A stretch of 64,000 nt of DNA. It comes from Polynucleobacter asymbioticus QLW-P1DMWA-1. GTDB lineage: Bacteria; Pseudomonadota; Gammaproteobacteria; Burkholderiales; Burkholderiaceae. Below are positions 1 to 64,000 of the stretch, piece by piece. The stretch is taken from NCBI RefSeq assembly GCF_000016345.1, contig NC_009379.1:558001-622000 (forward strand). The letters are read 5' to 3'. Under the pieces are notes generated by a model. It saw only the letters and a list, made by a program, of their open reading frames with translations, made no database searches and was not told where the DNA came from. Position numbers and translations under genes: made by a program. Each line of letters opens with the position of its first letter. The first letter of the stretch is position 1.

Positions 1-100
1 AGTTCGCTAGGCATGTCTCTATGATGCCATGAGAGGCGGCAAAAGAAAAAGCCATTCGGAGATGGCTGTTGTATTGCTGATGGGGGTGACAGGATTTGGG

Positions 101-1102
101 CTATGACACCCGCTTCATCTCTGTAATGACATAGTCCTTCATTCTCGCACCTTGACCTCGTGCGCAAATAATTTCAGACTCATTGATCTGAGTATATATT
201 TTTTGCATTCTGAGAACGTCCTGGTTTTTCCAAAAATGGGGTAGCCATGAACCAAAGAAAAACCCCAGTTTCTCTAGAGTCAAATAAGCCGTAGCTGCAG
301 CCTTATCGCCAATAGGAAGATCAATATAAATTGAAGCAAGCTGTTGCTTTTCTAATGTATCAATCTCCGATTGAATCATGGATGAAAAGTCACTTCCAAT
401 GCTAGTGATTTGAATACATGCATCCAGAGTGGCTAGATCGATATTGCTGGAGAGTTTTGTCTGGCCGCTACCTGAAAATAATTCTGTAGAAATGTGGCGA
501 GCTTGATTGGCGTGACTTGCCAAGGATTTTATATGATTTGCCTGAGATTCTGGGATAAATATATTTGAGGGTTTAGCATTAGCGGATGGTACATAGTAGG
601 TGAGCAAGGACATTCGTGAGTCACTAAAGTTATTCTCACCCTGCATTTTTAAAGTGGCTGGTAAATCGCCTAGCAAAAGTCCAACTTCTACACCACCAGC
701 AGCAATCACAACATCTTGACTGTAGGGATGATTGGTTACGCACTCAGACCAAAAGCCAGGAAGGCTTAAGTTACTTGAAAGATTAACTAATTCAGAGGCA
801 AGCAAATCTGCAATATGATGACCTCGATGGTCAGGATCTACAAATAATTTGCCAAGTTCTGGTGATGAATTCTCTTCACCAGAAAATGTCAGTGCGCCAT
901 GCCCTAGAACATTTTGATTGGCATCTTTACAAACGACAGAGTGCATTAATTGATTTAGAACCAATTCCTCTAAAGCGCTTGGGCTATATATCTGCTTAAA
1001 AGGGTAGCTTTCCCCATAGCAGCGGCGGACACACTCTATCAGCTTTGGAATATCTTCTATTTGTAAGTAATTAAACTGAAATTGATTTTCTTGATTCATC
1101 AT
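101..1102 (-). CDS. GNAT-family N-acetyltransferase-like protein
   Basis: The 333-residue product has a GNAT fold in its first half. The stretch ELGKLFVDPDHRGHHIADLL (about residues 82-101) is the acetyl-CoA-binding motif A with its R/Q-x-x-G-x-G/A loop reduced to RGHHIA. The second half (about 170-333) has no motif I recognise and may be a second, degenerate GNAT lobe. It would transfer an acyl group from acyl-CoA to an unknown amine substrate in the cytoplasm. It starts ATG-ATG with no strong ribosome binding site, so the start could be one codon later. It is a lone gene with unrelated genes on both sides. The family call is fairly safe; the substrate is unknown. Confidence 0.7.
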   Translation of the reverse strand: MMNQENQFQFNYLQIEDIPKLIECVRRCYGESYPFKQIYSPSALEELVLNQLMHSVVCKDANQNVLGHGALTFSGEENSSPELGKLFVDPDHRGHHIADLLASELVNLSSNLSLPGFWSECVTNHPYSQDVVIAAGGVEVGLLLGDLPATLKMQGENNFSDSRMSLLTYYVPSANAKPSNIFIPESQANHIKSLASHANQARHISTELFSGSGQTKLSSNIDLATLDACIQITSIGSDFSSMIQSEIDTLEKQQLASIYIDLPIGDKAAATAYLTLEKLGFFFGSWLPHFWKNQDVLRMQKIYTQINESEIICARGQGARMKDYVITEMKRVS

Positions 1103-1405
1103 TCTTAAGTAGTGTAAAGATAAAAGAAAAGAGTTCCTTAAGAAATCATTATGGCTCGAGCAGGGCGCATTGCCACCTGAGGGAGCCTTTTTCGATTAAG
1201 GGCTAATGAATACCAAAAAATGTCTTTGCTTCATCAATAATAGAGTTGTACTCTTGGGGGTTGGGCTTATCAGGACTGCCGCCCTCAAAAAAATGAATAA
1301 AGAGCAGCACGATACAGTCATCCTTAAGTCGGCTGAGTAAGAGTATATGTATGGCTCAGCAAGTGAGTCCTAATGACTGCCTTGCTGATTTGCTAATATA
1401 GGTTT
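1103..1405. other. Intergenic stretch with a possible decayed coding remnant
   Basis: This 303-base gap separates the divergent GNAT and cation-efflux genes and must hold both promoters. On the minus strand, 1355 down to 1203 stays open for 50 codons and reads like real protein (it contains KDDCIVLLFIHFFEGGSPDK), but it has no start codon and begins right after a stop. I read it as a possible C-terminal fragment of a lost gene. No RNA gene was seen. Confidence 0.35.
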
Positions 1406-2302
1406 ATGGATAAAGAAATAGAAGACCACGAACCACAAACCCCCGCTAAGCAAGCGGCCGCCAAAAAAAGCACATTAGTTAGCGTCGTTGTTAATATCGG
1501 CCTAACCGTTTCTCAAGTATTTGCAGGTATTGTGTCTGGCTCTCAGGGTTTGATTGCAGACGGTATTCACTCTGCGACAGACCTAGTTGCCGATTTTGTT
1601 GTGCTCTTTGCCAATCACCATAGTGCCAAGGATGCGGACGAAGATCACCGCTACGGCCATCAACGGTATGAAACTGCTGCCTCTCTATTTTTAGGAATTT
1701 CTTTATTGGCAGTTGGAGTCGGGATGCTGTTTAAGGCCGGAGAAAAGATTGTTAATCCCATTCAGGTTGGGCAAATTCAAATCCTGGCCTTGTATGTAGC
1801 GCTAGCTTCTTTAGTTGCCAAGGAAATACTCTTTAGATATATGTTGGCAGTTGCTAAGCGAGTTCGCTCTTCAATGCTAGTAGCCAATGCATGGCATGCA
1901 CGTTCCGATGCAGCTTCTTCACTAGTCGTTTCTATCGGTATTGTTGGTGCCTTGCTTGGTCACCCCATTTTTGATGCTATCGGCGCTCTAGTAGTTGGCT
2001 TAATGGTCGCAAAAATGGGTTGGAAGTTTGGCTGGGATGCGCTTCATGACTTGATGGATAGGGCGGTTTCAGAAGAAGAGCACCGTCATATAGAGGAAAT
2101 TATTAAGTCTACTGAGGGCGTTCGGGGTTTTCATGATCTCAGGACCCGTAAGATGGGCGACATGATCTTGGTAGATGTTCATATTGATGTGGACGCAAAT
2201 GCTACTGTTCAGGTAGGGCATGATATTGCCCTAAGAGCTGGTAATCAAATCAAGAAGGAGTTACCGGTTCTCAATGTGATGACGCACATAGACCCTGTTT
2301 GA
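1406..2302 (+). CDS. Cation diffusion facilitator (zinc/divalent metal efflux)
   Basis: The 298-residue inner-membrane protein belongs to the CDF family (ZitB/FieF type), which exchanges cytoplasmic divalent metal for protons. It has about six hydrophobic segments between residues 24 and 200, then a cytoplasmic C-terminal domain rich in His and Asp (ending THIDPV) of the kind that binds metal at the dimer interface. The transport site shows HxxxD in TM2 (H55, D59) and HxxxD in TM5 (HARSD). This HDHD set is the arrangement known from zinc-preferring members, whereas FieF has DDHD. It ends 14 bases from the convergent metallo-hydrolase gene. Zinc/cadmium export is an inference from the tetrad. 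Confidence 0.9.
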   Translation: MDKEIEDHEPQTPAKQAAAKKSTLVSVVVNIGLTVSQVFAGIVSGSQGLIADGIHSATDLVADFVVLFANHHSAKDADEDHRYGHQRYETAASLFLGISLLAVGVGMLFKAGEKIVNPIQVGQIQILALYVALASLVAKEILFRYMLAVAKRVRSSMLVANAWHARSDAASSLVVSIGIVGALLGHPIFDAIGALVVGLMVAKMGWKFGWDALHDLMDRAVSEEEHRHIEEIIKSTEGVRGFHDLRTRKMGDMILVDVHIDVDANATVQVGHDIALRAGNQIKKELPVLNVMTHIDPV

Positions 2303-2316
2303 TCGCTGTTTGAGAT

Positions 2317-3189
2317 TCATAATAAATTGAGCGGAATTTTTAGATAAGAAACGTCATTCGTCTCTTTGGGCGGGAATTCTCCAGCGCGAATATTAATCTG
2401 TACTGCCGGTAAAATTAATGCTGGCATATCTAGTGTGGCATCTCTTGCCGCCCTCATAGATATGAAGTCTTTCTCCGAAATACCATCATTTATATGAATG
2501 TTGTGCTTACGTTCATCGAGGACTGTTGTAATATAGGCTACCTCTCGCTCATTTGGCGGGTAGTCATGACACATATACAGCCTAGTTTCATTGGGAAAAC
2601 TTAAGATACTCTTAACTGATTGGTATAAAACATTTGCATTGCCACCAGGAAAATCACATCTAGCCGTCCCAACATCAGGCATAAACATAGTGTCCCCTAC
2701 AAAGATAGCGTCGCCAACTACATAAGCCATGCAGGCTGCAGTATGCCCTGGTGTAAACAGAGCTTTAATCTTCAGATTACCCAAAGGCAGCTCTTCATTT
2801 TCTGTAATTAAATAATCAAATTGAGATCCATTGGTTTCGAACGAGTCTTCTAAATTAAAAATGTTTTTGAAAGTAGCTTGTACTTCTTTGATATGTTCAC
2901 CAATTGCCAACTTGCCACCGAGGTGCTTTTTTAGGTAAGTGGCTGCCGTAAGGTGATCTGCATGAGCATGGGTTTCTAGAATCCAAACTACTCTTAGCTT
3001 TTGTTGTTTGATAAATTCAATGACCTCATCAGCGGATTCAGTACTTGTCCGTCCTGACTTGGGGTCATAATTAAGGACGGAATCAATGATTGCGCATTCA
3101 CTGCCTGGCTTTTCATAAACGACATGAGTAAAAGTCCAGGTAGACGCATCAAAGAAGGTTTTTACAACCGGGGCGCTATAACTTTCCAT
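2317..3189 (-). CDS. MBL-fold metallo-hydrolase, persulfide dioxygenase / Blh-like
   Basis: The 290-residue cytoplasmic protein has the metallo-beta-lactamase motif HAHADH at residues 74-79 and later metal ligands in FTPGHTAACM, VGDTMFMPDVGTARCDFPGG and MCHDYPP. The GTARCDFPGG loop and the overall layout fit the ETHE1/Blh/PDO subgroup, which oxidises glutathione persulfide or acts near sulfide metabolism. Length agrees with this subgroup. No rhodanese domain is fused and no sulfide:quinone reductase lies nearby, so the substrate is not fixed by context. The fold call is strong; the persulfide dioxygenase role is probable from the family only. Confidence 0.75.
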   Translation of the reverse strand: MESYSAPVVKTFFDASTWTFTHVVYEKPGSECAIIDSVLNYDPKSGRTSTESADEVIEFIKQQKLRVVWILETHAHADHLTAATYLKKHLGGKLAIGEHIKEVQATFKNIFNLEDSFETNGSQFDYLITENEELPLGNLKIKALFTPGHTAACMAYVVGDAIFVGDTMFMPDVGTARCDFPGGNANVLYQSVKSILSFPNETRLYMCHDYPPNEREVAYITTVLDERKHNIHINDGISEKDFISMRAARDATLDMPALILPAVQINIRAGEFPPKETNDVSYLKIPLNLL

Positions 3190-3330
3190 GGTTCATTGTA
3201 GGATCAATAAGCCCCGAAAGCCAATAATAGTGGCCACCCCATAAGAATCGATTACCTCAGAGAGTGAAGCCCTCTATTGGGGTAATGACGCCATTCCAAT
3301 AGTCTTATGGATGCTCTCTAGAGGTAGACA

Positions 3331-3963
3331 TTACTTTCTCCAGACGCTTGCTAGCCAGTGCTGTTGTTCAAATGGCAGCCCACTTGGCCTATAGTAATGC
3401 TCTACTTCGGTGAAGTTTGCATTTGTCATAAAAGATCTCCAGCCCTCTAGATTGTGATATGACCCAAAGCGATCTCCGTACCAACTTTCTTCATTATTGC
3501 CGCGAGGATTTGAGCTAAAAAGAATGCCATTGGGTTTTAAGCAAGCCCATAAATTACCTAGTACTTTGGGCAAAATATTATTGGGAATATGAAATAGAGA
3601 GGCATTAGCAAAAATGCCATCACAGTAGCCTTCTGGCAAATCTAAGTTAAAAAAATCTTGCACCAGTACATTGCAACCACTTTTAGTTCTGGCTATTTGA
3701 GCTGCTTGTTGGCTACCTTCAAGACCTGTAGCAATATGACCAAGCTTACTAAAAGTCTGCAGGTCTCTACCCGGACCGCATCCAAAGTCAAGAATAGTAA
3801 ATGGAGGCTCGGTTTTGATGGCTCGTAATAGAGCATTGATATTTTGACTGACGTCATGACCTTGTGTACCTTCATCATAAGAGACGGCGTTCTGGTCATA
3901 GTGAGCAATATTTTTTTGGGAAATCAGTCTAGATTTATCCAAATGATTTAGTGGGGTAGACAT
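3331..3963 (-). CDS. Class I SAM-dependent methyltransferase
   Basis: The 210-residue protein has a Rossmann-type SAM-binding domain. Motif I is ILDFGCGPGRD (about residues 57-67), an acidic residue follows beta-2 (GLEGSQ), and a motif-IV-like segment reads GYCDGIFANASLFHIP. The C-terminal part is short, as in small-molecule methyltransferases of the Methyltransf_11/25 group. Lone gene, 141 bases from the MBL hydrolase gene on the same strand. Substrate unknown. A second, shorter open frame inside it on the same strand is a shadow. Confidence 0.8.
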   Translation of the reverse strand: MSTPLNHLDKSRLISQKNIAHYDQNAVSYDEGTQGHDVSQNINALLRAIKTEPPFTILDFGCGPGRDLQTFSKLGHIATGLEGSQQAAQIARTKSGCNVLVQDFFNLDLPEGYCDGIFANASLFHIPNNILPKVLGNLWACLKPNGILFSSNPRGNNEESWYGDRFGSYHNLEGWRSFMTNANFTEVEHYYRPSGLPFEQQHWLASVWRK

Positions 3964-4051
3964 AATTCATCTTACCTAATTTTAGTGGGAGGTTAACTTC
4001 CTTCAATTAAAGGCATAGGACAAGATCACCCAAAGGTGGCTTTTATATTAC

Positions 4052-4086
4052 CGGTAGGCTCGGTCAGGTTCGAGCTCGCTACCTAT
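4052..4086 (-). repeat. Degenerate tRNA 3'-end-like scar
   Basis: Read on the minus strand, this ends with an acceptor-arm-like sequence after a TTCGA-like T-loop region (plus strand: GGTAGGCTCGGTCAGGTTCG). It resembles, loosely, the 3' end of tRNA-Lys at 22448-22523. A weak hairpin lies just beyond it (about 4024-4040), in the place of a tRNA terminator. The resemblance is the weakest of the listed scars. Confidence 0.3.
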
Positions 4087-4110
4087 GCGCAGTCAGTCTA
4101 GCGTACCTAA

Positions 4111-4145
4111 ATAACTGCTGTCGGCGAATTGCGGATATTTGGAGG
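4111..4145 (-). repeat. Half copy of dispersed intergenic repeat
   Basis: On the minus strand this reads CAAATATCCGCAATTCGCCG and then ACAGCAGTT, similar to the first half of the repeat copies at 7363, 11932 and 15713 (consensus start about ATTTGGGCATCCGCTTGGGG then TCG). It is the only copy in inverted orientation and lacks the second half. Confidence 0.35.
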
Positions 4146-4388
4146 GTAATAAAAAACCACTCCAAATATTAGTCGCAATCACAGTTGATTAGTCTTAGTC
4201 GCAATGATTAGTTTGTAGTGTGTTCATCGGCGGGTTGAAATCAAGCCCATAAAGAGACGATTAACCCTCATCTTTTGACTGTAATTGGGGTACATCCTAT
4301 TAAAGCGATTAACCCACTAGAATAATTGCTATTATTTGCAGGTAATGATTTGTCTGTAGTCATCCATACTCAATTTCAAAGGATATAC

Positions 4389-5072
4389 ATGTTATCAATT
4401 GCCCTTGCAAGCTTTGTCACGGTTTTTGCTGCACTTTTTCCGGTAATCAATCCTTTGGGGGACGGGCCAATTTTTCTGAATATGGTTCAAGGATGCTCTG
4501 AGGGCGTTCGAAATAAATTAGCGAGAAGTGTGAGCGTTAATTGCTTTTTTATGCTGTTAGCTTCCATGTTGATTGGCCCTCAACTGCTATTGTTTTTTGG
4601 AATATCTCTACCGGCACTGAAGCTAGCTGGGGGAGCGGTAGTTATTGCGATGGGATGGAATCTTCTGAATCAGAAAAGTGCATCTGATAAGGGTGCTAAC
4701 GAATCTACAGGAATTACAGATGAAACGTCTGACGGGAGCGCTTTTTTCCCGCTCACGATGCCCCTAACAGTTGGGCCCGGCTCAATTGCAACTGCAATTG
4801 CTTTAGTAGCCGCATATCAAGAGAGCAGCAGCTTTAGTATTGCCAATGAACTTCCTGCTGTGATAGGAACTGTGGCAGCACTTTTTGCATTGTCACTTAC
4901 GATTTATTTTATCTACCGCGAGTCTTCCGGCATTCAACGAATCTTTGGGGTCAATGGAACCAATGTATTAATGCGTCTTTTTGCCTTTATCTTGTTGGCA
5001 ATTGGGGTGCAGATTTTCTTGGGTGGTATCAATGGCTATCTAGAACTAATTAAATTACTGCCTGTCCATTAA
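4389..5072 (+). CDS. MarC/SnatA-family inner-membrane protein
   Basis: The 227-residue protein has six likely membrane segments in two similar halves. The first half carries the family signature FPVINPLGDGPIFL, and the second has FFPLTMPLTVGPGSIATAIA, typical of MarC/YchE/SnatA. Members are integral membrane proteins; SnatA-like ones have been linked to small neutral amino-acid export, but MarC itself has no settled function. I chose ATG 4389 because AAAGGA lies 6 bases upstream and the sequence then opens with a membrane segment; an upstream TTG at 4326 would add 21 unlikely residues. The broken amidohydrolase copy starts 38 bases downstream. Confidence 0.85.
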   Translation: MLSIALASFVTVFAALFPVINPLGDGPIFLNMVQGCSEGVRNKLARSVSVNCFFMLLASMLIGPQLLLFFGISLPALKLAGGAVVIAMGWNLLNQKSASDKGANESTGITDETSDGSAFFPLTMPLTVGPGSIATAIALVAAYQESSSFSIANELPAVIGTVAALFALSLTIYFIYRESSGIQRIFGVNGTNVLMRLFAFILLAIGVQIFLGGINGYLELIKLLPVH

Positions 5073-5109
5073 TTGACACTTCCCATAACTAATAAAAAAG
5101 AAAAATATT

Positions 5110-6173
5110 ATGTGTACAGCTTTAATTTATAAAGATGCAAATGGAAATGCCTATACCGGTAGGACCCATGAACAGCAAGAATTATTTGTGGAATCATTAA
5201 CCTACTTCCAAAGGGTTCTCTGATAGAGTCCCAAACACCAGCAGGTAAGCTGGGAGTTACGTTTAATACCCGATATGCGTTTTTAGCGATCACCGTTAAA
5301 AACTTAATTCCGAATTCCAAGCAAGAATTGGTCTTGCAAGGTCACAGTGATCAAGGCATGTCTTTTACCGCCAACGTATTGATGAATTCATCATCTGCTG
5401 AAACTTCCGTGGAAGATTCCAAAGTATTGTCTGTCAATGATTTGGGTCACTGGGTGCTCGGTAATTTTTAAAATGTAGCCCAAGTAAAACAGGCTCTTGA
5501 GAGCAAGGAGGTTGCTATTTGGGCGCCACCCGTACCAATTTTTGATAATGTACCAGCACCTGCACATTATGCAATTTATGATAAATCTGGAGCTGGTCTT
5601 GTTATTGAACTTCTTGATGGCCAAGTTCTGATTCATGACAATGCGGTGGGTGTATTAACTAATGACCCTGAATATACTTGGCACGTAAAGAATATGAATA
5701 ACTATGCTCAGTTAACTAATGTGGATCATGGTAACGGGCAATACAATAATTTGAAGGTAAGCGAGTATCACGGTGGTAGTGCGCTAAATGCGCTTCCTTC
5801 AAGCCAAACCTCAGTTGGTCGATTTGTAAAAGCGGCTTTTTGCTCTAATTATGCTAAGCAGACCAGTTCACCTAAAGAGGCCATTCTGACTTTGTCGCAT
5901 GTCATGAACAATTTTGACCGCTTTACCAACTTCTCAGTTGATATAGCAGATACACCCAAGCCAGGTGTAGACAGTTCATCTTCTGAGGTGACTCTCATTA
6001 CCTTTTTGCATGATTTAGCTCAAAATCATTTCTACATTCGTACTATTAATGCCATGAACTACACCATGTTTGACATTAGTAAGCTCGCTGCTTTGGGTAA
6101 AACAAAAGTAGTTCAGTTAGATAGTATTAATGCGCTAGATGGTGGTGATGGAACTCATTTGTTTCTCCATTAA
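5110..6173 (+). pseudogene. Broken first copy of linear-amide C-N hydrolase
   Basis: This is a decayed paralogue of the intact gene at 6209-7303. It starts MCTALIYKDANGNAY, with the catalytic Cys2 and Arg18 of the choloylglycine hydrolase / penicillin V acylase family. A one-base loss near 5208-5215 (the intact copy reads tyrosine-tyrosine-proline here) shifts the frame and gives TGA at 5221. In the restored frame a TAA at 5469-5471 replaces the CAG of the intact copy. After that the frame stays open to the end, and a 175-residue C-terminal piece from GTG 5646 could in theory be made but would lack the nucleophile. The duplication includes about 40 bases of upstream sequence, so a tandem gene duplication followed by loss is likely. 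Confidence 0.88.
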
Positions 6174-6208
6174 TAGGCACCTCCCTTAACTATAAAAAAG
6201 AAAATATT

Positions 6209-7303
6209 ATGTGTACAGTATTTATGTATCAAGATGCCAATGGTGTGACGTATCAAGCTAGATCGATTGAGGACCCCATCTTTTTTGCAGAATCAGTCAC
6301 TTACTATCCTGCAGGCTCAAGCATAGAGTCCATGACACAAGCAGGTAAGCCAGGCAAGACTTTCAATACCAAATATGCATTTTTGGCTGTGACCCTTGCT
6401 GGAATGTTGCCTCTGAACGTTAAGCCGAAGCAAGAAAGCGTGCTGGAAGGCTCGAATGATCAGGGTCTATGCTTTACGGGTAACAATCTATTTGGTACCA
6501 CATCAATAGAAGTGAGCTCCTCAGACGACAAGGTATTGGTTAGTACTGATCTAGGTCATTGGGCGCTAGGTAACTTTCAGAATGTGGCACAAGTGAAACA
6601 AGCCCTGGCCAATAAGGAAGTTGATATTTGGGTGCCAGCATTAGCAGCCTTTGGAAATCTGCCTTCCCCAGTGCATTACGCCCTCTTTGATAAAACTGGT
6701 GGTGCGATCGTGATTGAGTTTACTAATGGTCAAGTCCAGGTTTATGACAATCCAGTGGGTGTAATGACCAATGGCCCAGAGTTTCCTTGGCATTTGGTGA
6801 ATTTAAATAACTATGCTCAGTTAACTAATGTGGATACCAATAGTAGCAAGTTCAATAAATTAAAAGTGAGTCCTGTTGATAGCGGAAATGCATTGGCCAA
6901 TCTTCCGTCTGATCAAACTTCTGTTGGTCGATTTGTAAAGGCCGCCTTCTATTCTAATTACGCCAAAAAAGCGAGCACCCCTAAAGAAGCCGTTTTAACG
7001 CTTGCCCATGTGGTGAATAATTTTGATAGGCCTCGTAATATTTCGATTGACCTGCCTGACCCATCCACTGCAAATGTCGAAAATAACGCCACAGATAAAA
7101 CTCAAGCATCCTCGGAGGTCACTCTGATTTCTTTTGTTAATGATCTGGCGCAAAATCAATGGTATATCCGCACAATTAATGCCATGAACTTTACTAAGTT
7201 TGACATACCTAAACTAGCTTCTTTAAAACAGTTAAAGGTAATCACATTGGATAGCATTGATGAGTTAGACGGTGGTGATGGAACCCATTTGTTTCTAAAT
7301 TAA
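6209..7303 (+). CDS. Linear-amide C-N hydrolase (choloylglycine hydrolase / penicillin acylase family)
   Basis: The 364-residue protein is an Ntn hydrolase. After removal of Met1, Cys2 (MCTVFMYQD) would be the N-terminal nucleophile. Arg18, a mid-protein Asn (MTNGPEFPWH) and Arg in SVGRFVKAAF match the family's substrate-site residues; the usual Asp near 21 is Glu21. Members cleave amide bonds in bile salts, penicillin V, N-acyl homoserine lactones or similar N-acyl compounds. No signal peptide is visible, so a cytoplasmic site is likely. It directly follows a broken copy of itself and carries its own leader with an AAAGAAAA stretch before ATG. In an aquatic bacterium bile salts are an unlikely substrate; an acyl-amide such as a quorum signal is possible but not shown. 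Confidence 0.85.
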   Translation: MCTVFMYQDANGVTYQARSIEDPIFFAESVTYYPAGSSIESMTQAGKPGKTFNTKYAFLAVTLAGMLPLNVKPKQESVLEGSNDQGLCFTGNNLFGTTSIEVSSSDDKVLVSTDLGHWALGNFQNVAQVKQALANKEVDIWVPALAAFGNLPSPVHYALFDKTGGAIVIEFTNGQVQVYDNPVGVMTNGPEFPWHLVNLNNYAQLTNVDTNSSKFNKLKVSPVDSGNALANLPSDQTSVGRFVKAAFYSNYAKKASTPKEAVLTLAHVVNNFDRPRNISIDLPDPSTANVENNATDKTQASSEVTLISFVNDLAQNQWYIRTINAMNFTKFDIPKLASLKQLKVITLDSIDELDGGDGTHLFLN

Positions 7304-7345
7304 TATTTGTAAGCTTTAACGAAAAAGCGTTTTGTCTAGTGCCTT

Positions 7346-7370
7346 AAACCACCTTCGGGTGGTTTTTATT
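7346..7370 (+). terminator. Rho-independent terminator after the hydrolase gene
   Basis: A perfect 8-bp stem, AAACCACC / GGTGGTTT, with a TTCG tetraloop is followed by TTATT. It lies 43 bases after the hydrolase stop. The same hairpin recurs at 15693-15716, also immediately before a copy of the dispersed repeat. Confidence 0.85.
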
Positions 7371-7430
7371 TGGGAATCCGCGAGGGGACGATAAGGTTCT
7401 TTTAAAGACTCACGAATCATTAGTGCGACG
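7363..7430 (+). repeat. Dispersed intergenic repeat, copy 2
   Basis: It begins ATTTGGGAATCCGCGAGGGG, continues ACGATAAGG, and after about 15 bases ends AGACTCACGAATCATTAGTG. It lines up with 11932-12023 and 15713-15797 over its whole length, although it has diverged and is shorter in the middle. Confidence 0.5.
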
Positions 7431-7494
7431 CTAGGTTGCCAAAACTGAAAGTATATGAAAGGAAGAAGCCACTCGAAGATGGCTTTTGCATTAC

Positions 7495-7530
7495 TGGTGG
7501 GTAGGACGAGATTCGAGCATTCGGCCAACA
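7495..7530 (-). repeat. tRNA-Lys-like 3'-end scar
   Basis: The plus-strand sequence TGGTGGGTAGGACGAGATTC matches the 3' end of tRNA-Lys (22448 onward) with few mismatches, keeps the CCA end and T-loop, and then diverges. A minus-strand hairpin AGCCA...TGGCT with TCTT lies just beyond (about 7464-7488), like a tRNA terminator. The 5' half of the tRNA is missing. Confidence 0.55.
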
Positions 7531-7655
7531 GATGATTAATCCGTCGGTATTAGGTCTCTTATTGGGCGCTTTCGGCGCCAGATTTAGTTCGTAATGAGCA
7601 CAATTACTAGGAACAGCTAGTATTATTCACTGCAAACATTTCAATTTGGGTTTTT

Positions 7656-8438
7656 ATGACGAGCTTTATCTATCGATTTTCCAATCTGACAATAATGCTG
7701 TTTTTTATTGTTTTGATTACTGCAGCAATGGACGGTTTCCCCATCCTGCTTCAATTGCTCCCATTTTTATCGCCCAATGATGAGAGTACAAAATCAGGCC
7801 TCTCCTTATTTGGCCCCATAGCCTCAAGCCTTGGTTTATTGATTGGCTTTTTGTTAAATCAGGCGCAAACCAATTTTCGCGAGGTCGAGGGAATTGTCTC
7901 TACAGAAGCAGCGAGAATCAATAATTTAGATCGACTTCTGTTAAGGTTTGGAAGCGAAAAGGCGCTAGAGGCCCGCATTCAATTAAGGGCATACATTGAG
8001 TCAATCATTTTCATTGAGTGGCCAAAACTTGCTGAAGAAAATGGCAGCAAAGAAACCCATATGTTGTGGCGCAATATATCTCAAAACATTTTTAAATTAG
8101 ACCCAACAACTCCCAAACAAGTAGCGCTTTACTCGGACATTATCAAGAAGTCTGAAGAGGTTGCTGAAAGTAGAGAAACTCGTATTGATAAATCAGATAA
8201 GTGTTTGCCGACATTATTTTGGGTGGTAATTTTTATATGTCTTGGTGCACTTATTTGTCTTAATGCTATGTTTCTTCGAACAGGCCATTACATTTTTGGG
8301 CTCTCCATTCTCTCAATTGCATATGGCGGGTTAATTTCATTACTTGTTATAACTGATCAGCCATTTAAGGGGCAGAATGCGATTGCCCCATCTGCTTTAA
8401 TTAAAATTCTCGCTTCAATTAAGACCAGAATCGAATAG
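7656..8438 (+). CDS. DUF4239 (bestrophin-like) membrane protein
   Basis: The 260-residue integral membrane protein has hydrophobic segments near residues 8-38, 50-66, 188-207 and 212-232, and a soluble middle part. The segment FREVEGIVSTEAARINNLDR after the second membrane segment is the conserved core of DUF4239. In bestrophins the like-placed region lines a chloride channel, so an ion-channel-like role is possible, but no DUF4239 protein has a firm function that I know of. Lone gene; a stray garR fragment starts 12 bases after it. Confidence 0.75.
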   Translation: MTSFIYRFSNLTIMLFFIVLITAAMDGFPILLQLLPFLSPNDESTKSGLSLFGPIASSLGLLIGFLLNQAQTNFREVEGIVSTEAARINNLDRLLLRFGSEKALEARIQLRAYIESIIFIEWPKLAEENGSKETHMLWRNISQNIFKLDPTTPKQVALYSDIIKKSEEVAESRETRIDKSDKCLPTLFWVVIFICLGALICLNAMFLRTGHYIFGLSILSIAYGGLISLLVITDQPFKGQNAIAPSALIKILASIKTRIE

Positions 8439-8450
8439 TCGCATCCCAAC

Positions 8451-8576
8451 ACTGCTAATGCTCAAGAATTATTTAATTCCTGTTTGGCTTATAGTGGTAA
8501 GGCTTGGGATCACTCTGCAATGGTCAAGGCTCTGGAAAAGCTTGCAAATTTCGAAGTTGGTCAGAAGACTACTTAA
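8451..8576 (+). pseudogene. 3'-terminal fragment of garR (partial duplicate)
   Basis: These 126 bases match the last 126 bases of garR at 22105-22230 without a gap and with only a handful of substitutions. The match continues through the stop codon and the terminator (to about 8642). The upstream part of the gene is absent, and the fragment starts abruptly after the DUF4239 gene. It cannot make an enzyme. It points to a recombination or segmental duplication with an endpoint inside garR. Confidence 0.9.
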
Positions 8577-8613
8577 AGTAATTCTTTCTATTTAAGAAGT
8601 GCATTACATTTAA

Positions 8614-8642
8614 AAACCTCATCAGAAATGATGGGGTTTTTT
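8614..8642 (+). terminator. Terminator duplicated with the garR fragment
   Basis: An AACCTCATC / GATGGGGTT stem with an AGAAAT loop is followed by TTTT. It is a near copy of the garR terminator at 22267-22294 and now probably serves the DUF4239 gene. Confidence 0.75.
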
Positions 8643-8656
8643 ATTTGGCCATTTGA

Positions 8657-10294
8657 TTAGTTGGCGGATCTTGAATAAATCACTTTGCCATTTTTTATGG
8701 TGTTGACCACTTTGATATCTTTGATTGTATCAGGGTCAACTGTTAAAGGATTCTGATCCAACTCTACTAAGTCAGCCAGCATGCCAGGCATGATCTTGCC
8801 CTTCGTATTCTCCTCGCGGTATACATAGGCCGCATTACTGGTAAATGCCTGTAATGCTAGGTAGGGATTCATTTTTTCCTTTGCGCCCAATGTTTTTCCG
8901 GACATTGTTTTGCGATTGACTGCGCTCCAAATAGTAAACAGGCAATCCGGACCAGAAGAGGGGACATCATTATGGATGCCGACTACTATCCCTTTGTTGT
9001 GTGCTGTGACCATAGGACAAAAATTATCGGCACGTTCTTGACCAACAATATCTAAGTAAATATCCCCATATAGCCACATATGATTAGATAAGGTGATTGC
9101 AATAATGTGATTGGTTTTGTAGTCATTCAATTGATCTTCTCTCGCAAAAAAAGAATGGGAGATAGTCGTACGACGATCTTCGGTTATCCCGGTTTCAGCA
9201 ATCGCCTTTTTAATAGCAGCTAAGGCCATATCAATTCCGGCATCACCATTGCTATAGCAAAAGTAAGGGATATTTTTTTCGTAAGCAAGTTTGGTGTAGT
9301 GATCAACCTGCTCTTGGGTATAGTAAGCCATGCCCCGCCAGTCATCTGGGAAGCCGGTAGTGTTGCTGTAGGGCTCTGAAAGATAAGCAAGTTTGAGTTG
9401 TGGCCCTCCGTCTGTGGACATCAACATACCTGCCACCTTAAAGCCATGATCACCTTTGCTATAGACTCCAAAGGAGAAATCAGGATTATCTTTTAGTAAA
9501 GCATCGACCGTATCACTCATTGGAAGAGCCACTAAATCGATCGAAACCGCACCGCTATCAGCAGCTAGACGCATCAATTGAATATCATCAGGGCTTGCTT
9601 GGTAATGCTGAGCAGTAGTGGTGCCATAGGAAGCATAAATTTTCTCTGCACTTTGATAAGTCTTAAAAGTGAGGTCTTGGGAAAACTTTCCATAGGCTTC
9701 TGCAACTGCCTTGAGATAAGGTAGCCCGATAATGATGCCCGTCATTTGATGGGTATTGGGGTCAACTACGATCGTGCCGGATTCAACTTTGGCATCTGCA
9801 GTAATGCCAAGTTTTTTGAGGCCTGCTGTATTAAATAAACCTGCTAAGGTTGAAATATTTTGTACCAGCACCGGCGTATCCGGAAAGGCTGTATCTAAAT
9901 CTGCCATAGTTAGTGGCCCATCTTTCATTAGTCCATCCATATACTCGGCAGCGATCAGCCATCCGTTGAGGAGCTTGCCAGATTGTTTCAACTGTGTAAT
10001 TAACTCTGATCTGCTGCGTGGTGGATTATCTGCAAAGTACCCGACATTCAAGCTCAATGTTTGTTGAGCAAATAAGCCAAAGTGGCCCCAGGTATCAATA
10101 AATCCTGGGGTTAAGGTATGTCCTTGCAAGTCATGTAGCTTGGCGTCTTGACCGGCCAAAGTGCTAGCTTGTTTTTTGTTGCCAGTGAAGGTGATTTTCC
10201 CGTCCGTCACCAATACTGCTTCCACATATTCAGGCTGATCACCGGCCATAGTTAAAATATTGCCGTTGAAGTAGAGAGTTTGATTTGATGTCAT
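8657..10294 (-). CDS. Amidohydrolase family 3 (YtcJ-like) metal-dependent hydrolase
   Basis: The 545-residue protein has an N-terminal beta-sandwich part (LYFNGNILTMAGDQ) and a C-terminal part typical of imidazolonepropionase-like amidohydrolases (GKIMPGMLADLVELDQNPLT). The usual first metal motif HxH is altered: the segment TPGFIDTWGHFG carries a single His, whereas YtcJ-type enzymes have PGFIDxHxH. TISHSFF and NHMWLYGD supply possible later ligands. Metal binding may thus be reduced or different. It is probably co-transcribed with the exported protein 19 bases upstream (start 11150). The substrate is unknown; N-acyl or imide compounds are typical of the family. Confidence 0.8.
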   Translation of the reverse strand: MTSNQTLYFNGNILTMAGDQPEYVEAVLVTDGKITFTGNKKQASTLAGQDAKLHDLQGHTLTPGFIDTWGHFGLFAQQTLSLNVGYFADNPPRSRSELITQLKQSGKLLNGWLIAAEYMDGLMKDGPLTMADLDTAFPDTPVLVQNISTLAGLFNTAGLKKLGITADAKVESGTIVVDPNTHQMTGIIIGLPYLKAVAEAYGKFSQDLTFKTYQSAEKIYASYGTTTAQHYQASPDDIQLMRLAADSGAVSIDLVALPMSDTVDALLKDNPDFSFGVYSKGDHGFKVAGMLMSTDGGPQLKLAYLSEPYSNTTGFPDDWRGMAYYTQEQVDHYTKLAYEKNIPYFCYSNGDAGIDMALAAIKKAIAETGITEDRRTTISHSFFAREDQLNDYKTNHIIAITLSNHMWLYGDIYLDIVGQERADNFCPMVTAHNKGIVVGIHNDVPSSGPDCLFTIWSAVNRKTMSGKTLGAKEKMNPYLALQAFTSNAAYVYREENTKGKIMPGMLADLVELDQNPLTVDPDTIKDIKVVNTIKNGKVIYSRSAN

Positions 10295-10313
10295 GAGCTT
10301 GCTTTAATGAGTG

Positions 10314-11150
10314 TTAGTGTGAAAAAGCATAGGTAATTCCGATGCGACCGCCCCAGCCTTGTGCGCCACCTTGGTTGGTGTTGACAGTGTAATAACGAGC
10401 ACCGATTGTAAATAGTAGGGGCAGATCACCCACTTCAATGAGTTTGCTACCCATTAAATTGATGGGATAGGAGTGGGCGCCAGTATCAATATTTGTGATC
10501 GATTCACAATCAAGTGTAATGTTCCCATATCTTTTGGTGATGTAGGTGATAAAAGGTTCAAATGAGACATTATTGGCGCTAGGACCATTTAGCGGCATTG
10601 CTCCAAGGCCAAAGGATTGATATGCATAAGCACCCATGATCCAATCCTCACTTCGATGAATGGCGCCCATGCTGTATCCCGCGGCATTTTGTGAACTTCC
10701 ATACATGGCGGGCATATTGGTGCCGATTTGCACCATTGGGCCAATACCAAATGAGTTTCTTAGTCGAGACTCGTTGGATTCGGTAAAAAAACTTTCTATG
10801 ATGACTGGTTTAAAACCTGAGCTAGAGTACCCATCGAAATTGTTGAACGACTGATAAGTGATCTGAGGATGTACTACATAACTGTAGTCTGAATTAATGC
10901 GATAAGGAAGCCAGGGCTCTATTTGGGTGTATTGAGTTGAGCCTTGATGTCCCAAACCTACCTTTTGATCAAAGTTGAAATAAATTGGAACGGAGGCAAC
11001 ATTATCTTGAGCTTGTAATTGCCGCTCACTAGAAATAAGTCTTTCCTCTCCTGGAGTGAGTGCTTCAAAGAATGAATTTGTATCTTGAGCGAGCACAAGT
11101 TTGAAGTTACACAATATCAGGATAGTCAGTAGTGCTTTGAATTGATGCAT
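10314..11150 (-). CDS. Exported protein, probable outer-membrane beta-barrel
   Basis: The 278-residue product has a Sec signal peptide (about residues 1-21, ending LVLAQ). The mature part has alternating aromatic/polar strands (for example PFITYITKRYGNITLDCES) and closes with WGGRIGITYAFSH, compatible with an outer-membrane barrel of the kind annotated as 'transporter' or MetA-pathway phenol-degradation protein. I do not recognise the exact family. It is the first gene of a likely two-gene unit with the amidohydrolase, so it may admit that enzyme's substrate. That role is inference only. Confidence 0.6.
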   Translation of the reverse strand: MHQFKALLTILILCNFKLVLAQDTNSFFEALTPGEERLISSERQLQAQDNVASVPIYFNFDQKVGLGHQGSTQYTQIEPWLPYRINSDYSYVVHPQITYQSFNNFDGYSSSGFKPVIIESFFTESNESRLRNSFGIGPMVQIGTNMPAMYGSSQNAAGYSMGAIHRSEDWIMGAYAYQSFGLGAMPLNGPSANNVSFEPFITYITKRYGNITLDCESITNIDTGAHSYPINLMGSKLIEVGDLPLLFTIGARYYTVNTNQGGAQGWGGRIGITYAFSH

Positions 11151-11278
11151 CTGTATGATGTTTAAGGTATGGCTTCGCAGGCTTCAAGAATTAGGATGAT
11201 TTTAATAATAAGGTAATATTTAGAAAATCGTTTGCAGTAGATTTAGCTCTGCAATTCCCTATTTTGAACGGACCTGAT

Positions 11279-11791
11279 ATGAAATTTACCTTTTTAGGGC
11301 ACATGAAGGAAATGTTAAAGGAGCTGCCAATAGTAGCTATCTACCTCTCACTCTGGTTTTGTGCGATTACTTTTTACAATCAAGCTGCTGTTCATATGCC
11401 AGAAAAAGGAATTGAGTCCTATGGGTTTGCCGTGATTCAGGCCTTGGTGATGTCTAAAATTATGCTCACCGCAGAAATGATCGTTCCTGTTGGAGTGATA
11501 TTCAACCCTAATGTGAAATACACTATTTATTTAGCAATTTTAGTTCGCACAACCCTTGCGTCCATTGTTGCTCTAATGCTGCGTTATTCTGCTGCAGGAA
11601 CAGAGGGCTTTTTTAAGCATCAAGGATTTGTTGAATCCATGCGAAATTTTTGTGATGGGGACATCGCTCATATTTTGGCGCTCACGTGTCTATATTGGCT
11701 GATTATCTTGCCCTATATTGCCTATCGTTTTATTTTGCATCTTGCCGGCAATGAAGGTTTGGAATCATATTTATTAGCCAAAAGAAGCTAG
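11279..11791 (+). CDS. Small inner-membrane protein of unknown function
   Basis: The 170-residue protein has about four hydrophobic segments (near residues 16-33, 45-66, 76-97 and 132-151). I see no catalytic motif. The start is taken as ATG 11279 (MKFTFLGHMKEML); a TTG 15 bases upstream would also be in frame. Lone gene in an otherwise scarred stretch. No family recognised. Confidence 0.6.
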   Translation: MKFTFLGHMKEMLKELPIVAIYLSLWFCAITFYNQAAVHMPEKGIESYGFAVIQALVMSKIMLTAEMIVPVGVIFNPNVKYTIYLAILVRTTLASIVALMLRYSAAGTEGFFKHQGFVESMRNFCDGDIAHILALTCLYWLIILPYIAYRFILHLAGNEGLESYLLAKRS

Positions 11792-11886
11792 GGTTCAACT
11801 GATTATTAAGGCAAGCTTTATATATTTGTGCTTAGCTAATCAAAATTCATTCAGAAGATCCCTATGCGCCGCAAAATATTTTGTTG

Positions 11887-11982
11887 ATGATGGCATTGTT
11901 GATTTCAGTGTCTTCATTTTGCCAGGGGAATATTTTTTTGGTTGGGCATCCGCTTTGGGTCGAAAGCTATCCTATGGGATAA
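11887..11982 (+). pseudogene. Signal-peptide remnant fused into repeat sequence
   Basis: A 31-codon frame reads MMALLISVSSFCQG and then runs into the dispersed repeat (NIFLVGHPLW...). Just upstream ATG 11864 reads MRRKIFC-stop in another frame, so a one-base change would join them into a normal lipoprotein or Sec leader. I read this as the 5' end of a lost exported protein. Weak evidence. Confidence 0.3.
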
Positions 11983-12023
11983 GCAGACCCTGATGTCTCA
12001 AATCGGCCGGATGCAGCCATCAC
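11932..12023 (+). repeat. Dispersed intergenic repeat, copy 3
   Basis: The left half reads GGTTGGGCATCCGCTTTGGG then TCGAAAGCT. The right half reads GTCTCAAATCGGCCGGATGC then AGCCATCAC. The right half is nearly identical to 15771-15797. No terminator hairpin precedes this copy, unlike copies 2 and 4. Confidence 0.55.
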
Positions 12024-12028
12024 ACCGC

Positions 12029-12331
12029 CTACACAATTTCATATGTCAGTAGTAAGACTGCAGCACCCATGCAGAGCAATGCGAGCATAAAGAACTTATC
12101 CGCAATATCTTCAAAATAAACCTTCTTTGAATTGCTTCGAATGGATAGATATGAAAAGATAGAGCTTGCTAGAAAGATGAGGGCATCTAGAGCTAGCAGG
12201 TCATCCACCCAATAGGCAACACCTCGGTTGGTCTGAGTTAGCTTCACAATGCTGATAACGGTCATACATACGCCAAGCATTGCGCCTGAAGTCGGCAGAA
12301 TATGACCACTTAGATTGTTGGGGTTGCGCAT
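12029..12331 (-). CDS. Small three-segment membrane protein
   Basis: The 100-residue protein has hydrophobic segments near residues 14-30, 43-61 and 78-97. It starts directly at the stop of the Spy-like gene (TAAATG), so the two are surely one transcript and possibly translationally coupled. Through that operon it belongs to the predicted ECF sigma regulon. No family recognised. Confidence 0.65.
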   Translation of the reverse strand: MRNPNNLSGHILPTSGAMLGVCMTVISIVKLTQTNRGVAYWVDDLLALDALIFLASSIFSYLSIRSNSKKVYFEDIADKFFMLALLCMGAAVLLLTYEIV

Positions 12332-13000
12332 TTACTGATGACTGTAGCCTGGCAAGATGCCTGACCCAGGATTTTGATTGGACGACGGTGATCCTCCGAG
12401 TTCTGGCAAGTTGTAGTTTGGTTGGCTTGGTGGCAGTCTTTTTTGGCTTGCATTAATAAAAGTAGGTACTTTGCTATCAAAAGATGCCTTTTGCTCAGAA
12501 GTCAATAATTTGTAAAGCGGTTTGGCAGTCTCATCAACCTCTTTTAAGCTGGTATATCGATTTTTTGCATCTTCGGTAGATTGGCTTAGAAATTTAAGTC
12601 CATCAATAGTGTCGGAACTATCGTTATTCAATTTAGCTCTTTCTTTGGCAACATCACTCGCATAAAGTCTCACCTTGATTGCAAAATTACCCCAAGCCTT
12701 GCTTTGTTCGGGTGTTAGCTTAAGGCTTTCTTCAAGGCGAGATAAGCCAGTTTCGATTTGTTCATAAGTAAGCAGTTGTGAGCCTGGAGCAGGCATTGAG
12801 ATATGGGTATTTGCCGATATGCTGGAATAGTCGGGATTAGAGGCATTGCGCCCGGCGCCCCTTCGCATTCCAGGCATTCCGGGGATTCCAGAGCCTTGAG
12901 ATCCGCCCCATTGAGCAAAAGACTCTTTAATGGGCAAAATTGCTACTAAAACTAAAAAACTCAAGATAATTGAGCGCAATGGCATGATGGCCCGATTCAT
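12332..13000 (-). CDS. Spy/CpxP-like periplasmic LTxxQ-motif protein
   Basis: The 222-residue protein has a signal peptide (about 1-29, ending ESFAQ), a Gly/Pro-rich stretch, and a helical core with two LTxxQ motifs: LTPEQ (in ESLKLTPEQSKAW) and LTSEQ (in YKLLTSEQKASF). Such motifs mark the Spy/CpxP family of periplasmic chaperones and stress sensors. The C-terminus is Pro/Asn/Gly-rich and probably disordered. ATG 13000 follows GAGAG. A GTAAG-N17-GTCTAA promoter lies just upstream (13032-13059) and matches the one in front of the sigma operon, so ECF control is likely. Confidence 0.75.
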   Translation of the reverse strand: MNRAIMPLRSIILSFLVLVAILPIKESFAQWGGSQGSGIPGMPGMRRGAGRNASNPDYSSISANTHISMPAPGSQLLTYEQIETGLSRLEESLKLTPEQSKAWGNFAIKVRLYASDVAKERAKLNNDSSDTIDGLKFLSQSTEDAKNRYTSLKEVDETAKPLYKLLTSEQKASFDSKVPTFINASQKRLPPSQPNYNLPELGGSPSSNQNPGSGILPGYSHQ

Positions 13001-13017
13001 TTTTCTCTCAACTGTAT

Positions 13018-13039
13018 GTGTCTAACCCTTGTTAGACAC
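13018..13039. promoter_or_regulatory. Perfect inverted repeat in the divergent promoter region
   Basis: GTGTCTAAC-CCTT-GTTAGACAC, two 9-base arms with a 4-base loop. The right arm contains, on the minus strand, the GTCTAA -10-like element of the Spy-like gene. It could be an operator, a second -10 copy, or a hairpin at the start of the transcript. Confidence 0.6.
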
Positions 13040-13059
13040 TAATTTTGGAAAATACTTAC
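13032..13059 (-). promoter_or_regulatory. Predicted ECF promoter of the Spy-like operon
   Basis: On the minus strand GTAAG (13059-13055) is followed after 17 bases by GTCTAA (13037-13032), about 31 bases upstream of ATG 13000. The same pair of boxes stands in front of the sigma-factor operon on the other strand. A non-standard -10 containing GTC is common for ECF sigma promoters. Confidence 0.5.
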
Positions 13060-13091
13060 TTTAAAAAGAAAATAATTATTTTGTCTTGGCC

Positions 13092-13120
13092 GTAAGTTTT
13101 CTATAGGTGCCCGCGTCTAA
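13092..13120 (+). promoter_or_regulatory. Predicted ECF promoter of the sigma operon
   Basis: GTAAG (13092-13096) and, after 18 bases, GTCTAA (13115-13120), 24 bases upstream of ATG 13145. It shares both boxes with the minus-strand promoter at 13032-13059. It would make the sigma factor autoregulated. Confidence 0.5.
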
Positions 13121-13144
13121 GAATTAACAAATAAGGAGAAATAG

Positions 13145-13585
13145 ATGAAAAGAGCAATGCAAGGTTTAATGATGGCAAGTATTTTGATGGTGGGAGCGAT
13201 TGGTATTGCAAGCGCTGCCTTACCAGATCCCCAAGACCCCCAGGTAGTTGCTAATATGACCTTTGAGCAACGCCTGCAAATGTCTAAGGATCTGCGAGAG
13301 CAGTTTAAGCAGGCCACTCCAGAAGAGCGCCGTGAGTATCGCCAAAAACTCCATGCCAAATTCAAAGCCTTAAGTCCTGAAGAGCGTAAAGCACTGCGCG
13401 AGAAGATGCATGCCCAATGGCAGGCGTTAACTCCAGAGCAAAAGAAAGAGCTGCGCGATAACCGCAAAGCCATGATTGCGGCAATGACACCAGAAGAGCG
13501 CCTTGAGATGAAAAAAGAACGCGAAGAGTGGATGAAGGCGCATCCCAATGAAAAAGAACATTGGAATAAGCCAATGAGCAATTAA
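13145..13585 (+). CDS. Periplasmic charged-helix protein, DUF3106 / Spy-like
   Basis: The 146-residue product has a signal peptide (about 1-24, cleaved near ASA-ALP). The rest is built of about four imperfect ~22-residue repeats, each with a (T/S)PE(E/Q)(R/K) turn: ATPEERREYRQKL, LSPEERKALREKM, LTPEQKKELRDNR, MTPEERLEMKKER. This is the pattern of DUF3106 and of heavy-metal-resistance / Spy-like proteins. A strong AAGGAG precedes the ATG. It is the first gene of the sigma operon, 8 bases before the sigma gene, so it may sense or buffer envelope stress. Function is inferred. Confidence 0.75.
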   Translation: MKRAMQGLMMASILMVGAIGIASAALPDPQDPQVVANMTFEQRLQMSKDLREQFKQATPEERREYRQKLHAKFKALSPEERKALREKMHAQWQALTPEQKKELRDNRKAMIAAMTPEERLEMKKEREEWMKAHPNEKEHWNKPMSN

Positions 13586-13593
13586 GGATCAGT

Positions 13594-14166
13594 TTGACTT
13601 TATTTCCTAGCAAGCAACACCGCATCGAACAGGCTTTATTAAAAAGAGCTGTAGCGGGGGATTCCAAGGCGTCAAAAGAAGTCATTCGCCTACTGAGTTC
13701 CCCCGCATATTCCTTGGCCTGGAAGATGCTTGGCAATAAAGAAGATGCAGAAGATGTCGTACAAGAGGCCTTTATTCGCTTATGGAAAAGTGCCGATTCG
13801 TTTGCGGGAAAGTCAGGACTATTTACTTACTTTTACGCGATCGTGAGCAATCTTTGTTTGGATAGGATCAAAAGTATTAATAAGGGATTCTTCGAGGAGT
13901 TTGATGAGGTAGAGCATCAACCCATCAAAGAGATTGAGTGGAGTATCGCAGAGGGAGTCAGCCCAGAAAGCATTAAAAAGGCAATGGATGTTTTAAGTAG
14001 CAAACAAAGAATGGCGATATTGATGTGGGCATATCAAGATATGACGGCAGAAGAGGTTGGTCTGGCAATGGGTATGAATAAGAATAGCGTCGATCAATTG
14101 TTATATAGGGCTAAGTTGAAACTCAAGATGGAATTAGAAAGAGGTGAATCTCATGCGAGCGAATGA
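13594..14166 (+). CDS. ECF-type RNA polymerase sigma factor
   Basis: The 190-residue protein has sigma region 2 (EDAEDVVQEAFIRLWKSADS, about residues 50-69, with the -10 recognition segment FTYFYAIVSNLCLDR) and sigma region 4 with a helix-turn-helix (DMTAEEVGLAMGMNKNSVDQ, about 149-168). It would direct RNA polymerase to a small regulon. The start is TTG 13594, preceded by AAGGATC. Its stop overlaps the next gene, which looks like its anti-sigma factor. Sequence type is close to ECF factors that sit with Spy-like or DUF3106 proteins. The target motif proposed here is GTAAG-N17/18-GTCTAA. Confidence 0.88.
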   Translation: MTLFPSKQHRIEQALLKRAVAGDSKASKEVIRLLSSPAYSLAWKMLGNKEDAEDVVQEAFIRLWKSADSFAGKSGLFTYFYAIVSNLCLDRIKSINKGFFEEFDEVEHQPIKEIEWSIAEGVSPESIKKAMDVLSSKQRMAILMWAYQDMTAEEVGLAMGMNKNSVDQLLYRAKLKLKMELERGESHASE

Positions 14167-14458
14167 TAAAAAACATTTAAAGAAAGTTTTAGATCAAATC
14201 GAAGTTCAAGAGCTATCTAATCATTTTGAAAAACGCATTTATCAAGATTGGCAAAGAGCTGTCTCCAAGGGAGATCAACCCACGGATCGAATCTCTGAAG
14301 TTTTGGTTCTTGCTAGATTGCATCCTAGGCTTATCGCATTGATTGCGATAGCAATCATCACTGCTTCCATGTTATTGGGTCAGCATCTGCTGACATCTCC
14401 TGAAGAAGAGCTGTATCGAATTGACGCCTTATCTGAATTAAGCCTCTCAACCATTTAA
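14153..14458 (+). CDS. Probable membrane anti-sigma factor
   Basis: The 101-residue protein overlaps the sigma gene by 14 bases. A soluble N-terminal helix-rich part (about 1-55) is followed by one membrane segment (LIALIAIAIITASMLLG, about residues 62-78) and a short periplasmic tail. Layout and position are those of anti-sigma factors, but no ZAS zinc motif is present. ATG 14153 is preferred because AGAGGTG stands 6 bases upstream; GTG 14144 is the alternative. Confidence 0.6.
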   Translation: MRANDKKHLKKVLDQIEVQELSNHFEKRIYQDWQRAVSKGDQPTDRISEVLVLARLHPRLIALIAIAIITASMLLGQHLLTSPEEELYRIDALSELSLSTI

Positions 14459-14476
14459 TCTACAGCGTTCTCCCTT

Positions 14477-14511
14477 GCCCCTGAACTCAAAGGAGTTTTT
14501 GGGGCTTTTTT
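14477..14511 (+). terminator. Terminator between anti-sigma gene and small exported peptide
   Basis: GCCCC...AACTC-AAAG-GAGTT...GGGGC followed by TTTTTT. It would end the sigma operon, or act as a partial stop that lowers expression of the small peptide gene 16 bases downstream. Confidence 0.8.
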
Positions 14512-14526
14512 AACAAAAGGATCATC

Positions 14527-14655
14527 ATGAAAAAGCAACTATTAGCAGCGATGCTCACTGCTGTGGGAATGGTGGGTTTGACTTATTCTCAAAATGCTAT
14601 GTTTCAGGCAACACCAGAGCCAAGGGCTGATCAATCTCTTGCGTTGGCCGGTTGA
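14527..14655 (+). CDS. Very small exported peptide (42 residues)
   Basis: The frame reads MKKQLLAAMLTAVGMVGLTY and then a short tail ending SLALAG. It has a clear Sec signal peptide, leaving about 20 mature residues. AAAAGG lies 8 bases upstream of the ATG. It follows the sigma/anti-sigma pair after a terminator. It could be a real small periplasmic peptide or the 5' end of a truncated gene; downstream sequence in other frames gives no clear continuation. Confidence 0.4.
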   Translation: MKKQLLAAMLTAVGMVGLTYSQNAMFQATPEPRADQSLALAG

Positions 14656-15051
14656 ATCCAAGGTCGTAAGTATTCGTTATATAGAGCCTCGGAGTGTTAT
14701 TTCATTTTCCAGGGCTACAGAGATCCCTTCTATGTCGTTTAAAACGACATTCCTGAGCCAGGGTGAGGCATTCTTACTGCTTATTTTTTCTAACTCTATG
14801 AACTTGGCGAGGTATTACCAAGGCACTTTTACTGTAACTATCGTTGTTTTAAAGGTGATTTGTTATTAAGTAACCTTTTATGACTAAAGTAGAGTAAAAT
14901 ACATTTAGCGATTTTCAAGCTAATAGTGTGTTGTACTAGTAATTAATACCGCAGTTCTGCGATAGTTCTTTTTAGCATCTCCCCCGCCATTCTTGATTTT
15001 CGCCTCATTCGGGGCATAGTCCCTTTTATATTTTTTAAGGAATAGTCAGAT
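14656..15051. other. Intergenic region and cspA leader
   Basis: These 396 bases have no convincing gene; a 91-codon frame that crosses them reads like non-protein. They contain a 19-base perfect inverted repeat at 14732-14750 and, in the last ~150 bases, presumably the long untranslated leader usual for cold-shock genes, with a TAAAAT -10 candidate at 14895-14900. Confidence 0.5.
14732..14750. promoter_or_regulatory. Perfect 19-base palindrome
   Basis: ATGTCGTTTAAAACGACAT has 9-base arms around a single A. No T-run follows, so it is not an obvious terminator. An operator for an unknown dimeric regulator is possible. Confidence 0.35.
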
Positions 15052-15255
15052 ATGGCAAACGGAATTGTGAAATGGTTTAACGACGCTAAAGGCTTCGGTT
15101 TTATTACTCCTGAACTCGGTGGCGAAGATTTATTTGCCCATTTTTCAGCAATTAATAGCAACGGCTTTAAGTCACTAGCTGAAGGTCAAAAGGTAACTTT
15201 TGATATTACTACTGGCCCTAAAGGCAAGTTAGCATCCAATATTCAACCTGTTTAA
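15052..15255 (+). CDS. cspA: CspA-family cold-shock protein
   Basis: The 67-residue protein is a single cold-shock domain with both RNA-binding motifs: RNP1 as KGFGFITP (residues 14-21) and RNP2 as LFAHF (27-31). It binds single-stranded RNA/DNA and melts RNA structure in the cytoplasm. GGAA stands before the ATG. The long gene-free leader fits cold-shock mRNA control. infA follows 85 bases later, beyond a double hairpin; cspA next to an extra infA is common in betaproteobacteria. Confidence 0.95.
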
Positions 15256-15269
15256 ATCAGCAGCAAATG

Positions 15270-15320
15270 CCAGGCAGACATTATTTGCCTGGACCAAAGC
15301 CCAGCATGACTGGGCTTTTT
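15270..15320 (+). terminator. Double hairpin terminator after cspA
   Basis: The first hairpin is CCAGGCA...TTGCCTGG (about 15270-15292). The second is AAAGCCCAG-CATGA-CTGGGCTTTTT (15296-15320), a classic Rho-independent terminator. Confidence 0.85.
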
Positions 15321-15340
15321 ATATTTATTAAGGATGTTAA

Positions 15341-15601
15341 ATGGCAAAAGAAGAGTTGCTTGAAATGGAAGGTCTTGTTGATGAAATTCTGCCAGATTCT
15401 CGGTATCGGATTACCTTAGACAATGGCCATAAGCTTATTGCCTACACAGCAGGAAGAGTCAAAAAAAATCACATCCGTATATTGGCTGGAGACAAAGTTT
15501 CTTTGGAGGTCTCTCCATATGACTTAAGCAAAGGCCGTATTACATTTAGACATATTGATAAGAAGCAATCTTTTGCTGGCGCGCCTTATAGACGACATTG
15601 A
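15341..15601 (+). CDS. infA: Translation initiation factor IF-1
   Basis: The 86-residue protein is an S1/OB-fold IF-1 ([20 protein letters not shown] and then [19 protein letters not shown]). It binds the ribosomal A site during initiation. Standard IF-1 has about 72 residues; this one carries a ~14-residue basic C-terminal tail ending GAPYRRH. It is not in a ribosomal-protein operon here, so it is probably the second, cold-linked infA copy that many betaproteobacteria keep beside cspA. Confidence 0.92.
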
Positions 15602-15692
15602 TAGCTTTGAAGCTTAGAGCTGCAAGTTAAATTAATATTTACAAAGAACCTCAGGCCCTGGTCGATTCTGCCCCGAGCCACTAAGAAATACT

Positions 15693-15716
15693 AAAACCAC
15701 CTTCGGGTGGTTTTTT
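15693..15716 (+). terminator. Rho-independent terminator after infA region
   Basis: AAAACCACC-TTCG-GGTGGTTTTTT, the same stem and loop as at 7346-7370, followed directly by the dispersed repeat in both places. Confidence 0.85.
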
Positions 15717-15797
15717 CATTTGAGCGTCTGCTTGGGGTCGGCAGCTGCCTAACGCTAGAAACTGGCCCAAAGTCTCAAATCGGCCAATAGCAGTCAC
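15713..15797 (+). repeat. Dispersed intergenic repeat, copy 4
   Basis: The left half reads CATTTGAGCGTCTGCTTGGG then GTCGGCAGCTGCC. The right half reads AGTCTCAAATCGGCCAATAG then CAGTCAC. It is the clearest full copy of the ~90-base element shared with 7363-7430 and 11932-12023. Confidence 0.6.
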
Positions 15798-16168
15798 ATA
15801 TCAAATATGAAAACAGCCATTAAGGCACTCATTGACCCTTTATAACCTTCAGCAAAATAGGTTGTATCTATTTGGTCATTAAAAGAGTAAGGTACACCTA
15901 GGTCAAGGCTAATAACTGTTATAGCACTTGATTTTCTTAATCCTACGTAACAGTCGTCCTCTCTAGCGAATTAGAGTAGGTCTCACCCCTCCAGAACTAG
16001 TTTTTTATATAACCGCTGCTAATGCACTTCATTAGCAAGTGATTCTTCGTGGGCTTCTATTAAACGTCTTAGCTGCAGCTATAGCAGGCAAGATGCAATC
16101 CTTATTAGTTATGTTAATTAAAGTGTCCAGTTAATGGCCGCTCTATGGGCGCAAGTTGCGCTTAAAAA

Positions 16169-16906
16169 ATGGAGAGATTTATCCGCATATTTTTTTTACT
16201 GATTTTGGCCTTATTCATTTCATCTGCATCAGGCCAGACATCCAACGATGTCAACTCTACGGGAGCTAGTGCAACGAATACTTCGGTTGGGGGTGGGCAA
16301 TCTAATTTATTGGGTAGCAATATTGGTACCCAGCAAAACTCGACTAATGTTACGGGTGGGTATGGCAACGTGAATAGCAATAATCCGGGGACTACCACGG
16401 CAAAAGTTTATTCAGTTCCTACTATGTATGCTCCGGGCTTAACAGCAGCCGGTAGCGATGTCTGTCTTGGCTCTGTATCTGCATCCGGATCGATCCTGGG
16501 CTTAGGGCTTGCAGGTGGCGGCACTTACGTGGATGACAACTGTGTCTTGTTAAAGAATAGTCAGAGGATGGCAGCTTTGGGTTTTGGAAATGCAGCTGTC
16601 GTGATGATGCTGCAAAACAAGGATATAGAAAAAGCCATCAGGACATCGAGCCCAACAGTCTATTTACAAGTATCAAAGGACAGATTGGCAAACTTGCAAG
16701 CAGAGTTTGATGATGCAAAAGAGATGGGTGAATCAACTGTTGATCTTGAAGAAAAACTCATCAAAGCCAATAAAGAAGTGCGCATTATGGCTAGAAGGGT
16801 GCAAACCTCACCCGGTATGCCGGAGAAGGTGGTCGAAATTGCGCCAACAACATCAGGTGGTAAAGCTAAAACGGCCAATGACCCTAGAGAAATATTGAAT
16901 CCTTAA
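16169..16906 (+). CDS. Unknown exported protein with Asn/Gly/Ser-rich N-terminus
   Basis: The 245-residue protein has a Sec signal peptide (about 1-22, ending SASGQ), then a low-complexity N/G/S/T segment (about 23-78), a central block with two cysteines (SDVCLGSVSASGS... YVDDNCVLLKNSQ, about 95-130), and a charged coiled-coil-like region (about 150-210). The central CLGS...DDNC...LKN block reminds me of hypothetical proteins in tailed phages and conjugative regions, from memory only. It is followed after 10 bases by another exported protein, probably co-transcribed. The ribosome binding site is poor. Function unknown. Confidence 0.65.
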   Translation: MERFIRIFFLLILALFISSASGQTSNDVNSTGASATNTSVGGGQSNLLGSNIGTQQNSTNVTGGYGNVNSNNPGTTTAKVYSVPTMYAPGLTAAGSDVCLGSVSASGSILGLGLAGGGTYVDDNCVLLKNSQRMAALGFGNAAVVMMLQNKDIEKAIRTSSPTVYLQVSKDRLANLQAEFDDAKEMGESTVDLEEKLIKANKEVRIMARRVQTSPGMPEKVVEIAPTTSGGKAKTANDPREILNP

Positions 16907-16916
16907 GAAAGTACCA

Positions 16917-17669
16917 ATGAAAAAAATCCTTGTAGCCTCGCTACTTACAATTTCAGCTCTCGCATTTGCAGCGCCACCAACCGCATTTACCTTTGTGGCG
17001 CCAGCTTCAGTAGCTGTTGCACCAGCATTAACCAACTTGCTTGGTGTAGTAAATGCATTTAAAGCTGTAGGAACAGCGTTTGCTTTAGCTGATCCCGTAG
17101 CAACTGGCTTATTAGATCAAGCTGCCATCAATTTAACGCTTTCTGTTGATATTAAAAATATCGATACCTTAGCCATTAACTCTCCAGTCTATAGCAGCAC
17201 TACTGGGCAAATTACCTGGGTCAATAACTTTGCAACTTCAGTTGCATCTTCAAATGCTTGGGTTCAAACGGATATTGCTGGCTACGATACGGCTGCTAAA
17301 GCATTTCGTGATGCTGGTGGCGCATACGCGGTAACCGCAATCATGACTGGCGGATCTGGTGTAAATAAGCTGCTGTCGGCAATTGATGGCACAACACGAA
17401 CGGTCAATGGCGCCAGCTATATTCCCGATAGTTCATTCAATACTCTAGTTACAAGTTTTAATACAGACTTAACAGTAACTCAAAAAATAGCTGACCTGGG
17501 AACGGCAGCCACTGCTTTAACTGCTATTCAAACCCAAGGGTCTGCTATGGATATTGCTGGGGCGGTAGCTGTCACCACTTTAAATACTTTGGTTTTGCCT
17601 GCAGCTGGTAAGAATTCTGCATCGTATAGCACTCTTAACTCCTTGTTGCTATACAACGCTTTACAGTAA
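16917..17669 (+). CDS. Unknown exported Ala/Thr-rich protein
   Basis: The 250-residue product has a short Sec signal peptide (about 1-18, ending ALAFA). The mature part is rich in Ala, Thr, Val and Asn, poor in charged residues, and lacks cysteine, which suggests a secreted or surface-layer/pilin-like structural protein rather than an enzyme. It shares a likely transcript with the upstream gene and ends before a GGCCCG-CTT-CGGGCC hairpin (17687-17701). No family recognised. Confidence 0.6.
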   Translation: MKKILVASLLTISALAFAAPPTAFTFVAPASVAVAPALTNLLGVVNAFKAVGTAFALADPVATGLLDQAAINLTLSVDIKNIDTLAINSPVYSSTTGQITWVNNFATSVASSNAWVQTDIAGYDTAAKAFRDAGGAYAVTAIMTGGSGVNKLLSAIDGTTRTVNGASYIPDSSFNTLVTSFNTDLTVTQKIADLGTAATALTAIQTQGSAMDIAGAVAVTTLNTLVLPAAGKNSASYSTLNSLLLYNALQ

Positions 17670-17941
17670 CGGCAATTGTTGACGAAGGCCCGCTTCGGGC
17701 CGTTAGTTGCCTTTAGCTATCCATATATGAAATGTCGGTTAACCCGACAGCCGTCGCGTTTAGAGATGCTCAGTCTCTTCCGGCGTAGTCTATCCCCACT
17801 CGAAACGTCCATTAGATCATCTATTCCGTCCATACAGTGGCCAATACATTCCATCCACCAAAAAGAAAAGGGACCACATTTCTGTGATCCCTTTGTATAA
17901 CTGGTGGGTCGGGCGAGATTCGAACTCGCGACCAACGGTGT
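17670..17941. other. Intergenic region ending in duplicated tRNA-Lys tail
   Basis: These 272 bases hold a GGCCCG/CGGGCC hairpin (17687-17701) and a second 6-base-stem hairpin (17733-17749). The 78-base block at 17861-17938 repeats the tRNA-Lys terminator plus 3' end. No gene is seen. Confidence 0.6.
17861..17938 (-). repeat. 78-base direct repeat: tRNA-Lys terminator plus 3' end, truncated copy
   Basis: Identical to 22407-22484 except for three adjacent substitutions in the spacer between terminator and CCA end. Positions 17902-17938 equal the last 37 bases of tRNA-Lys on the minus strand; the match stops inside the anticodon arm. This is the form expected for an attachment-site duplicate left by an element that inserted at the tRNA 3' end. 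No integrase gene lies between the copies. Confidence 0.85.
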
Positions 17942-18139
17942 TTAGGCTGTAAGTTGACGCTGTTTGATGAGTTCTGCAGCAGGGATCCGCACTATCTTGC
18001 CATTAATTGTGGTCACGATTGCGGTATTGGTTTGGATTGCCAAGTCTATCGCTGCTTTTCTAGCACGTTTAATAGCGAAGTAGGAGCCTGATATATCAGG
18101 ATCTGGTGAATTGAGGATATCTGGAGTTGGAATAATCAT
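17942..18139 (-). CDS. Small conserved protein, third gene of the VbhA-like/zeta module
   Basis: The 65-residue protein opens MIIPTPDILNSPDPD and ends with a short beta-rich part (IDLAIQTNTAIVTTINGKIV). It starts 2 bases after the kinase gene stop and so is surely in the same transcript. Its stop codon lies 4 bases from the truncated tRNA-Lys tail, meaning the module runs right up to the repeat. I have no named family. It may be an accessory to, or a second regulator of, the kinase. Confidence 0.65.
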   Translation of the reverse strand: MIIPTPDILNSPDPDISGSYFAIKRARKAAIDLAIQTNTAIVTTINGKIVRIPAAELIKQRQLTA

Positions 18140-18141
18140 TT

Positions 18142-18660
18142 CTAGCCTTGAGCAATCTTTTCTAATTCAGTTAAATCACCATCAAGCAATACCCATGAGT
18201 TTACAGCTTTTTGATACTTTGGGAGATTCTCTAATCCTGCTCGATAGCGCCTACGAATGACTTCTTCAGGAATATTGTGTCCGCCCTGTGCAACTCGCTC
18301 TGCTACTCGAGAGATGGCTAATTCAGGAGAACTTAGGGCAATAAACCAGAGCTTAATTGTGTAGCCCAAGTCTTTCCACTCTTGAATGCGTTGTAGATAA
18401 TGGGTGCCGGATAACGTGGTTTCAAATGCAAAACTTTCACCTGCTTTGGTGTATTCATCCAACTCATTGAGCATCAAGCGAGCCGCCTTGAATGCAACAG
18501 ATTCAGGATTAAATGGTGCCAAACCAGCCGCTATAAGATCAGCATTAATAAAACGAAATGTATGAGCTTCTTGCGGTAAGAAGTTTTTGGCAAAAGTAGT
18601 TTTACCAGCTCCATTAGGTCCTGCAATGATGATAATTTTTTTATTTATTCCGGACATCAT
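18142..18660 (-). CDS. Zeta-toxin-like P-loop kinase
   Basis: The 172-residue protein has Walker A GPNGAGKTT (residues 14-22, Lys20) and the INADLIA segment with Asp41. It also has FAFETTLSG, and the C-terminal basic motif RVAERVAQGGHNIPEEVIRR typical of zeta-toxin/PezT-like kinases. Known zeta toxins phosphorylate UDP-N-acetyl sugars and block cell-wall synthesis; this shorter subgroup may act on another substrate. Its ATG overlaps the stop of the upstream VbhA-like gene (ATGA). No epsilon or PezA antitoxin is present. The kinase fold is certain; toxicity is inferred from family and context. Confidence 0.85.
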   Translation of the reverse strand: MMSGINKKIIIIAGPNGAGKTTFAKNFLPQEAHTFRFINADLIAAGLAPFNPESVAFKAARLMLNELDEYTKAGESFAFETTLSGTHYLQRIQEWKDLGYTIKLWFIALSSPELAISRVAERVAQGGHNIPEEVIRRRYRAGLENLPKYQKAVNSWVLLDGDLTELEKIAQG

Positions 18661-18854
18661 CCGCGTCGTAGCGTGACATAGCGTTGTTTAGTTTCTTCCA
18701 ATATTTGCGCAATACTCTTTTTGCCGGCAACGTAATCAGTGAGGTTTTGCTCTAACTGCTTGGTTGGAACGATGCCTTCAATCCGAGCAGAAGCCACAGC
18801 ATTAGAAACGTTGTATTGGCGGGTTTGAGATTGGGTGGCAAACTTAGTTGGCAT
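18657..18854 (-). CDS. VbhA-like small antitoxin (Fic-inhibitory motif) next to a kinase
   Basis: The 65-residue protein has the antitoxin VbhA pattern: NAVASARIEG then about 15 residues, then YVAGKKSIAQILEETKQRY. Residues 22-27, SARIEG, fit the Fic-inhibition motif (S/T)xxxE(G/N). In known systems VbhA-type proteins block Fic AMP-transferases by inserting this Glu into the ATP site, yet here the partner is a zeta-like kinase and no fic gene is in the window. It is the first gene of the three-gene unit and overlaps the kinase gene by 4 bases. Confidence 0.75.
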   Translation of the reverse strand: MPTKFATQSQTRQYNVSNAVASARIEGIVPTKQLEQNLTDYVAGKKSIAQILEETKQRYVTLRRG

Positions 18855-18871
18855 GTACCTATTTTAGTAGA

Positions 18872-18908
18872 TTTAGGGCTGATTTTCTAGTCAAAAAATA
18901 GCCCTAAA
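18872..18908. promoter_or_regulatory. Inverted repeat upstream of the VbhA-like gene
   Basis: TTTAGGGCT (18872-18880) and AGCCCTAAA (18900-18908), perfect 9-base arms 19 bases apart, 17 bases upstream of the first codon of the module. Suits an autoregulatory operator or a leader hairpin. Confidence 0.5.
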
Positions 18909-18949
18909 ACAGGGTTTAAAGAGCTATTTAGAAGGATGATGCAGTCAAT

Positions 18950-18975
18950 AAAAAAGCCCCGCAGAAGCGAGGCTT
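18950..18975 (-). terminator. Minus-strand terminator beside tRNA-tail scar
   Basis: On the minus strand GCCTCGC-TTCT-GCGGGGC followed by TTTTTT. It lies just beyond the tRNA-like 3' end at 18984 and would also end transcription of the D-glycerate dehydrogenase gene. Confidence 0.8.
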
Positions 18976-18983
18976 AGTATTGC

Positions 18984-19013
18984 TGGTGGGTCGGGAGAGA
19001 TTCGAACCTCGCC
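18984..19013 (-). repeat. tRNA-Lys-like 3'-end scar
   Basis: The plus strand TGGTGGGTCGGGAGAGATTC then GAACCTCGCC matches the tRNA-Lys 3' end (22448 onward) except for one substitution and one extra base; the rest of the tRNA is gone. It keeps the CCA end and has its own terminator. Together with 17902 and 22448 it makes three tRNA-Lys-like tails in a row in 4.6 kb. Confidence 0.7.
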
Positions 19014-19030
19014 ATAAGCTACCTAAAAAT

Positions 19031-20011
19031 TTATTTTTTTAAGACCTCAGGATTAATGCAGGTAATTGGAGCTTTTCCATTGAGTACTGCTAAAACGTTA
19101 TCAGTCACGATTTTGCCCATCGCTAGTCTCGTATCAAGGGTAGCAGAGGCGATATGCGGAACAATAACAACATTGTCCAATTGATCAAGTCCCTCAGCCA
19201 GCTTTGGTTCGTCCTCAAAGACGTCAAGTCCAGCACCCCAAATTACCTTATTGCGAAGTGCTTCGACTAATTCTTTCTCGTTTACGAGCGGACCACGCGC
19301 TGCATTAATGAGAATAGCGCTAGGTTTCATTTGGGATAATTCTTTTGCTCCAATGTAGTATTTTGTTTCCGGAGTTAAAGGCAGGTGGATTGAGAGAAAG
19401 TCTGACTCTTTTAGGAGGGTCTCCTTATCCACAAAGGTAGCTCCATGATCTTTCTCAAAATCGAAGTTACGTTGTTCGTTGGTATATATAACCTTCATAT
19501 CAAAAGCCGCTGCTTTTCTAGCAAACATCGTACCAATTCTGCCCAAGCCGGCGATACCGAGAGTTTTGCCGTCCACATCTTGGCCGATAAATGTCATTGG
19601 GGACCAGCCTTTCCATTTACCCTCGCGAACGTAGCGCTCTGATTCTGAAATACGTTTTGCAGTAGCCAACAGGAGAGCCCAAGCATGGGTGGCGGTTGCC
19701 TTATCCAAAACACCGGGGGTATTGGTCATGATGACACCGCGTTTTGTGGCTGCATCTAGATTGAAGTTGTTAAAACCAACAGCGTAGTTGGCGATAATCT
19801 TACATTGCGGCCCTGCTGCATCGAGGATTTCGGCATCAACGTTATCTGTTAATAGGGTGATCACCGCATCACGGCCCTTAACAGCATTCATGAGTTCTTC
19901 GCGAGTTAAAGCGCGATCATGAGGATTAACTTCAACATCACAGGTCTTTCTTAGCTCGGCAATAGTTTGTTCGGGAATACTGCGTGTGATGTATACATTT
20001 GGTTTAGACAT
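19031..20011 (-). CDS. D-glycerate dehydrogenase / glyoxylate-hydroxypyruvate reductase
   Basis: The 326-residue protein belongs to the D-2-hydroxyacid dehydrogenases. The NAD(P)-binding motif GIAGLGRIG is central, and the catalytic Arg (NAARGPLVNE), Glu (DVFEDEP) and His (VPHIASAT) are all present. It reduces glyoxylate or hydroxypyruvate to glycolate or D-glycerate. It sits with a KdgT-type permease and a tartronate-semialdehyde reductase, both of which feed the glycerate pool. A perfect hairpin separates it from kdgT, so it may have its own promoter. Confidence 0.88.
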   Translation of the reverse strand: MSKPNVYITRSIPEQTIAELRKTCDVEVNPHDRALTREELMNAVKGRDAVITLLTDNVDAEILDAAGPQCKIIANYAVGFNNFNLDAATKRGVIMTNTPGVLDKATATHAWALLLATAKRISESERYVREGKWKGWSPMTFIGQDVDGKTLGIAGLGRIGTMFARKAAAFDMKVIYTNEQRNFDFEKDHGATFVDKETLLKESDFLSIHLPLTPETKYYIGAKELSQMKPSAILINAARGPLVNEKELVEALRNKVIWGAGLDVFEDEPKLAEGLDQLDNVVIVPHIASATLDTRLAMGKIVTDNVLAVLNGKAPITCINPEVLKK

Positions 20012-20024
20012 TTCAAATTCCTAA

Positions 20025-20055
20025 TAAAAAAGTGCAAAACAAAATGTTTTGCACT
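20025..20055 (-). terminator. Terminator between kdgT and the dehydrogenase gene
   Basis: A perfect 10-base stem, AGTGCAAAAC / GTTTTGCACT, with a 5-base loop and, on the minus strand, a following TTTTTTATT. It would end the kdgT transcript. Confidence 0.8.
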
Positions 20056-20093
20056 AGATAAAACCACCTTAAAACAGAGGTGACTGCTAAAGC

Positions 20094-21035
20094 TTAATTC
20101 CCACCATTTTTGCGCTTATTTTTATTATAAATAAAGGCAGTCAATAGCGGAGTAAGTACGGCAGTAACAATCACTGATGCGGCAACTTGTACGGTGGCGA
20201 TTGGCGCAATTGCAGCAAAAGTTGGATCTGCTAATGCGACTGCTTGTGGCGTGCCGGTAGCATTACCAGCTGTGCTTGACGCTGCAGCACCAGCAACACC
20301 AGAGCCACCTAATAGGCGGTCAGCTAGGATGCACACAATGCCGGTAAGCACTAATACAGTAATTCCTAAGAGAATACCTGGCAGACCTGCTGTAAGCACC
20401 GCAGAAAGGTTGATGCCTTGTCCAAGCGTGAATGCCATAAATGGAACAATGATTGGCTCATGAGCGCCAAAGAAGTCACGCAAGTCTTTATCTAGGTTTC
20501 CAAGTAATGCACCCGCAAGAATCGGGGCAATTACTGAGAACATGGTCATCCAAGGGATAACGGCTAAACCTGCGCCAACCAATACCAGCATGGTCAGGAA
20601 GGGACCGGTTTCAATACTTTGTGGGACATAAGTGCCCGCATCTTCCTTATTACCAAACGTGCTGGTCAACGCCAAGAACATGCCGCCATTGGTGTCATTC
20701 ATAGCTGCCAATACGGCCAGGGTTGTGAGACCCAAAACATCCCCATTAAAGAAATGAGCAATACCGAGTGCCACTGCAATTGCAATACCCACCTTGGCAA
20801 ACATAATTCCAAAGCCACGCTTAAGCATTGTTGGAGCAGCATTGAGCGTCATTTTTGTACCAACGGTGAAGAGGTACATTGCTAAAAAGGTTGGATAACC
20901 TTGGTTTGTTAGTGCTTGGGTAAAACCTCCAATTTTTAAAGCATTTGGAGCAAATGTATTTAGGAGCATCCCAATAAATAGGGGTACAACCATGATTCCG
21001 CCGGGAACTTTATTAATTGCTTGATAAATTTTCAT
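20094..21035 (-). CDS. 2-keto-3-deoxygluconate permease (KdgT family)
   Basis: The 313-residue membrane protein opens MKIYQAINKVPGGIMVVPLF, the standard KdgT start, and has about ten hydrophobic segments with the family's NDTNGGMFLAL and GTYVPQSIETGP motifs. E. coli KdgT takes up 2-keto-3-deoxygluconate with protons. ATG 21035 is chosen since AAAAGGT stands 5 bases before it and homologues start there; a further 16 codons upstream are open but unlikely. With GarR and the dehydrogenase nearby, its substrate could instead be a small hydroxy-acid; this is not settled by sequence. Confidence 0.85.
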   Translation of the reverse strand: MKIYQAINKVPGGIMVVPLFIGMLLNTFAPNALKIGGFTQALTNQGYPTFLAMYLFTVGTKMTLNAAPTMLKRGFGIMFAKVGIAIAVALGIAHFFNGDVLGLTTLAVLAAMNDTNGGMFLALTSTFGNKEDAGTYVPQSIETGPFLTMLVLVGAGLAVIPWMTMFSVIAPILAGALLGNLDKDLRDFFGAHEPIIVPFMAFTLGQGINLSAVLTAGLPGILLGITVLVLTGIVCILADRLLGGSGVAGAAASSTAGNATGTPQAVALADPTFAAIAPIATVQVAASVIVTAVLTPLLTAFIYNKNKRKNGGN

Positions 21036-21330
21036 GTTTACCTTTTCTGGTGTGATTTGTCTCGGGGTCTCAAAAGAGCCCATTTTTATGTTTTTCTACG
21101 AATACAGTTACGCTTGCAAATTCACTAATCATTAGATCAAGTGATGTCGAAATAATCTATTGATATAGGTCAAAAGTAAGAGAAAACACCTAGAAATTAG
21201 GCAAATCAGCCCTGAGGCGAACTGATATTCTTTTTAATACAATAAAGCTATGGGGGCGCCATAAGCGCTAGCGCCTCAATCAATATTAAAAAACGAGACA
21301 GCGCGCTAATAAAAGATAGGTTAATCACTG
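21036..21330. other. Divergent promoter region kdgT / garR
   Basis: These 295 bases (including the open but probably untranslated stretch before kdgT) separate two divergent genes of one pathway. I see no clear operator or sigma-54 site; a loose TCACT...AGTGA pair lies near 21120-21145. Confidence 0.35.
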
Positions 21331-22230
21331 ATGAGTAAGTTAAAACTAGGTTTTATCGGGTTGGGTATTATGGGCGCCCCTATGGCATCGCACTTAATGG
21401 CCGCTGGCCATGCGCTATTTATTAATACCCGCAGCAAGGTGCCAGAAGAGTTGGCTAATAGCGCCGCTGTTGTTTGCGCAACTCCAGCAGAAGTAGCGAA
21501 AATGGCTGACATTATCTTTACGATGGTGCCTGATACACCAGATGTTGAGAAAGTACTTTTTGGTGAGCATGGAGTTGCTCATGGTTTGTCTAAGGGCAAG
21601 ATTGTTGTTGATATGAGTTCAATCTCTCCAATTGCCACCAAGGATTTTGCAAAAAAGATTAATGCTCTTGGGTGTGAATATCTGGATGCCCCTGTTTCAG
21701 GAGGTCAGGTAGGTGCAAAGGGCGGTACCTTGACCATCATGGTCGGTGGCAAAGAGTCTGTATTCCAGACAGTCAAGCCTATGTTTGATCTGATGGGTAA
21801 AAATATTACTTTGGTTGGTGACAATGGCGCAGGCCAGGTTACTAAAGTAGCCAATCAAATTATTGTTGCACTGAATATTGAGGCTGTAGCCGAGGCCTTG
21901 TTGTTTGCTTCCAAGGCCGGCGCAGATCCTGCTCGAGTTCGTGAGGCCCTGATGGGCGGTTTTGCTAGCTCTAAAATTTTAGAGGTGCATGCTGAGCGCA
22001 TGATCAAGAGAACATTCGATCCTGGTTTTAGGATTGAGTTACATCAAAAGGATTTAAATTTAGCGCTTAATAGTGCAAGAGCTCTGGGAGTTTCTTTACC
22101 TAATACTGCTAATGCTCAAGAATTATTTAATTCCTGTTTGGCATATGGTGGTAAGGCCTGGGATCACTCTGCAATGGTCAAGGCTCTGGAAAAGCTTGCA
22201 AATTTCGAAGTTGGTCAGAAAGCTACCTAA
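21331..22230 (+). CDS. garR: Tartronate-semialdehyde reductase (2-hydroxy-3-oxopropionate reductase)
   Basis: The 299-residue protein is a beta-hydroxyacid dehydrogenase. The N-terminal dinucleotide fold GFIGLGIMGAPMA (residues 7-19), the substrate loop DAPVSGGQVGAKGGTL, and the catalytic Lys in GQVTKVANQ are intact. It reduces tartronate semialdehyde to D-glycerate. Its last 126 bases and terminator are duplicated at 8451-8642. It lies directly beside tRNA-Lys and is divergent from kdgT. Confidence 0.9.
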   Translation: MSKLKLGFIGLGIMGAPMASHLMAAGHALFINTRSKVPEELANSAAVVCATPAEVAKMADIIFTMVPDTPDVEKVLFGEHGVAHGLSKGKIVVDMSSISPIATKDFAKKINALGCEYLDAPVSGGQVGAKGGTLTIMVGGKESVFQTVKPMFDLMGKNITLVGDNGAGQVTKVANQIIVALNIEAVAEALLFASKAGADPARVREALMGGFASSKILEVHAERMIKRTFDPGFRIELHQKDLNLALNSARALGVSLPNTANAQELFNSCLAYGGKAWDHSAMVKALEKLANFEVGQKAT

Positions 22231-22266
22231 AGCAATTCTTTCTATTTAAGAAGTGCATAACGTTAA

Positions 22267-22294
22267 AAAACCTCATCAGAAATGATGAGGTTTT
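22267..22294 (+). terminator. garR terminator
   Basis: AAAACCTCATC-AGAAAT-GATGAGGTTTT, an 11-base perfect stem, 37 bases after the garR stop. A near copy is at 8614-8642. Confidence 0.85.
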
Positions 22295-22406
22295 AATTTG
22301 ACCAAATAGGATTTTTTTACAGATGCGTTGGCGATATTACTGTGCATTCTTAAAAAATACCGATTCTTGGTCGGACCTCACGGTGACTGCCGCATTCCAA
22401 ACAGAC

Positions 22407-22437
22407 AAAAGAAAAGGGACCACATTTCTGTGATCCC
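22407..22437 (-). terminator. tRNA-Lys terminator
   Basis: On the minus strand AGGGATCACAG-AAA-TGTGGTCCCT then TTTCTTTT, 10 bases beyond the CCA end. Part of the 78-base block repeated at 17861-17938. Confidence 0.8.
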
Positions 22438-22447
22438 TCGATATAAC

Positions 22448-22523
22448 TGGTGGGTCGGGCGAGATTCGAACTCGCGACCAACGGATTAAAAGTCCGCTGC
22501 TCTACCGACTGAGCTACCGACCC
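22448..22523 (-). tRNA. tRNA-Lys (UUU)
   Basis: The 76-base minus-strand gene with encoded CCA has a 7-bp acceptor stem GGGTCGG / CCGACCC, anticodon loop CTTTTAA giving anticodon TTT, and a perfect T stem GCGAG / CTCGC around TTCGAAT. Its 3' end plus terminator are duplicated 4.5 kb away at 17861, so it looks like the intact side of an insertion hot spot. Confidence 0.97.
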
Positions 22524-22609
22524 AGTAAGCCCCAAATTATAGCAAGAAGTTTATTGACCTTCCTTGGTGCTGGCTGGTCTGCCCCTCAGCCCTTGTAATT
22601 ACAAGTTCG

Positions 22610-23956
22610 CTAGGAGTTGATCCGTCTGGCTACTGGTGGATTTTTGGAAAAATACTCCTTAATTCCCTTCAAAATGGCCTCAGCAATTCTGTCCTGATAG
22701 CCATCATCATTTAATCGAGCTTCTTCCTGGGGGTTGCTAATGAAAGCTGTCTCTACCAAGATCGAGGGGATATCAGGGGCCTTGAGAACGGCAAAGCTCG
22801 CTTGCTCTACCTTTCCCTTGTGTAGGGGTGCAAAACCGCCTATTTGCTTCAGAATCGAGTTGCCAACCTGAAGAGAATCTTTAATTTGAGCGGTAGTCGA
22901 CATATCCAATAAGAGATTAGCCACTTGGCGATCTTGAGTCTTGATGTTGATTCCGCCAATTAAGTCTGAGGCATTTTCTTTATTAGCCATCCAGCGTGCC
23001 ATGGTGCTACTGGCACCCATTTGTGATAGTGCAAATACGGATGCCCCTTTGGCATTGGATTCAATAAATGCATCTGCATGAATAGATACAAATAAATCCG
23101 CTTCTACTCGTCTGGCTTTCTGAACCCTGACATGTAGTGGTACGAAGTAATCGCCATCTCTAGTCAAGTAGGGGCGCATATACGCTTCGCCTTCAATCTT
23201 GTCTTTGAGTCTTTTGGCAATCGACAGTACAACGTTCTTTTCTCTAGAGCCCGCCGCTCCAATTGCGCCAGGATCTTCACCGCCGTGACCAGGGTCAATA
23301 GCGATTGTAATTAAGCGCTTATATTTAGCAGCAGCTGGCGGTGCTTTAGTCTCAGGAATGGCTTGAGCTACTGGGGCGGCGGGAGTCTTGGCAAGCTCTT
23401 TGTCCTTATTGGTAGCAAACTGCGCAATGAGGTCGACCTCTTCATTGGATTTTTCGAGGGCACTTTCTTTTTTAGCGCTGCTCTTAACTAATTCCATTAA
23501 GGGATCAGGTGGTGTCGTAGGGTAGAGGTCAAACACCATGCGGTAGTTGTACTCACCAATGGGGTCGAGGGTAAAGAGCTGCGGCTTGATAGGTTCTTTA
23601 AGATCGAACACTAAGCGCACAACTCCCGGTTGAAATTGACCAACCCGGACTTGTGAAATATAGGGATCGTTTGGCTTTACTTTGGCCACTAAATCTTTGA
23701 GAGTTGGATTGAGCTCCAACCCTTGCACGTCAACCACTAAGCGATCTGGGTTAGTCAGGATCTGCTGAGTAATGGGTAGGGCTTTATCTGTCTCTAGGGT
23801 AACGCGCGTGTAATCTTCGGATGGCCATACGCGCACACCTAAGATCTTGGCACCCCAAGCAATATCAAACTCAGTGAGTAATAAAGCAAAACTCAAGAAC
23901 TGAGCGGACGTCTTGAGTGTTAACCTTTTCGAGAGATTCACTTTTTTAGAGCTCAT
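22610..23956 (-). CDS. amiC: N-acetylmuramoyl-L-alanine amidase with AMIN domain
   Basis: The 448-residue protein has an export signal (about 1-35), an AMIN domain (about 37-140; RVWPSEDYTRVTLETD) that targets the septum, a linker rich in Ala/Pro/Lys, and a C-terminal amidase_3 zinc domain (about 215-440). Zinc ligands are visible in IDPGHGGEDPG, SIHADAF and SILVETAFISN. It cleaves the stem peptide from MurNAc to separate daughter cells. It follows tsaE with 3 bases between, the usual betaproteobacterial pair. Confidence 0.92.
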   Translation of the reverse strand: MSSKKVNLSKRLTLKTSAQFLSFALLLTEFDIAWGAKILGVRVWPSEDYTRVTLETDKALPITQQILTNPDRLVVDVQGLELNPTLKDLVAKVKPNDPYISQVRVGQFQPGVVRLVFDLKEPIKPQLFTLDPIGEYNYRMVFDLYPTTPPDPLMELVKSSAKKESALEKSNEEVDLIAQFATNKDKELAKTPAAPVAQAIPETKAPPAAAKYKRLITIAIDPGHGGEDPGAIGAAGSREKNVVLSIAKRLKDKIEGEAYMRPYLTRDGDYFVPLHVRVQKARRVEADLFVSIHADAFIESNAKGASVFALSQMGASSTMARWMANKENASDLIGGINIKTQDRQVANLLLDMSTTAQIKDSLQVGNSILKQIGGFAPLHKGKVEQASFAVLKAPDIPSILVETAFISNPQEEARLNDDGYQDRIAEAILKGIKEYFSKNPPVARRINS

Positions 23957-23959
23957 GTA

Positions 23960-24490
23960 TTACTTTGATGCACCCTCTTTTAATATAGATGCTCCAGATT
24001 GACTCAGCGCATTGATATTGATGAAGCGTTCATTCTCATCCGCGCCTGCCGTCAGTTGAATTTGTAGATCAAAAGCAGGGAGTGTGCCTTCTGCTTTTTC
24101 AGGCCATTCAATTAAGCAAATGCCAGGAATATCAAAGTGCTCCTCAAATCCAGCCTCTTGCCACTCTAGTGGGTCACGCATACGATACAAATCAAAATGG
24201 TGAATAGTGATCTCTTGTTGCTTGAGTTCAATTTGGTAGGGCTCGCATAAGGTATAGGTAGGGCTCTTTACTTTGCCTTCATAACCCATAGCTTGTATCA
24301 GATAGCGTGCAAAAGTGGTTTTACCCGCCCCAAGATCACCCTTTAAAGAGATATTGAGATGCTTTTGCGGAGATTGCACTAGATAATGCCAAAGTGTGGC
24401 GGCAAGAAATTTGGCTAGGGCGGCGGTATCCGCTTCTTGCCTACAATGTTGCTGAAGTGACGCTTTTAGTAATTCCTGCTTTTGAGCCAT
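23960..24490 (-). CDS. tsaE: tRNA threonylcarbamoyladenosine biosynthesis ATPase TsaE
   Basis: The 176-residue protein has Walker A GDLGAGKTTF (about residues 50-59), the SPTYTLCEPY segment and the HFDLYRM motif of TsaE. It is the ATPase of the TsaBDE complex making t6A37 in ANN-decoding tRNAs. It is slightly longer than usual through an extended N-terminus. Its start is only 42 bases from the divergent queG start. Confidence 0.92.
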   Translation of the reverse strand: MAQKQELLKASLQQHCRQEADTAALAKFLAATLWHYLVQSPQKHLNISLKGDLGAGKTTFARYLIQAMGYEGKVKSPTYTLCEPYQIELKQQEITIHHFDLYRMRDPLEWQEAGFEEHFDIPGICLIEWPEKAEGTLPAFDLQIQLTAGADENERFININALSQSGASILKEGASK

Positions 24491-24532
24491 TGCTCTAGTT
24501 TATTCAATTATTGCGCTACATTTCTAATCAAG

Positions 24533-25627
24533 ATGCCTTTATCTGCCAATTTAACCTCTTTAGATGAAGCCAAGCTGCGTAACTGGCTTGGGGGGCAGTC
24601 GCATGAATTGGGTTTTGATGCCTTAAGAATTACCGACACCCATTTAGGCCCTGCAAGCGATCGATTGCAAACATGGTTGTCTGAAGGGCGCCATGGCCAT
24701 ATGGAATACATGCAACGTCATGCTGATCTTCGATCCGATCCTCAGTTATTAGTGCCTGGAACCCTGCGAGTCATTTGCGTCTCTATGAACTACCTACCTC
24801 CCGAAACCAGTTTTGAGCGTGAGTGGGAACGCATGGCAGATCCTTCTCAAGCGGTGGTCTCTTTGTATGCAAGAGGTCGCGACTATCACAAGGTATTGCG
24901 AAATCGTTTGCAAGAGTTTGCAAAACGCATAGAGGAAAAAATTGGTGCATTTGGATATCGTGTCTTTACCGATTCAGCCCCCTTAATGGAGGTTGAGCTT
25001 GCCCGTAAGGCAGGTTTGGGTTGGCGTGGAAAACATACGCTTTTACTCAATCGAGAATCCGGCTCTACTTTTTTCTTGGGCGAAATTTTGGTTGATATAC
25101 CGTTGCCTATAGATACTGAAGTAGAAGAGCATTGTGGAACTTGCACATCCTGCATTGATATATGTCCTACTCAAGCTATTACAGCGCCATACCAATTAGA
25201 TGCTCGTCGCTGCATCTCGTATTTGACAATTGAAAACCCAGAAGCTATCCCTATTGAATTTAGAAGGGCTATGGGCAACCGTGTTTATGGGTGCGATGAC
25301 TGTCAGTTGATTTGTCCTTGGAATAAATTTGCCAAGCGTAGCCAAATGCCTGACTTTGTTCAGCGTCATGGTCTGGGGCAGGCCACTCTTCTGCAGCTTT
25401 GGTCTTGGACAGAAGCGGAGTTTGAGCAAAGACACGAAGGCAGCGCTATTCGTCGTATTGGGTATTTGCGGTGGCGTCGTAATTTAGCTGTGGCAATGGG
25501 TAATGCACTTTCTAACTCAACAGTACCTGCAAGTCAGAAGGACGACATTCGCTTGGCTTTGCAACATAGTTTAGAGGGCGCTGACCCACTGCTAGTGGAG
25601 CACATTAATTGGGCCCTTAGTACTTAA
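24533..25627 (+). CDS. queG: Epoxyqueuosine reductase
   Basis: The 364-residue cytoplasmic enzyme reduces epoxyqueuosine to queuosine in tRNA, using cobalamin and two [4Fe-4S] clusters. Cluster ligands appear in CGTCTSCIDICP and in CDDCQLICPWN; the N-terminal part has the family segment GRHGHMEYMQRH. ATG 24533 is chosen because homologues begin there; the in-frame start at 24482 would overlap tsaE. Confidence 0.92.
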   Translation: MPLSANLTSLDEAKLRNWLGGQSHELGFDALRITDTHLGPASDRLQTWLSEGRHGHMEYMQRHADLRSDPQLLVPGTLRVICVSMNYLPPETSFEREWERMADPSQAVVSLYARGRDYHKVLRNRLQEFAKRIEEKIGAFGYRVFTDSAPLMEVELARKAGLGWRGKHTLLLNRESGSTFFLGEILVDIPLPIDTEVEEHCGTCTSCIDICPTQAITAPYQLDARRCISYLTIENPEAIPIEFRRAMGNRVYGCDDCQLICPWNKFAKRSQMPDFVQRHGLGQATLLQLWSWTEAEFEQRHEGSAIRRIGYLRWRRNLAVAMGNALSNSTVPASQKDDIRLALQHSLEGADPLLVEHINWALST

Positions 25628-25669
25628 GTTAAATAAGCAAAGAAATACATCCACCCTTACAATTTATCC

Positions 25670-26455
25670 ATGTCATCAGCCGATCAGCCTTATATAGACC
25701 CAAGCGAAATCGCTCTCGAGGAATCCGCTGCCGAGCGTTTTTCTAGTCGAAACGATGCGTTTTGGTCTGGCATTCGGGATGCAGCAGGCGCTCCAGCAGT
25801 AGTGCTGTTTGCTGGCATGGTGGGCTTTGGAGCCATGGGCAAGACCAATGGTTTTGATATTTGGTTTACGTCTGCTACAAGCTTATTTATGTTTGCCCTG
25901 CCTGGGCAAGTCGTGCTTCTGGAAATGGCGATTACTGGATCATCAGCTATTGCGATTGCCTTGGCAGTCACGCTAACAGCCACTCGTTTTATCACCATGA
26001 CGGTGACACTCTTTCCGCAATTTCATCACAAAGACCGCAATCGTGGTTTGTATGCTTCGGTACATCTGCTGGCGATGACGGCTTGGGCCATCTCAATGCG
26101 AGAGTTTCATTCAATTGAAACCAAGCACCGCTTGAGTTATTTCACTGGCCTTGGATTGTTGTGTTGGTTAATTTCAGTGCCCGGAACGATTTTGGGATAT
26201 TTTTTGGCAGGGATGGTACCAACGCCCGTTACCTTGGGGCTTGTGTTTATTAATCCTTTGTTCTTCTTGCTGACGTTTACAGAAGTAAAGCCCTGGATTA
26301 ATCGAATCGCTATTTTGCTGGGCTGTGTCTTTGGGCCCATTTTTTTCTATATCGATCGCGATACCAGCTTGCTAACAGCCGGTTTAGTCTCTGGCACCAT
26401 TGCTTATTTAATTGACCGTAAATTCTTGCGTAAGAAACCAGGAGTGATGGGCTGA
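25670..26455 (+). CDS. azlC: AzlC-family branched-chain amino-acid exporter, large subunit
   Basis: The 261-residue membrane protein has about seven hydrophobic segments and the AzlC signature near FWSGIRDAAGAPAVVLFAG and LTATRFITM. AzlC works with AzlD to export branched-chain amino acids or analogues. Its stop overlaps the azlD start (ATGA at 26452-26457), showing translational coupling. It follows queG after 42 bases and may be co-transcribed. Confidence 0.85.
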   Translation: MSSADQPYIDPSEIALEESAAERFSSRNDAFWSGIRDAAGAPAVVLFAGMVGFGAMGKTNGFDIWFTSATSLFMFALPGQVVLLEMAITGSSAIAIALAVTLTATRFITMTVTLFPQFHHKDRNRGLYASVHLLAMTAWAISMREFHSIETKHRLSYFTGLGLLCWLISVPGTILGYFLAGMVPTPVTLGLVFINPLFFLLTFTEVKPWINRIAILLGCVFGPIFFYIDRDTSLLTAGLVSGTIAYLIDRKFLRKKPGVMG

Positions 26456-26805
26456 TGAATGCGATTCAGAGCGCACTATCTGGTTGGGGTTTATGGATTG
26501 CTCTGGTGGGTGCCTGCCTAGGCACTTACTTCTGCCGCGCTATTGGTGTGACCTTATCGCAGCGGATTAATCAAGATAGCGAGATTTTTCGTTGGTTAGC
26601 TGCCGTCACTTACGCCATGGTTGCAGCGCTCACTGTGCGTCTTATCGTGTTGCCCTTAGGCCTAATGGCAACGGTGCCTTTATGGATCAGAATATTGATT
26701 TGTGTCTTGAGTATCGTTGTCATGATGTCTAGGCCAACCCGCCGCTTGGTACCAGCCTTATTAACCGGCACCATTTTGATGGTGTCTTATGGAGTGATTC
26801 GCTAA
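26455..26805 (+). CDS. azlD: AzlD-domain exporter, small subunit
   Basis: The 116-residue protein has four hydrophobic segments and the AzlD layout (GACLGTYFCRAIGV... RWLAAVTYAMVAALTVRL). It overlaps azlC by one base. Length is normal. Confidence 0.85.
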   Translation: MNAIQSALSGWGLWIALVGACLGTYFCRAIGVTLSQRINQDSEIFRWLAAVTYAMVAALTVRLIVLPLGLMATVPLWIRILICVLSIVVMMSRPTRRLVPALLTGTILMVSYGVIR

Positions 26806-26846
26806 GTGATTGTTTCAGCGAATCACTATCCAGTCTTTCTTTAGTT

Positions 26847-29800
26847 TTAAAGATGTGCTGCCAAGATTTTGGCAATATGTACAGCCTCTCTTTGTGTCCC
26901 ATCAGCAATTTGATGGCGGCAACTCGTCCCATCGGCAACTACCCAGCTATCAGGCGATTTACGAATAGCAGGCAATAAACTCGCTTCAGCCATCTGTTTG
27001 GATACTTCAATATGTTCGGCCTCATACCCAAAGCTGCCAGCCATGCCGCAGCAAGAGGATTCAATCAGCTTAGGGTCTGCATTTGGAATCAGTTTCAATA
27101 ACTCCATGGCAGGGGTAACTGCAGCAAATGATTTTTGATGGCAGTGACCATGAAACAGCACTGGTTTGCTCGATGGCTTAAGTGGCAGTGTTAATTTTCC
27201 GGCTTTCACTTCAGCAGCCAAGAATTCTTCTAAGAGTTGTGCTCGTTGAGAGACGGTCACAGCGCGCTCTCCAAAGCCCATAACCAAAGCCTCATCCTTG
27301 AGTGTAAATAAGCAGGAAGGCTCTAATCCAATAATGGGAATATTTTTTTCGGCGTAGGGCGCGAGATGATCCACTAGCTCACCCAGCGTGGATTTGGCTT
27401 TATCGACCATACCCGCCGCGAGATAAGTTCTTCCGCAGCAGAATTCTTTAGAGCAGGTGCTGGCTTGTTTGGCCTCAGTGGCTTGCTTTGCCTTGTTCTT
27501 TTGAGGGATGTGTACCTTGTATCCCCCAGCTTCAAGCACCTTCAGTGCGGCCTGCAGGTTCTCATCCTCAAAGTAAGCATTAAAGGTATCTGCAAAAAGC
27601 ACAACGCCTTTTTGCTTTGATAATTCCTCGGGGCTACATTGGTAGGAAGCCATTTTGGATTCTTTAGAGGCCTGATTCCAAAATGTCTTGCTTTCCCACA
27701 CAGGCAAACTTCTTTGTGCAGAAATTCCCATGATCCATTCTTGAAGCTTGGCGATGACTGGAACATGGTTGCGTAAGTTAAGTAAGGTCGGCAAGTATGG
27801 GGTGTTGCTAATGATGGAGGCGTACTGCGGCAGGTGGGCAACAGCCAAATCTCTTAATGAGTGGCCCACCCGTTTTTTGTATGCAGATAAAAACTCAATT
27901 TTCATCTTGGCCATATCGACACCAGTAGGGCATTCACGGCGACAGGCTTTACAGCTCACACACAATTCCATCACCTCTTTAATAGCATCGCTACCAAGAG
28001 GGGATGACTCATCTTGAATATCTAACTGGTTAGAAAGAGCAAGACGTATGGTATTGGCTCTACCGCGGGTGAGGTGCTTTTCATCTCTTGTGACGCGATA
28101 GCTAGGGCACATCACTTCGGCATCAAATTTACGACAGTGGCCATTGTTATTGCACATCTCTACCGCTTTGGCTAAGCCCATGGCGGGGTCGCCACCAGTG
28201 CCAGCAGCTGTAATGGCTTCAGTTACGGGATCATTTTGCACATTCCATGCGGACCAGTCCAAGGCGGGTTGGAGTGGAATGACTTTATAGCTTGGTGGAA
28301 ATCTAAAGTTGCTCGCATCATCCATCTTGGGAGGATTAATAATCTTCCCCGGATTAAATAATCCTGTTGGATCAAAGGCGTCTTTAATTTCTGCTAAAGC
28401 TTCGGTTATCTTCGGTCCAAATTGCCAAGAGATCCATTCACCACGACACAGACCATCGCCATGTTCGCCACTGTAAGCCCCTTTGTATTTACGTACTAAG
28501 GCTGACGCTTCTTCAGCGACAGCCCGCATTTTTTGGGCGCCATCACGACGCATATCCAAAATAGGACGTACATGTAATGTACCTACCGACGCATGCGCAT
28601 ACCAAGTGCCACGTGAACCATATTTAGAAAATACTTCGGTTAGTGCTTGGGTGTAATCGGCCAGGCTTTCTAAAGGAACGGCGCAATCTTCAATAAAGCT
28701 CACTGGCTTACCATCGCCTTTGAGGCTCATCATGATGTTGAGGCCCGCTTTACGTACTTCCCACAAATTCTTTTGTAATCCGGCGTTTGGCATTGGAACC
28801 ACTGAGCCAGGCAAGCCTAAATCGCTCATGAGTTCTTGTAGTGCTTTGAGCTTTTCTAACAATGGCGCATGGGCTTCGCCTGAAAACTCAACCAGCAAAA
28901 TTGCCTCAGGCGTTTGAGCTGCAGAATTAATTAAGGCGCTCTCAATCGTCTTTTTGAAGCTGGGATTACTGCGGGCTAAATCGATCATGGTGCGATCCAC
29001 CAACTCCACTGCAGTAGGGCCAAGCTTCACAATGTGCTGCGCGCTATCCATCGCCTTGTAGAAGCTAGCAAAGTTCACAATACCCAACACCTTGTGTTGC
29101 GGTAACGGTGCTAGTTTGAGTTTGAGGGACTTAAAGTAAGCCAGAGTGCCTTCGCTGCCTACCAGTAGGTGCGATAAGTTCACGCTGCCGTCTTGGGTAT
29201 AGGGAAGTTGACTCTGTGGATGGAAGATATCTAGGTTATAGCCAGCTACACGCCTGAGTACTTTAGGGAAGCGCTCTTCAATCTCTGGTTGAAGTGAGGT
29301 GGCTAATCCCTTAACAAAGTCACCCAATTGTTTAGCGGCACCTGAGCTATTTGCATAATCACCAAAGTTAGCAATTCTGCAATCTGCCAACCAAGCATCG
29401 ATGCCTAATACGTTATGCACCATATTGCCGTATGCAATTGAGCGACTGCCGCAAGAATTATTTCCTGCCATGCCACCAATCGTTGCCTGTCCAGCAGTAG
29501 AGACATCCACTGGATACCAAAGGCCATGTTGTTTGAGTGAGCCATTGAGATGATCCAGCACAATGCCGGGTTCTACTTCAACATACCCCTTATTGATATT
29601 GAGGTCTAAGACATTTCTAAAGTATTTGGTGTTATCAATAACTAATGCTGCGCCAGTAGTTTGACCGCATTGGCTTGTGCCGCCTCCACGAGGAAGAATG
29701 GGTACGTTGAGATCACTTGTAATTTGAATGGCATTAGCAATATCTTGTGCAGTTTTTGGCACAAAGACTGCAACAGGCATTGCTTGATAAATAGAAGCAT

Positions 29801-29924
29801 CGGTTGCATAGCGGCCGCGACTGGCGCTATCAGTCATGACTTCGCCAGTAGTTTCTCGGCGCAAGCGTTTTGCTAATACAGCTTGATCCACCATCAGCTC
29901 TTTGAGGTCTAAGGGTTTATTCAT
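26847..29924 (-). CDS. Fused FAD / Fe-S 2-hydroxyacid dehydrogenase (glycolate or D-lactate type)
   Basis: The 1025-residue enzyme joins a GlcD-like flavin half and a GlcF-like iron-sulfur half. The FAD_binding_4 domain (about 45-260) has PILPRGGGTSQCGQTTG; the FAD-oxidase C domain follows to about 540. A ferredoxin-like region has CVSCKACRRECPTG and an upstream CNNNGHCR, and a CCG domain at the C-terminus ends in SSCCGMAGSFG. Such fusions oxidise D-lactate, D-2-hydroxyglutarate or glycolate and pass electrons to quinone. The regulator gene overlaps it by 4 bases, and a glyoxylate aminotransferase is divergent, so glycolate to glyoxylate is the best guess. Confidence 0.85.
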   Translation of the reverse strand: MNKPLDLKELMVDQAVLAKRLRRETTGEVMTDSASRGRYATDASIYQAMPVAVFVPKTAQDIANAIQITSDLNVPILPRGGGTSQCGQTTGAALVIDNTKYFRNVLDLNINKGYVEVEPGIVLDHLNGSLKQHGLWYPVDVSTAGQATIGGMAGNNSCGSRSIAYGNMVHNVLGIDAWLADCRIANFGDYANSSGAAKQLGDFVKGLATSLQPEIEERFPKVLRRVAGYNLDIFHPQSQLPYTQDGSVNLSHLLVGSEGTLAYFKSLKLKLAPLPQHKVLGIVNFASFYKAMDSAQHIVKLGPTAVELVDRTMIDLARSNPSFKKTIESALINSAAQTPEAILLVEFSGEAHAPLLEKLKALQELMSDLGLPGSVVPMPNAGLQKNLWEVRKAGLNIMMSLKGDGKPVSFIEDCAVPLESLADYTQALTEVFSKYGSRGTWYAHASVGTLHVRPILDMRRDGAQKMRAVAEEASALVRKYKGAYSGEHGDGLCRGEWISWQFGPKITEALAEIKDAFDPTGLFNPGKIINPPKMDDASNFRFPPSYKVIPLQPALDWSAWNVQNDPVTEAITAAGTGGDPAMGLAKAVEMCNNNGHCRKFDAEVMCPSYRVTRDEKHLTRGRANTIRLALSNQLDIQDESSPLGSDAIKEVMELCVSCKACRRECPTGVDMAKMKIEFLSAYKKRVGHSLRDLAVAHLPQYASIISNTPYLPTLLNLRNHVPVIAKLQEWIMGISAQRSLPVWESKTFWNQASKESKMASYQCSPEELSKQKGVVLFADTFNAYFEDENLQAALKVLEAGGYKVHIPQKNKAKQATEAKQASTCSKEFCCGRTYLAAGMVDKAKSTLGELVDHLAPYAEKNIPIIGLEPSCLFTLKDEALVMGFGERAVTVSQRAQLLEEFLAAEVKAGKLTLPLKPSSKPVLFHGHCHQKSFAAVTPAMELLKLIPNADPKLIESSCCGMAGSFGYEAEHIEVSKQMAEASLLPAIRKSPDSWVVADGTSCRHQIADGTQREAVHIAKILAAHL

Positions 29925-30604
29925 GATGAAGTTGTCTCTGATAAGGTTTCTGATGTCAGTAATTGCACCACTACATCGCGTTTGTTTTGTACGTGCTGAA
30001 TCATGATCTTGCGCATTCTGGCGCTGTCGTGTGTTTTAAGTGCATCAAGCATTTCTTGATGTTCTTCCACCGCTTTTTCCCATTTCACGCCGTCTTGGTT
30101 AGAGCGAAAGCGAAGCGCTTCAATGCGCGCATTGACTTGGGAGAAGAGGCGGGAGAGGATGGGATTGTTCGCTGCCTGATTAATCAGGTGATGTATGCGT
30201 AAGTTGAGTTTGTAATAGCTCGATAAATCTCTACGCGCATAAGAGGCCATCATTTCATATTGAAGGGCTTCTAATTCTGATAGAGCTGCATCACTGATAT
30301 TGTTTGCAGCCAACTCGCCTGAGAAGCCTTCGAGCTGTGCAATCACATCAAAGGTATGGATGACATCTTCCAAGCTCAGTTGCAATGCAATGGCTCCGCG
30401 ATTGGTAATGAGTTCAACGAGACCCTCTGCAGCAAGACGACGAATCGCCTCTCGAATGGGGGTACGAGAAACATGGAGGCTTTCAGCCAATTCGCGCTCA
30501 TTGAGCTTGCTTCCCGGCGCAATCTTGCCCTCCACCAATAGTGACCTCAATTTTTGAAAGATCGCTTCTGGCAAATTTTGAGAGTTGGGCTGCTCTATGG
30601 ACAT
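29921..30604 (-). CDS. GntR-family regulator, FCD subfamily
   Basis: The 227-residue protein has a winged HTH (about residues 10-78; SRTPIREAIRRLAAEG is the signature helix) and an all-helical FCD ligand domain (about 90-215) with Asp/His metal-site residues (for example LRIHHLINQA). FCD regulators bind small carboxylates. It is the first gene of the unit with the dehydrogenase (ATGA overlap). Two copies of ATTTGTATACAAAAT upstream, one 18 bases before its own ATG, are the likely binding sites, implying autoregulation and control of the divergent aminotransferase. Confidence 0.88.
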   Translation of the reverse strand: MSIEQPNSQNLPEAIFQKLRSLLVEGKIAPGSKLNERELAESLHVSRTPIREAIRRLAAEGLVELITNRGAIALQLSLEDVIHTFDVIAQLEGFSGELAANNISDAALSELEALQYEMMASYARRDLSSYYKLNLRIHHLINQAANNPILSRLFSQVNARIEALRFRSNQDGVKWEKAVEEHQEMLDALKTHDSARMRKIMIQHVQNKRDVVVQLLTSETLSETTSS

Positions 30605-30621
30605 CGCGCTTGTAATCCTTA

Positions 30622-30636
30622 ATTTGTATACAAAAT
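30622..30636. promoter_or_regulatory. GntR operator 1
   Basis: ATTTGTATACAAAAT, centred on the palindrome TTTGTATACAAA, 18 bases upstream of the regulator's ATG. TTGTATACAA-type palindromes are typical for FCD-type GntR regulators. Confidence 0.7.
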
Positions 30637-30715
30637 ACTGATACCACCATCATAAATCAAAAATAAGTGCTTTAAATGGCTTAAATTGGCTTTATTTTCA
30701 AAGAACGGTAGATAT

Positions 30716-30730
30716 ATTTGTATACAAAAT
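30716..30730. promoter_or_regulatory. GntR operator 2 overlapping the aminotransferase promoter
   Basis: An identical ATTTGTATACAAAAT, 94 bases from operator 1. It covers the -35 box TTGTAT (30719-30724) of the plus-strand promoter. Confidence 0.7.
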
Positions 30731-30747
30731 AGAAATTTCTTTAAAAT
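30719..30747 (+). promoter_or_regulatory. Predicted sigma-70 promoter of the aminotransferase gene
   Basis: -35 TTGTAT, 17-base spacer, -10 TAAAAT (30742-30747), about 60 bases upstream of ATG 30807. The operator inside the -35 suggests repression. Confidence 0.55.
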
Positions 30748-30806
30748 TGTCTTACACTTAGTCCAGAATTAAACCAATTACTAAACCATCACCAACGAGA
30801 CAAAGC

Positions 30807-31991
30807 ATGCTGAAACTTGATAACCACGCATCTGGCCGCCATTTCTTACATATTCCTGGCCCCAGCCCAGTTCCTCCGCGTGTACTGCGCGCGATTAGCT
30901 ATCAAACCATTGACCATCGTGGTCCTGAGTTTGGTCAGTTTGGTCTAAAGGTATTAGATGGCATTAAAAAGATTTTTAAAACAGAGCAGCCAGTCATTAT
31001 TTATTCCGCTTCCGGAACTGGTTCTTGGGAAGGCGCATTAGTGAACGTGCTCAATCCTGGTGACAAAGTGTTGTTCTATGAGACTGGTCAATTTGCGAAC
31101 TTATGGCGTGCGCTTGCAAAACGTCTCGGTTTGGATGTTGAAGTAGTTGGAAAAGCAGGGCAAGATTCTTGGCGTTGGGGTGTGGATGCTTCTGTCATTG
31201 AAGAGCGTTTACGCAAAGATACACAACATGAAATCAAGGCCGTGTGTGTAGTGCATAACGAAACTTCAACCGGCGTTACTTCTAATATTGCAGCGGTTCG
31301 TAAAGCCATTGATTCTGTAAAGCATCCAGCGCTTTTGCTGGTGGATAGCGTGTCGGGCCTTGGTTCTGCGGACTATGAGCATGATCAGTGGGGCGCAGAT
31401 GTGACTGTTTCAGGATCGCAAAAAGGGTTGATGTTGCCTCCTGGCATCGGGTTTAATGCCCTATCACCGAAAGCAATTGAAGCCAGCAAACACAGTACGT
31501 TCCCAAAATCCTATTGGGCTTGGGATGAAATCCTGGAGTCGAATAAAACAGGCTACTGGCCAACTACTCCTAGCACCAATCTCATGTATGGATTGCACGA
31601 AGCAATAGACATGATGATGGCCGAAGGCTTAGATACTATTTTTGCGCGTCATCAGCGTTTAGCGGCCGCATGTCGTGAAGCAGTTAATGCATGGGGCCTA
31701 GAAATTCAGTGTCAGGACAAAGATTGCCATTCGCCTGTTCTCACTTGTATTGCTGTTCCCGAAGGAATGGATGCTGACGTTTTACGCAAGCATGCGCTTG
31801 AGAAGTTCAACCTTTCATTAGGTACTGGCTTAGGCAAAATCAAAGGTAAAGCCTTCCGAATCGGCCATTTGGGCGACTGCAACGAACTTAGCTTAATGGC
31901 TGCCTTAAGTGGCGTAGAGATGAGTTTGGGCTCTATGGGCTACAAACCCAAGGCTAGCGGGGTGGTTGCAGCCCAAGAATTCCTTAAATAA
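30807..31991 (+). CDS. Serine/alanine-glyoxylate aminotransferase
   Basis: The 394-residue class V PLP enzyme opens with HFLHIPGPSPVPPRVLRAIS, typical of serine-glyoxylate aminotransferases. The PLP lysine is Lys206 in VSGSQKGLMLPPG, and the cofactor-binding loop SASGTGSWEGAL (68-79) and the Asp in LLLVDSVSGLGS are present. It would turn glyoxylate plus an amino donor into glycine and a keto acid (hydroxypyruvate if serine). It is divergent from the glycolate-type dehydrogenase and its regulator, forming a compact glyoxylate unit. Confidence 0.9.
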   Translation: MLKLDNHASGRHFLHIPGPSPVPPRVLRAISYQTIDHRGPEFGQFGLKVLDGIKKIFKTEQPVIIYSASGTGSWEGALVNVLNPGDKVLFYETGQFANLWRALAKRLGLDVEVVGKAGQDSWRWGVDASVIEERLRKDTQHEIKAVCVVHNETSTGVTSNIAAVRKAIDSVKHPALLLVDSVSGLGSADYEHDQWGADVTVSGSQKGLMLPPGIGFNALSPKAIEASKHSTFPKSYWAWDEILESNKTGYWPTTPSTNLMYGLHEAIDMMMAEGLDTIFARHQRLAAACREAVNAWGLEIQCQDKDCHSPVLTCIAVPEGMDADVLRKHALEKFNLSLGTGLGKIKGKAFRIGHLGDCNELSLMAALSGVEMSLGSMGYKPKASGVVAAQEFLK

Positions 31992-32123
31992 TCAGTAGTT
32001 AGGGTGGAGACAAGGTGTGGCGAGGCTCAGAGGCATTGGGTTAGCCGCACCCTTTATAATTCAAGCACTTGTATAAATAGCATTTACGACACATAAACCA
32101 TATTTGAGACAGAAAGATTAACC

Positions 32124-32531
32124 ATGTTGGCTACTAAACCATACTTAACTCAAGCGGACGCTCAAAAGATTTTGGATGCAGCAAATAAATATGCTGCTGA
32201 AAAAAATTGGGCAGTGACTATTGCTGTTTGTGATGATGGTGGCCACGTATTGGGTTTAATTCGTCGTGATGGTTGTGCTCCAGTGTCAGCTTACATTGCT
32301 CAAGAAAAAGCGCGCACTGCTGCAATGGGTAAACGCGAAAGCCGTGTTTACGAAGAAATTATTAATAACGGACGTACATCCTTTTTATCCGTGCCACATA
32401 TTTCAGGCATGTTAGAGGGTGGAGTCAATATCGAGGTAAATGGGTTTACCATCGGCGCAGTCGGCGTTTCCGGCGTTAAATCGACCGAAGATGCTGAGAC
32501 CGCTAAGGCCGGCATTGCGGCCATTCTGTAA
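32124..32531 (+). CDS. GlcG/HbpS-family heme-binding-like protein
   Basis: The 135-residue protein is a single HbpS/GlcG (DUF336) domain, with KNWAVTIAVCDDGGHVLGLIRRDG-type N-terminal strands and the C-terminal glycine-rich segment GFTIGAVGVSGV. GlcG is encoded in glycolate operons, and related domains bind heme or tetrapyrroles; its enzymatic role is unsettled. It follows the aminotransferase by 132 bases, with no clear terminator between, so it probably belongs to the same regulon. Confidence 0.85.
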   Translation: MLATKPYLTQADAQKILDAANKYAAEKNWAVTIAVCDDGGHVLGLIRRDGCAPVSAYIAQEKARTAAMGKRESRVYEEIINNGRTSFLSVPHISGMLEGGVNIEVNGFTIGAVGVSGVKSTEDAETAKAGIAAIL

Positions 32532-32537
32532 GTTACC

Positions 32538-33959
32538 TTGACAAATACTGCTACTGAAATAACTTCTACTACAGGGGCTGGCGATCAAGCTACCCCTAGT
32601 GATAACACTCCAGCAACAATCACCTTTGCTGATTTTGGCTTAGACCCGAAAATTCAAAAAGCGGTTGCTGAACAGGGTTACAGCATACCGACTCCGATTC
32701 AAGCGCAATCTATTCCGCACGTGTTGGCGGGAAGCGATTTGATGGGCGCCGCCCAAACAGGTACTGGTAAAACCGCAGCCTTTGTATTGCCGATCATTCA
32801 ACAGATTCTGCGTCACGCTAGCAATAGCGCCTCACCAGCACGCCATCCAATTCGCGCACTCGTACTGACACCAACGCGAGAGTTGGCAGTGCAGGTAGCA
32901 GAGAATGCGGCGAGCTACTCCAAACATACTGATTTGCGCGCTGCAGTTGTTTATGGCGGCGTGGATATGAAAGAGCAAGTAGCCATACTGCGTAATGGCG
33001 TAGAGATTTTGATTGCTACCCCAGGACGATTGTTAGATCACATTGGCTCTAAGGTGGCCAATTTATCCCAGGTTGAAATCTTGGTATTGGATGAAGCAGA
33101 TCGCATGTTGGATATGGGCTTTTTGCCTGACTTGCAGCGCATCATCGATTTAATTCCAGCGCAAAGACAAACATTGTTGTTCTCTGCGACTTTCTCCCCA
33201 GAGATTAAGAAGCTAGCACAAAGCTATTTACGTACTCCGGTAACGGTTGAAGTGGCTCGTCAAAATGCCGCTGCTGATACTGTAAAGCAAGTAGTGCATA
33301 TGGTGTCTTCAGGCGATAAGCAACGCGCAATTGTGAAAGTACTAGAAGCGCGCACGCGTCTAGGCTTGTCTCGACAATGCATCATCTTTACCAATAGCCG
33401 TTTGGGTTGCGCTAAGTTAGCGCGTGCCTTAGAGCGCGATGGTATTAAAGCAGGTGCAATTCATGGAGATAAGAGTCAGGGTGAGCGTACTTTAACTTTG
33501 GATGCTTTTAAATCCGGCGCAATCGAAGCTTTGGTAGCAACCGATGTTGCTGCTCGCGGTTTGGATATTCCTGATATGCCTTGCGTTATTAATCACGAAC
33601 TTCCTTATAACGCTGAAGATTTTATTCACCGTATCGGACGCACTGGTCGTGCTGGTAGTAAAGGTGATGCGATTGCTTTGGTTGATGCGAGCGAGAAACG
33701 CTTGCTCGATGATATTGAAAAGTTAATGAAGCGTAAGTTAGATGTGAAGCCATTGCCTGAAGGAGCTCCCTCATCCAGTCGCCCATCATCAAGTGCTGCA
33801 CCAACCAAAATGTCTGACCCTTTCTTCTATATGCCTTATGAGCCTGGCGCTGCTCCTGCAGATTCTGCTGGAGCTACAAAGACTGAAGAGAAAAAAGCCG
33901 GCATCACGCCTGCTAAGCCAGCAGTCGGCGCCCTATTAGGCGGCTTTAAAAAGAAATAA
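32538..33959 (+). CDS. rhlE: DEAD-box RNA helicase, RhlE type
   Basis: The 473-residue protein has all DEAD-box motifs: Q motif (GYSIPTPIQ), I AQTGTGKT, Ia PTRELA, II DEAD (in VLDEADRMLDMGF), III SAT, V ATDVAARGLDIP and VI HRIGRTGRAG. A low-complexity Ser/Pro/Ala tail ends in basic GGFKKK. It unwinds RNA in ribosome assembly or decay. The start is TTG 32538, only 6 bases after the GlcG stop, with AAGTTACC before it, so read-through from the glyoxylate unit is likely. Confidence 0.93.
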   Translation: MTNTATEITSTTGAGDQATPSDNTPATITFADFGLDPKIQKAVAEQGYSIPTPIQAQSIPHVLAGSDLMGAAQTGTGKTAAFVLPIIQQILRHASNSASPARHPIRALVLTPTRELAVQVAENAASYSKHTDLRAAVVYGGVDMKEQVAILRNGVEILIATPGRLLDHIGSKVANLSQVEILVLDEADRMLDMGFLPDLQRIIDLIPAQRQTLLFSATFSPEIKKLAQSYLRTPVTVEVARQNAAADTVKQVVHMVSSGDKQRAIVKVLEARTRLGLSRQCIIFTNSRLGCAKLARALERDGIKAGAIHGDKSQGERTLTLDAFKSGAIEALVATDVAARGLDIPDMPCVINHELPYNAEDFIHRIGRTGRAGSKGDAIALVDASEKRLLDDIEKLMKRKLDVKPLPEGAPSSSRPSSSAAPTKMSDPFFYMPYEPGAAPADSAGATKTEEKKAGITPAKPAVGALLGGFKKK

Positions 33960-33969
33960 TCTAGTTGTA

Positions 33970-34920
33970 TTAACTGTTCCATGCGCGAGTGGCTGCTAAT
34001 AGCCACTCAGCCAGGGTAGTACTCTTGCCATCAGGCAAGCCACTCAGTTCTAAATGGGTAGCAGCCTTTCGTAATTCTAAAAGTGCATGCTGACTGTCTT
34101 GAACTTGAATCTGAGTAGCGAGCGTTTGTTTACTCAATTTTTCTCCATACTCATCAAGCACCAGAGGCAGATGCCGATAGCTAGGCCTGTGGTAACCCAA
34201 TACATTTTGTAGGTGCAATTGTCGGGCGGTATTGCCCAGCAAATCCTCGCCTCGAACAATATGAGTAATGCCTTGTAATGCATCGTCGACGACAACGGCT
34301 AATTGGTATGTAAATATTCCGTCACCACGACGTAAAACAAAGTCACCCACTTGCTGATTCAGATTTTGGCTTTGAGCCCCCATTGATAGGTCATCAAATT
34401 TAATATTTGTATTTTTAGGAAGTGCAATGCGCCAAGCGCTATGGCTCTGACTGATGTCCTGTATTGCATAGGAAAAAGGGGTTTCTGGTCTGCAGGTTCC
34501 CGGATAGACAATTTCTTGATGACGGGGGGTTTCAATTCCCAGCTCAGAAAGGGCTTTTGCAATCGTTTGCCTAGTGCAGGTGCATGGATATAGGTATTTG
34601 AGCTTATTTAAGCGTTCTAAAGCCGCTTGGTAGAGCTGCTTTCGCTCAGATTGATAGATCGGCTCCTCATCCCAAACAAGGCCGCAGGCGAGCAATTGGG
34701 ACTGAATTTGCTCCGCGGATCCCGGAACGTTTCTTGGGGTATCTAAATCCTCCATCCGAAGGAGCCATTTCCCTCCATTTTTACGGGCATCTAACCAGCT
34801 TCCAAGCGCGGCAACCAGCGATCCAGCATGGAGCGGGCCGGTGGGTGAGGGGGCAAATCGCCCGCGATAGCCGCCGGCTGGGGGTGGAAGGTTTTTAGAT
34901 GTAGACACAGCTAAAATCAT
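33970..34920 (-). CDS. gluQ: Glutamyl-Q tRNA(Asp) synthetase
   Basis: The 316-residue protein is a truncated glutamyl-tRNA synthetase that glutamylates queuosine in tRNA-Asp. It has the HIGH-like motif in RFAPSPTGPLHAGSL and the KMSKS-like EKLSKQ, zinc ligands CTC and YPGTC, and lacks the anticodon-binding half. The start codon lies only 3 bases from the divergent dnaE start; a GTG at 34908 is an alternative start. It complements queG elsewhere in the window. Confidence 0.93.
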   Translation of the reverse strand: MILAVSTSKNLPPPAGGYRGRFAPSPTGPLHAGSLVAALGSWLDARKNGGKWLLRMEDLDTPRNVPGSAEQIQSQLLACGLVWDEEPIYQSERKQLYQAALERLNKLKYLYPCTCTRQTIAKALSELGIETPRHQEIVYPGTCRPETPFSYAIQDISQSHSAWRIALPKNTNIKFDDLSMGAQSQNLNQQVGDFVLRRGDGIFTYQLAVVVDDALQGITHIVRGEDLLGNTARQLHLQNVLGYHRPSYRHLPLVLDEYGEKLSKQTLATQIQVQDSQHALLELRKAATHLELSGLPDGKSTTLAEWLLAATRAWNS

Positions 34921-34923
34921 CTC

Positions 34924-37900
34924 ATGGCTTCACCCCGTTTTGTACATCTACGCATTCATTCCGAGTTTTCAATTACGGATGGAGTCGTTCGTATTGACGA
35001 TGCGGTAGCTACAGCTGTAAAAGATGAAATGGGCGCCTTGGCCCTAACGGACTTAAGCAATTTATTTGGCTTGGTGCGCTTTTATACGGCTGCCCGATCA
35101 GGAGGTATTAAACCCATCGCTGGCGCCGATGTTTGGGTCAGTAACCCACAGGATCCTGATCAACCCCATCGTCTATTGTTATTGGTTCAAAACCATTCGG
35201 GTTATTTAAATCTTTGCCAACTTTTAAGCAAGGCTTCACTTGATAACCAATCTCGCGGTCGGGCTGAGGTCGACTTAGCCTGGTTTAGTGAACCAGCAGC
35301 TAAAGCCGAAGATAAAGCAGCCAAGAGAACAATGGCCTATGGTTTGATTGCACTGTCAGCTGCACGTAACGGTGAAGTGGGTGCAGCTTTATTGGCCGAT
35401 CAAGAAGACATGGCTAAAGCTGCTGCACTGAGATTGGAGAAGTTATTTCCTAAATCGTTTTACATTGAAATTCAGCGTGGCGGGCACCCTCAGGATGAAA
35501 AGCATCTTCAGTTAGCATGCCACCTCGCTAGTGAATTAAAGTTGCCTGTAGTAGCAACACATCCTGTGCAATTTATGCAAAGAAGCGACTTCATTGCCCA
35601 TGAGGCACGGGTCTGTATTGCTGAAGGTGAGTTGCTTGGAAATCCTCGCCGTCAAAAGAAATTTAATGATGAGCAATATTTCTTGACGCAGGAGGAGATG
35701 GAAAAGCGTTTCGCTGATTTACCAGCCGCTATAGCTAACTCGGTAGAAATTGCTAAGCGTTGTAATCTTTCTTTAGTGTTGGGGCAGCCACGTTTACCGG
35801 ACTTCCCGACACCTCCAGGCATTACGCTCGATGATTACTTGCTACAGCAATCTGAAGTTGGTCTAGAGCGTCACATGGAGAAAAACTTTCCAGACCCAGA
35901 AGAGCGTGCCAAAGAAATGTCCCGCTACCATGACCGCTTAGTCTTTGAGGTCAAGACGATTTCTCAGATGGGTTTCCCGGGTTATTTTCTGATCGTGGCG
36001 GACTTCATTAACTGGGCTAAAAATAATGGTGTTCCAGTTGGCCCAGGTCGTGGATCAGGTGCTGGTTCTTTAGTGGCGTATTCCTTGGGTATTACCGACT
36101 TAGATCCCCTGCGTTACAACTTACTGTTTGAGCGCTTCTTAAATCCTGAGCGGGTATCCATGCCCGACTTCGATATCGATTTTTGTCAGCACGGGCGCGA
36201 TCGGGTCATTCAATACGTTAAAGACAAATACGGTAAAGACGCGGTTAGCCAGATTGCTACCTTCGGAACCATGGCGGCGAGAGCTGCAATTCGTGACGTT
36301 GGTCGCGTATTGGAGCAGGGTTATAACTTTGTTGACGGTATCGCTAAGTTGGTACCGAATAAGCCAGGTCAATATATGACTATTGAAATGGCTAAAAAAG
36401 AAGAGAAGCAATTAGCCGAGCGCGAAAAGAATGAAGATGAAGTGCGTCAATTACTTTCTTTGGCGCAGCAGTTAGAGGGTATGACTCGTAACGTGGGCAT
36501 GCATGCTGGTGGAGTATTGATTGCTCCCGGTCGTTTAACAGATTTTTGCCCACTCTATACGCAAGAAAGTAAAGATCAAGATAGTAGCTCTGTAATCAGT
36601 CAGTTTGATAAGGATGATGTCGAAGCCATCGGATTAGTGAAGTTCGACTTCTTGGGTTTAACAACCCTCACCATCTTGGCCGCAGCAGAGCGCTGGATTA
36701 AAGCCCTCCATGCTGATCGCAAGGATTGGGATATCGGCGAGATTCCACTGGATGATGAAAAGGCGTTTGACGTACTTAAAAAGGCAAATACCGTTGCTGT
36801 ATTCCAGCTGGAAAGCCGCGGCATGCAAGGCATGCTTCGCGAAGCAAAGCCAGACCGCTTTGAAGACATTATTGCGTTGGTTGCTTTGTATCGCCCAGGC
36901 CCAATGGATCTCATCCCAGACTTTATTGAGCGTAAGCATGGACGTCAAAAAGTAGAGTATCCGGATCCTCGTATTGAGCCAGTGTTGCGTGAGACCTACG
37001 GCATCATGGTCTATCAAGAGCAGGTGATGCAAATGGCACAGATGATTGGCGGCTACTCATTGGGTGGCGCTGACATGTTGCGTCGTGCGATGGGTAAGAA
37101 AAAGCCAGAAGAAATGGCGCAGCATCGCAAGATTTTTAGTGATGGTGCAAAAGCGGGCGGTATCTCTGAAGCTAAAGCGAACGAGATTTATGACTTGATG
37201 GAGCGTTTTGCTGGGTATGGATTTAATAAATCCCATGCTGCTGCATATGCCTTGTTAGCCTATCAAACCGCTTGGCTAAAAGCGTATTACCCAGCTGAAT
37301 TTATGGCTGCCAACTTATCGCTAGCAATGGATGACACCGATAAGGTGAAAATTCTGTATGACGATTGTTTGGTGAATCAAATCCGCGTGTTCTCGCCTGA
37401 TATCAATACCGGTGTTTATGAGTTCACTCCACTTCGCGCTCCTGATGCGACACCTGATAGCCCAATTAGTCATATTCGTTACGGACTGGGTGCTGTTCGC
37501 GGAACCGGTGAGGCTGCAATTGAATCGATAGTTAAAGCCCGAGAAGCGGATGGACCGTTTAAAGACTTGTTTGATTTTTGCGCACGGGTAGATCGCCGAC
37601 AAGTGAATCGACGCGCGATTGAAGCGCTCATGCGTGCAGGCGCATTCGATAGCCTTTACCGAGATTCCGTTCCAGCTGGTGGCAATCTTTATGATATTCG
37701 TTCTACCTTGTTGGCATCTTTGGCTAGAGCCATTGAAGCTGCTGAACAAGCAGAGGCCTCCATTCATCAAGTGAGTTTATTTGAAGTGGCTGGTGAAGAG
37801 CATCGACACCTACCTGAGTTAGTGCGTGAGCCTATATGGTCAGAGAAGAAACGACTCCAGGAAGAAAAGGCTTCATTAGGCCTATGCTTAACCGGGCATA

Positions 37901-38538
37901 TGTTTGATGCTTATCGAGATGAGACGGCGCATTTCATTCGCCAACCTTTATCCAAATTGGTCGAAGGTAAAGACCAGTTAGTCGCAGGCATCATTACTTC
38001 TGCACGCATGCTTACAGGTCAACGTGGACGAATGATGATTGCTACGATTGATGATGGTACTGCCGCCGTAGAGGTCACTCTGTATAGCGAAGTCTATGAA
38101 CCCAACCGCTCTTGGCTCAAGGAAGATGAGCTATTAATTGCCAAGGTAAACGTCTCCCCCGATAAGTTTTCGGGTGGCATGAGAATTGTTTCCGAAGCAG
38201 TGATGGATATCACGGGTGCTCGAATGCGTTTTGCGCGCAATATCCATGTCTGCCTTGATCCCGCAATTGATATCAGAATGTTGCGTAGTCAAATTGGACC
38301 TTATTTAATGGCTAATCGTGCGCGCGATCCAAGGCAGGGTGCGCCTTTTGCAACGCCGGGTTCAAATGAGGGTGTTAAAGGCTTAATGCTGACTGCTGCT
38401 GTGACTACTAGTGGCGGGGCTTGCTTAATGCAGTTTCCCGAAGAGATGCGCATATATCCCGACGATGCGTGCTTGCATAGCCTACATCAATTATTAGCTT
38501 CCAAACAGAGTAATGCGGTAGAGGTTCAATACCACTAA
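34924..38538 (+). CDS. dnaE: DNA polymerase III alpha subunit
   Basis: The 1204-residue replicative polymerase has an N-terminal PHP domain (HLRIHSEFSITDGVVRIDDA), the catalytic aspartates in MPDFDIDFCQHGRDRV, the palm/fingers segments (VALYRPGPMDLIP, GYGFNKSHAAAYALLAYQTA), a helix-hairpin-helix (about 850) and an OB domain (about 1000-1075; AGIITSARMLTGQRG). Length is slightly above the E. coli protein. Its ATG is 3 bases from gluQ, so its promoter must lie inside gluQ. Confidence 0.97.
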   Translation: MASPRFVHLRIHSEFSITDGVVRIDDAVATAVKDEMGALALTDLSNLFGLVRFYTAARSGGIKPIAGADVWVSNPQDPDQPHRLLLLVQNHSGYLNLCQLLSKASLDNQSRGRAEVDLAWFSEPAAKAEDKAAKRTMAYGLIALSAARNGEVGAALLADQEDMAKAAALRLEKLFPKSFYIEIQRGGHPQDEKHLQLACHLASELKLPVVATHPVQFMQRSDFIAHEARVCIAEGELLGNPRRQKKFNDEQYFLTQEEMEKRFADLPAAIANSVEIAKRCNLSLVLGQPRLPDFPTPPGITLDDYLLQQSEVGLERHMEKNFPDPEERAKEMSRYHDRLVFEVKTISQMGFPGYFLIVADFINWAKNNGVPVGPGRGSGAGSLVAYSLGITDLDPLRYNLLFERFLNPERVSMPDFDIDFCQHGRDRVIQYVKDKYGKDAVSQIATFGTMAARAAIRDVGRVLEQGYNFVDGIAKLVPNKPGQYMTIEMAKKEEKQLAEREKNEDEVRQLLSLAQQLEGMTRNVGMHAGGVLIAPGRLTDFCPLYTQESKDQDSSSVISQFDKDDVEAIGLVKFDFLGLTTLTILAAAERWIKALHADRKDWDIGEIPLDDEKAFDVLKKANTVAVFQLESRGMQGMLREAKPDRFEDIIALVALYRPGPMDLIPDFIERKHGRQKVEYPDPRIEPVLRETYGIMVYQEQVMQMAQMIGGYSLGGADMLRRAMGKKKPEEMAQHRKIFSDGAKAGGISEAKANEIYDLMERFAGYGFNKSHAAAYALLAYQTAWLKAYYPAEFMAANLSLAMDDTDKVKILYDDCLVNQIRVFSPDINTGVYEFTPLRAPDATPDSPISHIRYGLGAVRGTGEAAIESIVKAREADGPFKDLFDFCARVDRRQVNRRAIEALMRAGAFDSLYRDSVPAGGNLYDIRSTLLASLARAIEAAEQAEASIHQVSLFEVAGEEHRHLPELVREPIWSEKKRLQEEKASLGLCLTGHMFDAYRDETAHFIRQPLSKLVEGKDQLVAGIITSARMLTGQRGRMMIATIDDGTAAVEVTLYSEVYEPNRSWLKEDELLIAKVNVSPDKFSGGMRIVSEAVMDITGARMRFARNIHVCLDPAIDIRMLRSQIGPYLMANRARDPRQGAPFATPGSNEGVKGLMLTAAVTTSGGACLMQFPEEMRIYPDDACLHSLHQLLASKQSNAVEVQYH

Positions 38539-38559
38539 AAGATTGGCGGCAGCACTTGC

Positions 38560-39726
38560 TTATTGTTGGTTGAGCGCTTGTTCAATCGCCTGGATTACCT
38601 GATTCGGCTCCAATAAATCCAAGCATTCGCTATGACTATCAGCGCGATCTAAACATCCAGCCTGACGACAGGGAACGCATGCTCCTGGCCCTTGCAAGAT
38701 AGTGACGTTACCTACAGTTTGTGAGCGTGCACGCAATTGATAAGGTTGTTTACCAATAAACCCATTCGGCCATGGCCCGAAATTAGTGGGCGGAGTGGCA
38801 CCAAACAAAGCAATGGTGGGTATATTGCAGGCGGCAGCCAAATGCGTAATTGAGGTATCCACTCCTACATAAAGCGCCGCGCCGCGTAGCAAAGAACCTG
38901 CCTGAGGAAGGGATAATCTTCCAGCGCTATCAAGCACCTGTTTTTGCACACTCTCATCGAGTAGTGACAAGATGTCTTGATTTAAGGCAAGGTCTTGCTT
39001 GGCCGGCGAAGCACTTAAAACGACCTGAAAGCCTCGTTGCACCAGCCAAGTTATTAATTGTTGCCAGTGAGCTAAAGGCCAGCGCTTGTATGCTGTTAAT
39101 GGACCCGGATGAATAACTACATAAGGCTGGGTAAGCTCGTTGGTAATGACTGGGGTCAAAGCCTCACCTACAGGCGGTGTTACTGAAATGGGTTTACTGA
39201 AAAGCGCTTCCGGATTTTTAAAAAATACTTCTAGTAAGCGTAATTTTTCAGTGATGACATGTTGTGAAAAGTAATCTACACCGACTGTATGTATGGAGAT
39301 CCATTTTTTCCATGCATTTTGCTTTTGCGTTTTATCTCTTTTGGCCTGATCCTGCGTATCTTTACCTTGAGGATGTCCGCCTAATACCCCAACGCGTCTG
39401 AATGCTGCTACTAAGCCATAAAGGTAAGCGCGATCGCTGGGTTGTGTGACAAAGGCCAGGTCATAACGTTGGAATAGGCGATTAAACAGAGAAAGGTATT
39501 CACCAAGGCTAGGGCGGTCAGAGGTTTCAATCAATTGGGCGATATCGGGATTGCCCTTAAGCATATCCAGCTTGCCTTTGTAGCCCAAAAAATGAAACTC
39601 AGCATCAGGCCATAGTTCACGTGCCTTGCTAATGAGCGGAGTAGTGACCAACACATCGCCAATTTGCCGTGTGGCAATGAATAAGACTTTTTTAGGCTTA
39701 AAGGATGAAAAGCGAGTCATAGTCAA
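38560..39726 (-). CDS. Glycosyltransferase family 9 (LPS heptosyltransferase-like)
   Basis: The 388-residue protein has the GT9 layout: N-terminal KKVLFIATRQIGDVLVTTPL and C-terminal nucleotide-sugar site YVGVDTSITHLAAACNIPTI plus ALFGATPPTNFGPWP. It is most like RfaQ/WaaQ-type heptosyltransferases adding ADP-heptose to the lipopolysaccharide core at the inner membrane. Its start overlaps the next gene's stop by 4 bases; three glycosyltransferase genes form one unit. Confidence 0.85.
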   Translation of the reverse strand: MTMTRFSSFKPKKVLFIATRQIGDVLVTTPLISKARELWPDAEFHFLGYKGKLDMLKGNPDIAQLIETSDRPSLGEYLSLFNRLFQRYDLAFVTQPSDRAYLYGLVAAFRRVGVLGGHPQGKDTQDQAKRDKTQKQNAWKKWISIHTVGVDYFSQHVITEKLRLLEVFFKNPEALFSKPISVTPPVGEALTPVITNELTQPYVVIHPGPLTAYKRWPLAHWQQLITWLVQRGFQVVLSASPAKQDLALNQDILSLLDESVQKQVLDSAGRLSLPQAGSLLRGAALYVGVDTSITHLAAACNIPTIALFGATPPTNFGPWPNGFIGKQPYQLRARSQTVGNVTILQGPGACVPCRQAGCLDRADSHSECLDLLEPNQVIQAIEQALNQQ

Positions 39727-40511
39727 TTTACCGAGCGTGCTTTGGCTAGAATTTTTTCACGGACACGCTTAGCATTTTCGGCCGCATTGCTTTGATCATG
39801 TATTTGATGAAATAGGTGGAATACTTCAGTTGCCCATGAACCAGATTTACGAATGATGTGATTACGCTGTAAACGAAATACAAAGTCAGCATCTTCATGA
39901 CCCCAGCCAGTCATAGTTTCATCAAAGCCATGAATAGCTTTTGCGTCGGCTTTCCAGCAGGCCATATTGCATCCCTTAATGCGCCTCCATACAAACTTTT
40001 TGTAATGCCGCCAAACACCATCACCTAGTTTGATTTTGAGAGGCCAGTATTTATTAATGCCGCCATTCACTCTGTGCCCCAAGAGCTTCGCCATAAGGCT
40101 TTGGAAGTTCCAGCTTGGCCACTGTAGCAATTGTTGCGTGAGAGATTCACTTAAAAGAACCCTGCTGCCGGTGACCAGGTAGCCCTTTTGAGCAAGCGCT
40201 CGGTGGCGAGCGACAAAGTCAGGTTGTACCAGACAATCACCATCTAAAAAAACTAAATAGTCACCGTGAGCGGCTGCAATCGCTTGGTTCAGAATGATTG
40301 TTTTTCGAAACCCTAGGTCCTCTTGCCAAAGATGGGTAATGGGCACTGGGAAAGCAGTTTTCATCGAATCGATTAGCTCTTTAGTCTCTTTTCCAGAACC
40401 GTCATCAGCAATGATGATTTCGAAATCAAGATCACCTTGTGTAGCCAGAGATTCTAGGCAGAGCTTTAAAGCTTGCGGCCAGTTGTAAGTGGCCAGCAGA
40501 ATCGAAATCAT
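39723..40511 (-). CDS. Glycosyltransferase family 2
   Basis: The 262-residue GT-A enzyme shows LLATYNWPQALKLCLESL at the N-terminus, nucleotide-binding IIIADDGS and FLDGDCLV (DxD-like), and the C-terminal galactosyltransferase-like GWGHEDADFVFRL. It probably adds a hexose to the LPS core or a surface glycan. It overlaps both neighbours by 4 bases, so the three genes are translationally coupled. Confidence 0.85.
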   Translation of the reverse strand: MISILLATYNWPQALKLCLESLATQGDLDFEIIIADDGSGKETKELIDSMKTAFPVPITHLWQEDLGFRKTIILNQAIAAAHGDYLVFLDGDCLVQPDFVARHRALAQKGYLVTGSRVLLSESLTQQLLQWPSWNFQSLMAKLLGHRVNGGINKYWPLKIKLGDGVWRHYKKFVWRRIKGCNMACWKADAKAIHGFDETMTGWGHEDADFVFRLQRNHIIRKSGSWATEVFHLFHQIHDQSNAAENAKRVREKILAKARSVN

Positions 40512-41269
40512 TTACCTGCTTCCTGATGTAAATGCCAAAGCTTCATATAGCGATAGTAAGTACCTTGCCCATTGGAGATGGCTAATGCAAAACCTTGAGT
40601 GCCATCCAAGAATCCAGCGCGAATAACGTAAGTCCGTAAGAATGCCCAAATACCATGTAAAACGGCCTTTAAGGGGCTGCTGGTTTTACCCTTGGCAAAT
40701 GCTTGCTCAGCTGATGCAGTGGAATAGCGATCAAGTTTTTGCAAGACTTGGGAGAAGTTCATAAAGCTAAAGTGCAGGAGGGGGTTTTTGAGTCTGGCAA
40801 CTTGCCCCTGAGGAATCAGGCGTTCATGGACCAAGTCATCTGAAAAGTGGGCGCTTCCCCGCTTGAAGAGTCGGTCTACATAATCGGGGCTCCAGCCAGA
40901 ATGCCTGATGAAGCGACCGCAGTACCAAGATAGTCTGGGTATAGCAAAGCAATCCACATGGGCGTTATGGTGAATAGCCGTCTGAATCTCGGATCTGAGG
41001 GCCGGTGTAAGTCGCTCGTCAGCATCCAGGGATAAAACCCAATCCCCAGTAGCAAGCTCCAGGGCGCGGTTCTTTTGGGGCCCAAAACCAGGCCAATCGG
41101 TGGGCTGAGCTATTAAAGCACCGTATTTTTGGGCGATTTCGAGGGTGCGATCTGCACTATTGGTATCAACAACCACGATCTGCCGGGCAATCCCCTCCAG
41201 AGAGGCTAAACAATCCTCAAGATTGACCTCTTCATTGCGGGTGATGAGTATGACGGATAAGGTGGGCAT
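40508..41269 (-). CDS. Glycosyltransferase family 2, WaaE/KdtX-like
   Basis: The 253-residue protein opens [20 protein letters not shown] with [15 protein letters not shown] and the metal motif [10 protein letters not shown]. The [20 protein letters not shown] stretch is typical of the WaaE/KdtX LPS core beta-glucosyltransferases. First gene of the three-gene unit. Its start lies 10 bases from the divergent msbA start. Confidence 0.87.
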
Positions 41270-41279
41270 AATTCATTAT

Positions 41280-43043
41280 ATGAATGCTCAAGACCGTACC
41301 GCCTTAAATCGCCTAATTACCTACCTCAAACCCCATATCCGCTTGATTATGGGGTCCTTAGCAGCTATGGCTGTGGTTGCAGGGGCTGAAACCTCTATCC
41401 CAGCCCTAATGAAGCCACTTCTCGATCGAGGTTTTACTGGCCAGCTTAATAGTAAGTTATGGCAAGTCCCCGTATTTTTGGTTGGCCTAGCTTTAGTCCG
41501 CAGTTTGGCTCAGTTTTTATCAAATTATTTACTCACCAGAGTAATCAACGCAGTTTTACTCAAATTGCGTGAGCAAATGTTTCAAACACTCTTGCATGCA
41601 AAAACTACTTTCTTTCAACAAAATTCAGCCTCGAATTTAATTAATGCCGTTGTATTTGAAGTCAATAATGTTTTGTCTGTCTTGGGTGGAATGTTAATTA
41701 GCTTGGTCCGTGATTCACTCACAGTCGTTGGTTTGATGGGTTACCTTATCTATTTGAACTGGCAGTTAACTTTGGTGGTATTAATTATTTTCCCAGTGAT
41801 CGCATTGATCATGAGCAAAATTAATCGCCGCTTGAGATCCTTAAACCGCGAGCAGCAAAATTTGACGAGTGAGTTAGCTTATATCGTTGAAGAATCTTCT
41901 GCGGGTTATAAGATCGTTAAAGTTCATGGGGCTCAGGAATATGAGATGAGTCGCTTCATGGAGAAGGCAGAACGTTTACGCCAATTTGCCTTGAAGTCGG
42001 CTGTTGCCGGCGGGCTTAATCAGCCGATTACCCAGTTGATTGCCTCTATGGCTCTTTCGGTGGTGCTGGTGATAGCCTTGATGCAGTCGGCTACGGAAGG
42101 CACAACGGTTGGTGGGTTTGCTGCATTTATTACCGCCATGATGCTAGTCATTTCACCTTTAAAGCATTTGGCCGATATCAATCAACCTTTGCAAAGAGGT
42201 TTGACAGCAGCGGAAATGATCTTTGGTTTAATGGATCAACCGCTTGAGGAAGACGAAGATCGTAAGGCAAACATGATTGCCTTGGCTCATGCCAAAGGCG
42301 CTATTCGTTTTGAAAAAGTAGGATTCTCTTATCAGCAAGAAGTCGGTCGCAAGGATGCATTAATTGATATTAATTTGGATATTCAGCCTGGCGAAGTAGT
42401 GGCTTTTGTTGGCCCCTCGGGCGGCGGTAAGTCGACTCTAGTGAATTTATTACCGCGATTCTTTAAGCCCACCTCAGGACATATTTTCTTGGATGGAATT
42501 CCTCTAGAAGATATCCTACTATCCGATGTCAGAAAGCAAATTGCTTTTGTGAGTCAAGATGTTATTTTGTTTAACGATAGTATTGCTGCTAACGTCGCTT
42601 ATGGTGCTGTTGGAGAAGAGAGTATTGACCGAGGCAGGGTAATCGAGGCCTTGGAAGCGGCCAACTTAAGTGGATTAGTCCGAGACCTTCCCGAGGGAAT
42701 TGATTCGCTTGTGGGTGACAACGGTAATCGCTTATCTGGCGGCCAGCGTCAGCGTTTGGCGATTGCTCGTGCGATTTATAAAAATGCCCCTATCTTGATT
42801 CTGGATGAGGCAACCTCAGCTTTAGATTCGGAATCAGAACGTCAAGTGCAAGACGCCTTAGAGCGACTCATGGCTGGCCGTACCACCTTAGTGATTGCTC
42901 ACCGTTTGTCTACGATTGAGCATGCCAATCGAATTGTCGTTTTAGAAAATGGCAAGGTGGTTGAAAATGGATCGCATGAGGATCTCATCAAACATGATGG
43001 CCTATATGCCAACCTCCACCGTATTCAATTTTCAAACGCTTGA
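41280..43043 (+). CDS. msbA: Lipid A export ATP-binding/permease
   Basis: The 587-residue half-size ABC exporter has a six-helix membrane domain (about 20-320) and an ABC domain (about 345-580) with Walker [11 protein letters not shown], signature [14 protein letters not shown], Walker [13 protein letters not shown] and the switch His ([11 protein letters not shown]). It flips lipid A-core across the inner membrane. I start at ATG 41280 ([12 protein letters not shown]); the open frame upstream is antisense to the glycosyltransferase gene. It fits its LPS-gene neighbours. Confidence 0.93.
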
Positions 43044-43067
43044 TCGTATATCGGTGTAATTAAACGT

Positions 43068-44531
43068 TTAGCTTAAAACAATATCGTATTGTTCTTGGCG
43101 GAAACTGCCTTCCGCTTGCAAGGTGATGGGCTTGCCAATGAAATCACCCAGCTGAGCTAAAAATTGATTTTCTTCTTCTAGAAAAAGATCAATCACATCA
43201 GGCGCAGCCACAATTCTGAATTCGCGTGGATTAAATTGACGATGCTCGCGCACAATTTCACGCAAGATTTCATAGCAGATGGTTTGGGCAGTTTTGATTT
43301 CACCCTTTCCTTGGCAAGTAGCACAGGGCTCGCAGGTGATATGGGCTAATGATTCCCTGGTTCTTTTGCGCGTCATCTCCACCAAGCCTAGCGCAGAAAA
43401 TTCGCTGACTGAGGTACGGGCATGATCGCGCTCAAGATTACGCTTCAATTCATATAAAACCGATTCCTGATGGTCTCTACCAATCATGTCGATGAAATCG
43501 ATAATGATGATGCCGCCAAGGTTTCGTAAACGCAATTGGCGGGCAATCGCTTGAGCTGCCTCTAGATTGGTTTTAAAAACAGTGTCATCTAGATTTCTAG
43601 CGCCAACGTAACTACCAGTGTTGACATCAATGGTGGTCATCGATTCGGTTTGATCGATCATGAGATAGCCGCCAGACTTGAGGTCTACGCGTCTACCTAA
43701 GGCCTTATTAATCTCCGCGTCAACATCAAAGAGATCAAATAGGGCACGCTCGCCCCGATGCAAGGTGAGTTTGCTCAATAGATTGGGCATGTATAGATTG
43801 GCAAAACCTTTGAGTTTTTCAAAGTTCTCGGCCGAGTCCACCCGAATTTGGCTGGTGTCTTCTCCTGCAACATCACGCAAAACACGTTCTGCCAAACTGA
43901 GATCTTGGTAGAGCAAGCTTGGGGCAGCTTTGCTTTTCATGGCATCCCGAATATTTTCCCAGGTAGTTCTTAAGTAATGCATATCATGCTGAAGCTCAGT
44001 GTCGGAGGCATCTTGAGCGCTAGTGCGCACAATGATTCCGCCTTTTTCATCTTCCGCCATGAGGCTAGCAAGGCGCGCTTTAATTGCTTCGCGCTCCTCA
44101 GGTTTATCTATCCGTTGAGAAACGCCAATATATTTTTCAGTTGCGACATCGGTACCGGCAGGAGGTAAATACACTAAGTTACGGCCGGCAATGCTTAGTT
44201 GGGTAGTAAGACGTGCGCCTTTAGTTCCTAATGGATCTTTGAGAACTTGCACTAAAAGTGATTGACCTTCAAATAGTAACTTCTCAATTTGAGGTTGTGG
44301 ATTACTTTGAGTGATGTCTGCTACATGCATGAAGGCGGTTCGTTCCAGTCCAACCTCAATAAAGGCGGATTGCATGCCAGGTAAAACGCGCACTACTTTA
44401 GCTAAATAAATATTGCCAACGATACCGCGCTGCCGAGTTCTCTCGATCTGGAGCTCTTGCACAGCACCTTGCTGAATTAAGGCAACACGCGTCTCTTGCG
44501 GCGTGATGTTGATGAGAATTTCTTCATTCAT
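43068..44531 (-). CDS. rng: Ribonuclease G
   Basis: The 487-residue endoribonuclease has an N-terminal S1 domain (about 35-125; GNIYLAKVVRVLPGMQSAFI) and the RNase E/G catalytic part with MTTIDVNTGSYVG, GGIIIIDFIDM (metal-binding Asp) and the zinc-link CEPCATCQGKG. It matures 16S rRNA and degrades mRNA. It overlaps maf by 4 bases (ATGA) and ends 24 bases from the convergent msbA gene. Confidence 0.95.
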   Translation of the reverse strand: MNEEILINITPQETRVALIQQGAVQELQIERTRQRGIVGNIYLAKVVRVLPGMQSAFIEVGLERTAFMHVADITQSNPQPQIEKLLFEGQSLLVQVLKDPLGTKGARLTTQLSIAGRNLVYLPPAGTDVATEKYIGVSQRIDKPEEREAIKARLASLMAEDEKGGIIVRTSAQDASDTELQHDMHYLRTTWENIRDAMKSKAAPSLLYQDLSLAERVLRDVAGEDTSQIRVDSAENFEKLKGFANLYMPNLLSKLTLHRGERALFDLFDVDAEINKALGRRVDLKSGGYLMIDQTESMTTIDVNTGSYVGARNLDDTVFKTNLEAAQAIARQLRLRNLGGIIIIDFIDMIGRDHQESVLYELKRNLERDHARTSVSEFSALGLVEMTRKRTRESLAHITCEPCATCQGKGEIKTAQTICYEILREIVREHRQFNPREFRIVAAPDVIDLFLEEENQFLAQLGDFIGKPITLQAEGSFRQEQYDIVLS

Positions 44532-45154
44532 ATGCGGTTAAGGTGGGCGCGGTCTAAAAGTTGAGCGGTTTCATAAAGAGGTAATCCCATGATACCGCTA
44601 TAACTACCTTGAATAGAGGAAATGAAAGCACCTGCGCGACCTTGAATCCCGTAGGCCCCAGCTTTGCCAAAGGGCTCACCACTAGCAATATAGGCTTCAA
44701 TTTGCTCTTGAGATAAATCAGCAAACTGAACTTGAGAAACTTGTAAAAGGCAGACTGGGATTTCGTTAGGGTCAATTGTTAGGGCCAGCGCTGTTAATAC
44801 CTCATGTGTATTGCCGCTCAGCATTTGTAGGATTCGTGCCGCATCGAGTGCATCTGCGGGCTTGCCTAGAATCTCTCCATCATGAGTGCCTGGAAGGCTA
44901 ACGGTTGTGTCTGCACAGAGAATGGGCGCCCATGGCAAGCCACTCTCTTTCCAGCGCTTAAGGGCAACAACGCTTTTTGCAAAAGTTACGCGCTCGACAT
45001 AATTGCGGGCTTTTTCATTAGGGCGGGGTATTTCAATGGTCTCTGTATCTTCGCCTGGCTGAGGTAAGAGCATTTCAAAGCGAACACCGATTTGCTTCAG
45101 TAATTCTTGGCGACGAGGACTTTGTGAGGCGAGATAGATGAAGGTATTACTCAC
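44528..45154 (-). CDS. maf: Maf-family nucleotide pyrophosphatase
   Basis: The 208-residue protein has [25 protein letters not shown] and [14 protein letters not shown], all typical of Maf (YhdE/YceF) proteins that hydrolyse dTTP/UTP or modified nucleotides. I choose GTG 45154, which overlaps the rlmH end by 8 bases and puts the SQSPRR motif at the usual position; an upstream GTG at 45190 would add 12 residues. Part of the conserved rng-maf-rlmH-rsfS block. Confidence 0.92.
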
Positions 45155-45590
45155 GATGATAGGGGTGCCCTTGCAAGATAGTCCAAGCACGGTAAAGCTG
45201 CTCTACTAACAATACTCTAGCCATAGCGTGGGGGAGGGTGAGGCTAGAGAGTCGCCACATCGCTTGAGCGTTGGTTTTCAAGCTAGGGTCAAGACCATCG
45301 GCGCCCCCAATTAAAAAGGTGATGTCAAAACCTTCTTGGCGCCAGCCAGCCAGTTGTGTAGCAAGGTGTTGTGTTGTTTGGTCTTTGCCACGCTCGTCTA
45401 AGGCAATGACACGTGAACCTTTAGGAATTGCAGCGGCTATCTTCACCGCCTCCTTAGCAGGCGTGAGGTCTGGCTTAATCTCTTTAATTTCAATACTGCA
45501 GTCGGCAGGCATGCGCTTTATGTAGTCGTGGGTTGCAGTAGCAACCCAGTCGGGCATTTTGTGACCAACAGAAACAATAGTTAAACGCAT
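45147..45590 (-). CDS. rlmH: 23S rRNA pseudouridine-1915 N3-methyltransferase
   Basis: The 147-residue SPOUT methyltransferase has the SAM-knot segments [26 protein letters not shown] and [17 protein letters not shown], and the C-terminus ending HPYHRE. It methylates pseudouridine 1915 in helix 69. ATG 45590 is preferred over TTG 45593. It overlaps maf and follows rsfS by 30 bases. Confidence 0.95.
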
Positions 45591-45620
45591 CAACTAATGA
45601 ACTAACAAAAATTTTGCGAA

Positions 45621-46010
45621 TTATTCGTCTTCGTCTGGTTCGCTGGCCTTAACAAGCCCTTTGCTACCAGCCAATTTGACGCGTACGGGTTTTGCGCCCC
45701 ACATGCCTTCTAATTGATAGTAGGAGCGCAACATAGGTTGCAATATATGGACCACGATATCGCCGCAATCCACCAATACCCATTCGCCTGTTTCTAAGCC
45801 TTCGATCGAGATCACTTCACCACCTTTAGCGTTGACCTCTTCTTTGACAGACATGGCTAAAGAGCGGGTTTGGCGATTGCTTGATCCCGTAGCAATAATG
45901 ACGCGATCAAAGAGCTCGCTCAATTTGGTGGTGTCGTAAACGCGAATATCTTGCGCTTTAACATCTTCTAAGGCATCAATAATGACGCGCTGTAATTTAC
46001 GTAAGTCCAT
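45621..46010 (-). CDS. rsfS: Ribosomal silencing factor
   Basis: The 129-residue protein of the RsfS/Iojap family has the core VDCGDIVVHILQPMLRSYYQ and IIATGSSNRQTRSLA. It binds uL14 on the large subunit and blocks subunit joining in poor nutrients. The acidic C-terminus ends EPDEDE. It lies 47 bases downstream of nadD, the common pairing. Confidence 0.95.
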   Translation of the reverse strand: MDLRKLQRVIIDALEDVKAQDIRVYDTTKLSELFDRVIIATGSSNRQTRSLAMSVKEEVNAKGGEVISIEGLETGEWVLVDCGDIVVHILQPMLRSYYQLEGMWGAKPVRVKLAGSKGLVKASEPDEDE

Positions 46011-46057
46011 AGTTTCTTATTGGTAGTTTTCTAGTGTTGAGGGTGATCTTAGCTTGA

Positions 46058-46756
46058 TTACTGATATAAGCCCAGATTTGTAATGATTTCTAAGGCGTGT
46101 GAAGGTATTTGCTCAGACCCTAGGGAGCCTTGTGGGCCGCTTTTTAAGCGATTTCGTAGTTCGGTGGAAGAAAGGTTGATTGAGAGCTTGCTGTCTATAT
46201 AGATGAGGCCATAAGCGCTATTTTCAAGTGCGCTTGGATCTTGTATTTGGTGTGCTGCCAGCAAAGCCTTAACAGCAGGAGGAATTTTTGAATCTAAGTC
46301 ATGATTTGGTCTGCTCGCTACCGCAAAGTTCACTTGTTTAATTAATTCTTCCCATGAATTCCATGTAGGTAAAGATATCAGTGAATCTGCACCCATGAGC
46401 CAGGTGAGGCTCGCATTAGACCCAAACCGCTCCCTTAGAGCTTTGACTGTATCAATAGCATAGCTGGGGCCTGCGCGATCGATTTCTATGTGGTCAATTC
46501 CAATTTGAGTGGCGATGTTTAAATATAGAAATGCCCTTGCTAAATCGACTCCTGCCGCTTCGGTTAATTGAAGACGAATCGGCGCTGGAGTGATCCCTGA
46601 ATTTTTTTGCCAAGGCTCTCCGCTAGGAATAAATAGTAGCTCATCTAGTTGCAGCAATTTTGCAAAATGGCTAGCTAACTTAAGATGGCCGATATGTGGC
46701 GGGTCAAATGTACCGCCCAAGATACCAATTTTTTTGCGAGCGCTCAAGCTAACCAA
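46058..46756 (-). CDS. nadD: Nicotinate-nucleotide adenylyltransferase
   Basis: The 232-residue enzyme makes NaAD from NaMN and ATP. The nucleotidyltransferase motif [12 protein letters not shown] (about residues 14-25) and the later [10 protein letters not shown] (ISSTxxR) motif are intact. The likely start is TTG at 46756 or 46747, overlapping the hemF end; no ATG is available. Confidence 0.93.
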
Positions 46757-47676
46757 TCACGTGGTTTAAGGTAATGGTCATAGAGCTTGGCTTCGGGAGT
46801 GCTGGGCTCAGGCTTCCAGTTGTAGCGCCACTGAACTACTGGTGGCATTGACATCAAAATAGATTCAGTGCGCCCACCTGAATGCAGACCAAAGATGGTG
46901 CCGCGGTCAAAAATGAGGTTGTATTCTACATAGCGCCCACGACGGTATTCCTGAAAGGATTTTTCTTCTGGTGTAAAGCCATCTTGGTGACGTCTTTCAA
47001 CAATTGGTAGATAAGCCTCGATAAAGGCATCGCCAACTGCACGAGTCATCGCGAAGCTTTGTTCAAAATCAAACTCATTAAAGTCATCAAAGAAAACGCC
47101 GCCAATCCCTCTAGGTTCTTCGCGGTGCTTGAGATAAAAATATTCATCGCACCATTTTTTGAAGCGAGGATAAAGACTGTCACCAAAGGGATCTAAGGCA
47201 TTTTTAGCTGTTTGATGAAAATGCTTGCAGTCTTCGTCGACGCCATAATAGGGCGTAAGGTCAAAACCACCCCCAAACCACCAAACAGGTTCTTTATCAG
47301 GTGCTTGGGCAATAAAACAGCGCACGTTCATGTGCGTCGTGGGGACTTTAGGATTATTGGGATGGAAAACTAAAGACACGCCCATGGCTTCAAAGCTACG
47401 GCCCGCTACTTCTGGACGGTGATGGGATGCAGATGGTGGCATTTGATCACCACGCACGTGAGAAAAGCCAACCCCACCTTTTTCTAAAATATTGCCGCCA
47501 TCCAAAATGCAAGTGCGACCATAGCCTTTCAGCTTGCTATCTTCAGGTTTACTCCACTCATCAACCATGAACGATTTACCATCTAAGGCGCTCATTGCAG
47601 TCGTGATGCGATCTTGCAAACCCAAGAAGTAACTCTTCAGGGTTGCAATATCAATTTGGGTATGTGGTGTCGACAA
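46744..47676 (-). CDS. hemF: Oxygen-dependent coproporphyrinogen III oxidase
   Basis: The 310-residue enzyme turns coproporphyrinogen III into protoporphyrinogen IX using O2. Family segments include [21 protein letters not shown] and [19 protein letters not shown]. Overlaps nadD by 13 bases and follows purD after 15 bases. Consistent with an aerobic lifestyle. Confidence 0.96.
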
Positions 47677-47691
47677 GTCTATTTCAATTCA

Positions 47692-48969
47692 TTATTTAAT
47701 AGCGCGATAGCCAATATCTTTGCGATATTGCATGCCATCAAACTGAATTTGATTGATTACGTCATAGGCCTTTTGTTGAGCGCCACGAACTGTATCGGCC
47801 AAACCTACAACACACATCACACGCCCCCCTGAAGTTACTAGCTTGCCATCTTGTAACTTCGTTCCCGCATGAAAGGTGATTTGATCTTCTGTGTCTGCAG
47901 GTATGCCGGTAACGACATCGCCATTACGAGGTGTATCGGGATAATTATGGGCAGCAAGAACTACTCCGAGAGCGGTGCGACGATCCCAATCGAGTTCAAC
48001 TTCATTGAGCTTGCCATCAACTGCATGATCTAAGGCATTGACTAAGTCGCTTCGCAAGCGAGCCATGATCGGTTGGGTTTCTGGGTCGCCCATGCGGCAA
48101 TTAAATTCTAAAGTTTTAATCTTGCCATCAGGGGTAATCATCAGGCCCGCGTACAAGAAGCCTGTGTAAGGAATCCCATCAGATTCCATGCCTTTTACAG
48201 TTGGCATGATGACTTCTCGTAATGCGCGTGCATGAATTTCAGGGGTGACAACCGGTGCAGGGGAGTAAGCACCCATGCCGCCTGTGTTGGGGCCTTGATC
48301 AGCATCAAGTAGGCGCTTGTGATCTTGGCTGGTTGCAAGAGCGAGCACGTGTTTGCCATCAACCAGAACAATGAAGCTGGCCTCTTCACCAGTCAGAAAT
48401 TCTTCAATCACTACTCGAGCACCAGCATTACCAAGCTTGTTATCGGCGAGCATCATATCAACCGCAGCATGGGCTTCTTCTGGGTTCATGGCAACAACTA
48501 CTCCCTTACCTGCAGCCAGGCCGTCCGCCTTAATCACAATAGGAGCACCTTTGGAATCAATGTAAGCATGGGCTTGCGTCGCATTGGAAAAGGTTTGGTA
48601 ATCCGCAGTCGGAATTCCATGACGCTTCATAAATGCTTTTGAAAAATCCTTAGAGGATTCCAATTGAGCGGCTAATTGGGTTGGCCCAAAAATACGTAAA
48701 CCATTATTACGGAATACGTCCACAATGCCTGCAGCCAATGGCGCCTCAGGACCCACTACTGTGAGATGGACTTTTTCTCGTTTTGCAAAATCTGCGAGCT
48801 CTTGAAGGCCGGTAATAGGTAAATTTTGTATACCAGCTGCTACTTGCTTAGCGGTGGCTGTACCACCGTTCCCTGGTGCGACATAGACAGTTTGCACTTG
48901 TGGGGATTGCGCTAGCTTCCAAGCTAGAGCGTGTTCACGACCGCCAGATCCGACGAGAAGAATTTTCAT
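47692..48969 (-). CDS. purD: Phosphoribosylamine-glycine ligase
   Basis: The 425-residue ATP-grasp enzyme of purine synthesis has an N-terminal VGSGGREHALAWKL, an ATP-grasp core with PIVIKADGLAAGKGVVVA, and EFNCRMGDPETQPIMARL for metal binding. Length is normal. It lies 29 bases after yebC in the core block. Confidence 0.96.
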   Translation of the reverse strand: MKILLVGSGGREHALAWKLAQSPQVQTVYVAPGNGGTATAKQVAAGIQNLPITGLQELADFAKREKVHLTVVGPEAPLAAGIVDVFRNNGLRIFGPTQLAAQLESSKDFSKAFMKRHGIPTADYQTFSNATQAHAYIDSKGAPIVIKADGLAAGKGVVVAMNPEEAHAAVDMMLADNKLGNAGARVVIEEFLTGEEASFIVLVDGKHVLALATSQDHKRLLDADQGPNTGGMGAYSPAPVVTPEIHARALREVIMPTVKGMESDGIPYTGFLYAGLMITPDGKIKTLEFNCRMGDPETQPIMARLRSDLVNALDHAVDGKLNEVELDWDRRTALGVVLAAHNYPDTPRNGDVVTGIPADTEDQITFHAGTKLQDGKLVTSGGRVMCVVGLADTVRGAQQKAYDVINQIQFDGMQYRKDIGYRAIK

Positions 48970-48998
48970 AACAGGGTATGTCTTTAATAATTAATGGG

Positions 48999-49718
48999 TT
49001 ATAGGGCTGCGTTTGTAAATACTTCTTGTACATCATCTAGGTTCTCAAGCGCATCTAATAATTTCTGCATGCTTTCAGCTTGATCACCCTCTAGGGCAAT
49101 TTCAGTTTCTGGACGCATAGCGACAGTAGCTAGTTCTGCTTTGAGGCCAGCCTGACTAATCGCATCTTGTACCTTAGAAAAATCAGGTACCGGTGTTAGC
49201 ACCTCAAGAGATCCATCGTCATGTGTGATTACATCCTCGGCGCCAGCATCTAAAGCAACTTCCATGAGTTGATCTTCACTAGTACCAGGCGCAAATAACA
49301 TTTGTCCACAATGTTTGAAGAGGAAAGCAACCGATCCCTCTGTTCCCATATTGCCGCCATTCTTATTAAAGGCATGGCGAACTTCAGCAACGGTGCGTGT
49401 ACGGTTATCTGTTAAGCAGTCGACAATGATGGCAGCACCATTCATGCCATAACCTTCATAACGAATCTCTTCGTAGTTCACTCCTTCAAGTGAACCCGTG
49501 CCGCGCTGAATAGCTCTTTGCACGTTGTCATTAGGCATATTGGCATCTTTAGCCTTGTCTATTGCCAAACGTAAGCGGGGATTAGCGGTGAGATCGCCGC
49601 CACCCATTTTGGCTGCGACAGTGATTTCTTTAATGAGTTTGGTCCAAATCTTGCCGCGTTTTTCGTCTTGACGACCTTTGCGGTGCTGAATATTGGCCCA
49701 TTTCGAATGGCCGGCCAT
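48999..49718 (-). CDS. yebC: YebC/PmpR-family regulator
   Basis: The 239-residue protein opens [20 protein letters not shown], the invariant start of the family, with [20 protein letters not shown] in the middle. Members act as DNA-binding regulators or help ribosomes through polyproline stretches. First gene of the purD-to-rng block. Confidence 0.95.
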
Positions 49719-49869
49719 ACAGGTAAGTCCTTTAAATAATTTGGCTACAAGACGTCATTTTAAGGGGTTCTAGACCCAAGAAAGGGAAGCTGAGGCATTT
49801 TTTGTTACACTCTGATGTCTTAACTGTTTCAAAACGGTTAAATCAGCAGAATTTCCACTGCAAACACCT

Positions 49870-49954
49870 GCCTCGGTGATGGAATTGGTAGACGTGCCGG
49901 ACTCAAAATCCGGTGCCGCAAGGCGTGGCGGTTCGAGTCCGCCCCGAGGCACCA
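49870..49954 (+). tRNA. tRNA-Leu (CAA)
   Basis: An 85-base class II tRNA with encoded CCA: acceptor stem GCCTCGG / CCGAGGC, anticodon stem CCGGA / TCCGG with loop CTCAAAA (anticodon CAA), a long variable arm (TGCCGCAAGGCGT) and T loop TTCGAGT. It lies in the gap after yebC, with an unknown gene 105 bases downstream. Confidence 0.97.
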
Positions 49955-50059
49955 ACATATAGTCATTTACTGCTCAATAGCTGCCTTTACAGCTTATTTT
50001 TCTTCGACTTATACGTTTATACGGCTTCTAGATAAAGCTGGATGATTTATAGTTTCGGT

Positions 50060-50872
50060 ATGAGTAACGCTCAAATCTTCCAAATTTTTTATGATGCACA
50101 AACCAAAAAATCCCTAGACCCTGATTTTTTGCCTCTAGATAACCTGGAAAATTCAAGACCAGACTGGCGTGAGTATTGGCCAATGAGAAATTATTTGCTG
50201 AATAACGCGCTTGATGAAAATTGTTTTTATGGATTTTTTTCTCCCAAATTCAAAGAAAAAACTGGCTTATCTGCCAATGATTGCCTTAGCTTTATTGGGC
50301 AACAAAAAAGCGACCTAGACGTAATTACCTTTTCTCCTCTTTTTGACCTGGGGGCGTGGTTTCGAAATAGTTTTCTGCAGGCTATATCTCTTCATCCCAA
50401 TTCAACGGAGTCGATCATAGGAGCTCTTCATGTCCTTAACCCCTATATAAATATTAATGAACTAGTAATGCATTCAGGGAATAATATTTTCTGTAATTTT
50501 TTTGTTGCAAAGCCAGCTTTCTGGAAAGCTTGGTTAGAAAATTGTGAATTAATTTGGGCTGAAGCTGAGTTTAATATGAGCTCGATTGCGCATGGTCTAA
50601 ATTCGCTTGCTCAGGGTCATGATAGTCCTGCGCCAATCAAAACATTTGTTATCGAAAGAATTGCTTCGCTCATGCTTGCAACTAATGATTCATGGAAGGT
50701 CAGGGCATATAACTCTCTCGACCTGCCTTTTTCATCAGCCCCAATCGCAAATGAACGGGCTGCATTAATTCAGTTAGACGCTTTAAAAATTGCTTATGCA
50801 GATCAAAAAAGGGCTGAATATCTCAGTTTGCATAAGACTTTGGGAGACTTGGTTCTTAAGAAGGTGGGGTAG
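50060..50872 (+). CDS. Unknown protein, possibly glycan-related
   Basis: The 270-residue soluble protein has no signal peptide. The segments FYGFFSPKFKEKTGLS, ITFSPLFDLGAWFRNSF and IFCNFFVAKPAFWKAWL resemble, from memory, conserved proteins found next to glycosyltransferases in Burkholderiales. No catalytic motif is clear. ATG 50060 (MSNAQIFQIFYD) is preferred; an in-frame ATG lies 18 bases upstream. Its base composition looks more AT-rich than the flanking core genes. Inserted directly after tRNA-Leu, it may be an acquired cassette. Confidence 0.6.
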   Translation: MSNAQIFQIFYDAQTKKSLDPDFLPLDNLENSRPDWREYWPMRNYLLNNALDENCFYGFFSPKFKEKTGLSANDCLSFIGQQKSDLDVITFSPLFDLGAWFRNSFLQAISLHPNSTESIIGALHVLNPYININELVMHSGNNIFCNFFVAKPAFWKAWLENCELIWAEAEFNMSSIAHGLNSLAQGHDSPAPIKTFVIERIASLMLATNDSWKVRAYNSLDLPFSSAPIANERAALIQLDALKIAYADQKRAEYLSLHKTLGDLVLKKVG

Positions 50873-50902
50873 TTAGAAATCCATTTTTACCCATTTAGTT
50901 TC

Positions 50903-51844
50903 TTAAATTTCATATGTATCTGCGCCGCTAGTCATTGCTTGCTCAACAATTTTTTTGGTTAATGTTGGTGAGAAAAGCTCAATGAAGGTGTACACAAAAG
51001 AGCGCAGATAAGCGCCTTGTTTAACCCCAAGATGGGTAACGTTATTGCCAAATAGATGGCCTACGGAAATTACCTTAAGGTTGCGATCGCGATCTGGGTC
51101 ATAAGCTTGTCCAGCAACAATCCCAATGCCCATGCCTGCTTCTACATAAGTCTTAATCACATCGGCGTCGATCGCCTCAAGAATGATGTCTGGCGTGACA
51201 TTGCGCTGAGCGAAAGCTGCATCTATTTTGCTACGACCAGCAAATGCCTTGTCATAGGTAATGATGGGGTACTTGGCGATTTCCTCAAGCGTCACATTGG
51301 CTTGGTTGAGTAGGGGGTGGCTCAGGGGAACCATGAGGACGTGCTGCCATTGATAGCCTGGTAAAGCTAGAACGCCTGGCGTGTTTGCGATACCTTCAGT
51401 CGCAATCGCGATATCGGCGTGATCGTGACTGAGAAGTTCTGCAATCTGACCTGGGCTTCCTTGCTGAATACTGACGCGAACTTTTGGAAAGCGTTTGGTA
51501 AATTCCGTTAATACTTTCGGGAGTGCATAACGAGCTTGTGTATGAGTGGTGGCGATCACAAAGTTGCCTTGATCTTGACTGGCAAAATCCTCGCCCACTC
51601 GTTTGAGTGTTTCCACTTCATCTAGAATGCGCTCAATAGAGATGAGGATGCGTTTTCCTGGCTCAGTAAGTGAGCGAATGCGCTTACCGTGACGACGAAA
51701 TATTTCTACGCCAAGCTCATCTTCTAATTCGATGATGGCTTTGGAAACGCCGGGTTGCGAAGTAAACAGCGCTTTCGCAGCAGTGGTCAGGTTGAAATTT
51801 TGACGAACAGCTTCTCGTACAAAGCGGAACTGATGAAGATTCAT
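50903..51844 (-). CDS. cysB: CysB-type LysR transcriptional regulator
   Basis: The 313-residue protein has an N-terminal winged HTH (AAKALFTSQPGVSKAIIELE) and a periplasmic-binding-like effector domain. The start MNLHQFRFVREAVRQNFNLT is characteristic of CysB/Cbl. It activates sulfur-assimilation genes and senses acetylserine or sulfate. No cys genes are in the window. It lies beside lptG, a common betaproteobacterial order. Confidence 0.88.
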   Translation of the reverse strand: MNLHQFRFVREAVRQNFNLTTAAKALFTSQPGVSKAIIELEDELGVEIFRRHGKRIRSLTEPGKRILISIERILDEVETLKRVGEDFASQDQGNFVIATTHTQARYALPKVLTEFTKRFPKVRVSIQQGSPGQIAELLSHDHADIAIATEGIANTPGVLALPGYQWQHVLMVPLSHPLLNQANVTLEEIAKYPIITYDKAFAGRSKIDAAFAQRNVTPDIILEAIDADVIKTYVEAGMGIGIVAGQAYDPDRDRNLKVISVGHLFGNNVTHLGVKQGAYLRSFVYTFIELFSPTLTKKIVEQAMTSGADTYEI

Positions 51845-51907
51845 TTGTAATTCCTATCTATATATCAACAACGATATAGGAATTAAATTCTAAATGAATT
51901 TTAGGTA

Positions 51908-53062
51908 TTAGGCCTTAGAAACCCAGCGTAATCCCATTAGTGCCAATAAGAAATAGAGCAAAGGTGGTGTCAGGGCGGTCATGAATGCTGGCCAAGCGCT
52001 CAGCATGCCTACATTTGAGAAAAGGGAGTTAAACAGTTGGAAGCTCATTCCGAGCATGATTCCGCCAAATACCTTGATACCAACGCTACCAGCCCGCACC
52101 TTTAAATAAGCAAAAGGAAGAGCCAAAGCAAGCATGACAAAAATAGTGAAGGGGTAAACCACCTTTTTCCAGAAAGCAATTGAATGGCGCTGAACATCTT
52201 GTTTATTTTCTTGTAGATGATCAATAAAACGCCCTAGACTGAGGATGGACATTTTCTCGGGGCTAATCAATAGCACGCTCAAAATTTGTGGCGTGACTTC
52301 GGACTCGAGAGTCAGAATGGGGTGTGTCAGGGTTTGAGCAGAAAAAACAGGATTGAGTGGATCAGTTTGTTTGATTTCTTTAAAGCGAGTTTCGGTGACA
52401 TCATTTAAAACCCAAATCCCTGTCTCATCGAAGTGACCTGATACGGCGCTGCGTATCGACAGTAGGTTATATACATCATTGAACTCGTACATTCGGATAT
52501 CACGAATTTCATTATCTTTTTCAACCTTACCTACGTTGACATAACGCACGCCCGGGCGAACAGGACCGCTGCCATCCTCGTCTCGGAGGCGATCTTTTAC
52601 CCAGACACCAGTTTTAAATTGCGATGAGTAGCTTGAGCCTAAAGCCTTCATGCGTATTTGCTCAGACTTCGCCTCTGTATAGGGGCCAGCCCATTCACTC
52701 ATGACTAAAGTCAGCACAATCAATGGGAGTGAAATCTTCCCAAGTGTGATGAGGCCACGTTTGACATCTAGACCTGCGATCCGCAGGATGGTGAACTCAG
52801 ATTGACTGGCCAGCATGGCAAAGACATAAATACTCCCGATCAAGCCTGCAATCGGAATAATCTCAGAAATACGGCTCGGGGCTTTTAACAAAACATGCAG
52901 TAGTGCCAGCGCTAAGGTGTACTGACCTTGGACCGATCCCAGCTCACTCAAAATATCAAAGAACAAAAACAGGGCGACTAAGGCAAATAAAATAAAACCA
53001 AATGCGGCATAAATTTGCCGTGCAAGATAACGCTCGTAGATATATGGAAAGAGCAGTTTCAT
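51908..53062 (-). CDS. lptG: LPS export permease LptG
   Basis: The 384-residue inner-membrane protein has three N-terminal and three C-terminal membrane segments around a periplasmic beta-jellyroll (YPYIYERYLARQI-type start; ASQSEFTILRIAGL is the family coupling helix). It forms LptB2FG, extracting LPS from the inner membrane. ATG 53062 overlaps the lptF stop (ATGA). Confidence 0.94.
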   Translation of the reverse strand: MKLLFPYIYERYLARQIYAAFGFILFALVALFLFFDILSELGSVQGQYTLALALLHVLLKAPSRISEIIPIAGLIGSIYVFAMLASQSEFTILRIAGLDVKRGLITLGKISLPLIVLTLVMSEWAGPYTEAKSEQIRMKALGSSYSSQFKTGVWVKDRLRDEDGSGPVRPGVRYVNVGKVEKDNEIRDIRMYEFNDVYNLLSIRSAVSGHFDETGIWVLNDVTETRFKEIKQTDPLNPVFSAQTLTHPILTLESEVTPQILSVLLISPEKMSILSLGRFIDHLQENKQDVQRHSIAFWKKVVYPFTIFVMLALALPFAYLKVRAGSVGIKVFGGIMLGMSFQLFNSLFSNVGMLSAWPAFMTALTPPLLYFLLALMGLRWVSKA

Positions 53063-54174
53063 TTTTTCGCGAATGCTGCAGGTAATTGACGACGCCACCA
53101 TTTCACCGACGGATTAATTCGGTTACGAATGAGGATGGTCGCGATTACAAGTGCTAGCAGATGAATTGGCCAAATACCTACAAAGAATCCGAACTTGCCT
53201 TGTGACACAAAGTTCTGCGTCAGGTTCAAGAGGTTGCTATAAATCAAGTAAATCAGAATGGCATAGAACATGGCTGTGTAATTACCCAGTCGTGGATTTA
53301 CATATGCTAATGGAATAGCAATCAGTACCAAGCCTAGCGCCATGAGCGGCAAACCTATGCGCCAGAGCAACTCCGCGCGATTAGGATTGATTGTGGTTGG
53401 CTCGGTTTCATTCAAGAGTTCAGAGATGGTTTTTTCCCGGTCCCTCGGAGGGGGCGCCAAAGCCTCTTTGCTGCGAATTTTGGTGGTGTAATCAGTGAAT
53501 TCTAAAATCCGAAAGTCTGGCTGGGTAGGCTGTCCTTCATAACGTCGGCCATTATGCAAAACGACGGACTTTTCACCATCTTCAGAGTTTTGAATATAGC
53601 CAGCAGAAGCTACAGCCACACTTACGCGCCCATTTTTAGAGTCTGCCACAAAGATATTTTTTACTTCGTTCTTATCAACATCCAACTCTTCGATAAAAAA
53701 TACACGCTCTGCTCTAGCCGATTCTCTGAATTGTCCTGAGCTCACCATAGACACATCGTCACGTTGTTGAAAGCGCTGACTAATCAGGGTGGATTCCCGG
53801 TTTGCCCAAGGCCATACAAATAACGCGAGTAAGGCGATGATGATGATAAGGGGGGTGGCAAATTGCAAAATAGGGCGAATCAGATTGCTAATACTTAAGC
53901 CACTTGCAAACCAAACAATCATCTCAGAGTCTTTATACCAGCGAACCAACACAATTAATGTGGCCACAAAAAGCGAAACGGTGAGTAAGACTGCTAAGTA
54001 ACCCAATGTTGCTAGGGAGATTAAAACGAGAACATCTTCGGGGTTGATGGCGCCATTCGCAGCAAATCCCAAAATGCGGATAACTAAGGTGGTAATCATG
54101 ATGGTTACCAAGACCAAAAAGACGCCGCCTGTCGTTAAGCTAAGTTCGCGGCGAAGGGCTTGTTTAAAAATCAT
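53059..54174 (-). CDS. lptF: LPS export permease LptF
   Basis: The 371-residue permease partner of LptG opens MIFKQALRRELSLTTGGVFL, with RWYKDSEMIVWFASGLS as the coupling helix and a periplasmic jellyroll in the middle. It is divergent from pepA by 160 bases, as is usual in gamma- and betaproteobacteria. Confidence 0.94.
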   Translation of the reverse strand: MIFKQALRRELSLTTGGVFLVLVTIMITTLVIRILGFAANGAINPEDVLVLISLATLGYLAVLLTVSLFVATLIVLVRWYKDSEMIVWFASGLSISNLIRPILQFATPLIIIIALLALFVWPWANRESTLISQRFQQRDDVSMVSSGQFRESARAERVFFIEELDVDKNEVKNIFVADSKNGRVSVAVASAGYIQNSEDGEKSVVLHNGRRYEGQPTQPDFRILEFTDYTTKIRSKEALAPPPRDREKTISELLNETEPTTINPNRAELLWRIGLPLMALGLVLIAIPLAYVNPRLGNYTAMFYAILIYLIYSNLLNLTQNFVSQGKFGFFVGIWPIHLLALVIATILIRNRINPSVKWWRRQLPAAFAKK

Positions 54175-54334
54175 GAAAGGGTATTTATATAGCTCGGCGG
54201 GGGTCGAAAAAGGGGCAAATCGCTTATATTGACGTAGACAAAGTGGGTTAATCTCATGTCGGAGGATAATGGATAAACATCTAGCTTAGACATTCTTTCA
54301 CCCTAAATTCGACTGAAAAATACCGTAATACATT

Positions 54335-55945
54335 ATGACTATTCAATTTAGTACCAAGATTTTCCCTCAGACAGACCTTCAGAGTCCAAAACTACTTAAA
54401 TCAAGCCTAAAAAGTATCCTTGCTTACAGCACGGATTGTTTAGTTTTGGCTTATTCAAATGTAGATTTAGAGGGTTTGATTGGCAATAAAGGCGCGAAAG
54501 CTAAAACAGGCCTTTTAGCTGAGCTTGATTTGCTCCTAGGTGGGGCTGTTGCTCGTGTAAGTCACTTGGGCGATTTGGATGTCAAGCAGGGATCTTCCTG
54601 TCTATTGAGGGCAGAATCTTCATGGGCTGATAACGGTGTTAAAGCCAAGCGAGTGTTATTACTTTCTATGGGTGACTTGCATTTATCAAAAGAGCGAAGC
54701 TTGTCGGCATTTTCAACGGTTGCTCGCGCTGGCCTAAAGAATCTGACGGGGGGCTCAATTGAGAATGCGTTGTGGTACGTCCCTGGCTTTGCGACTGCTA
54801 ATCAATCGGAGTTCATGACTGAGGAAGTGCGCCTAACCATTCAATATGCAGGTGATCAGGCCTATCGTTTTGGCGTGCGTCAACCAGCCATGAAATTTAA
54901 GGCTAAAGAGAAGGCGGATACTTTCAAGCACCTCACCTTTGCTGGTAATAGTCATTTTGATAAAGAATTAAAGTTAGCCGTTGAGCAAGGCAACGCCATG
55001 GTCGAAGGGATGAATTTAGCTAAAGACCTAGGTAATCTCCCGCCCAATATTTGTACCCCTACGTATCTTGGAAAAACAGCCCAAGGGCTTGTAAAAAAAG
55101 TAGGTCTAAAGGTTGAGGTGCTGGGGTTAAAGCAGATCGAAGCATTGGGTATGGGTTCATTCCTGTCTGTTGCAAAAGGATCGGATACTCCGCCGCAATT
55201 TATTGTGATGCGTCATCAGGGCGGAAAAGCTGGAGAAGCGCCAATTGTATTGGTAGGCAAAGGGATTACTTTTGATACCGGTGGAATTTCATTAAAGCCT
55301 GGTGAGGCAATGGATGAAATGAAGTACGACATGTGTGGCGCTGCATCGGTAATCGGCACGATGTATTCCGCAGCTTTAATGAAGCTGAAAAAGAATGTCA
55401 TTGGCGTTGTGCCAACTTGTGAAAATATGCCTTCAGGGCGCGCAACTCGCCCAGGCGATATTGTGAAAAGTATGTCCGGCCAAACCATTGAGGTATTAAA
55501 TACAGATGCTGAAGGGCGTTTGATTTTGTGTGACGCATTAACGTACGTAGAGCGCTTTAAACCGAAGGCTGTAATTGATGTGGCCACTCTTACGGGTGCG
55601 TGCATTATTGCTTTGGGCCACGTGCATAGCGGTTTATTTTCTGATGATGAGCAATTGGTTGCAGAGTTGACTAAAGCTGGGCGCGCCTCTTTGGATACTG
55701 TCTGGCGTTTACCTTTGGATACTGCCTACCATGAGCAACTTAAATCAAACTTTGCTGATGTAGCCAATATTGGCGGACGCCCCGCTGGTAGCGTTACTGC
55801 AGCCTGCTTCTTGTCTCGCTTTACTGAAAAATATAAATGGGCGCATTTGGACATTGCAGGCACTGCATGGAAGAGTGGTGCTGCGAAAGGCTCCACTGGT
55901 CGCCCAGTGCCCCTACTGGTGAACTTCTTGCTTGAGCAAAAGTGA
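54335..55945 (+). CDS. pepA: Leucyl (cytosol) aminopeptidase
   Basis: The 536-residue M17 peptidase has an N-terminal macro-like domain and a C-terminal catalytic domain with the metal/active-site motifs [17 protein letters not shown] and NTDAEGRL. It removes N-terminal amino acids and in some bacteria also binds DNA. Slightly longer than usual (about 500). It is 3 bases upstream of holC, so co-transcribed. Confidence 0.95.
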
Positions 55946-55948
55946 TTC

Positions 55949-56416
55949 ATGGCTCGGATTGATTTTCATAGCAATGTTGGCGATAAGCTGGAATACGTTT
56001 GTCGCCTCATTCGAAAAATTTGGAGCGCTACTGCCGAGGGACATCCAGTTCGACAAATAGTGATCGTAGGCGATAAAGGTGATTTGCAAAAGCTAGATAG
56101 CTTGCTATGGACTTTTAGTACTACTGACTTTTTGCCACACTGCTCTATCAATCATGAGGCTGCAGCAGAAACTCCCATTGTTCTTGCTGATGACTTTGCG
56201 TCTACTGCCTTTAGTCAAATTCCTCACGCTGATGTCCTGATCCATATTGGTGTGAAGATGCCACCCGATGTTCTGGGGTTGGTCGAGCGTTTCCCGCGCA
56301 TTGTCGAGGTAGTTACGGTTAATGAAGCGGAGCGTCTGGCTGGGCGAGAGCGATTCAAGGCTTACCGGGCTTTGGGCCATGAGCTTCATAATTTTGACCA
56401 ATCCAAAAGTGCTTAA
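55949..56416 (+). CDS. holC: DNA polymerase III chi subunit
   Basis: The 155-residue protein has the HolC layout: YVCRLIRKIWSATAEGHPVR near the N-terminus, LDSLLWTFSTTDFLPHCSI in the middle and FKAYRALGHELHNFDQSK at the end. It links the clamp loader to single-strand binding protein. It follows pepA directly, the standard order. Confidence 0.92.
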   Translation: MARIDFHSNVGDKLEYVCRLIRKIWSATAEGHPVRQIVIVGDKGDLQKLDSLLWTFSTTDFLPHCSINHEAAAETPIVLADDFASTAFSQIPHADVLIHIGVKMPPDVLGLVERFPRIVEVVTVNEAERLAGRERFKAYRALGHELHNFDQSKSA

Positions 56417-56444
56417 GCACTCTTTTTCCAATCCTTAGATATTC

Positions 56445-57230
56445 ATGTTGATACATCCCCAGTTTGACCCTGCTGCAATTCGATTCGGTTCGTTTGCCAT
56501 TCATTGGTACGGGGTGATGTATCTATTGGCCTTTGCACAATTCTTATTGTTAGGACGCTTGCGTATTCGTGCGCCTCGTTATCAGACTCTAGGCTGGACA
56601 TATAAAGATTTAGAAGATCTGTTGTTCGCAGGTGTCTTAGGTGTGGTGCTTGGCGGTCGTCTTGGTTACACCTTGTTTTATATGCCTGGGTATTACCTCG
56701 CCAACCCTCTTAGTATTTTGAAAATTTGGGAGGGCGGAATGTCCTTCCATGGTGGCTTGTTGGGTGTTTTATGCGCGCTGTTATGGTTTGCTAAAAAACG
56801 GCATACCAGCTTTTTTGTAGTCAGTGATTTAGTCGCCCCGCTTATTCCATTTGGCTTGGCATTCGGTCGTCTAGGAAATTTTATTAATGGTGAGTTGTGG
56901 GGAAGACCAACGGACTTGCCTTGGGCAATGATATTTCCAATGGTCGATTCCATTCCTCGTCATCCCTCACAGATCTATCAACTATTAGGCGAGGGCATTT
57001 TCTTGGGAATCGTTCTCTGGATTTATTCCAGCAAGCCACGTCCGATTGGGCGGGTGTCTGGTCTCTTTTTATTGGGTTACGGTATCTGTCGATTCTTAGC
57101 GGAGTTCGCTCGCGAGCCTGATGCCTTCTTGGGTCTTTTGGGGCTGGGACTTTCTATGGGGCAGTGGCTCTGTGTCCCCATGATCATCCTAGGTGTTTAT
57201 TTGTTGCGTCGAAATTCCACAGACACTTAA
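56445..57230 (+). CDS. lgt: Prolipoprotein diacylglyceryl transferase
   Basis: The 261-residue inner-membrane enzyme has seven hydrophobic segments and the Lgt signature [20 protein letters not shown]. It attaches diacylglycerol from phosphatidylglycerol to the lipobox Cys. [12 protein letters not shown] near the N-terminus is typical. A LysR gene follows 11 bases later. Confidence 0.95.
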
Positions 57231-57241
57231 AAGCAATTCTT

Positions 57242-58150
57242 ATGTTGAATGACGAGGTCTCTCTAAGAAAGCTAGAAATTCTCTGCTCTTTTGTGAGAAC
57301 AGGGAGTCTTGTGAAAACTGCCGAAGAGTTTCAGCTTAGCTCAGTGAGCATTCATAAGGCCTTGCATTCCTTGGAGACTGGAATAGGTTGCCCCTTATTC
57401 GTCAAAGAAGGGCGTCAGTTAAAGCCTTTGCATGCAGCCTTGTATTTAGCTGAGGCCAGTGTAGATTTATTGGATGACGTTGAGCGAGTTTTAAAAAAGA
57501 CCCGAGCAAAAGCTGGGGTAGAGAGCGGGCAGATACGTCTGGGCTCTATGTATTCTCTAACGGCTAATATTATTCCCCGCCTCATTATGGGCACCAAAAT
57601 TCGTCGACCAGATTTGGATATTGATTTGTACTTGGGATCTAACGAAGATCTCATGAAAAAACTCTCGGAAGGTCAGATCGATGCAGTAGTCATTGCAACA
57701 CCTTCAGGTAAATTGCCGGAGGATATACAGGTGGTCCCGCTATTTGAGGATCAGCTATTTTTTGCATCCTCTAAGAGTAGCAAGCCACTATCTGGTGCAA
57801 TTGATTTATTAGACTATCGCGATGAAAAGTTTGTCACCTTGCAAGATGGCTTTGCAACCACTTCTGGTTTTGATGATGCATTTGCATTGGCAGGATTTAA
57901 GCCCAATGTAGTGATGAAGGTCGGCGACATCTTTTCCCTCATGAATATGGTCTCCGGAGATATGGGGAGATCGCTTCTTCCTGGGCGCGTAAGGTCCTTG
58001 ATGGGTGATGCGATCGACTTTATCCCTCTTGCCCCCAAATATCAGGTAGTTCAACGAATAGCCCTCATGTACCTTCAGGCTAATGAATCTAACCCCAATA
58101 TCTTGGCCCTAGCAGCTGAAGGCCGCATGTTGCATCGCAATAATAAATAG
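57242..58150 (+). CDS. LysR regulator, probably of malonate use
   Basis: The 302-residue protein has a winged HTH (residues ~10-65; TAEEFQLSSVSIHKALHSLE) and a LysR effector domain. ATG 57242 (MLNDEVSLRKLEIL) is preferred; the open frame upstream overlaps lgt. It lies in front of the malonyl-CoA decarboxylase gene in the same direction, with a 19-base palindrome between, so a MdcR/MatR-like role in malonate control is inferred. Confidence 0.8.
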   Translation: MLNDEVSLRKLEILCSFVRTGSLVKTAEEFQLSSVSIHKALHSLETGIGCPLFVKEGRQLKPLHAALYLAEASVDLLDDVERVLKKTRAKAGVESGQIRLGSMYSLTANIIPRLIMGTKIRRPDLDIDLYLGSNEDLMKKLSEGQIDAVVIATPSGKLPEDIQVVPLFEDQLFFASSKSSKPLSGAIDLLDYRDEKFVTLQDGFATTSGFDDAFALAGFKPNVVMKVGDIFSLMNMVSGDMGRSLLPGRVRSLMGDAIDFIPLAPKYQVVQRIALMYLQANESNPNILALAAEGRMLHRNNK

Positions 58151-58174
58151 TTCCCCGTAGGATATGCTCTAATT

Positions 58175-58193
58175 CATTAACTTAAAGTTAATG
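58175..58193. promoter_or_regulatory. Palindrome upstream of malonyl-CoA decarboxylase
   Basis: CATTAACTTAAAGTTAATG has perfect 9-base arms around one A. It contains a LysR-type T-N11-A core and lies 90 bases upstream of the matA start, a suitable place for an activator site. Confidence 0.5.
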
Positions 58194-58282
58194 AAAACTC
58201 ACTTTTCTTAATTGATTCTGTATCTACCCAGTACTACATTGGTGCATTACTTTTAATTGAGTGTTCTTACGAAGAGACTTGC

Positions 58283-59587
58283 ATGCTTGAAAAGTTAGCT
58301 AAAGCCCGGTATTTCTCGCGCGTTACAGGCGCCGTGAATCGTCTCATCTCAGAACGAGGTGAATCCAATGCCGTAAGTATGGCTGATGATGTCATTCATA
58401 ATTACCGCAAACTTTCTAAGGACCAGCACGCAAAATTTTTCACTTTTCTATTCGAAAAATTAAACCCGGATCCTGCAGCGGTAATGACCGCGGCTCAAAA
58501 TTTTTCTACGGAAGCAACTGCACGCAATTACATTAAGTTGCAGCGCGTGACAGAGCCGCCAAGACAAGAATTATTTCGCCGCTTAAATCGCGCGACCAAT
58601 GGTACTGCAGCGCTAGTAGCAATGCGTCGTGATTTATTGCAATTGCTTGAGAAACAACCAGAACTCACAGCAGTTGATTTCGATTTACGCCACCTTTTAT
58701 CTTCTTGGTTCAACCCTGGATTTTTGAAGATGCATCAGGTGGATTGGCAATCGCCTGCAGAAATTTTAGAAAAATTGATTCAGCACGAAGCCGTTCATGC
58801 GATTGATGGTTGGGATGATTTACGTCGCCGCCTTCAGCCAGATCGTCGCTGCTTTGCCTTTTTCCATCCACAGCTGCCTAATGAGCCATTGATATTCGTT
58901 GAAGTGGCGCTGTTACCAGAGATTCCAGCGGTAATTACTCCATTGGTAGATAAGAAGGCAGAAACAGTACATCAAAGTTCACAGTACAAAGTTGCTGCTT
59001 TTTATTCGATTAGTAACTGTGAGCCTGGTTTACGTGGCGTCTCGATGGGTAACTTCTTGATTAAGCGCGTGGCTGAAAAATTGCATGCGGAGTTCCCTGG
59101 AATCAAAACATTTGTAACGCTATCTCCAATTCCTGGATTTATTGATTGGGTAGCTGCTGGCGCAGATGTGGCAGGCGATAAAGCGGGTGCACAACTTAAG
59201 CCGGCTATTCGAACAGCGCGTGAGCATGCCCTGGAAACATTGGGTCTCACAACACGTTCTTGGACAGAGCGTTTAAGTTCTGGCTGGCATCCTGATAATG
59301 CAAGCGAAAAAGAAAAAGCGGCCTTGCTCTGTTTGGCAGGTATTTATTTAGCCTTGGGTTCGGCAGGGCGTAATGGCAATCCAGTAGCCAAGTTCCATTT
59401 GGGGAATGGTGCCAAATTACACCAAATTAATTGGGCAGGGGATTTGTCACGCAAAGGATTACGACAGTCTGCCTCTCTGATGGTGAATTATCTGTATGAC
59501 TTATCCGCTGTTGAAGAGAACCATGAGCGCTTTACGCATGGTGAAATTGACTATTCAAGGGCGGTAGGGCGCTTAATGCAGCCCTAA
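58283..59587 (+). CDS. matA: Malonyl-CoA decarboxylase
   Basis: The 434-residue enzyme converts malonyl-CoA to acetyl-CoA and CO2. The N-terminal helical domain covers about 1-130 and the catalytic acetyltransferase-like domain about 140-430, with AVHAIDGWDDLRRRL, RCFAFFHPQLPNEPLIFVEV and TLSPIPGF (active-site Ser/His region). Length matches bacterial MatA. It is followed by a TRAP transporter and malonyl-CoA synthetase. Confidence 0.92.
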   Translation: MLEKLAKARYFSRVTGAVNRLISERGESNAVSMADDVIHNYRKLSKDQHAKFFTFLFEKLNPDPAAVMTAAQNFSTEATARNYIKLQRVTEPPRQELFRRLNRATNGTAALVAMRRDLLQLLEKQPELTAVDFDLRHLLSSWFNPGFLKMHQVDWQSPAEILEKLIQHEAVHAIDGWDDLRRRLQPDRRCFAFFHPQLPNEPLIFVEVALLPEIPAVITPLVDKKAETVHQSSQYKVAAFYSISNCEPGLRGVSMGNFLIKRVAEKLHAEFPGIKTFVTLSPIPGFIDWVAAGADVAGDKAGAQLKPAIRTAREHALETLGLTTRSWTERLSSGWHPDNASEKEKAALLCLAGIYLALGSAGRNGNPVAKFHLGNGAKLHQINWAGDLSRKGLRQSASLMVNYLYDLSAVEENHERFTHGEIDYSRAVGRLMQP

Positions 59588-59726
59588 GTAGAGGATTTTG
59601 GAGGAGATCATCTAAAGCAGAATTCATAGAGTATTCGCTTTAGAATGGGGCATAAAAGAAGCCGGTGGCTACAAAGCCGGTAGTGTCCTTTGAGTAACGA
59701 AAACAGCAGCTATTAAGGAGATGATG

Positions 59727-60761
59727 ATGGAAGATACAAAAGAAATTAGTCAATTGCGCCGTTCACTATTGCTGGGCGCTGCAGGTGCATCAATTGCGGG
59801 ATACGACTTAAGCGCATGGGCCCAAACTGGTGCTAAAAGCCTAAAAATTTCCCATCAATTTCCAAGTGGCACTGATTTCCGTGATCGCCTCTGCAAGAAA
59901 TTTGCCGATGAAGTAAGCAAGAAAACAAATGGTGAATTGAAGTTCGACGTTTATCCACAGTCTTCACTAATGAAAACCAATGCTCAATTTAGCGCCTTGC
60001 GTAAGGGAGCCTTAGACTTTAGCTTCTATCCCATGCCCTATGCAGGAGGAGAGGTTGTTGAAGCTAATATTGGTTTGATGCCAGCTTTGGTTAATAGCTA
60101 TGAGCAAGGCGCCAAATGGAAAAACGCTGAAGTAGGTAAGATTTTGAATAAGGTAATGGAATCCAAGGGTATCGTGATAGTAAGTTGGGTATGGCAGGCT
60201 GGCGGTGTTGCCACCCGTTCTGGTCCAATCGTAGTTCCTGATGACATCAAAGGCGTAAAAGTTCGAGGTGGAAGCCGTGAATTTGATGCCATGCTCAAAG
60301 CGGCTGGCGGATCAGTGATGACATCTATTCCCTCTAACGAGATTTATCAAGCTGTGCAAACTGGCTCATTAGATGCGGCTTACACCTCTTCAGCCAGTTT
60401 AATGTCATTCAAATTGGCTGAGCTCACCAAAAACTTTACCTCTGCAAAAAATAAATCCTATTGGTACATGTTGGAGCCGTTGATGATGTCAAAAACAATA
60501 TTTGATTCTTTGACACCAAAACAGCGCGACGTGATTATGGCGGTTGGCACCGACATGGAAAAGTTCGGAACTGAACAGGCTAAATTAGATGATATTGATG
60601 CTTCCATTGCTTTTGCAAAGGCTGGCAATAAAGTGTTCGAAATGGACATGTCGGTGATAGATAAATGGAAAGCCGTTGCCAAGAATTCTGCCTGGAAGGA
60701 GTTCTCGGAGCGAAATGAAACTTGTGCAGCAATGATGCGTTCTGCCGAGAAGATTTCATAG
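59727..60761 (+). CDS. TRAP transporter substrate-binding protein (DctP family)
   Basis: The 344-residue periplasmic protein has a twin-arginine-like leader (LRRSLLLGAAGASIAG, about 9-25) and the DctP fold with KISHQFPSGTDFRDRLCKKF and the conserved Arg in IKGVKVRGGSREFDAML for carboxylate binding. AAGGAG sits 6 bases before ATG 59727; two in-frame ATGs upstream are too close to it. The position between matA and matB suggests malonate as ligand, like MatP of rhizobia. Confidence 0.85.
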   Translation: MEDTKEISQLRRSLLLGAAGASIAGYDLSAWAQTGAKSLKISHQFPSGTDFRDRLCKKFADEVSKKTNGELKFDVYPQSSLMKTNAQFSALRKGALDFSFYPMPYAGGEVVEANIGLMPALVNSYEQGAKWKNAEVGKILNKVMESKGIVIVSWVWQAGGVATRSGPIVVPDDIKGVKVRGGSREFDAMLKAAGGSVMTSIPSNEIYQAVQTGSLDAAYTSSASLMSFKLAELTKNFTSAKNKSYWYMLEPLMMSKTIFDSLTPKQRDVIMAVGTDMEKFGTEQAKLDDIDASIAFAKAGNKVFEMDMSVIDKWKAVAKNSAWKEFSERNETCAAMMRSAEKIS

Positions 60762-60762
60762 T

Positions 60763-61281
60763 ATGTATGCGATCTTAGAGGCTGCTGACAGAATGATGTC
60801 AGCAGTAAATAAATGCTTGGTATTGCTGGGGTCAGTCGCATTAATGGCCGCCGCTTTGATTCTCAGTTATAGCGTGATGTCACGCGGGCTATTCCATGCG
60901 GCAAATGACTGGCAGGATGAAGCTGCTTTGTTCTGCCTGGTTGGGGTCACCTTCCTTTGTAGCTCATATGTTCAGGAAAAGCGCGGACATATTGGTATTT
61001 CTGCAATTGAAGGCCTATTGCCTCATCCAGTTAATAAAGTCCGCGGAATTGTCGTTGATGTGATCTCCTGTTTATTTTTTGCTTTTTTCTCAGCCAAAAC
61101 TTGGGATTTACTCCATGAAGCATGGGTTGATGGACAGGTAACGAATTCCACTTGGGCACCCTCATTATGGATTCCCTATTCAATGATGTTCACTGGAATG
61201 GTGCTTCTTACATTCCAACTATTTTTACAAATTTTTATCAGAAAAGCAGTAGCTCCTGATGCTGTAAAAGGGGGTCATTAA
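60763..61281 (+). CDS. TRAP transporter small membrane subunit (DctQ family)
   Basis: The 172-residue protein has four hydrophobic segments and the DctQ core NDWQDEAALFCLVGVTFLCSS. It starts 1 base after the binding-protein stop and ends 1 base before the large subunit, so all three are coupled. Confidence 0.88.
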   Translation: MYAILEAADRMMSAVNKCLVLLGSVALMAAALILSYSVMSRGLFHAANDWQDEAALFCLVGVTFLCSSYVQEKRGHIGISAIEGLLPHPVNKVRGIVVDVISCLFFAFFSAKTWDLLHEAWVDGQVTNSTWAPSLWIPYSMMFTGMVLLTFQLFLQIFIRKAVAPDAVKGGH

Positions 61282-61282
61282 T

Positions 61283-62635
61283 ATGTCTATTCTCACTATT
61301 GGACTTTTGTTCGCTGTGGTGACCCTGTTAATTATGTTCTCGGGGATTTCAATTGCCTTTGCCTTAGGTATTGTGGCAATCATTTTTATGTATTTCTTTA
61401 TGCCAGCTTCATCCCTTGATACGGTTGCGCAAAATGTGTATGAGGAAATGTCCAGCATTACCTTGATGTCCATACCACTGTTTATCTTAAAAGGCGCTGC
61501 TATTGGCCGTTCACGTGCAGGTAAGGATTTATATGATGCACTGCATGTTTGGATGGGAAAGGTGCCTGGTGGTTTAGGCGTTGCCAATGTATTTGCATGC
61601 GCATTATTTGCGGCAATGGCAGGTTCTAGTCCGGCAACTTGCTCTGCAATTGGTAGTGCGGGCATTCCAGAAATGCGCAAACGTGGTTATTCACCTGGTT
61701 TTGCTGCCGGTATTATTGCTGCTGGCGGTACCTTGGGAATTCTGTTACCACCGTCTATTACGATGATTTTGTATTCAGTTGCAGCAGAGCAGTCACTGGG
61801 GCGCTTATTCTTGGCGGCAATTGGCCCGGGAGTAATGTTGGTAATCTTTTTTTCTGGTTACACCATTTATCGTTTCCGTAAGGAATATTCAACAGCATAT
61901 GAAGCTTACGAGCTTAATAAGACTCCCAGTCCGATTCTAGATCGCCAAACATACACTATGCAACAAAAGATGAGCTCCTTACCAAGAGTTCTTCCTTTCT
62001 TGATATTGTTAATTGGTGTGATGGTTGCCTTGTATGGTGGCTATGCTACTCCCGCAGAAACTGCGGGATTGGGAGCGGTATTCGCTTTCTTATTAATTGC
62101 TGTGATATATAAGATGTGGCGCTTCAAGGATTTGTATCCATTGCTTGATGTCACGATAAGAGAGTCTGCGATGCTGATGTTCATTATCGGCATGTCCTTG
62201 TTATTTGCTAACGTCATGAGCTACCTCCATCTTAGTCAATCTGCTGCGCAAGCTATTGTTGACTTAGGGGCTTCTCGATGGGTGTTGTTGGCTGCAATCT
62301 TAGTAATGGTAATTGTGCTGGGCTTTTTCTTGCCGCCCGTCTCTATTATTTTGATGACCTCTCCAATCTTCTTGCCGCCTTTGCGTGCGGCTGGTTTTGA
62401 CTTAATTTGGTTTGGTGTAGTAATGACGATCGTGATGGAGACTGGTTTGATACATCCACCAGTTGGACTTAATATTTTTGTCATTAAAAATATTGCTCCT
62501 GATATTACCTTGACCGAAATTATTAATGGTGTACTGCCTTTTGTAGTGATCATGCTCCTCTCAGTAGTGTTACTTTGTGTATTCCCGGGAATAGCCACGG
62601 GTTTATCCGACTGGGTAATGGGCGCACCTCTTTAG
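61283..62635 (+). CDS. TRAP transporter large membrane subunit (DctM family)
   Basis: The 450-residue permease has about 12 hydrophobic segments and DctM features such as LMSIPLFILKGAAIGRS, AGSSPATCSAIGSAGIPEM and GILLPPSITMILYSV. It drives sodium-coupled uptake of the bound carboxylate. Probably the malonate importer of this locus. Confidence 0.9.
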   Translation: MSILTIGLLFAVVTLLIMFSGISIAFALGIVAIIFMYFFMPASSLDTVAQNVYEEMSSITLMSIPLFILKGAAIGRSRAGKDLYDALHVWMGKVPGGLGVANVFACALFAAMAGSSPATCSAIGSAGIPEMRKRGYSPGFAAGIIAAGGTLGILLPPSITMILYSVAAEQSLGRLFLAAIGPGVMLVIFFSGYTIYRFRKEYSTAYEAYELNKTPSPILDRQTYTMQQKMSSLPRVLPFLILLIGVMVALYGGYATPAETAGLGAVFAFLLIAVIYKMWRFKDLYPLLDVTIRESAMLMFIIGMSLLFANVMSYLHLSQSAAQAIVDLGASRWVLLAAILVMVIVLGFFLPPVSIILMTSPIFLPPLRAAGFDLIWFGVVMTIVMETGLIHPPVGLNIFVIKNIAPDITLTEIINGVLPFVVIMLLSVVLLCVFPGIATGLSDWVMGAPL

Positions 62636-62659
62636 ATTAAGAAATTTAGGATAGTTTTC

Positions 62660-64000
62660 ATGAATTTATATTCAGTGCTGGAAAAAGGTTTTCCAAAAGA
62701 TAAAAAAGCATGCGCCTTAGAAACGCATGATGGTCTTTATTACTCTTGGGATGATCTAGAGCGTGCCACTGCAAAGATGGCAAATTTATTAAAAGGTCTG
62801 AAGTTACCAGCAGGTTCAAGAGTGGCTGTTCAGGTTGAAAAATCGCCTGAAGCACTCTTTCTGTACCTGGCTACGATTCGCGCCGGTTATGTGTATTTGC
62901 CTTTAAATACTGCGTATCAGTCAGCTGAAATTCAGTACTTTATTGAGAATGCCGAGCCAGCAGTGATGGTTTGCAGCGGCAAGAATTTTTCTTGGGTATC
63001 TAAGGTTGCCTTTAAAGCGGGCACTAAACATGTCTTTACTTTAAATGATGACCGAACAGGTACTTTGCTCGAGCGTGCTGCAGGATTAAGCGATAGCTTT
63101 AAGACTGTGGTTACTAAAGACGATGACTTGGCTGCGATTTTGTATACCTCTGGTACTACAGGCCGTAGCAAAGGCGCCATGCTGTCTCATAAGAATTTAT
63201 ATAGCAATGCACAAGTATTACAAAAATTCTGGGGCTGGAAAAAGGGCGACGTGCTGTTGCATGCTTTGCCTATTTTCCACGTACACGGATTGTTTGTGGC
63301 AGCCCACGGTGCATTAATCAATGGCAGCAAGATGATTTGGTTGCCGCGCTTAGACGTATCTCAACTGATTCATCATATGCCGCAATCAACTGTGATGATG
63401 GGTGTGCCTACTTTCTATGTTCGCCTATTGGCGGACAAGAATTTCAATAAGAATGTAGCTCGTAATATGCGTTTATTCGTTTGTGGCTCAGCACCGCTGC
63501 TTACAGAAACATTTAATACTTTCAAAGAAGTGATTGGTCAACCAATACTGGAACGCTATGGCATGAGTGAAACTGTGATGTTAGTTTCTAACCCATACAA
63601 AGGTAAGCGTGTAGGCGGCTCAGTTGGGCGTCCTTTACCAGGAGTCAAGGTTCGCGTAGTAAACGAGAACAACAAGCCCTGTGGTGTTGACGAGATTGGC
63701 AGCATTCAGGTAAAAGGCCCCAATATATTTAAGGGTTACTGGCATATGCCAGAAAAGACCGCCGAAGAATTTACCAAGGATGGTTGGTTTAAGACTGGTG
63801 ACGTTGGTCGTTGGGGTGGTGATGCCAATGGCGGCAAAGCACCTAAAGACTACTTATGCATCGTTGGACGCAGTAAGGACTTGATTATTTCTGGTGGCTA
63901 CAACGTATATCCAAAAGAAATCGAAAGCTTTATTGATGACATGGATGGCGTAGACGAAAGCGCAGTGATCGGCATTCCGCATCCTGATTTTGGTGAAGCG
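62660..64000 (+). CDS. matB: Malonyl-CoA synthetase, partial (cut by window end)
   Basis: 447 codons are open from ATG 62660 to the window edge; the full family length is about 500. It is an acyl-adenylate-forming enzyme with P-loop YTSGTTGRSKGAM, the A5 segment ERYGMSETVML, DGWFKTGDVG and the hinge GRSKDLIISGGYNVYPKEIE. HALPIFHVHGLF is the MatB-like segment near the active site. It joins malonate to CoA using ATP, feeding MatA. It begins 24 bases after the TRAP permease, in one operon. Confidence 0.92.
   Translation, partial: MNLYSVLEKGFPKDKKACALETHDGLYYSWDDLERATAKMANLLKGLKLPAGSRVAVQVEKSPEALFLYLATIRAGYVYLPLNTAYQSAEIQYFIENAEPAVMVCSGKNFSWVSKVAFKAGTKHVFTLNDDRTGTLLERAAGLSDSFKTVVTKDDDLAAILYTSGTTGRSKGAMLSHKNLYSNAQVLQKFWGWKKGDVLLHALPIFHVHGLFVAAHGALINGSKMIWLPRLDVSQLIHHMPQSTVMMGVPTFYVRLLADKNFNKNVARNMRLFVCGSAPLLTETFNTFKEVIGQPILERYGMSETVMLVSNPYKGKRVGGSVGRPLPGVKVRVVNENNKPCGVDEIGSIQVKGPNIFKGYWHMPEKTAEEFTKDGWFKTGDVGRWGGDANGGKAPKDYLCIVGRSKDLIISGGYNVYPKEIESFIDDMDGVDESAVIGIPHPDFGEA

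What the first reader, a model, noticed from the sequence alone, without database searches (positions are those of the whole stretch)
17942..18854. Three-gene module pairing a VbhA-like antitoxin with a zeta-type kinase instead of a Fic enzyme
Seen: an overlapping gene set encoding a 65-residue protein with the Fic-inhibition motif SARIEG and VbhA-like layout, a kinase with Walker A GPNGAGKTT and the zeta C-terminal motif, and a second 65-residue protein. Known: VbhA inhibits Fic AMP-transferases, and zeta toxins are normally held by epsilon or PezA. Inferred: a hybrid toxin-antitoxin unit in which an anti-Fic helix has been re-used to block a kinase ATP site, with an unknown third protein. 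This is the best candidate in the window for an undescribed system.
Basis: partly seen in the sequence, partly recalled or inferred. Interest (0 to 1): 0.75.

Follow-up and report, generated by a model that had tools for sequence, protein, structure and literature searches.

The report
Fic antitoxin regrafted onto kinase pair
In a Polynucleobacter bacterium, a gene for a Fic-toxin antitoxin, still carrying the first codons of a lost fic gene, is joined to a zeta-like kinase that has its own small partner protein, so parts of unrelated toxin-antitoxin pairs have likely been exchanged by recombination, with the small partner (not the Fic antitoxin) predicted to restrain the kinase.

Summary
The three genes are real: V (VbhA-like, 65 aa), K (zeta-superfamily kinase, 172 aa), X (65 aa, no known family). 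V-K is a genuine hybrid, but an anti-Fic helix adapted to a kinase is not supported. In 186 Polynucleobacter genomes V lies next to fic (28 of 54 places examined), K (20) or neither (6). In fic loci V's last codons overlap the fic start; the window's V keeps those 23 bases perfectly, then switches to kinase-locus sequence. Its nearest V relatives are fic-linked, although its K is 99% identical to kinases beside other V genes, so V was evidently swapped. X is the kinase's usual partner: an X-like gene directly follows K in 40 of 52 loci from several phyla, also without V, and K-X stays open where V is truncated. X and K are strongly constrained, V weakly except its inhibitory helix. Best reading: K-X is a predicted 'reverse-order' zeta-type toxin-antitoxin pair with an undescribed antitoxin family; V is a passenger Fic antitoxin, probably still anti-Fic. 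Where borders were found, modules lie between tRNA-Lys 3' repeats at near-fixed distances, like exchangeable cassettes. Toxicity and binding were not tested.

The parts
18657..18854 (-). V: VbhA-like antitoxin (65 aa) with inhibition motif S22-A-R-I-E26-G27
   Evidence: Pfam PF18495 48.7 bits; PDB VbhA 3shg_B E 0.019; closest DNA relative is the fic-linked V of G099, 96.9%
18657..18679 (-). 23-base relic of the fic 5' end (ATGTCACGCTACGACGCGGATGA, seven codons and two bases) inside the end of V; what follows is kinase-locus sequence
   Evidence: Identical in 20 of 28 fic-linked V places, 1-3 mismatches in 6, 6 and 7 in the last two; 0 mismatches in the window, 1 in G132, 9 or more in the other 18 K-linked places; alignment
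18142..18660 (-). K: zeta-superfamily P-loop kinase (172 aa), predicted toxin
17942..18139 (-). X: small protein (65 aa) of an undescribed family, usual downstream partner of K, predicted antitoxin
   Evidence: X-like ORF directly after K in 40 of 52 loci; no credible Pfam or NCBIfam family in 33 members; model helix-hairpin-helix, pLDDT 90
17902..17940 (-). tRNA-Lys(TTT) 3'-end fragment directly after the X stop codon (downstream border), followed by a terminator
   Evidence: Pattern match with 0 mismatches, alignment with the real tRNA-Lys, terminator-like site 17867-17894
18984..19007 (-). tRNA-Lys 3'-end fragment upstream of V (upstream border), followed by a terminator at 18954-18975
   Evidence: similar offset in other V loci
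22448..22523 (-). Intact tRNA-Lys (anticodon TTT) whose 3' end is the repeat unit
   Evidence: ARAGORN; repeat at 22448-22471

Best explanation
The locus is likely a recombinant: a VbhA-type Fic antitoxin gene (V), which still ends in the first codons of a fic gene, is joined to a zeta-type kinase (K) and its usual downstream neighbour X, and K-X is predicted to be the working toxin-antitoxin pair while V is likely a passenger that would still bind Fic toxins rather than the kinase. Shown by sequence: V is a fic-locus type V, the break lies at the V stop/K start, X accompanies K with or without V, and the module sits between tRNA-Lys 3' repeats. Inferred: the swap was made by recombination between cassettes that share V and tRNA-Lys repeats. 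Predicted, untested: K phosphorylates a cell component and stops growth; X, made just after K from the same message by coupled translation, binds and silences K; V's helix with Glu26 would block the ATP site of a VbhT-like Fic that enters the cell.
For: Scar: 23 of 23 bases equal to fic-locus sequence up to the V stop; the next 37 bases match the two fic loci compared at 10 and 8 of 37 but the kinase loci G092 and G095 at 35 of 37. The window's V differs from that of G092 by dS 0.45, while K beside it differs by 0.044 and X by 0.135; the nine nearest V genes are fic-linked. X-like ORF directly after K in 40 of 52 loci, 25 of the 37 outside the Polynucleobacter-type set. K-X without V in 11 places (K frame incomplete or interrupted in two) and with a truncated, Glu26-to-Gln V in G143 and G145, whose V relics are identical and may be one event. 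Median dN/dS over 16 V-K genomes: V 0.228, K 0.052, X 0.076; V next to fic 0.093 (22 places). V's inhibitory helix is its most constrained part at K loci (pN/pS 0.16 against 0.29-0.64), with I25, E26, G27 kept in all 18 K-linked V other than the two relics, as expected if it still inhibits Fic. Precedent for a zeta-fold toxin with its antitoxin downstream: AvrRxo1:Arc1 (passages of PMC4938570).
Confidence: 0.62

Rival explanations
1. One reading: V is the antitoxin of K, its inhibitory helix entering the kinase ATP site; X is an accessory protein.
For: V lies beside K in 20 places, in most with overlapping stop/start; E26 and G27 kept in all 18 of these V other than the two relics; V at K loci is under some constraint.
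Against: K-X without V in 11 places and with decayed V in 2; V of the window is a fic-locus type V; K nearly unchanged beside a different V; V not seen next to K in the loci searched outside the genus; V more weakly constrained at K loci than K, X, or V at fic loci.
Confidence: 0.1
2. V is kept only as an expression leader: its promoter and its coupled stop codon drive translation of K, and the V protein itself does nothing.
For: V stop overlaps K start; a TAAAAT box 6 bases before the window's V ATG recurs in most of the 15 fic and kinase loci aligned; V relaxed at K loci.
Against: Promoter-like sites in the region are no more frequent than in shuffles (3 against 2.5); the inhibitory helix is the best conserved part of V at K loci and I25-E26-G27 do not change in 18 of 18, which a leader would not need; 11 K-X places do without V.
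Confidence: 0.15
3. K-X is not a toxin-antitoxin pair but a small nucleic-acid or metabolite kinase with a regulatory subunit.
Against: Pfam's best family is zeta toxin; zeta, PezT and AvrRxo1, all toxins, are among the best fold matches; patchy occurrence (34 of 186 genomes) and tRNA-repeat borders shared with Fic modules are toxin-antitoxin-like.
Confidence: 0.2

Closest known systems
VbhA/VbhT (FicTA) module
   Same: V meets the VbhA Pfam model, has the inhibitory motif, and V genes of this genus lie next to fic in 28 of 54 places
   Different: In the window only the first codons of fic remain; a kinase and X follow
Epsilon/zeta and PezA/PezT
   Different: No epsilon or PezA recognised; K is short (172 aa); the usual partner lies downstream and has no sequence match to a Pfam family or a solved structure at a credible score
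AvrRxo1:Arc1
   Different: Arc1 is described there as 3-4 short helices with a KExFD...YY motif; X is modelled as helix-hairpin-helix and its alignment shows no such motif by eye
Additive genomic islands at tRNA-Lys (freshwater Methylophilaceae)
   Same: Insertions marked by recurring repeats of the end of a tRNA-Lys gene (PMC10872708, passages)
   Different: Here single 1.0-1.1 kb toxin-antitoxin modules appear to form the unit; the tRNA-Lys there is ctt, here ttt

Membership tests
VbhA antitoxin (PF18495) | Match to the curated profile | tested here: met
   48.7 bits against cut-off 25.9
VbhA antitoxin (PF18495) | (S/T)xxxE(G/N) inhibitory motif | tested here: met
   S22-ARI-E26-G27
VbhA/VbhT module | Adjacent cognate fic gene | tested here: not met
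   Only the first seven to eight fic codons remain before K
Zeta toxin (PF06414) | Profile match and Walker A | tested here: met
   46.9 bits against 22.3; GPNGAGKTT
Zeta toxin (PF06414) | Zeta fold | tested here: met
Zeta toxin (PF06414) | Residues K46, T47, D67 of zeta (named in PMC4938570) | tested here: inconclusive
   K20, T21, D41 are invariant in 41 rows; equivalence judged by motif only
Zeta toxin (PF06414) | UDP-GlcNAc phosphorylation and growth arrest | not testable with these tools
   Needs experiment
Epsilon/zeta or PezAT module | Epsilon or PezA antitoxin gene upstream | tested here: not met
   Upstream gene is VbhA-like by Pfam; X has no credible Pfam family
AvrRxo1:Arc1 | Small partner downstream of a zeta-fold protein | tested here: met
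AvrRxo1:Arc1 | Arc1 motif KExFD(x25-27)(Y/L)ExxYY | tested here: not met
   Not seen by eye in the alignment of 33 X proteins
tRNA-Lys additive island | Direct repeats of the tRNA 3' end flanking the insert | tested here: met
   Three copies in the window at 0 mismatches to the pattern; mean 0.00 in 100 shuffles
tRNA-Lys additive island | Site-specific recombinase acting on the repeat | not tested
   Integrase genes lie next to related loci L012 and L068; the genome's six integrase hits lie outside the window

The most novel reading that the evidence does not exclude
V-K-X is a cassette with two powers: K-X makes it addictive, and the captured Fic antitoxin V lets it overwrite rival V-Fic cassettes at the same tRNA-Lys site without the host being killed by leftover Fic. 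Toxin-antitoxin cassettes would thus compete for a tRNA slot by stealing each other's antitoxins, and X would found a new antitoxin family for zeta-type kinases in several phyla.
Probability: 0.3. Interest if true: 0.78.

Novelty: new variant of a known kind. Interest (0 to 1): 0.58.

Why it matters
It catches what looks like partner exchange between two unrelated toxin-antitoxin classes (Fic and zeta) with a base-exact scar, and it points to an unnamed small protein family as the likely antitoxin of a widespread group of short zeta-type kinases. The family has 678 proteins at E 0.001 or better among 1300 candidates; none of the 120 listed has a Pfam domain, and those with a usable name are called hypothetical or uncharacterized. 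If the prediction holds, many orphan 'zeta toxin family' kinases would gain a partner, and anti-addiction by a captured antitoxin could be tested directly.

Tried and rejected
Complex modelling of V or X with K: not run; the structure tool takes single chains. In the loci whose offsets I worked through X lies in another frame than K, and none of the 120 listed kinase relatives is longer than 219 aa, so no ready K-X fusion was at hand; their sequences were not read for one. Structure of X against the PDB: no match at E 0.001 or better, best E 0.68, so its fold class is left open. Profile of X against solved structures: 59 matches at E up to 1, best 0.029, scattered. PADLOC: V, K and X gave no match I count as credible (K best E 0.0003 to a P-loop part, V best 0.016, X none). 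Single origin of the V-K pairing: 6 label changes on the best tree (bootstrap 4-7) but one clade is not rejected, AU p 0.093, so I claim no number of swaps. V next to a kinase outside the genus: of 379 genomes of the order, 19 have a PF18495 match, 12 over the cut-off, 9 of these outside the genus; 6 of the 9 have a Fic-motif ORF in the fetched stretch, 3 neither, none a K-like ORF. In the loci V was sought with one V sequence only, so very distant V would be missed.

Papers: searches for VbhA with zeta toxin (one hit, which lists both families in one genome; passages), VbhA with Fic (19 listed; passages of PMC3667792 only), COG4185, gene order, partner switching (15 of 75 listed), Polynucleobacter toxin-antitoxin, predicted ABC-type ATPase, antitoxin swapping (8 of 13 listed) showed no description of this pairing or of X in the titles and abstract openings listed; most subscription papers are not held. 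PMC5923241 was searched for six terms, none found. PMC10305079: two passages. PMC4938570 and PMC10872708: passages. Tycheposon search.

Rows dropped before counts:'s dN/dS four K-linked V (two relics, G055, G035) and six divergent fic-linked V were left out; one search used 16 of 20 V-K places (not the relics, G055, G089); one search's regional test left out G000, G132, G035, the two relics and G108k, and the same six fic-linked V. Alignment A1 holds 33 X rows, fewer than printed; A2 holds 41 kinases. K matches G151 and G083 (weak or fragmentary) were not examined. Fic next to V: 25 places by Fic motif, 3 by reading truncated or contig-edge fic; some fic genes are broken (G002, G028).

Full report
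What is there. On the minus strand lie V (18657-18854), K (18142-18660) and X (17942-18139). V's stop and K's start overlap; X starts two bases after the K stop. V is VbhA by Pfam (48.7 bits), K is Zeta_toxin by Pfam (46.9 bits), X has no family.

V has two kinds of neighbour. PF18495 was found in 44 of 186 Polynucleobacter genomes at 52 places, K in 34 of 186 at 37 places, Fic PF02661 in 109 of 186. I examined 54 V places (the 52 plus two truncated copies found before K): 28 next to fic or a fic fragment, 20 next to K, 6 next to neither. In 379 genomes of the order no K-like ORF was seen beside V outside the genus. So V is primarily a Fic antitoxin.

The scar. In the main group of fic loci the last codons of V overlap the start of fic: the bases read as ...YVTLRRG-stop in the V frame read as MSRYDADD... 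in the fic frame. The window's V has the same 23 bases, 23 of 23, and then changes at the stop codon into kinase-locus sequence: bases +3 to +40 match the fic loci G099 and G003 at 10 and 8 of 37 and the kinase loci G092 and G095 at 35 of 37. Of 20 K-linked places only the window (0 mismatches) and G132 (1) keep the scar; the other 18 differ by 9 or more. The whole V follows suit: its nine nearest copies are fic-linked (G099 96.9% in DNA, dS 0.12), the nearest K-linked is G132 at 89.6%. Against G092, V has dS 0.45 while K beside it has 0.044 and X 0.135. The window's V was therefore likely exchanged for a fic-locus V after K-X had its present form, or K-X was placed behind such a V. Older V-K joints exist too (G092, G040 and G024 types, with other V ends); whether they go back to one event cannot be decided (AU p 0.093).

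X is the usual partner of K. Of 52 K loci found across bacteria, an X-like ORF (iterated profile, E below 0.01) was found in 42, directly after K in 40; 25 of these 40 are from the 37 loci outside the Polynucleobacter-type set, named in their records as Oxalobacteraceae, Aromatoleum, Ferrovum, Myxococcota, Nitrospirae, Chloroflexi and many Bacteroidetes, several of them metagenome bins. Few X-like ORFs were found away from K in these stretches: one after a second K fragment in L047, copies after broken or overlapping K genes (L018, L045, L110), two in L126, and one weak match (L026). K-X occurs without V in 11 places of the genus (K incomplete or interrupted in two), and in G143 and G145, with identical V relics, V is cut to 49 residues with Glu26 changed to Gln while K and X are open. 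No Pfam or NCBIfam family matches X credibly in 33 members; a profile search finds 678 relatives among 1300 candidates. X is modelled as a long helix, a beta hairpin and a second helix (pLDDT 90) with no significant PDB match.

Selection. Over 16 V-K genomes the median dN/dS is V 0.228, K 0.052, X 0.076; V beside fic has 0.093 (22 places). Within K-linked V the inhibitory helix is the most conserved stretch (pN/pS 0.16 against 0.29, 0.43 and 0.64), and I25, E26 and G27 are unchanged in all 18 K-linked V other than the relics; at fic loci the same stretch stands at 0.02. The simplest reading is that K depends on X, and V is under weak or intermittent selection for its original ability to bind Fic.

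The cassette. A 24-base 3' end of tRNA-Lys(TTT), one position left free, occurs three times in the window without mismatch, on the minus strand: in the intact tRNA (22448), before V (18984) and right after the X stop (17902); shuffles gave none. With up to 4 mismatches the repeat lies 139-154 bases before the V frame in 9 of 20 K-linked places and 935-938 after its start in 13 of 20; fic-linked V has it at 836-839 in 15 of 28. Repeats on both sides were found in 8 of 20 and 9 of 28; in the rest one or both borders were not found, partly because stretches or contigs end, and some loci (such as G024 and G098 with K, and the divergent fic group) show none. So V-K-X and V-Fic look like cassettes of about 1.08 and 0.98 kb between the same repeats. 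The repeat occurs in 159 of 186 genomes, 1 to 9 copies each, the intact tRNA counted. Additive islands with tRNA-Lys end repeats are known from freshwater Methylophilaceae (PMC10872708, passages). Exchange of genes between such cassettes is the likely route of the swap (inferred).

How it most likely works. Predicted: K arrests growth by phosphorylating a cell component; X, translated right behind K, neutralises it; V does not act on K but would block a VbhT-like Fic. A bolder reading that the data allow is that V protects the host when this cassette displaces a V-Fic cassette at the same tRNA site. Neither is tested here.

Verdict. Observation confirmed; the proposed kinase-blocking role of V is not supported; the locus is a likely partner-swapped hybrid with an undescribed, widely conserved candidate antitoxin.

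Noticed in passing
window 18984-22523: A 3.5 kb stretch between the intact tRNA-Lys and the first 3' fragment carries a 2-hydroxyacid dehydrogenase, a KdgT permease and a 6PGDH/hydroxyisobutyrate-type dehydrogenase: looks like a separate metabolic insert at the same tRNA.
   Followed up: partly
L126 (G046:C7:500-6000): Row of five tRNA-Lys 3' repeats with an X-like fragment, a divergent orphan V and an open orphan X in separate intervals: toxin-antitoxin parts shuffled singly.
   Followed up: partly
L012:3398-3973 and L068:2448-3014: Short tyrosine recombinases (PF00589, about 190 aa) beside a K-X locus and beside an orphan V; candidates for moving the cassettes.
   Followed up: no
L077, L078 (G043, G108): Orphan V genes that keep the fic start but have lost the rest of fic; the same genomes also carry a V-K-X module.
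   Followed up: partly
L089 (G055), L104 (G035): V-K loci where V is cut short (G055) or its frame runs on into the K region (G035).
   Followed up: no
L109 (G089): K is in two pieces with V and X in disturbed order: a rearranged or duplicated module.
   Followed up: no
window 18861-18866 (-): A TAAAAT box lies 6 bases before the V ATG and recurs in most of the 15 fic- and kinase-type loci aligned: possible leaderless start.
   Followed up: no
window 7495-7518: A further tRNA-3'-end-like stretch with 3 mismatches to the tRNA-Lys repeat.
   Followed up: no
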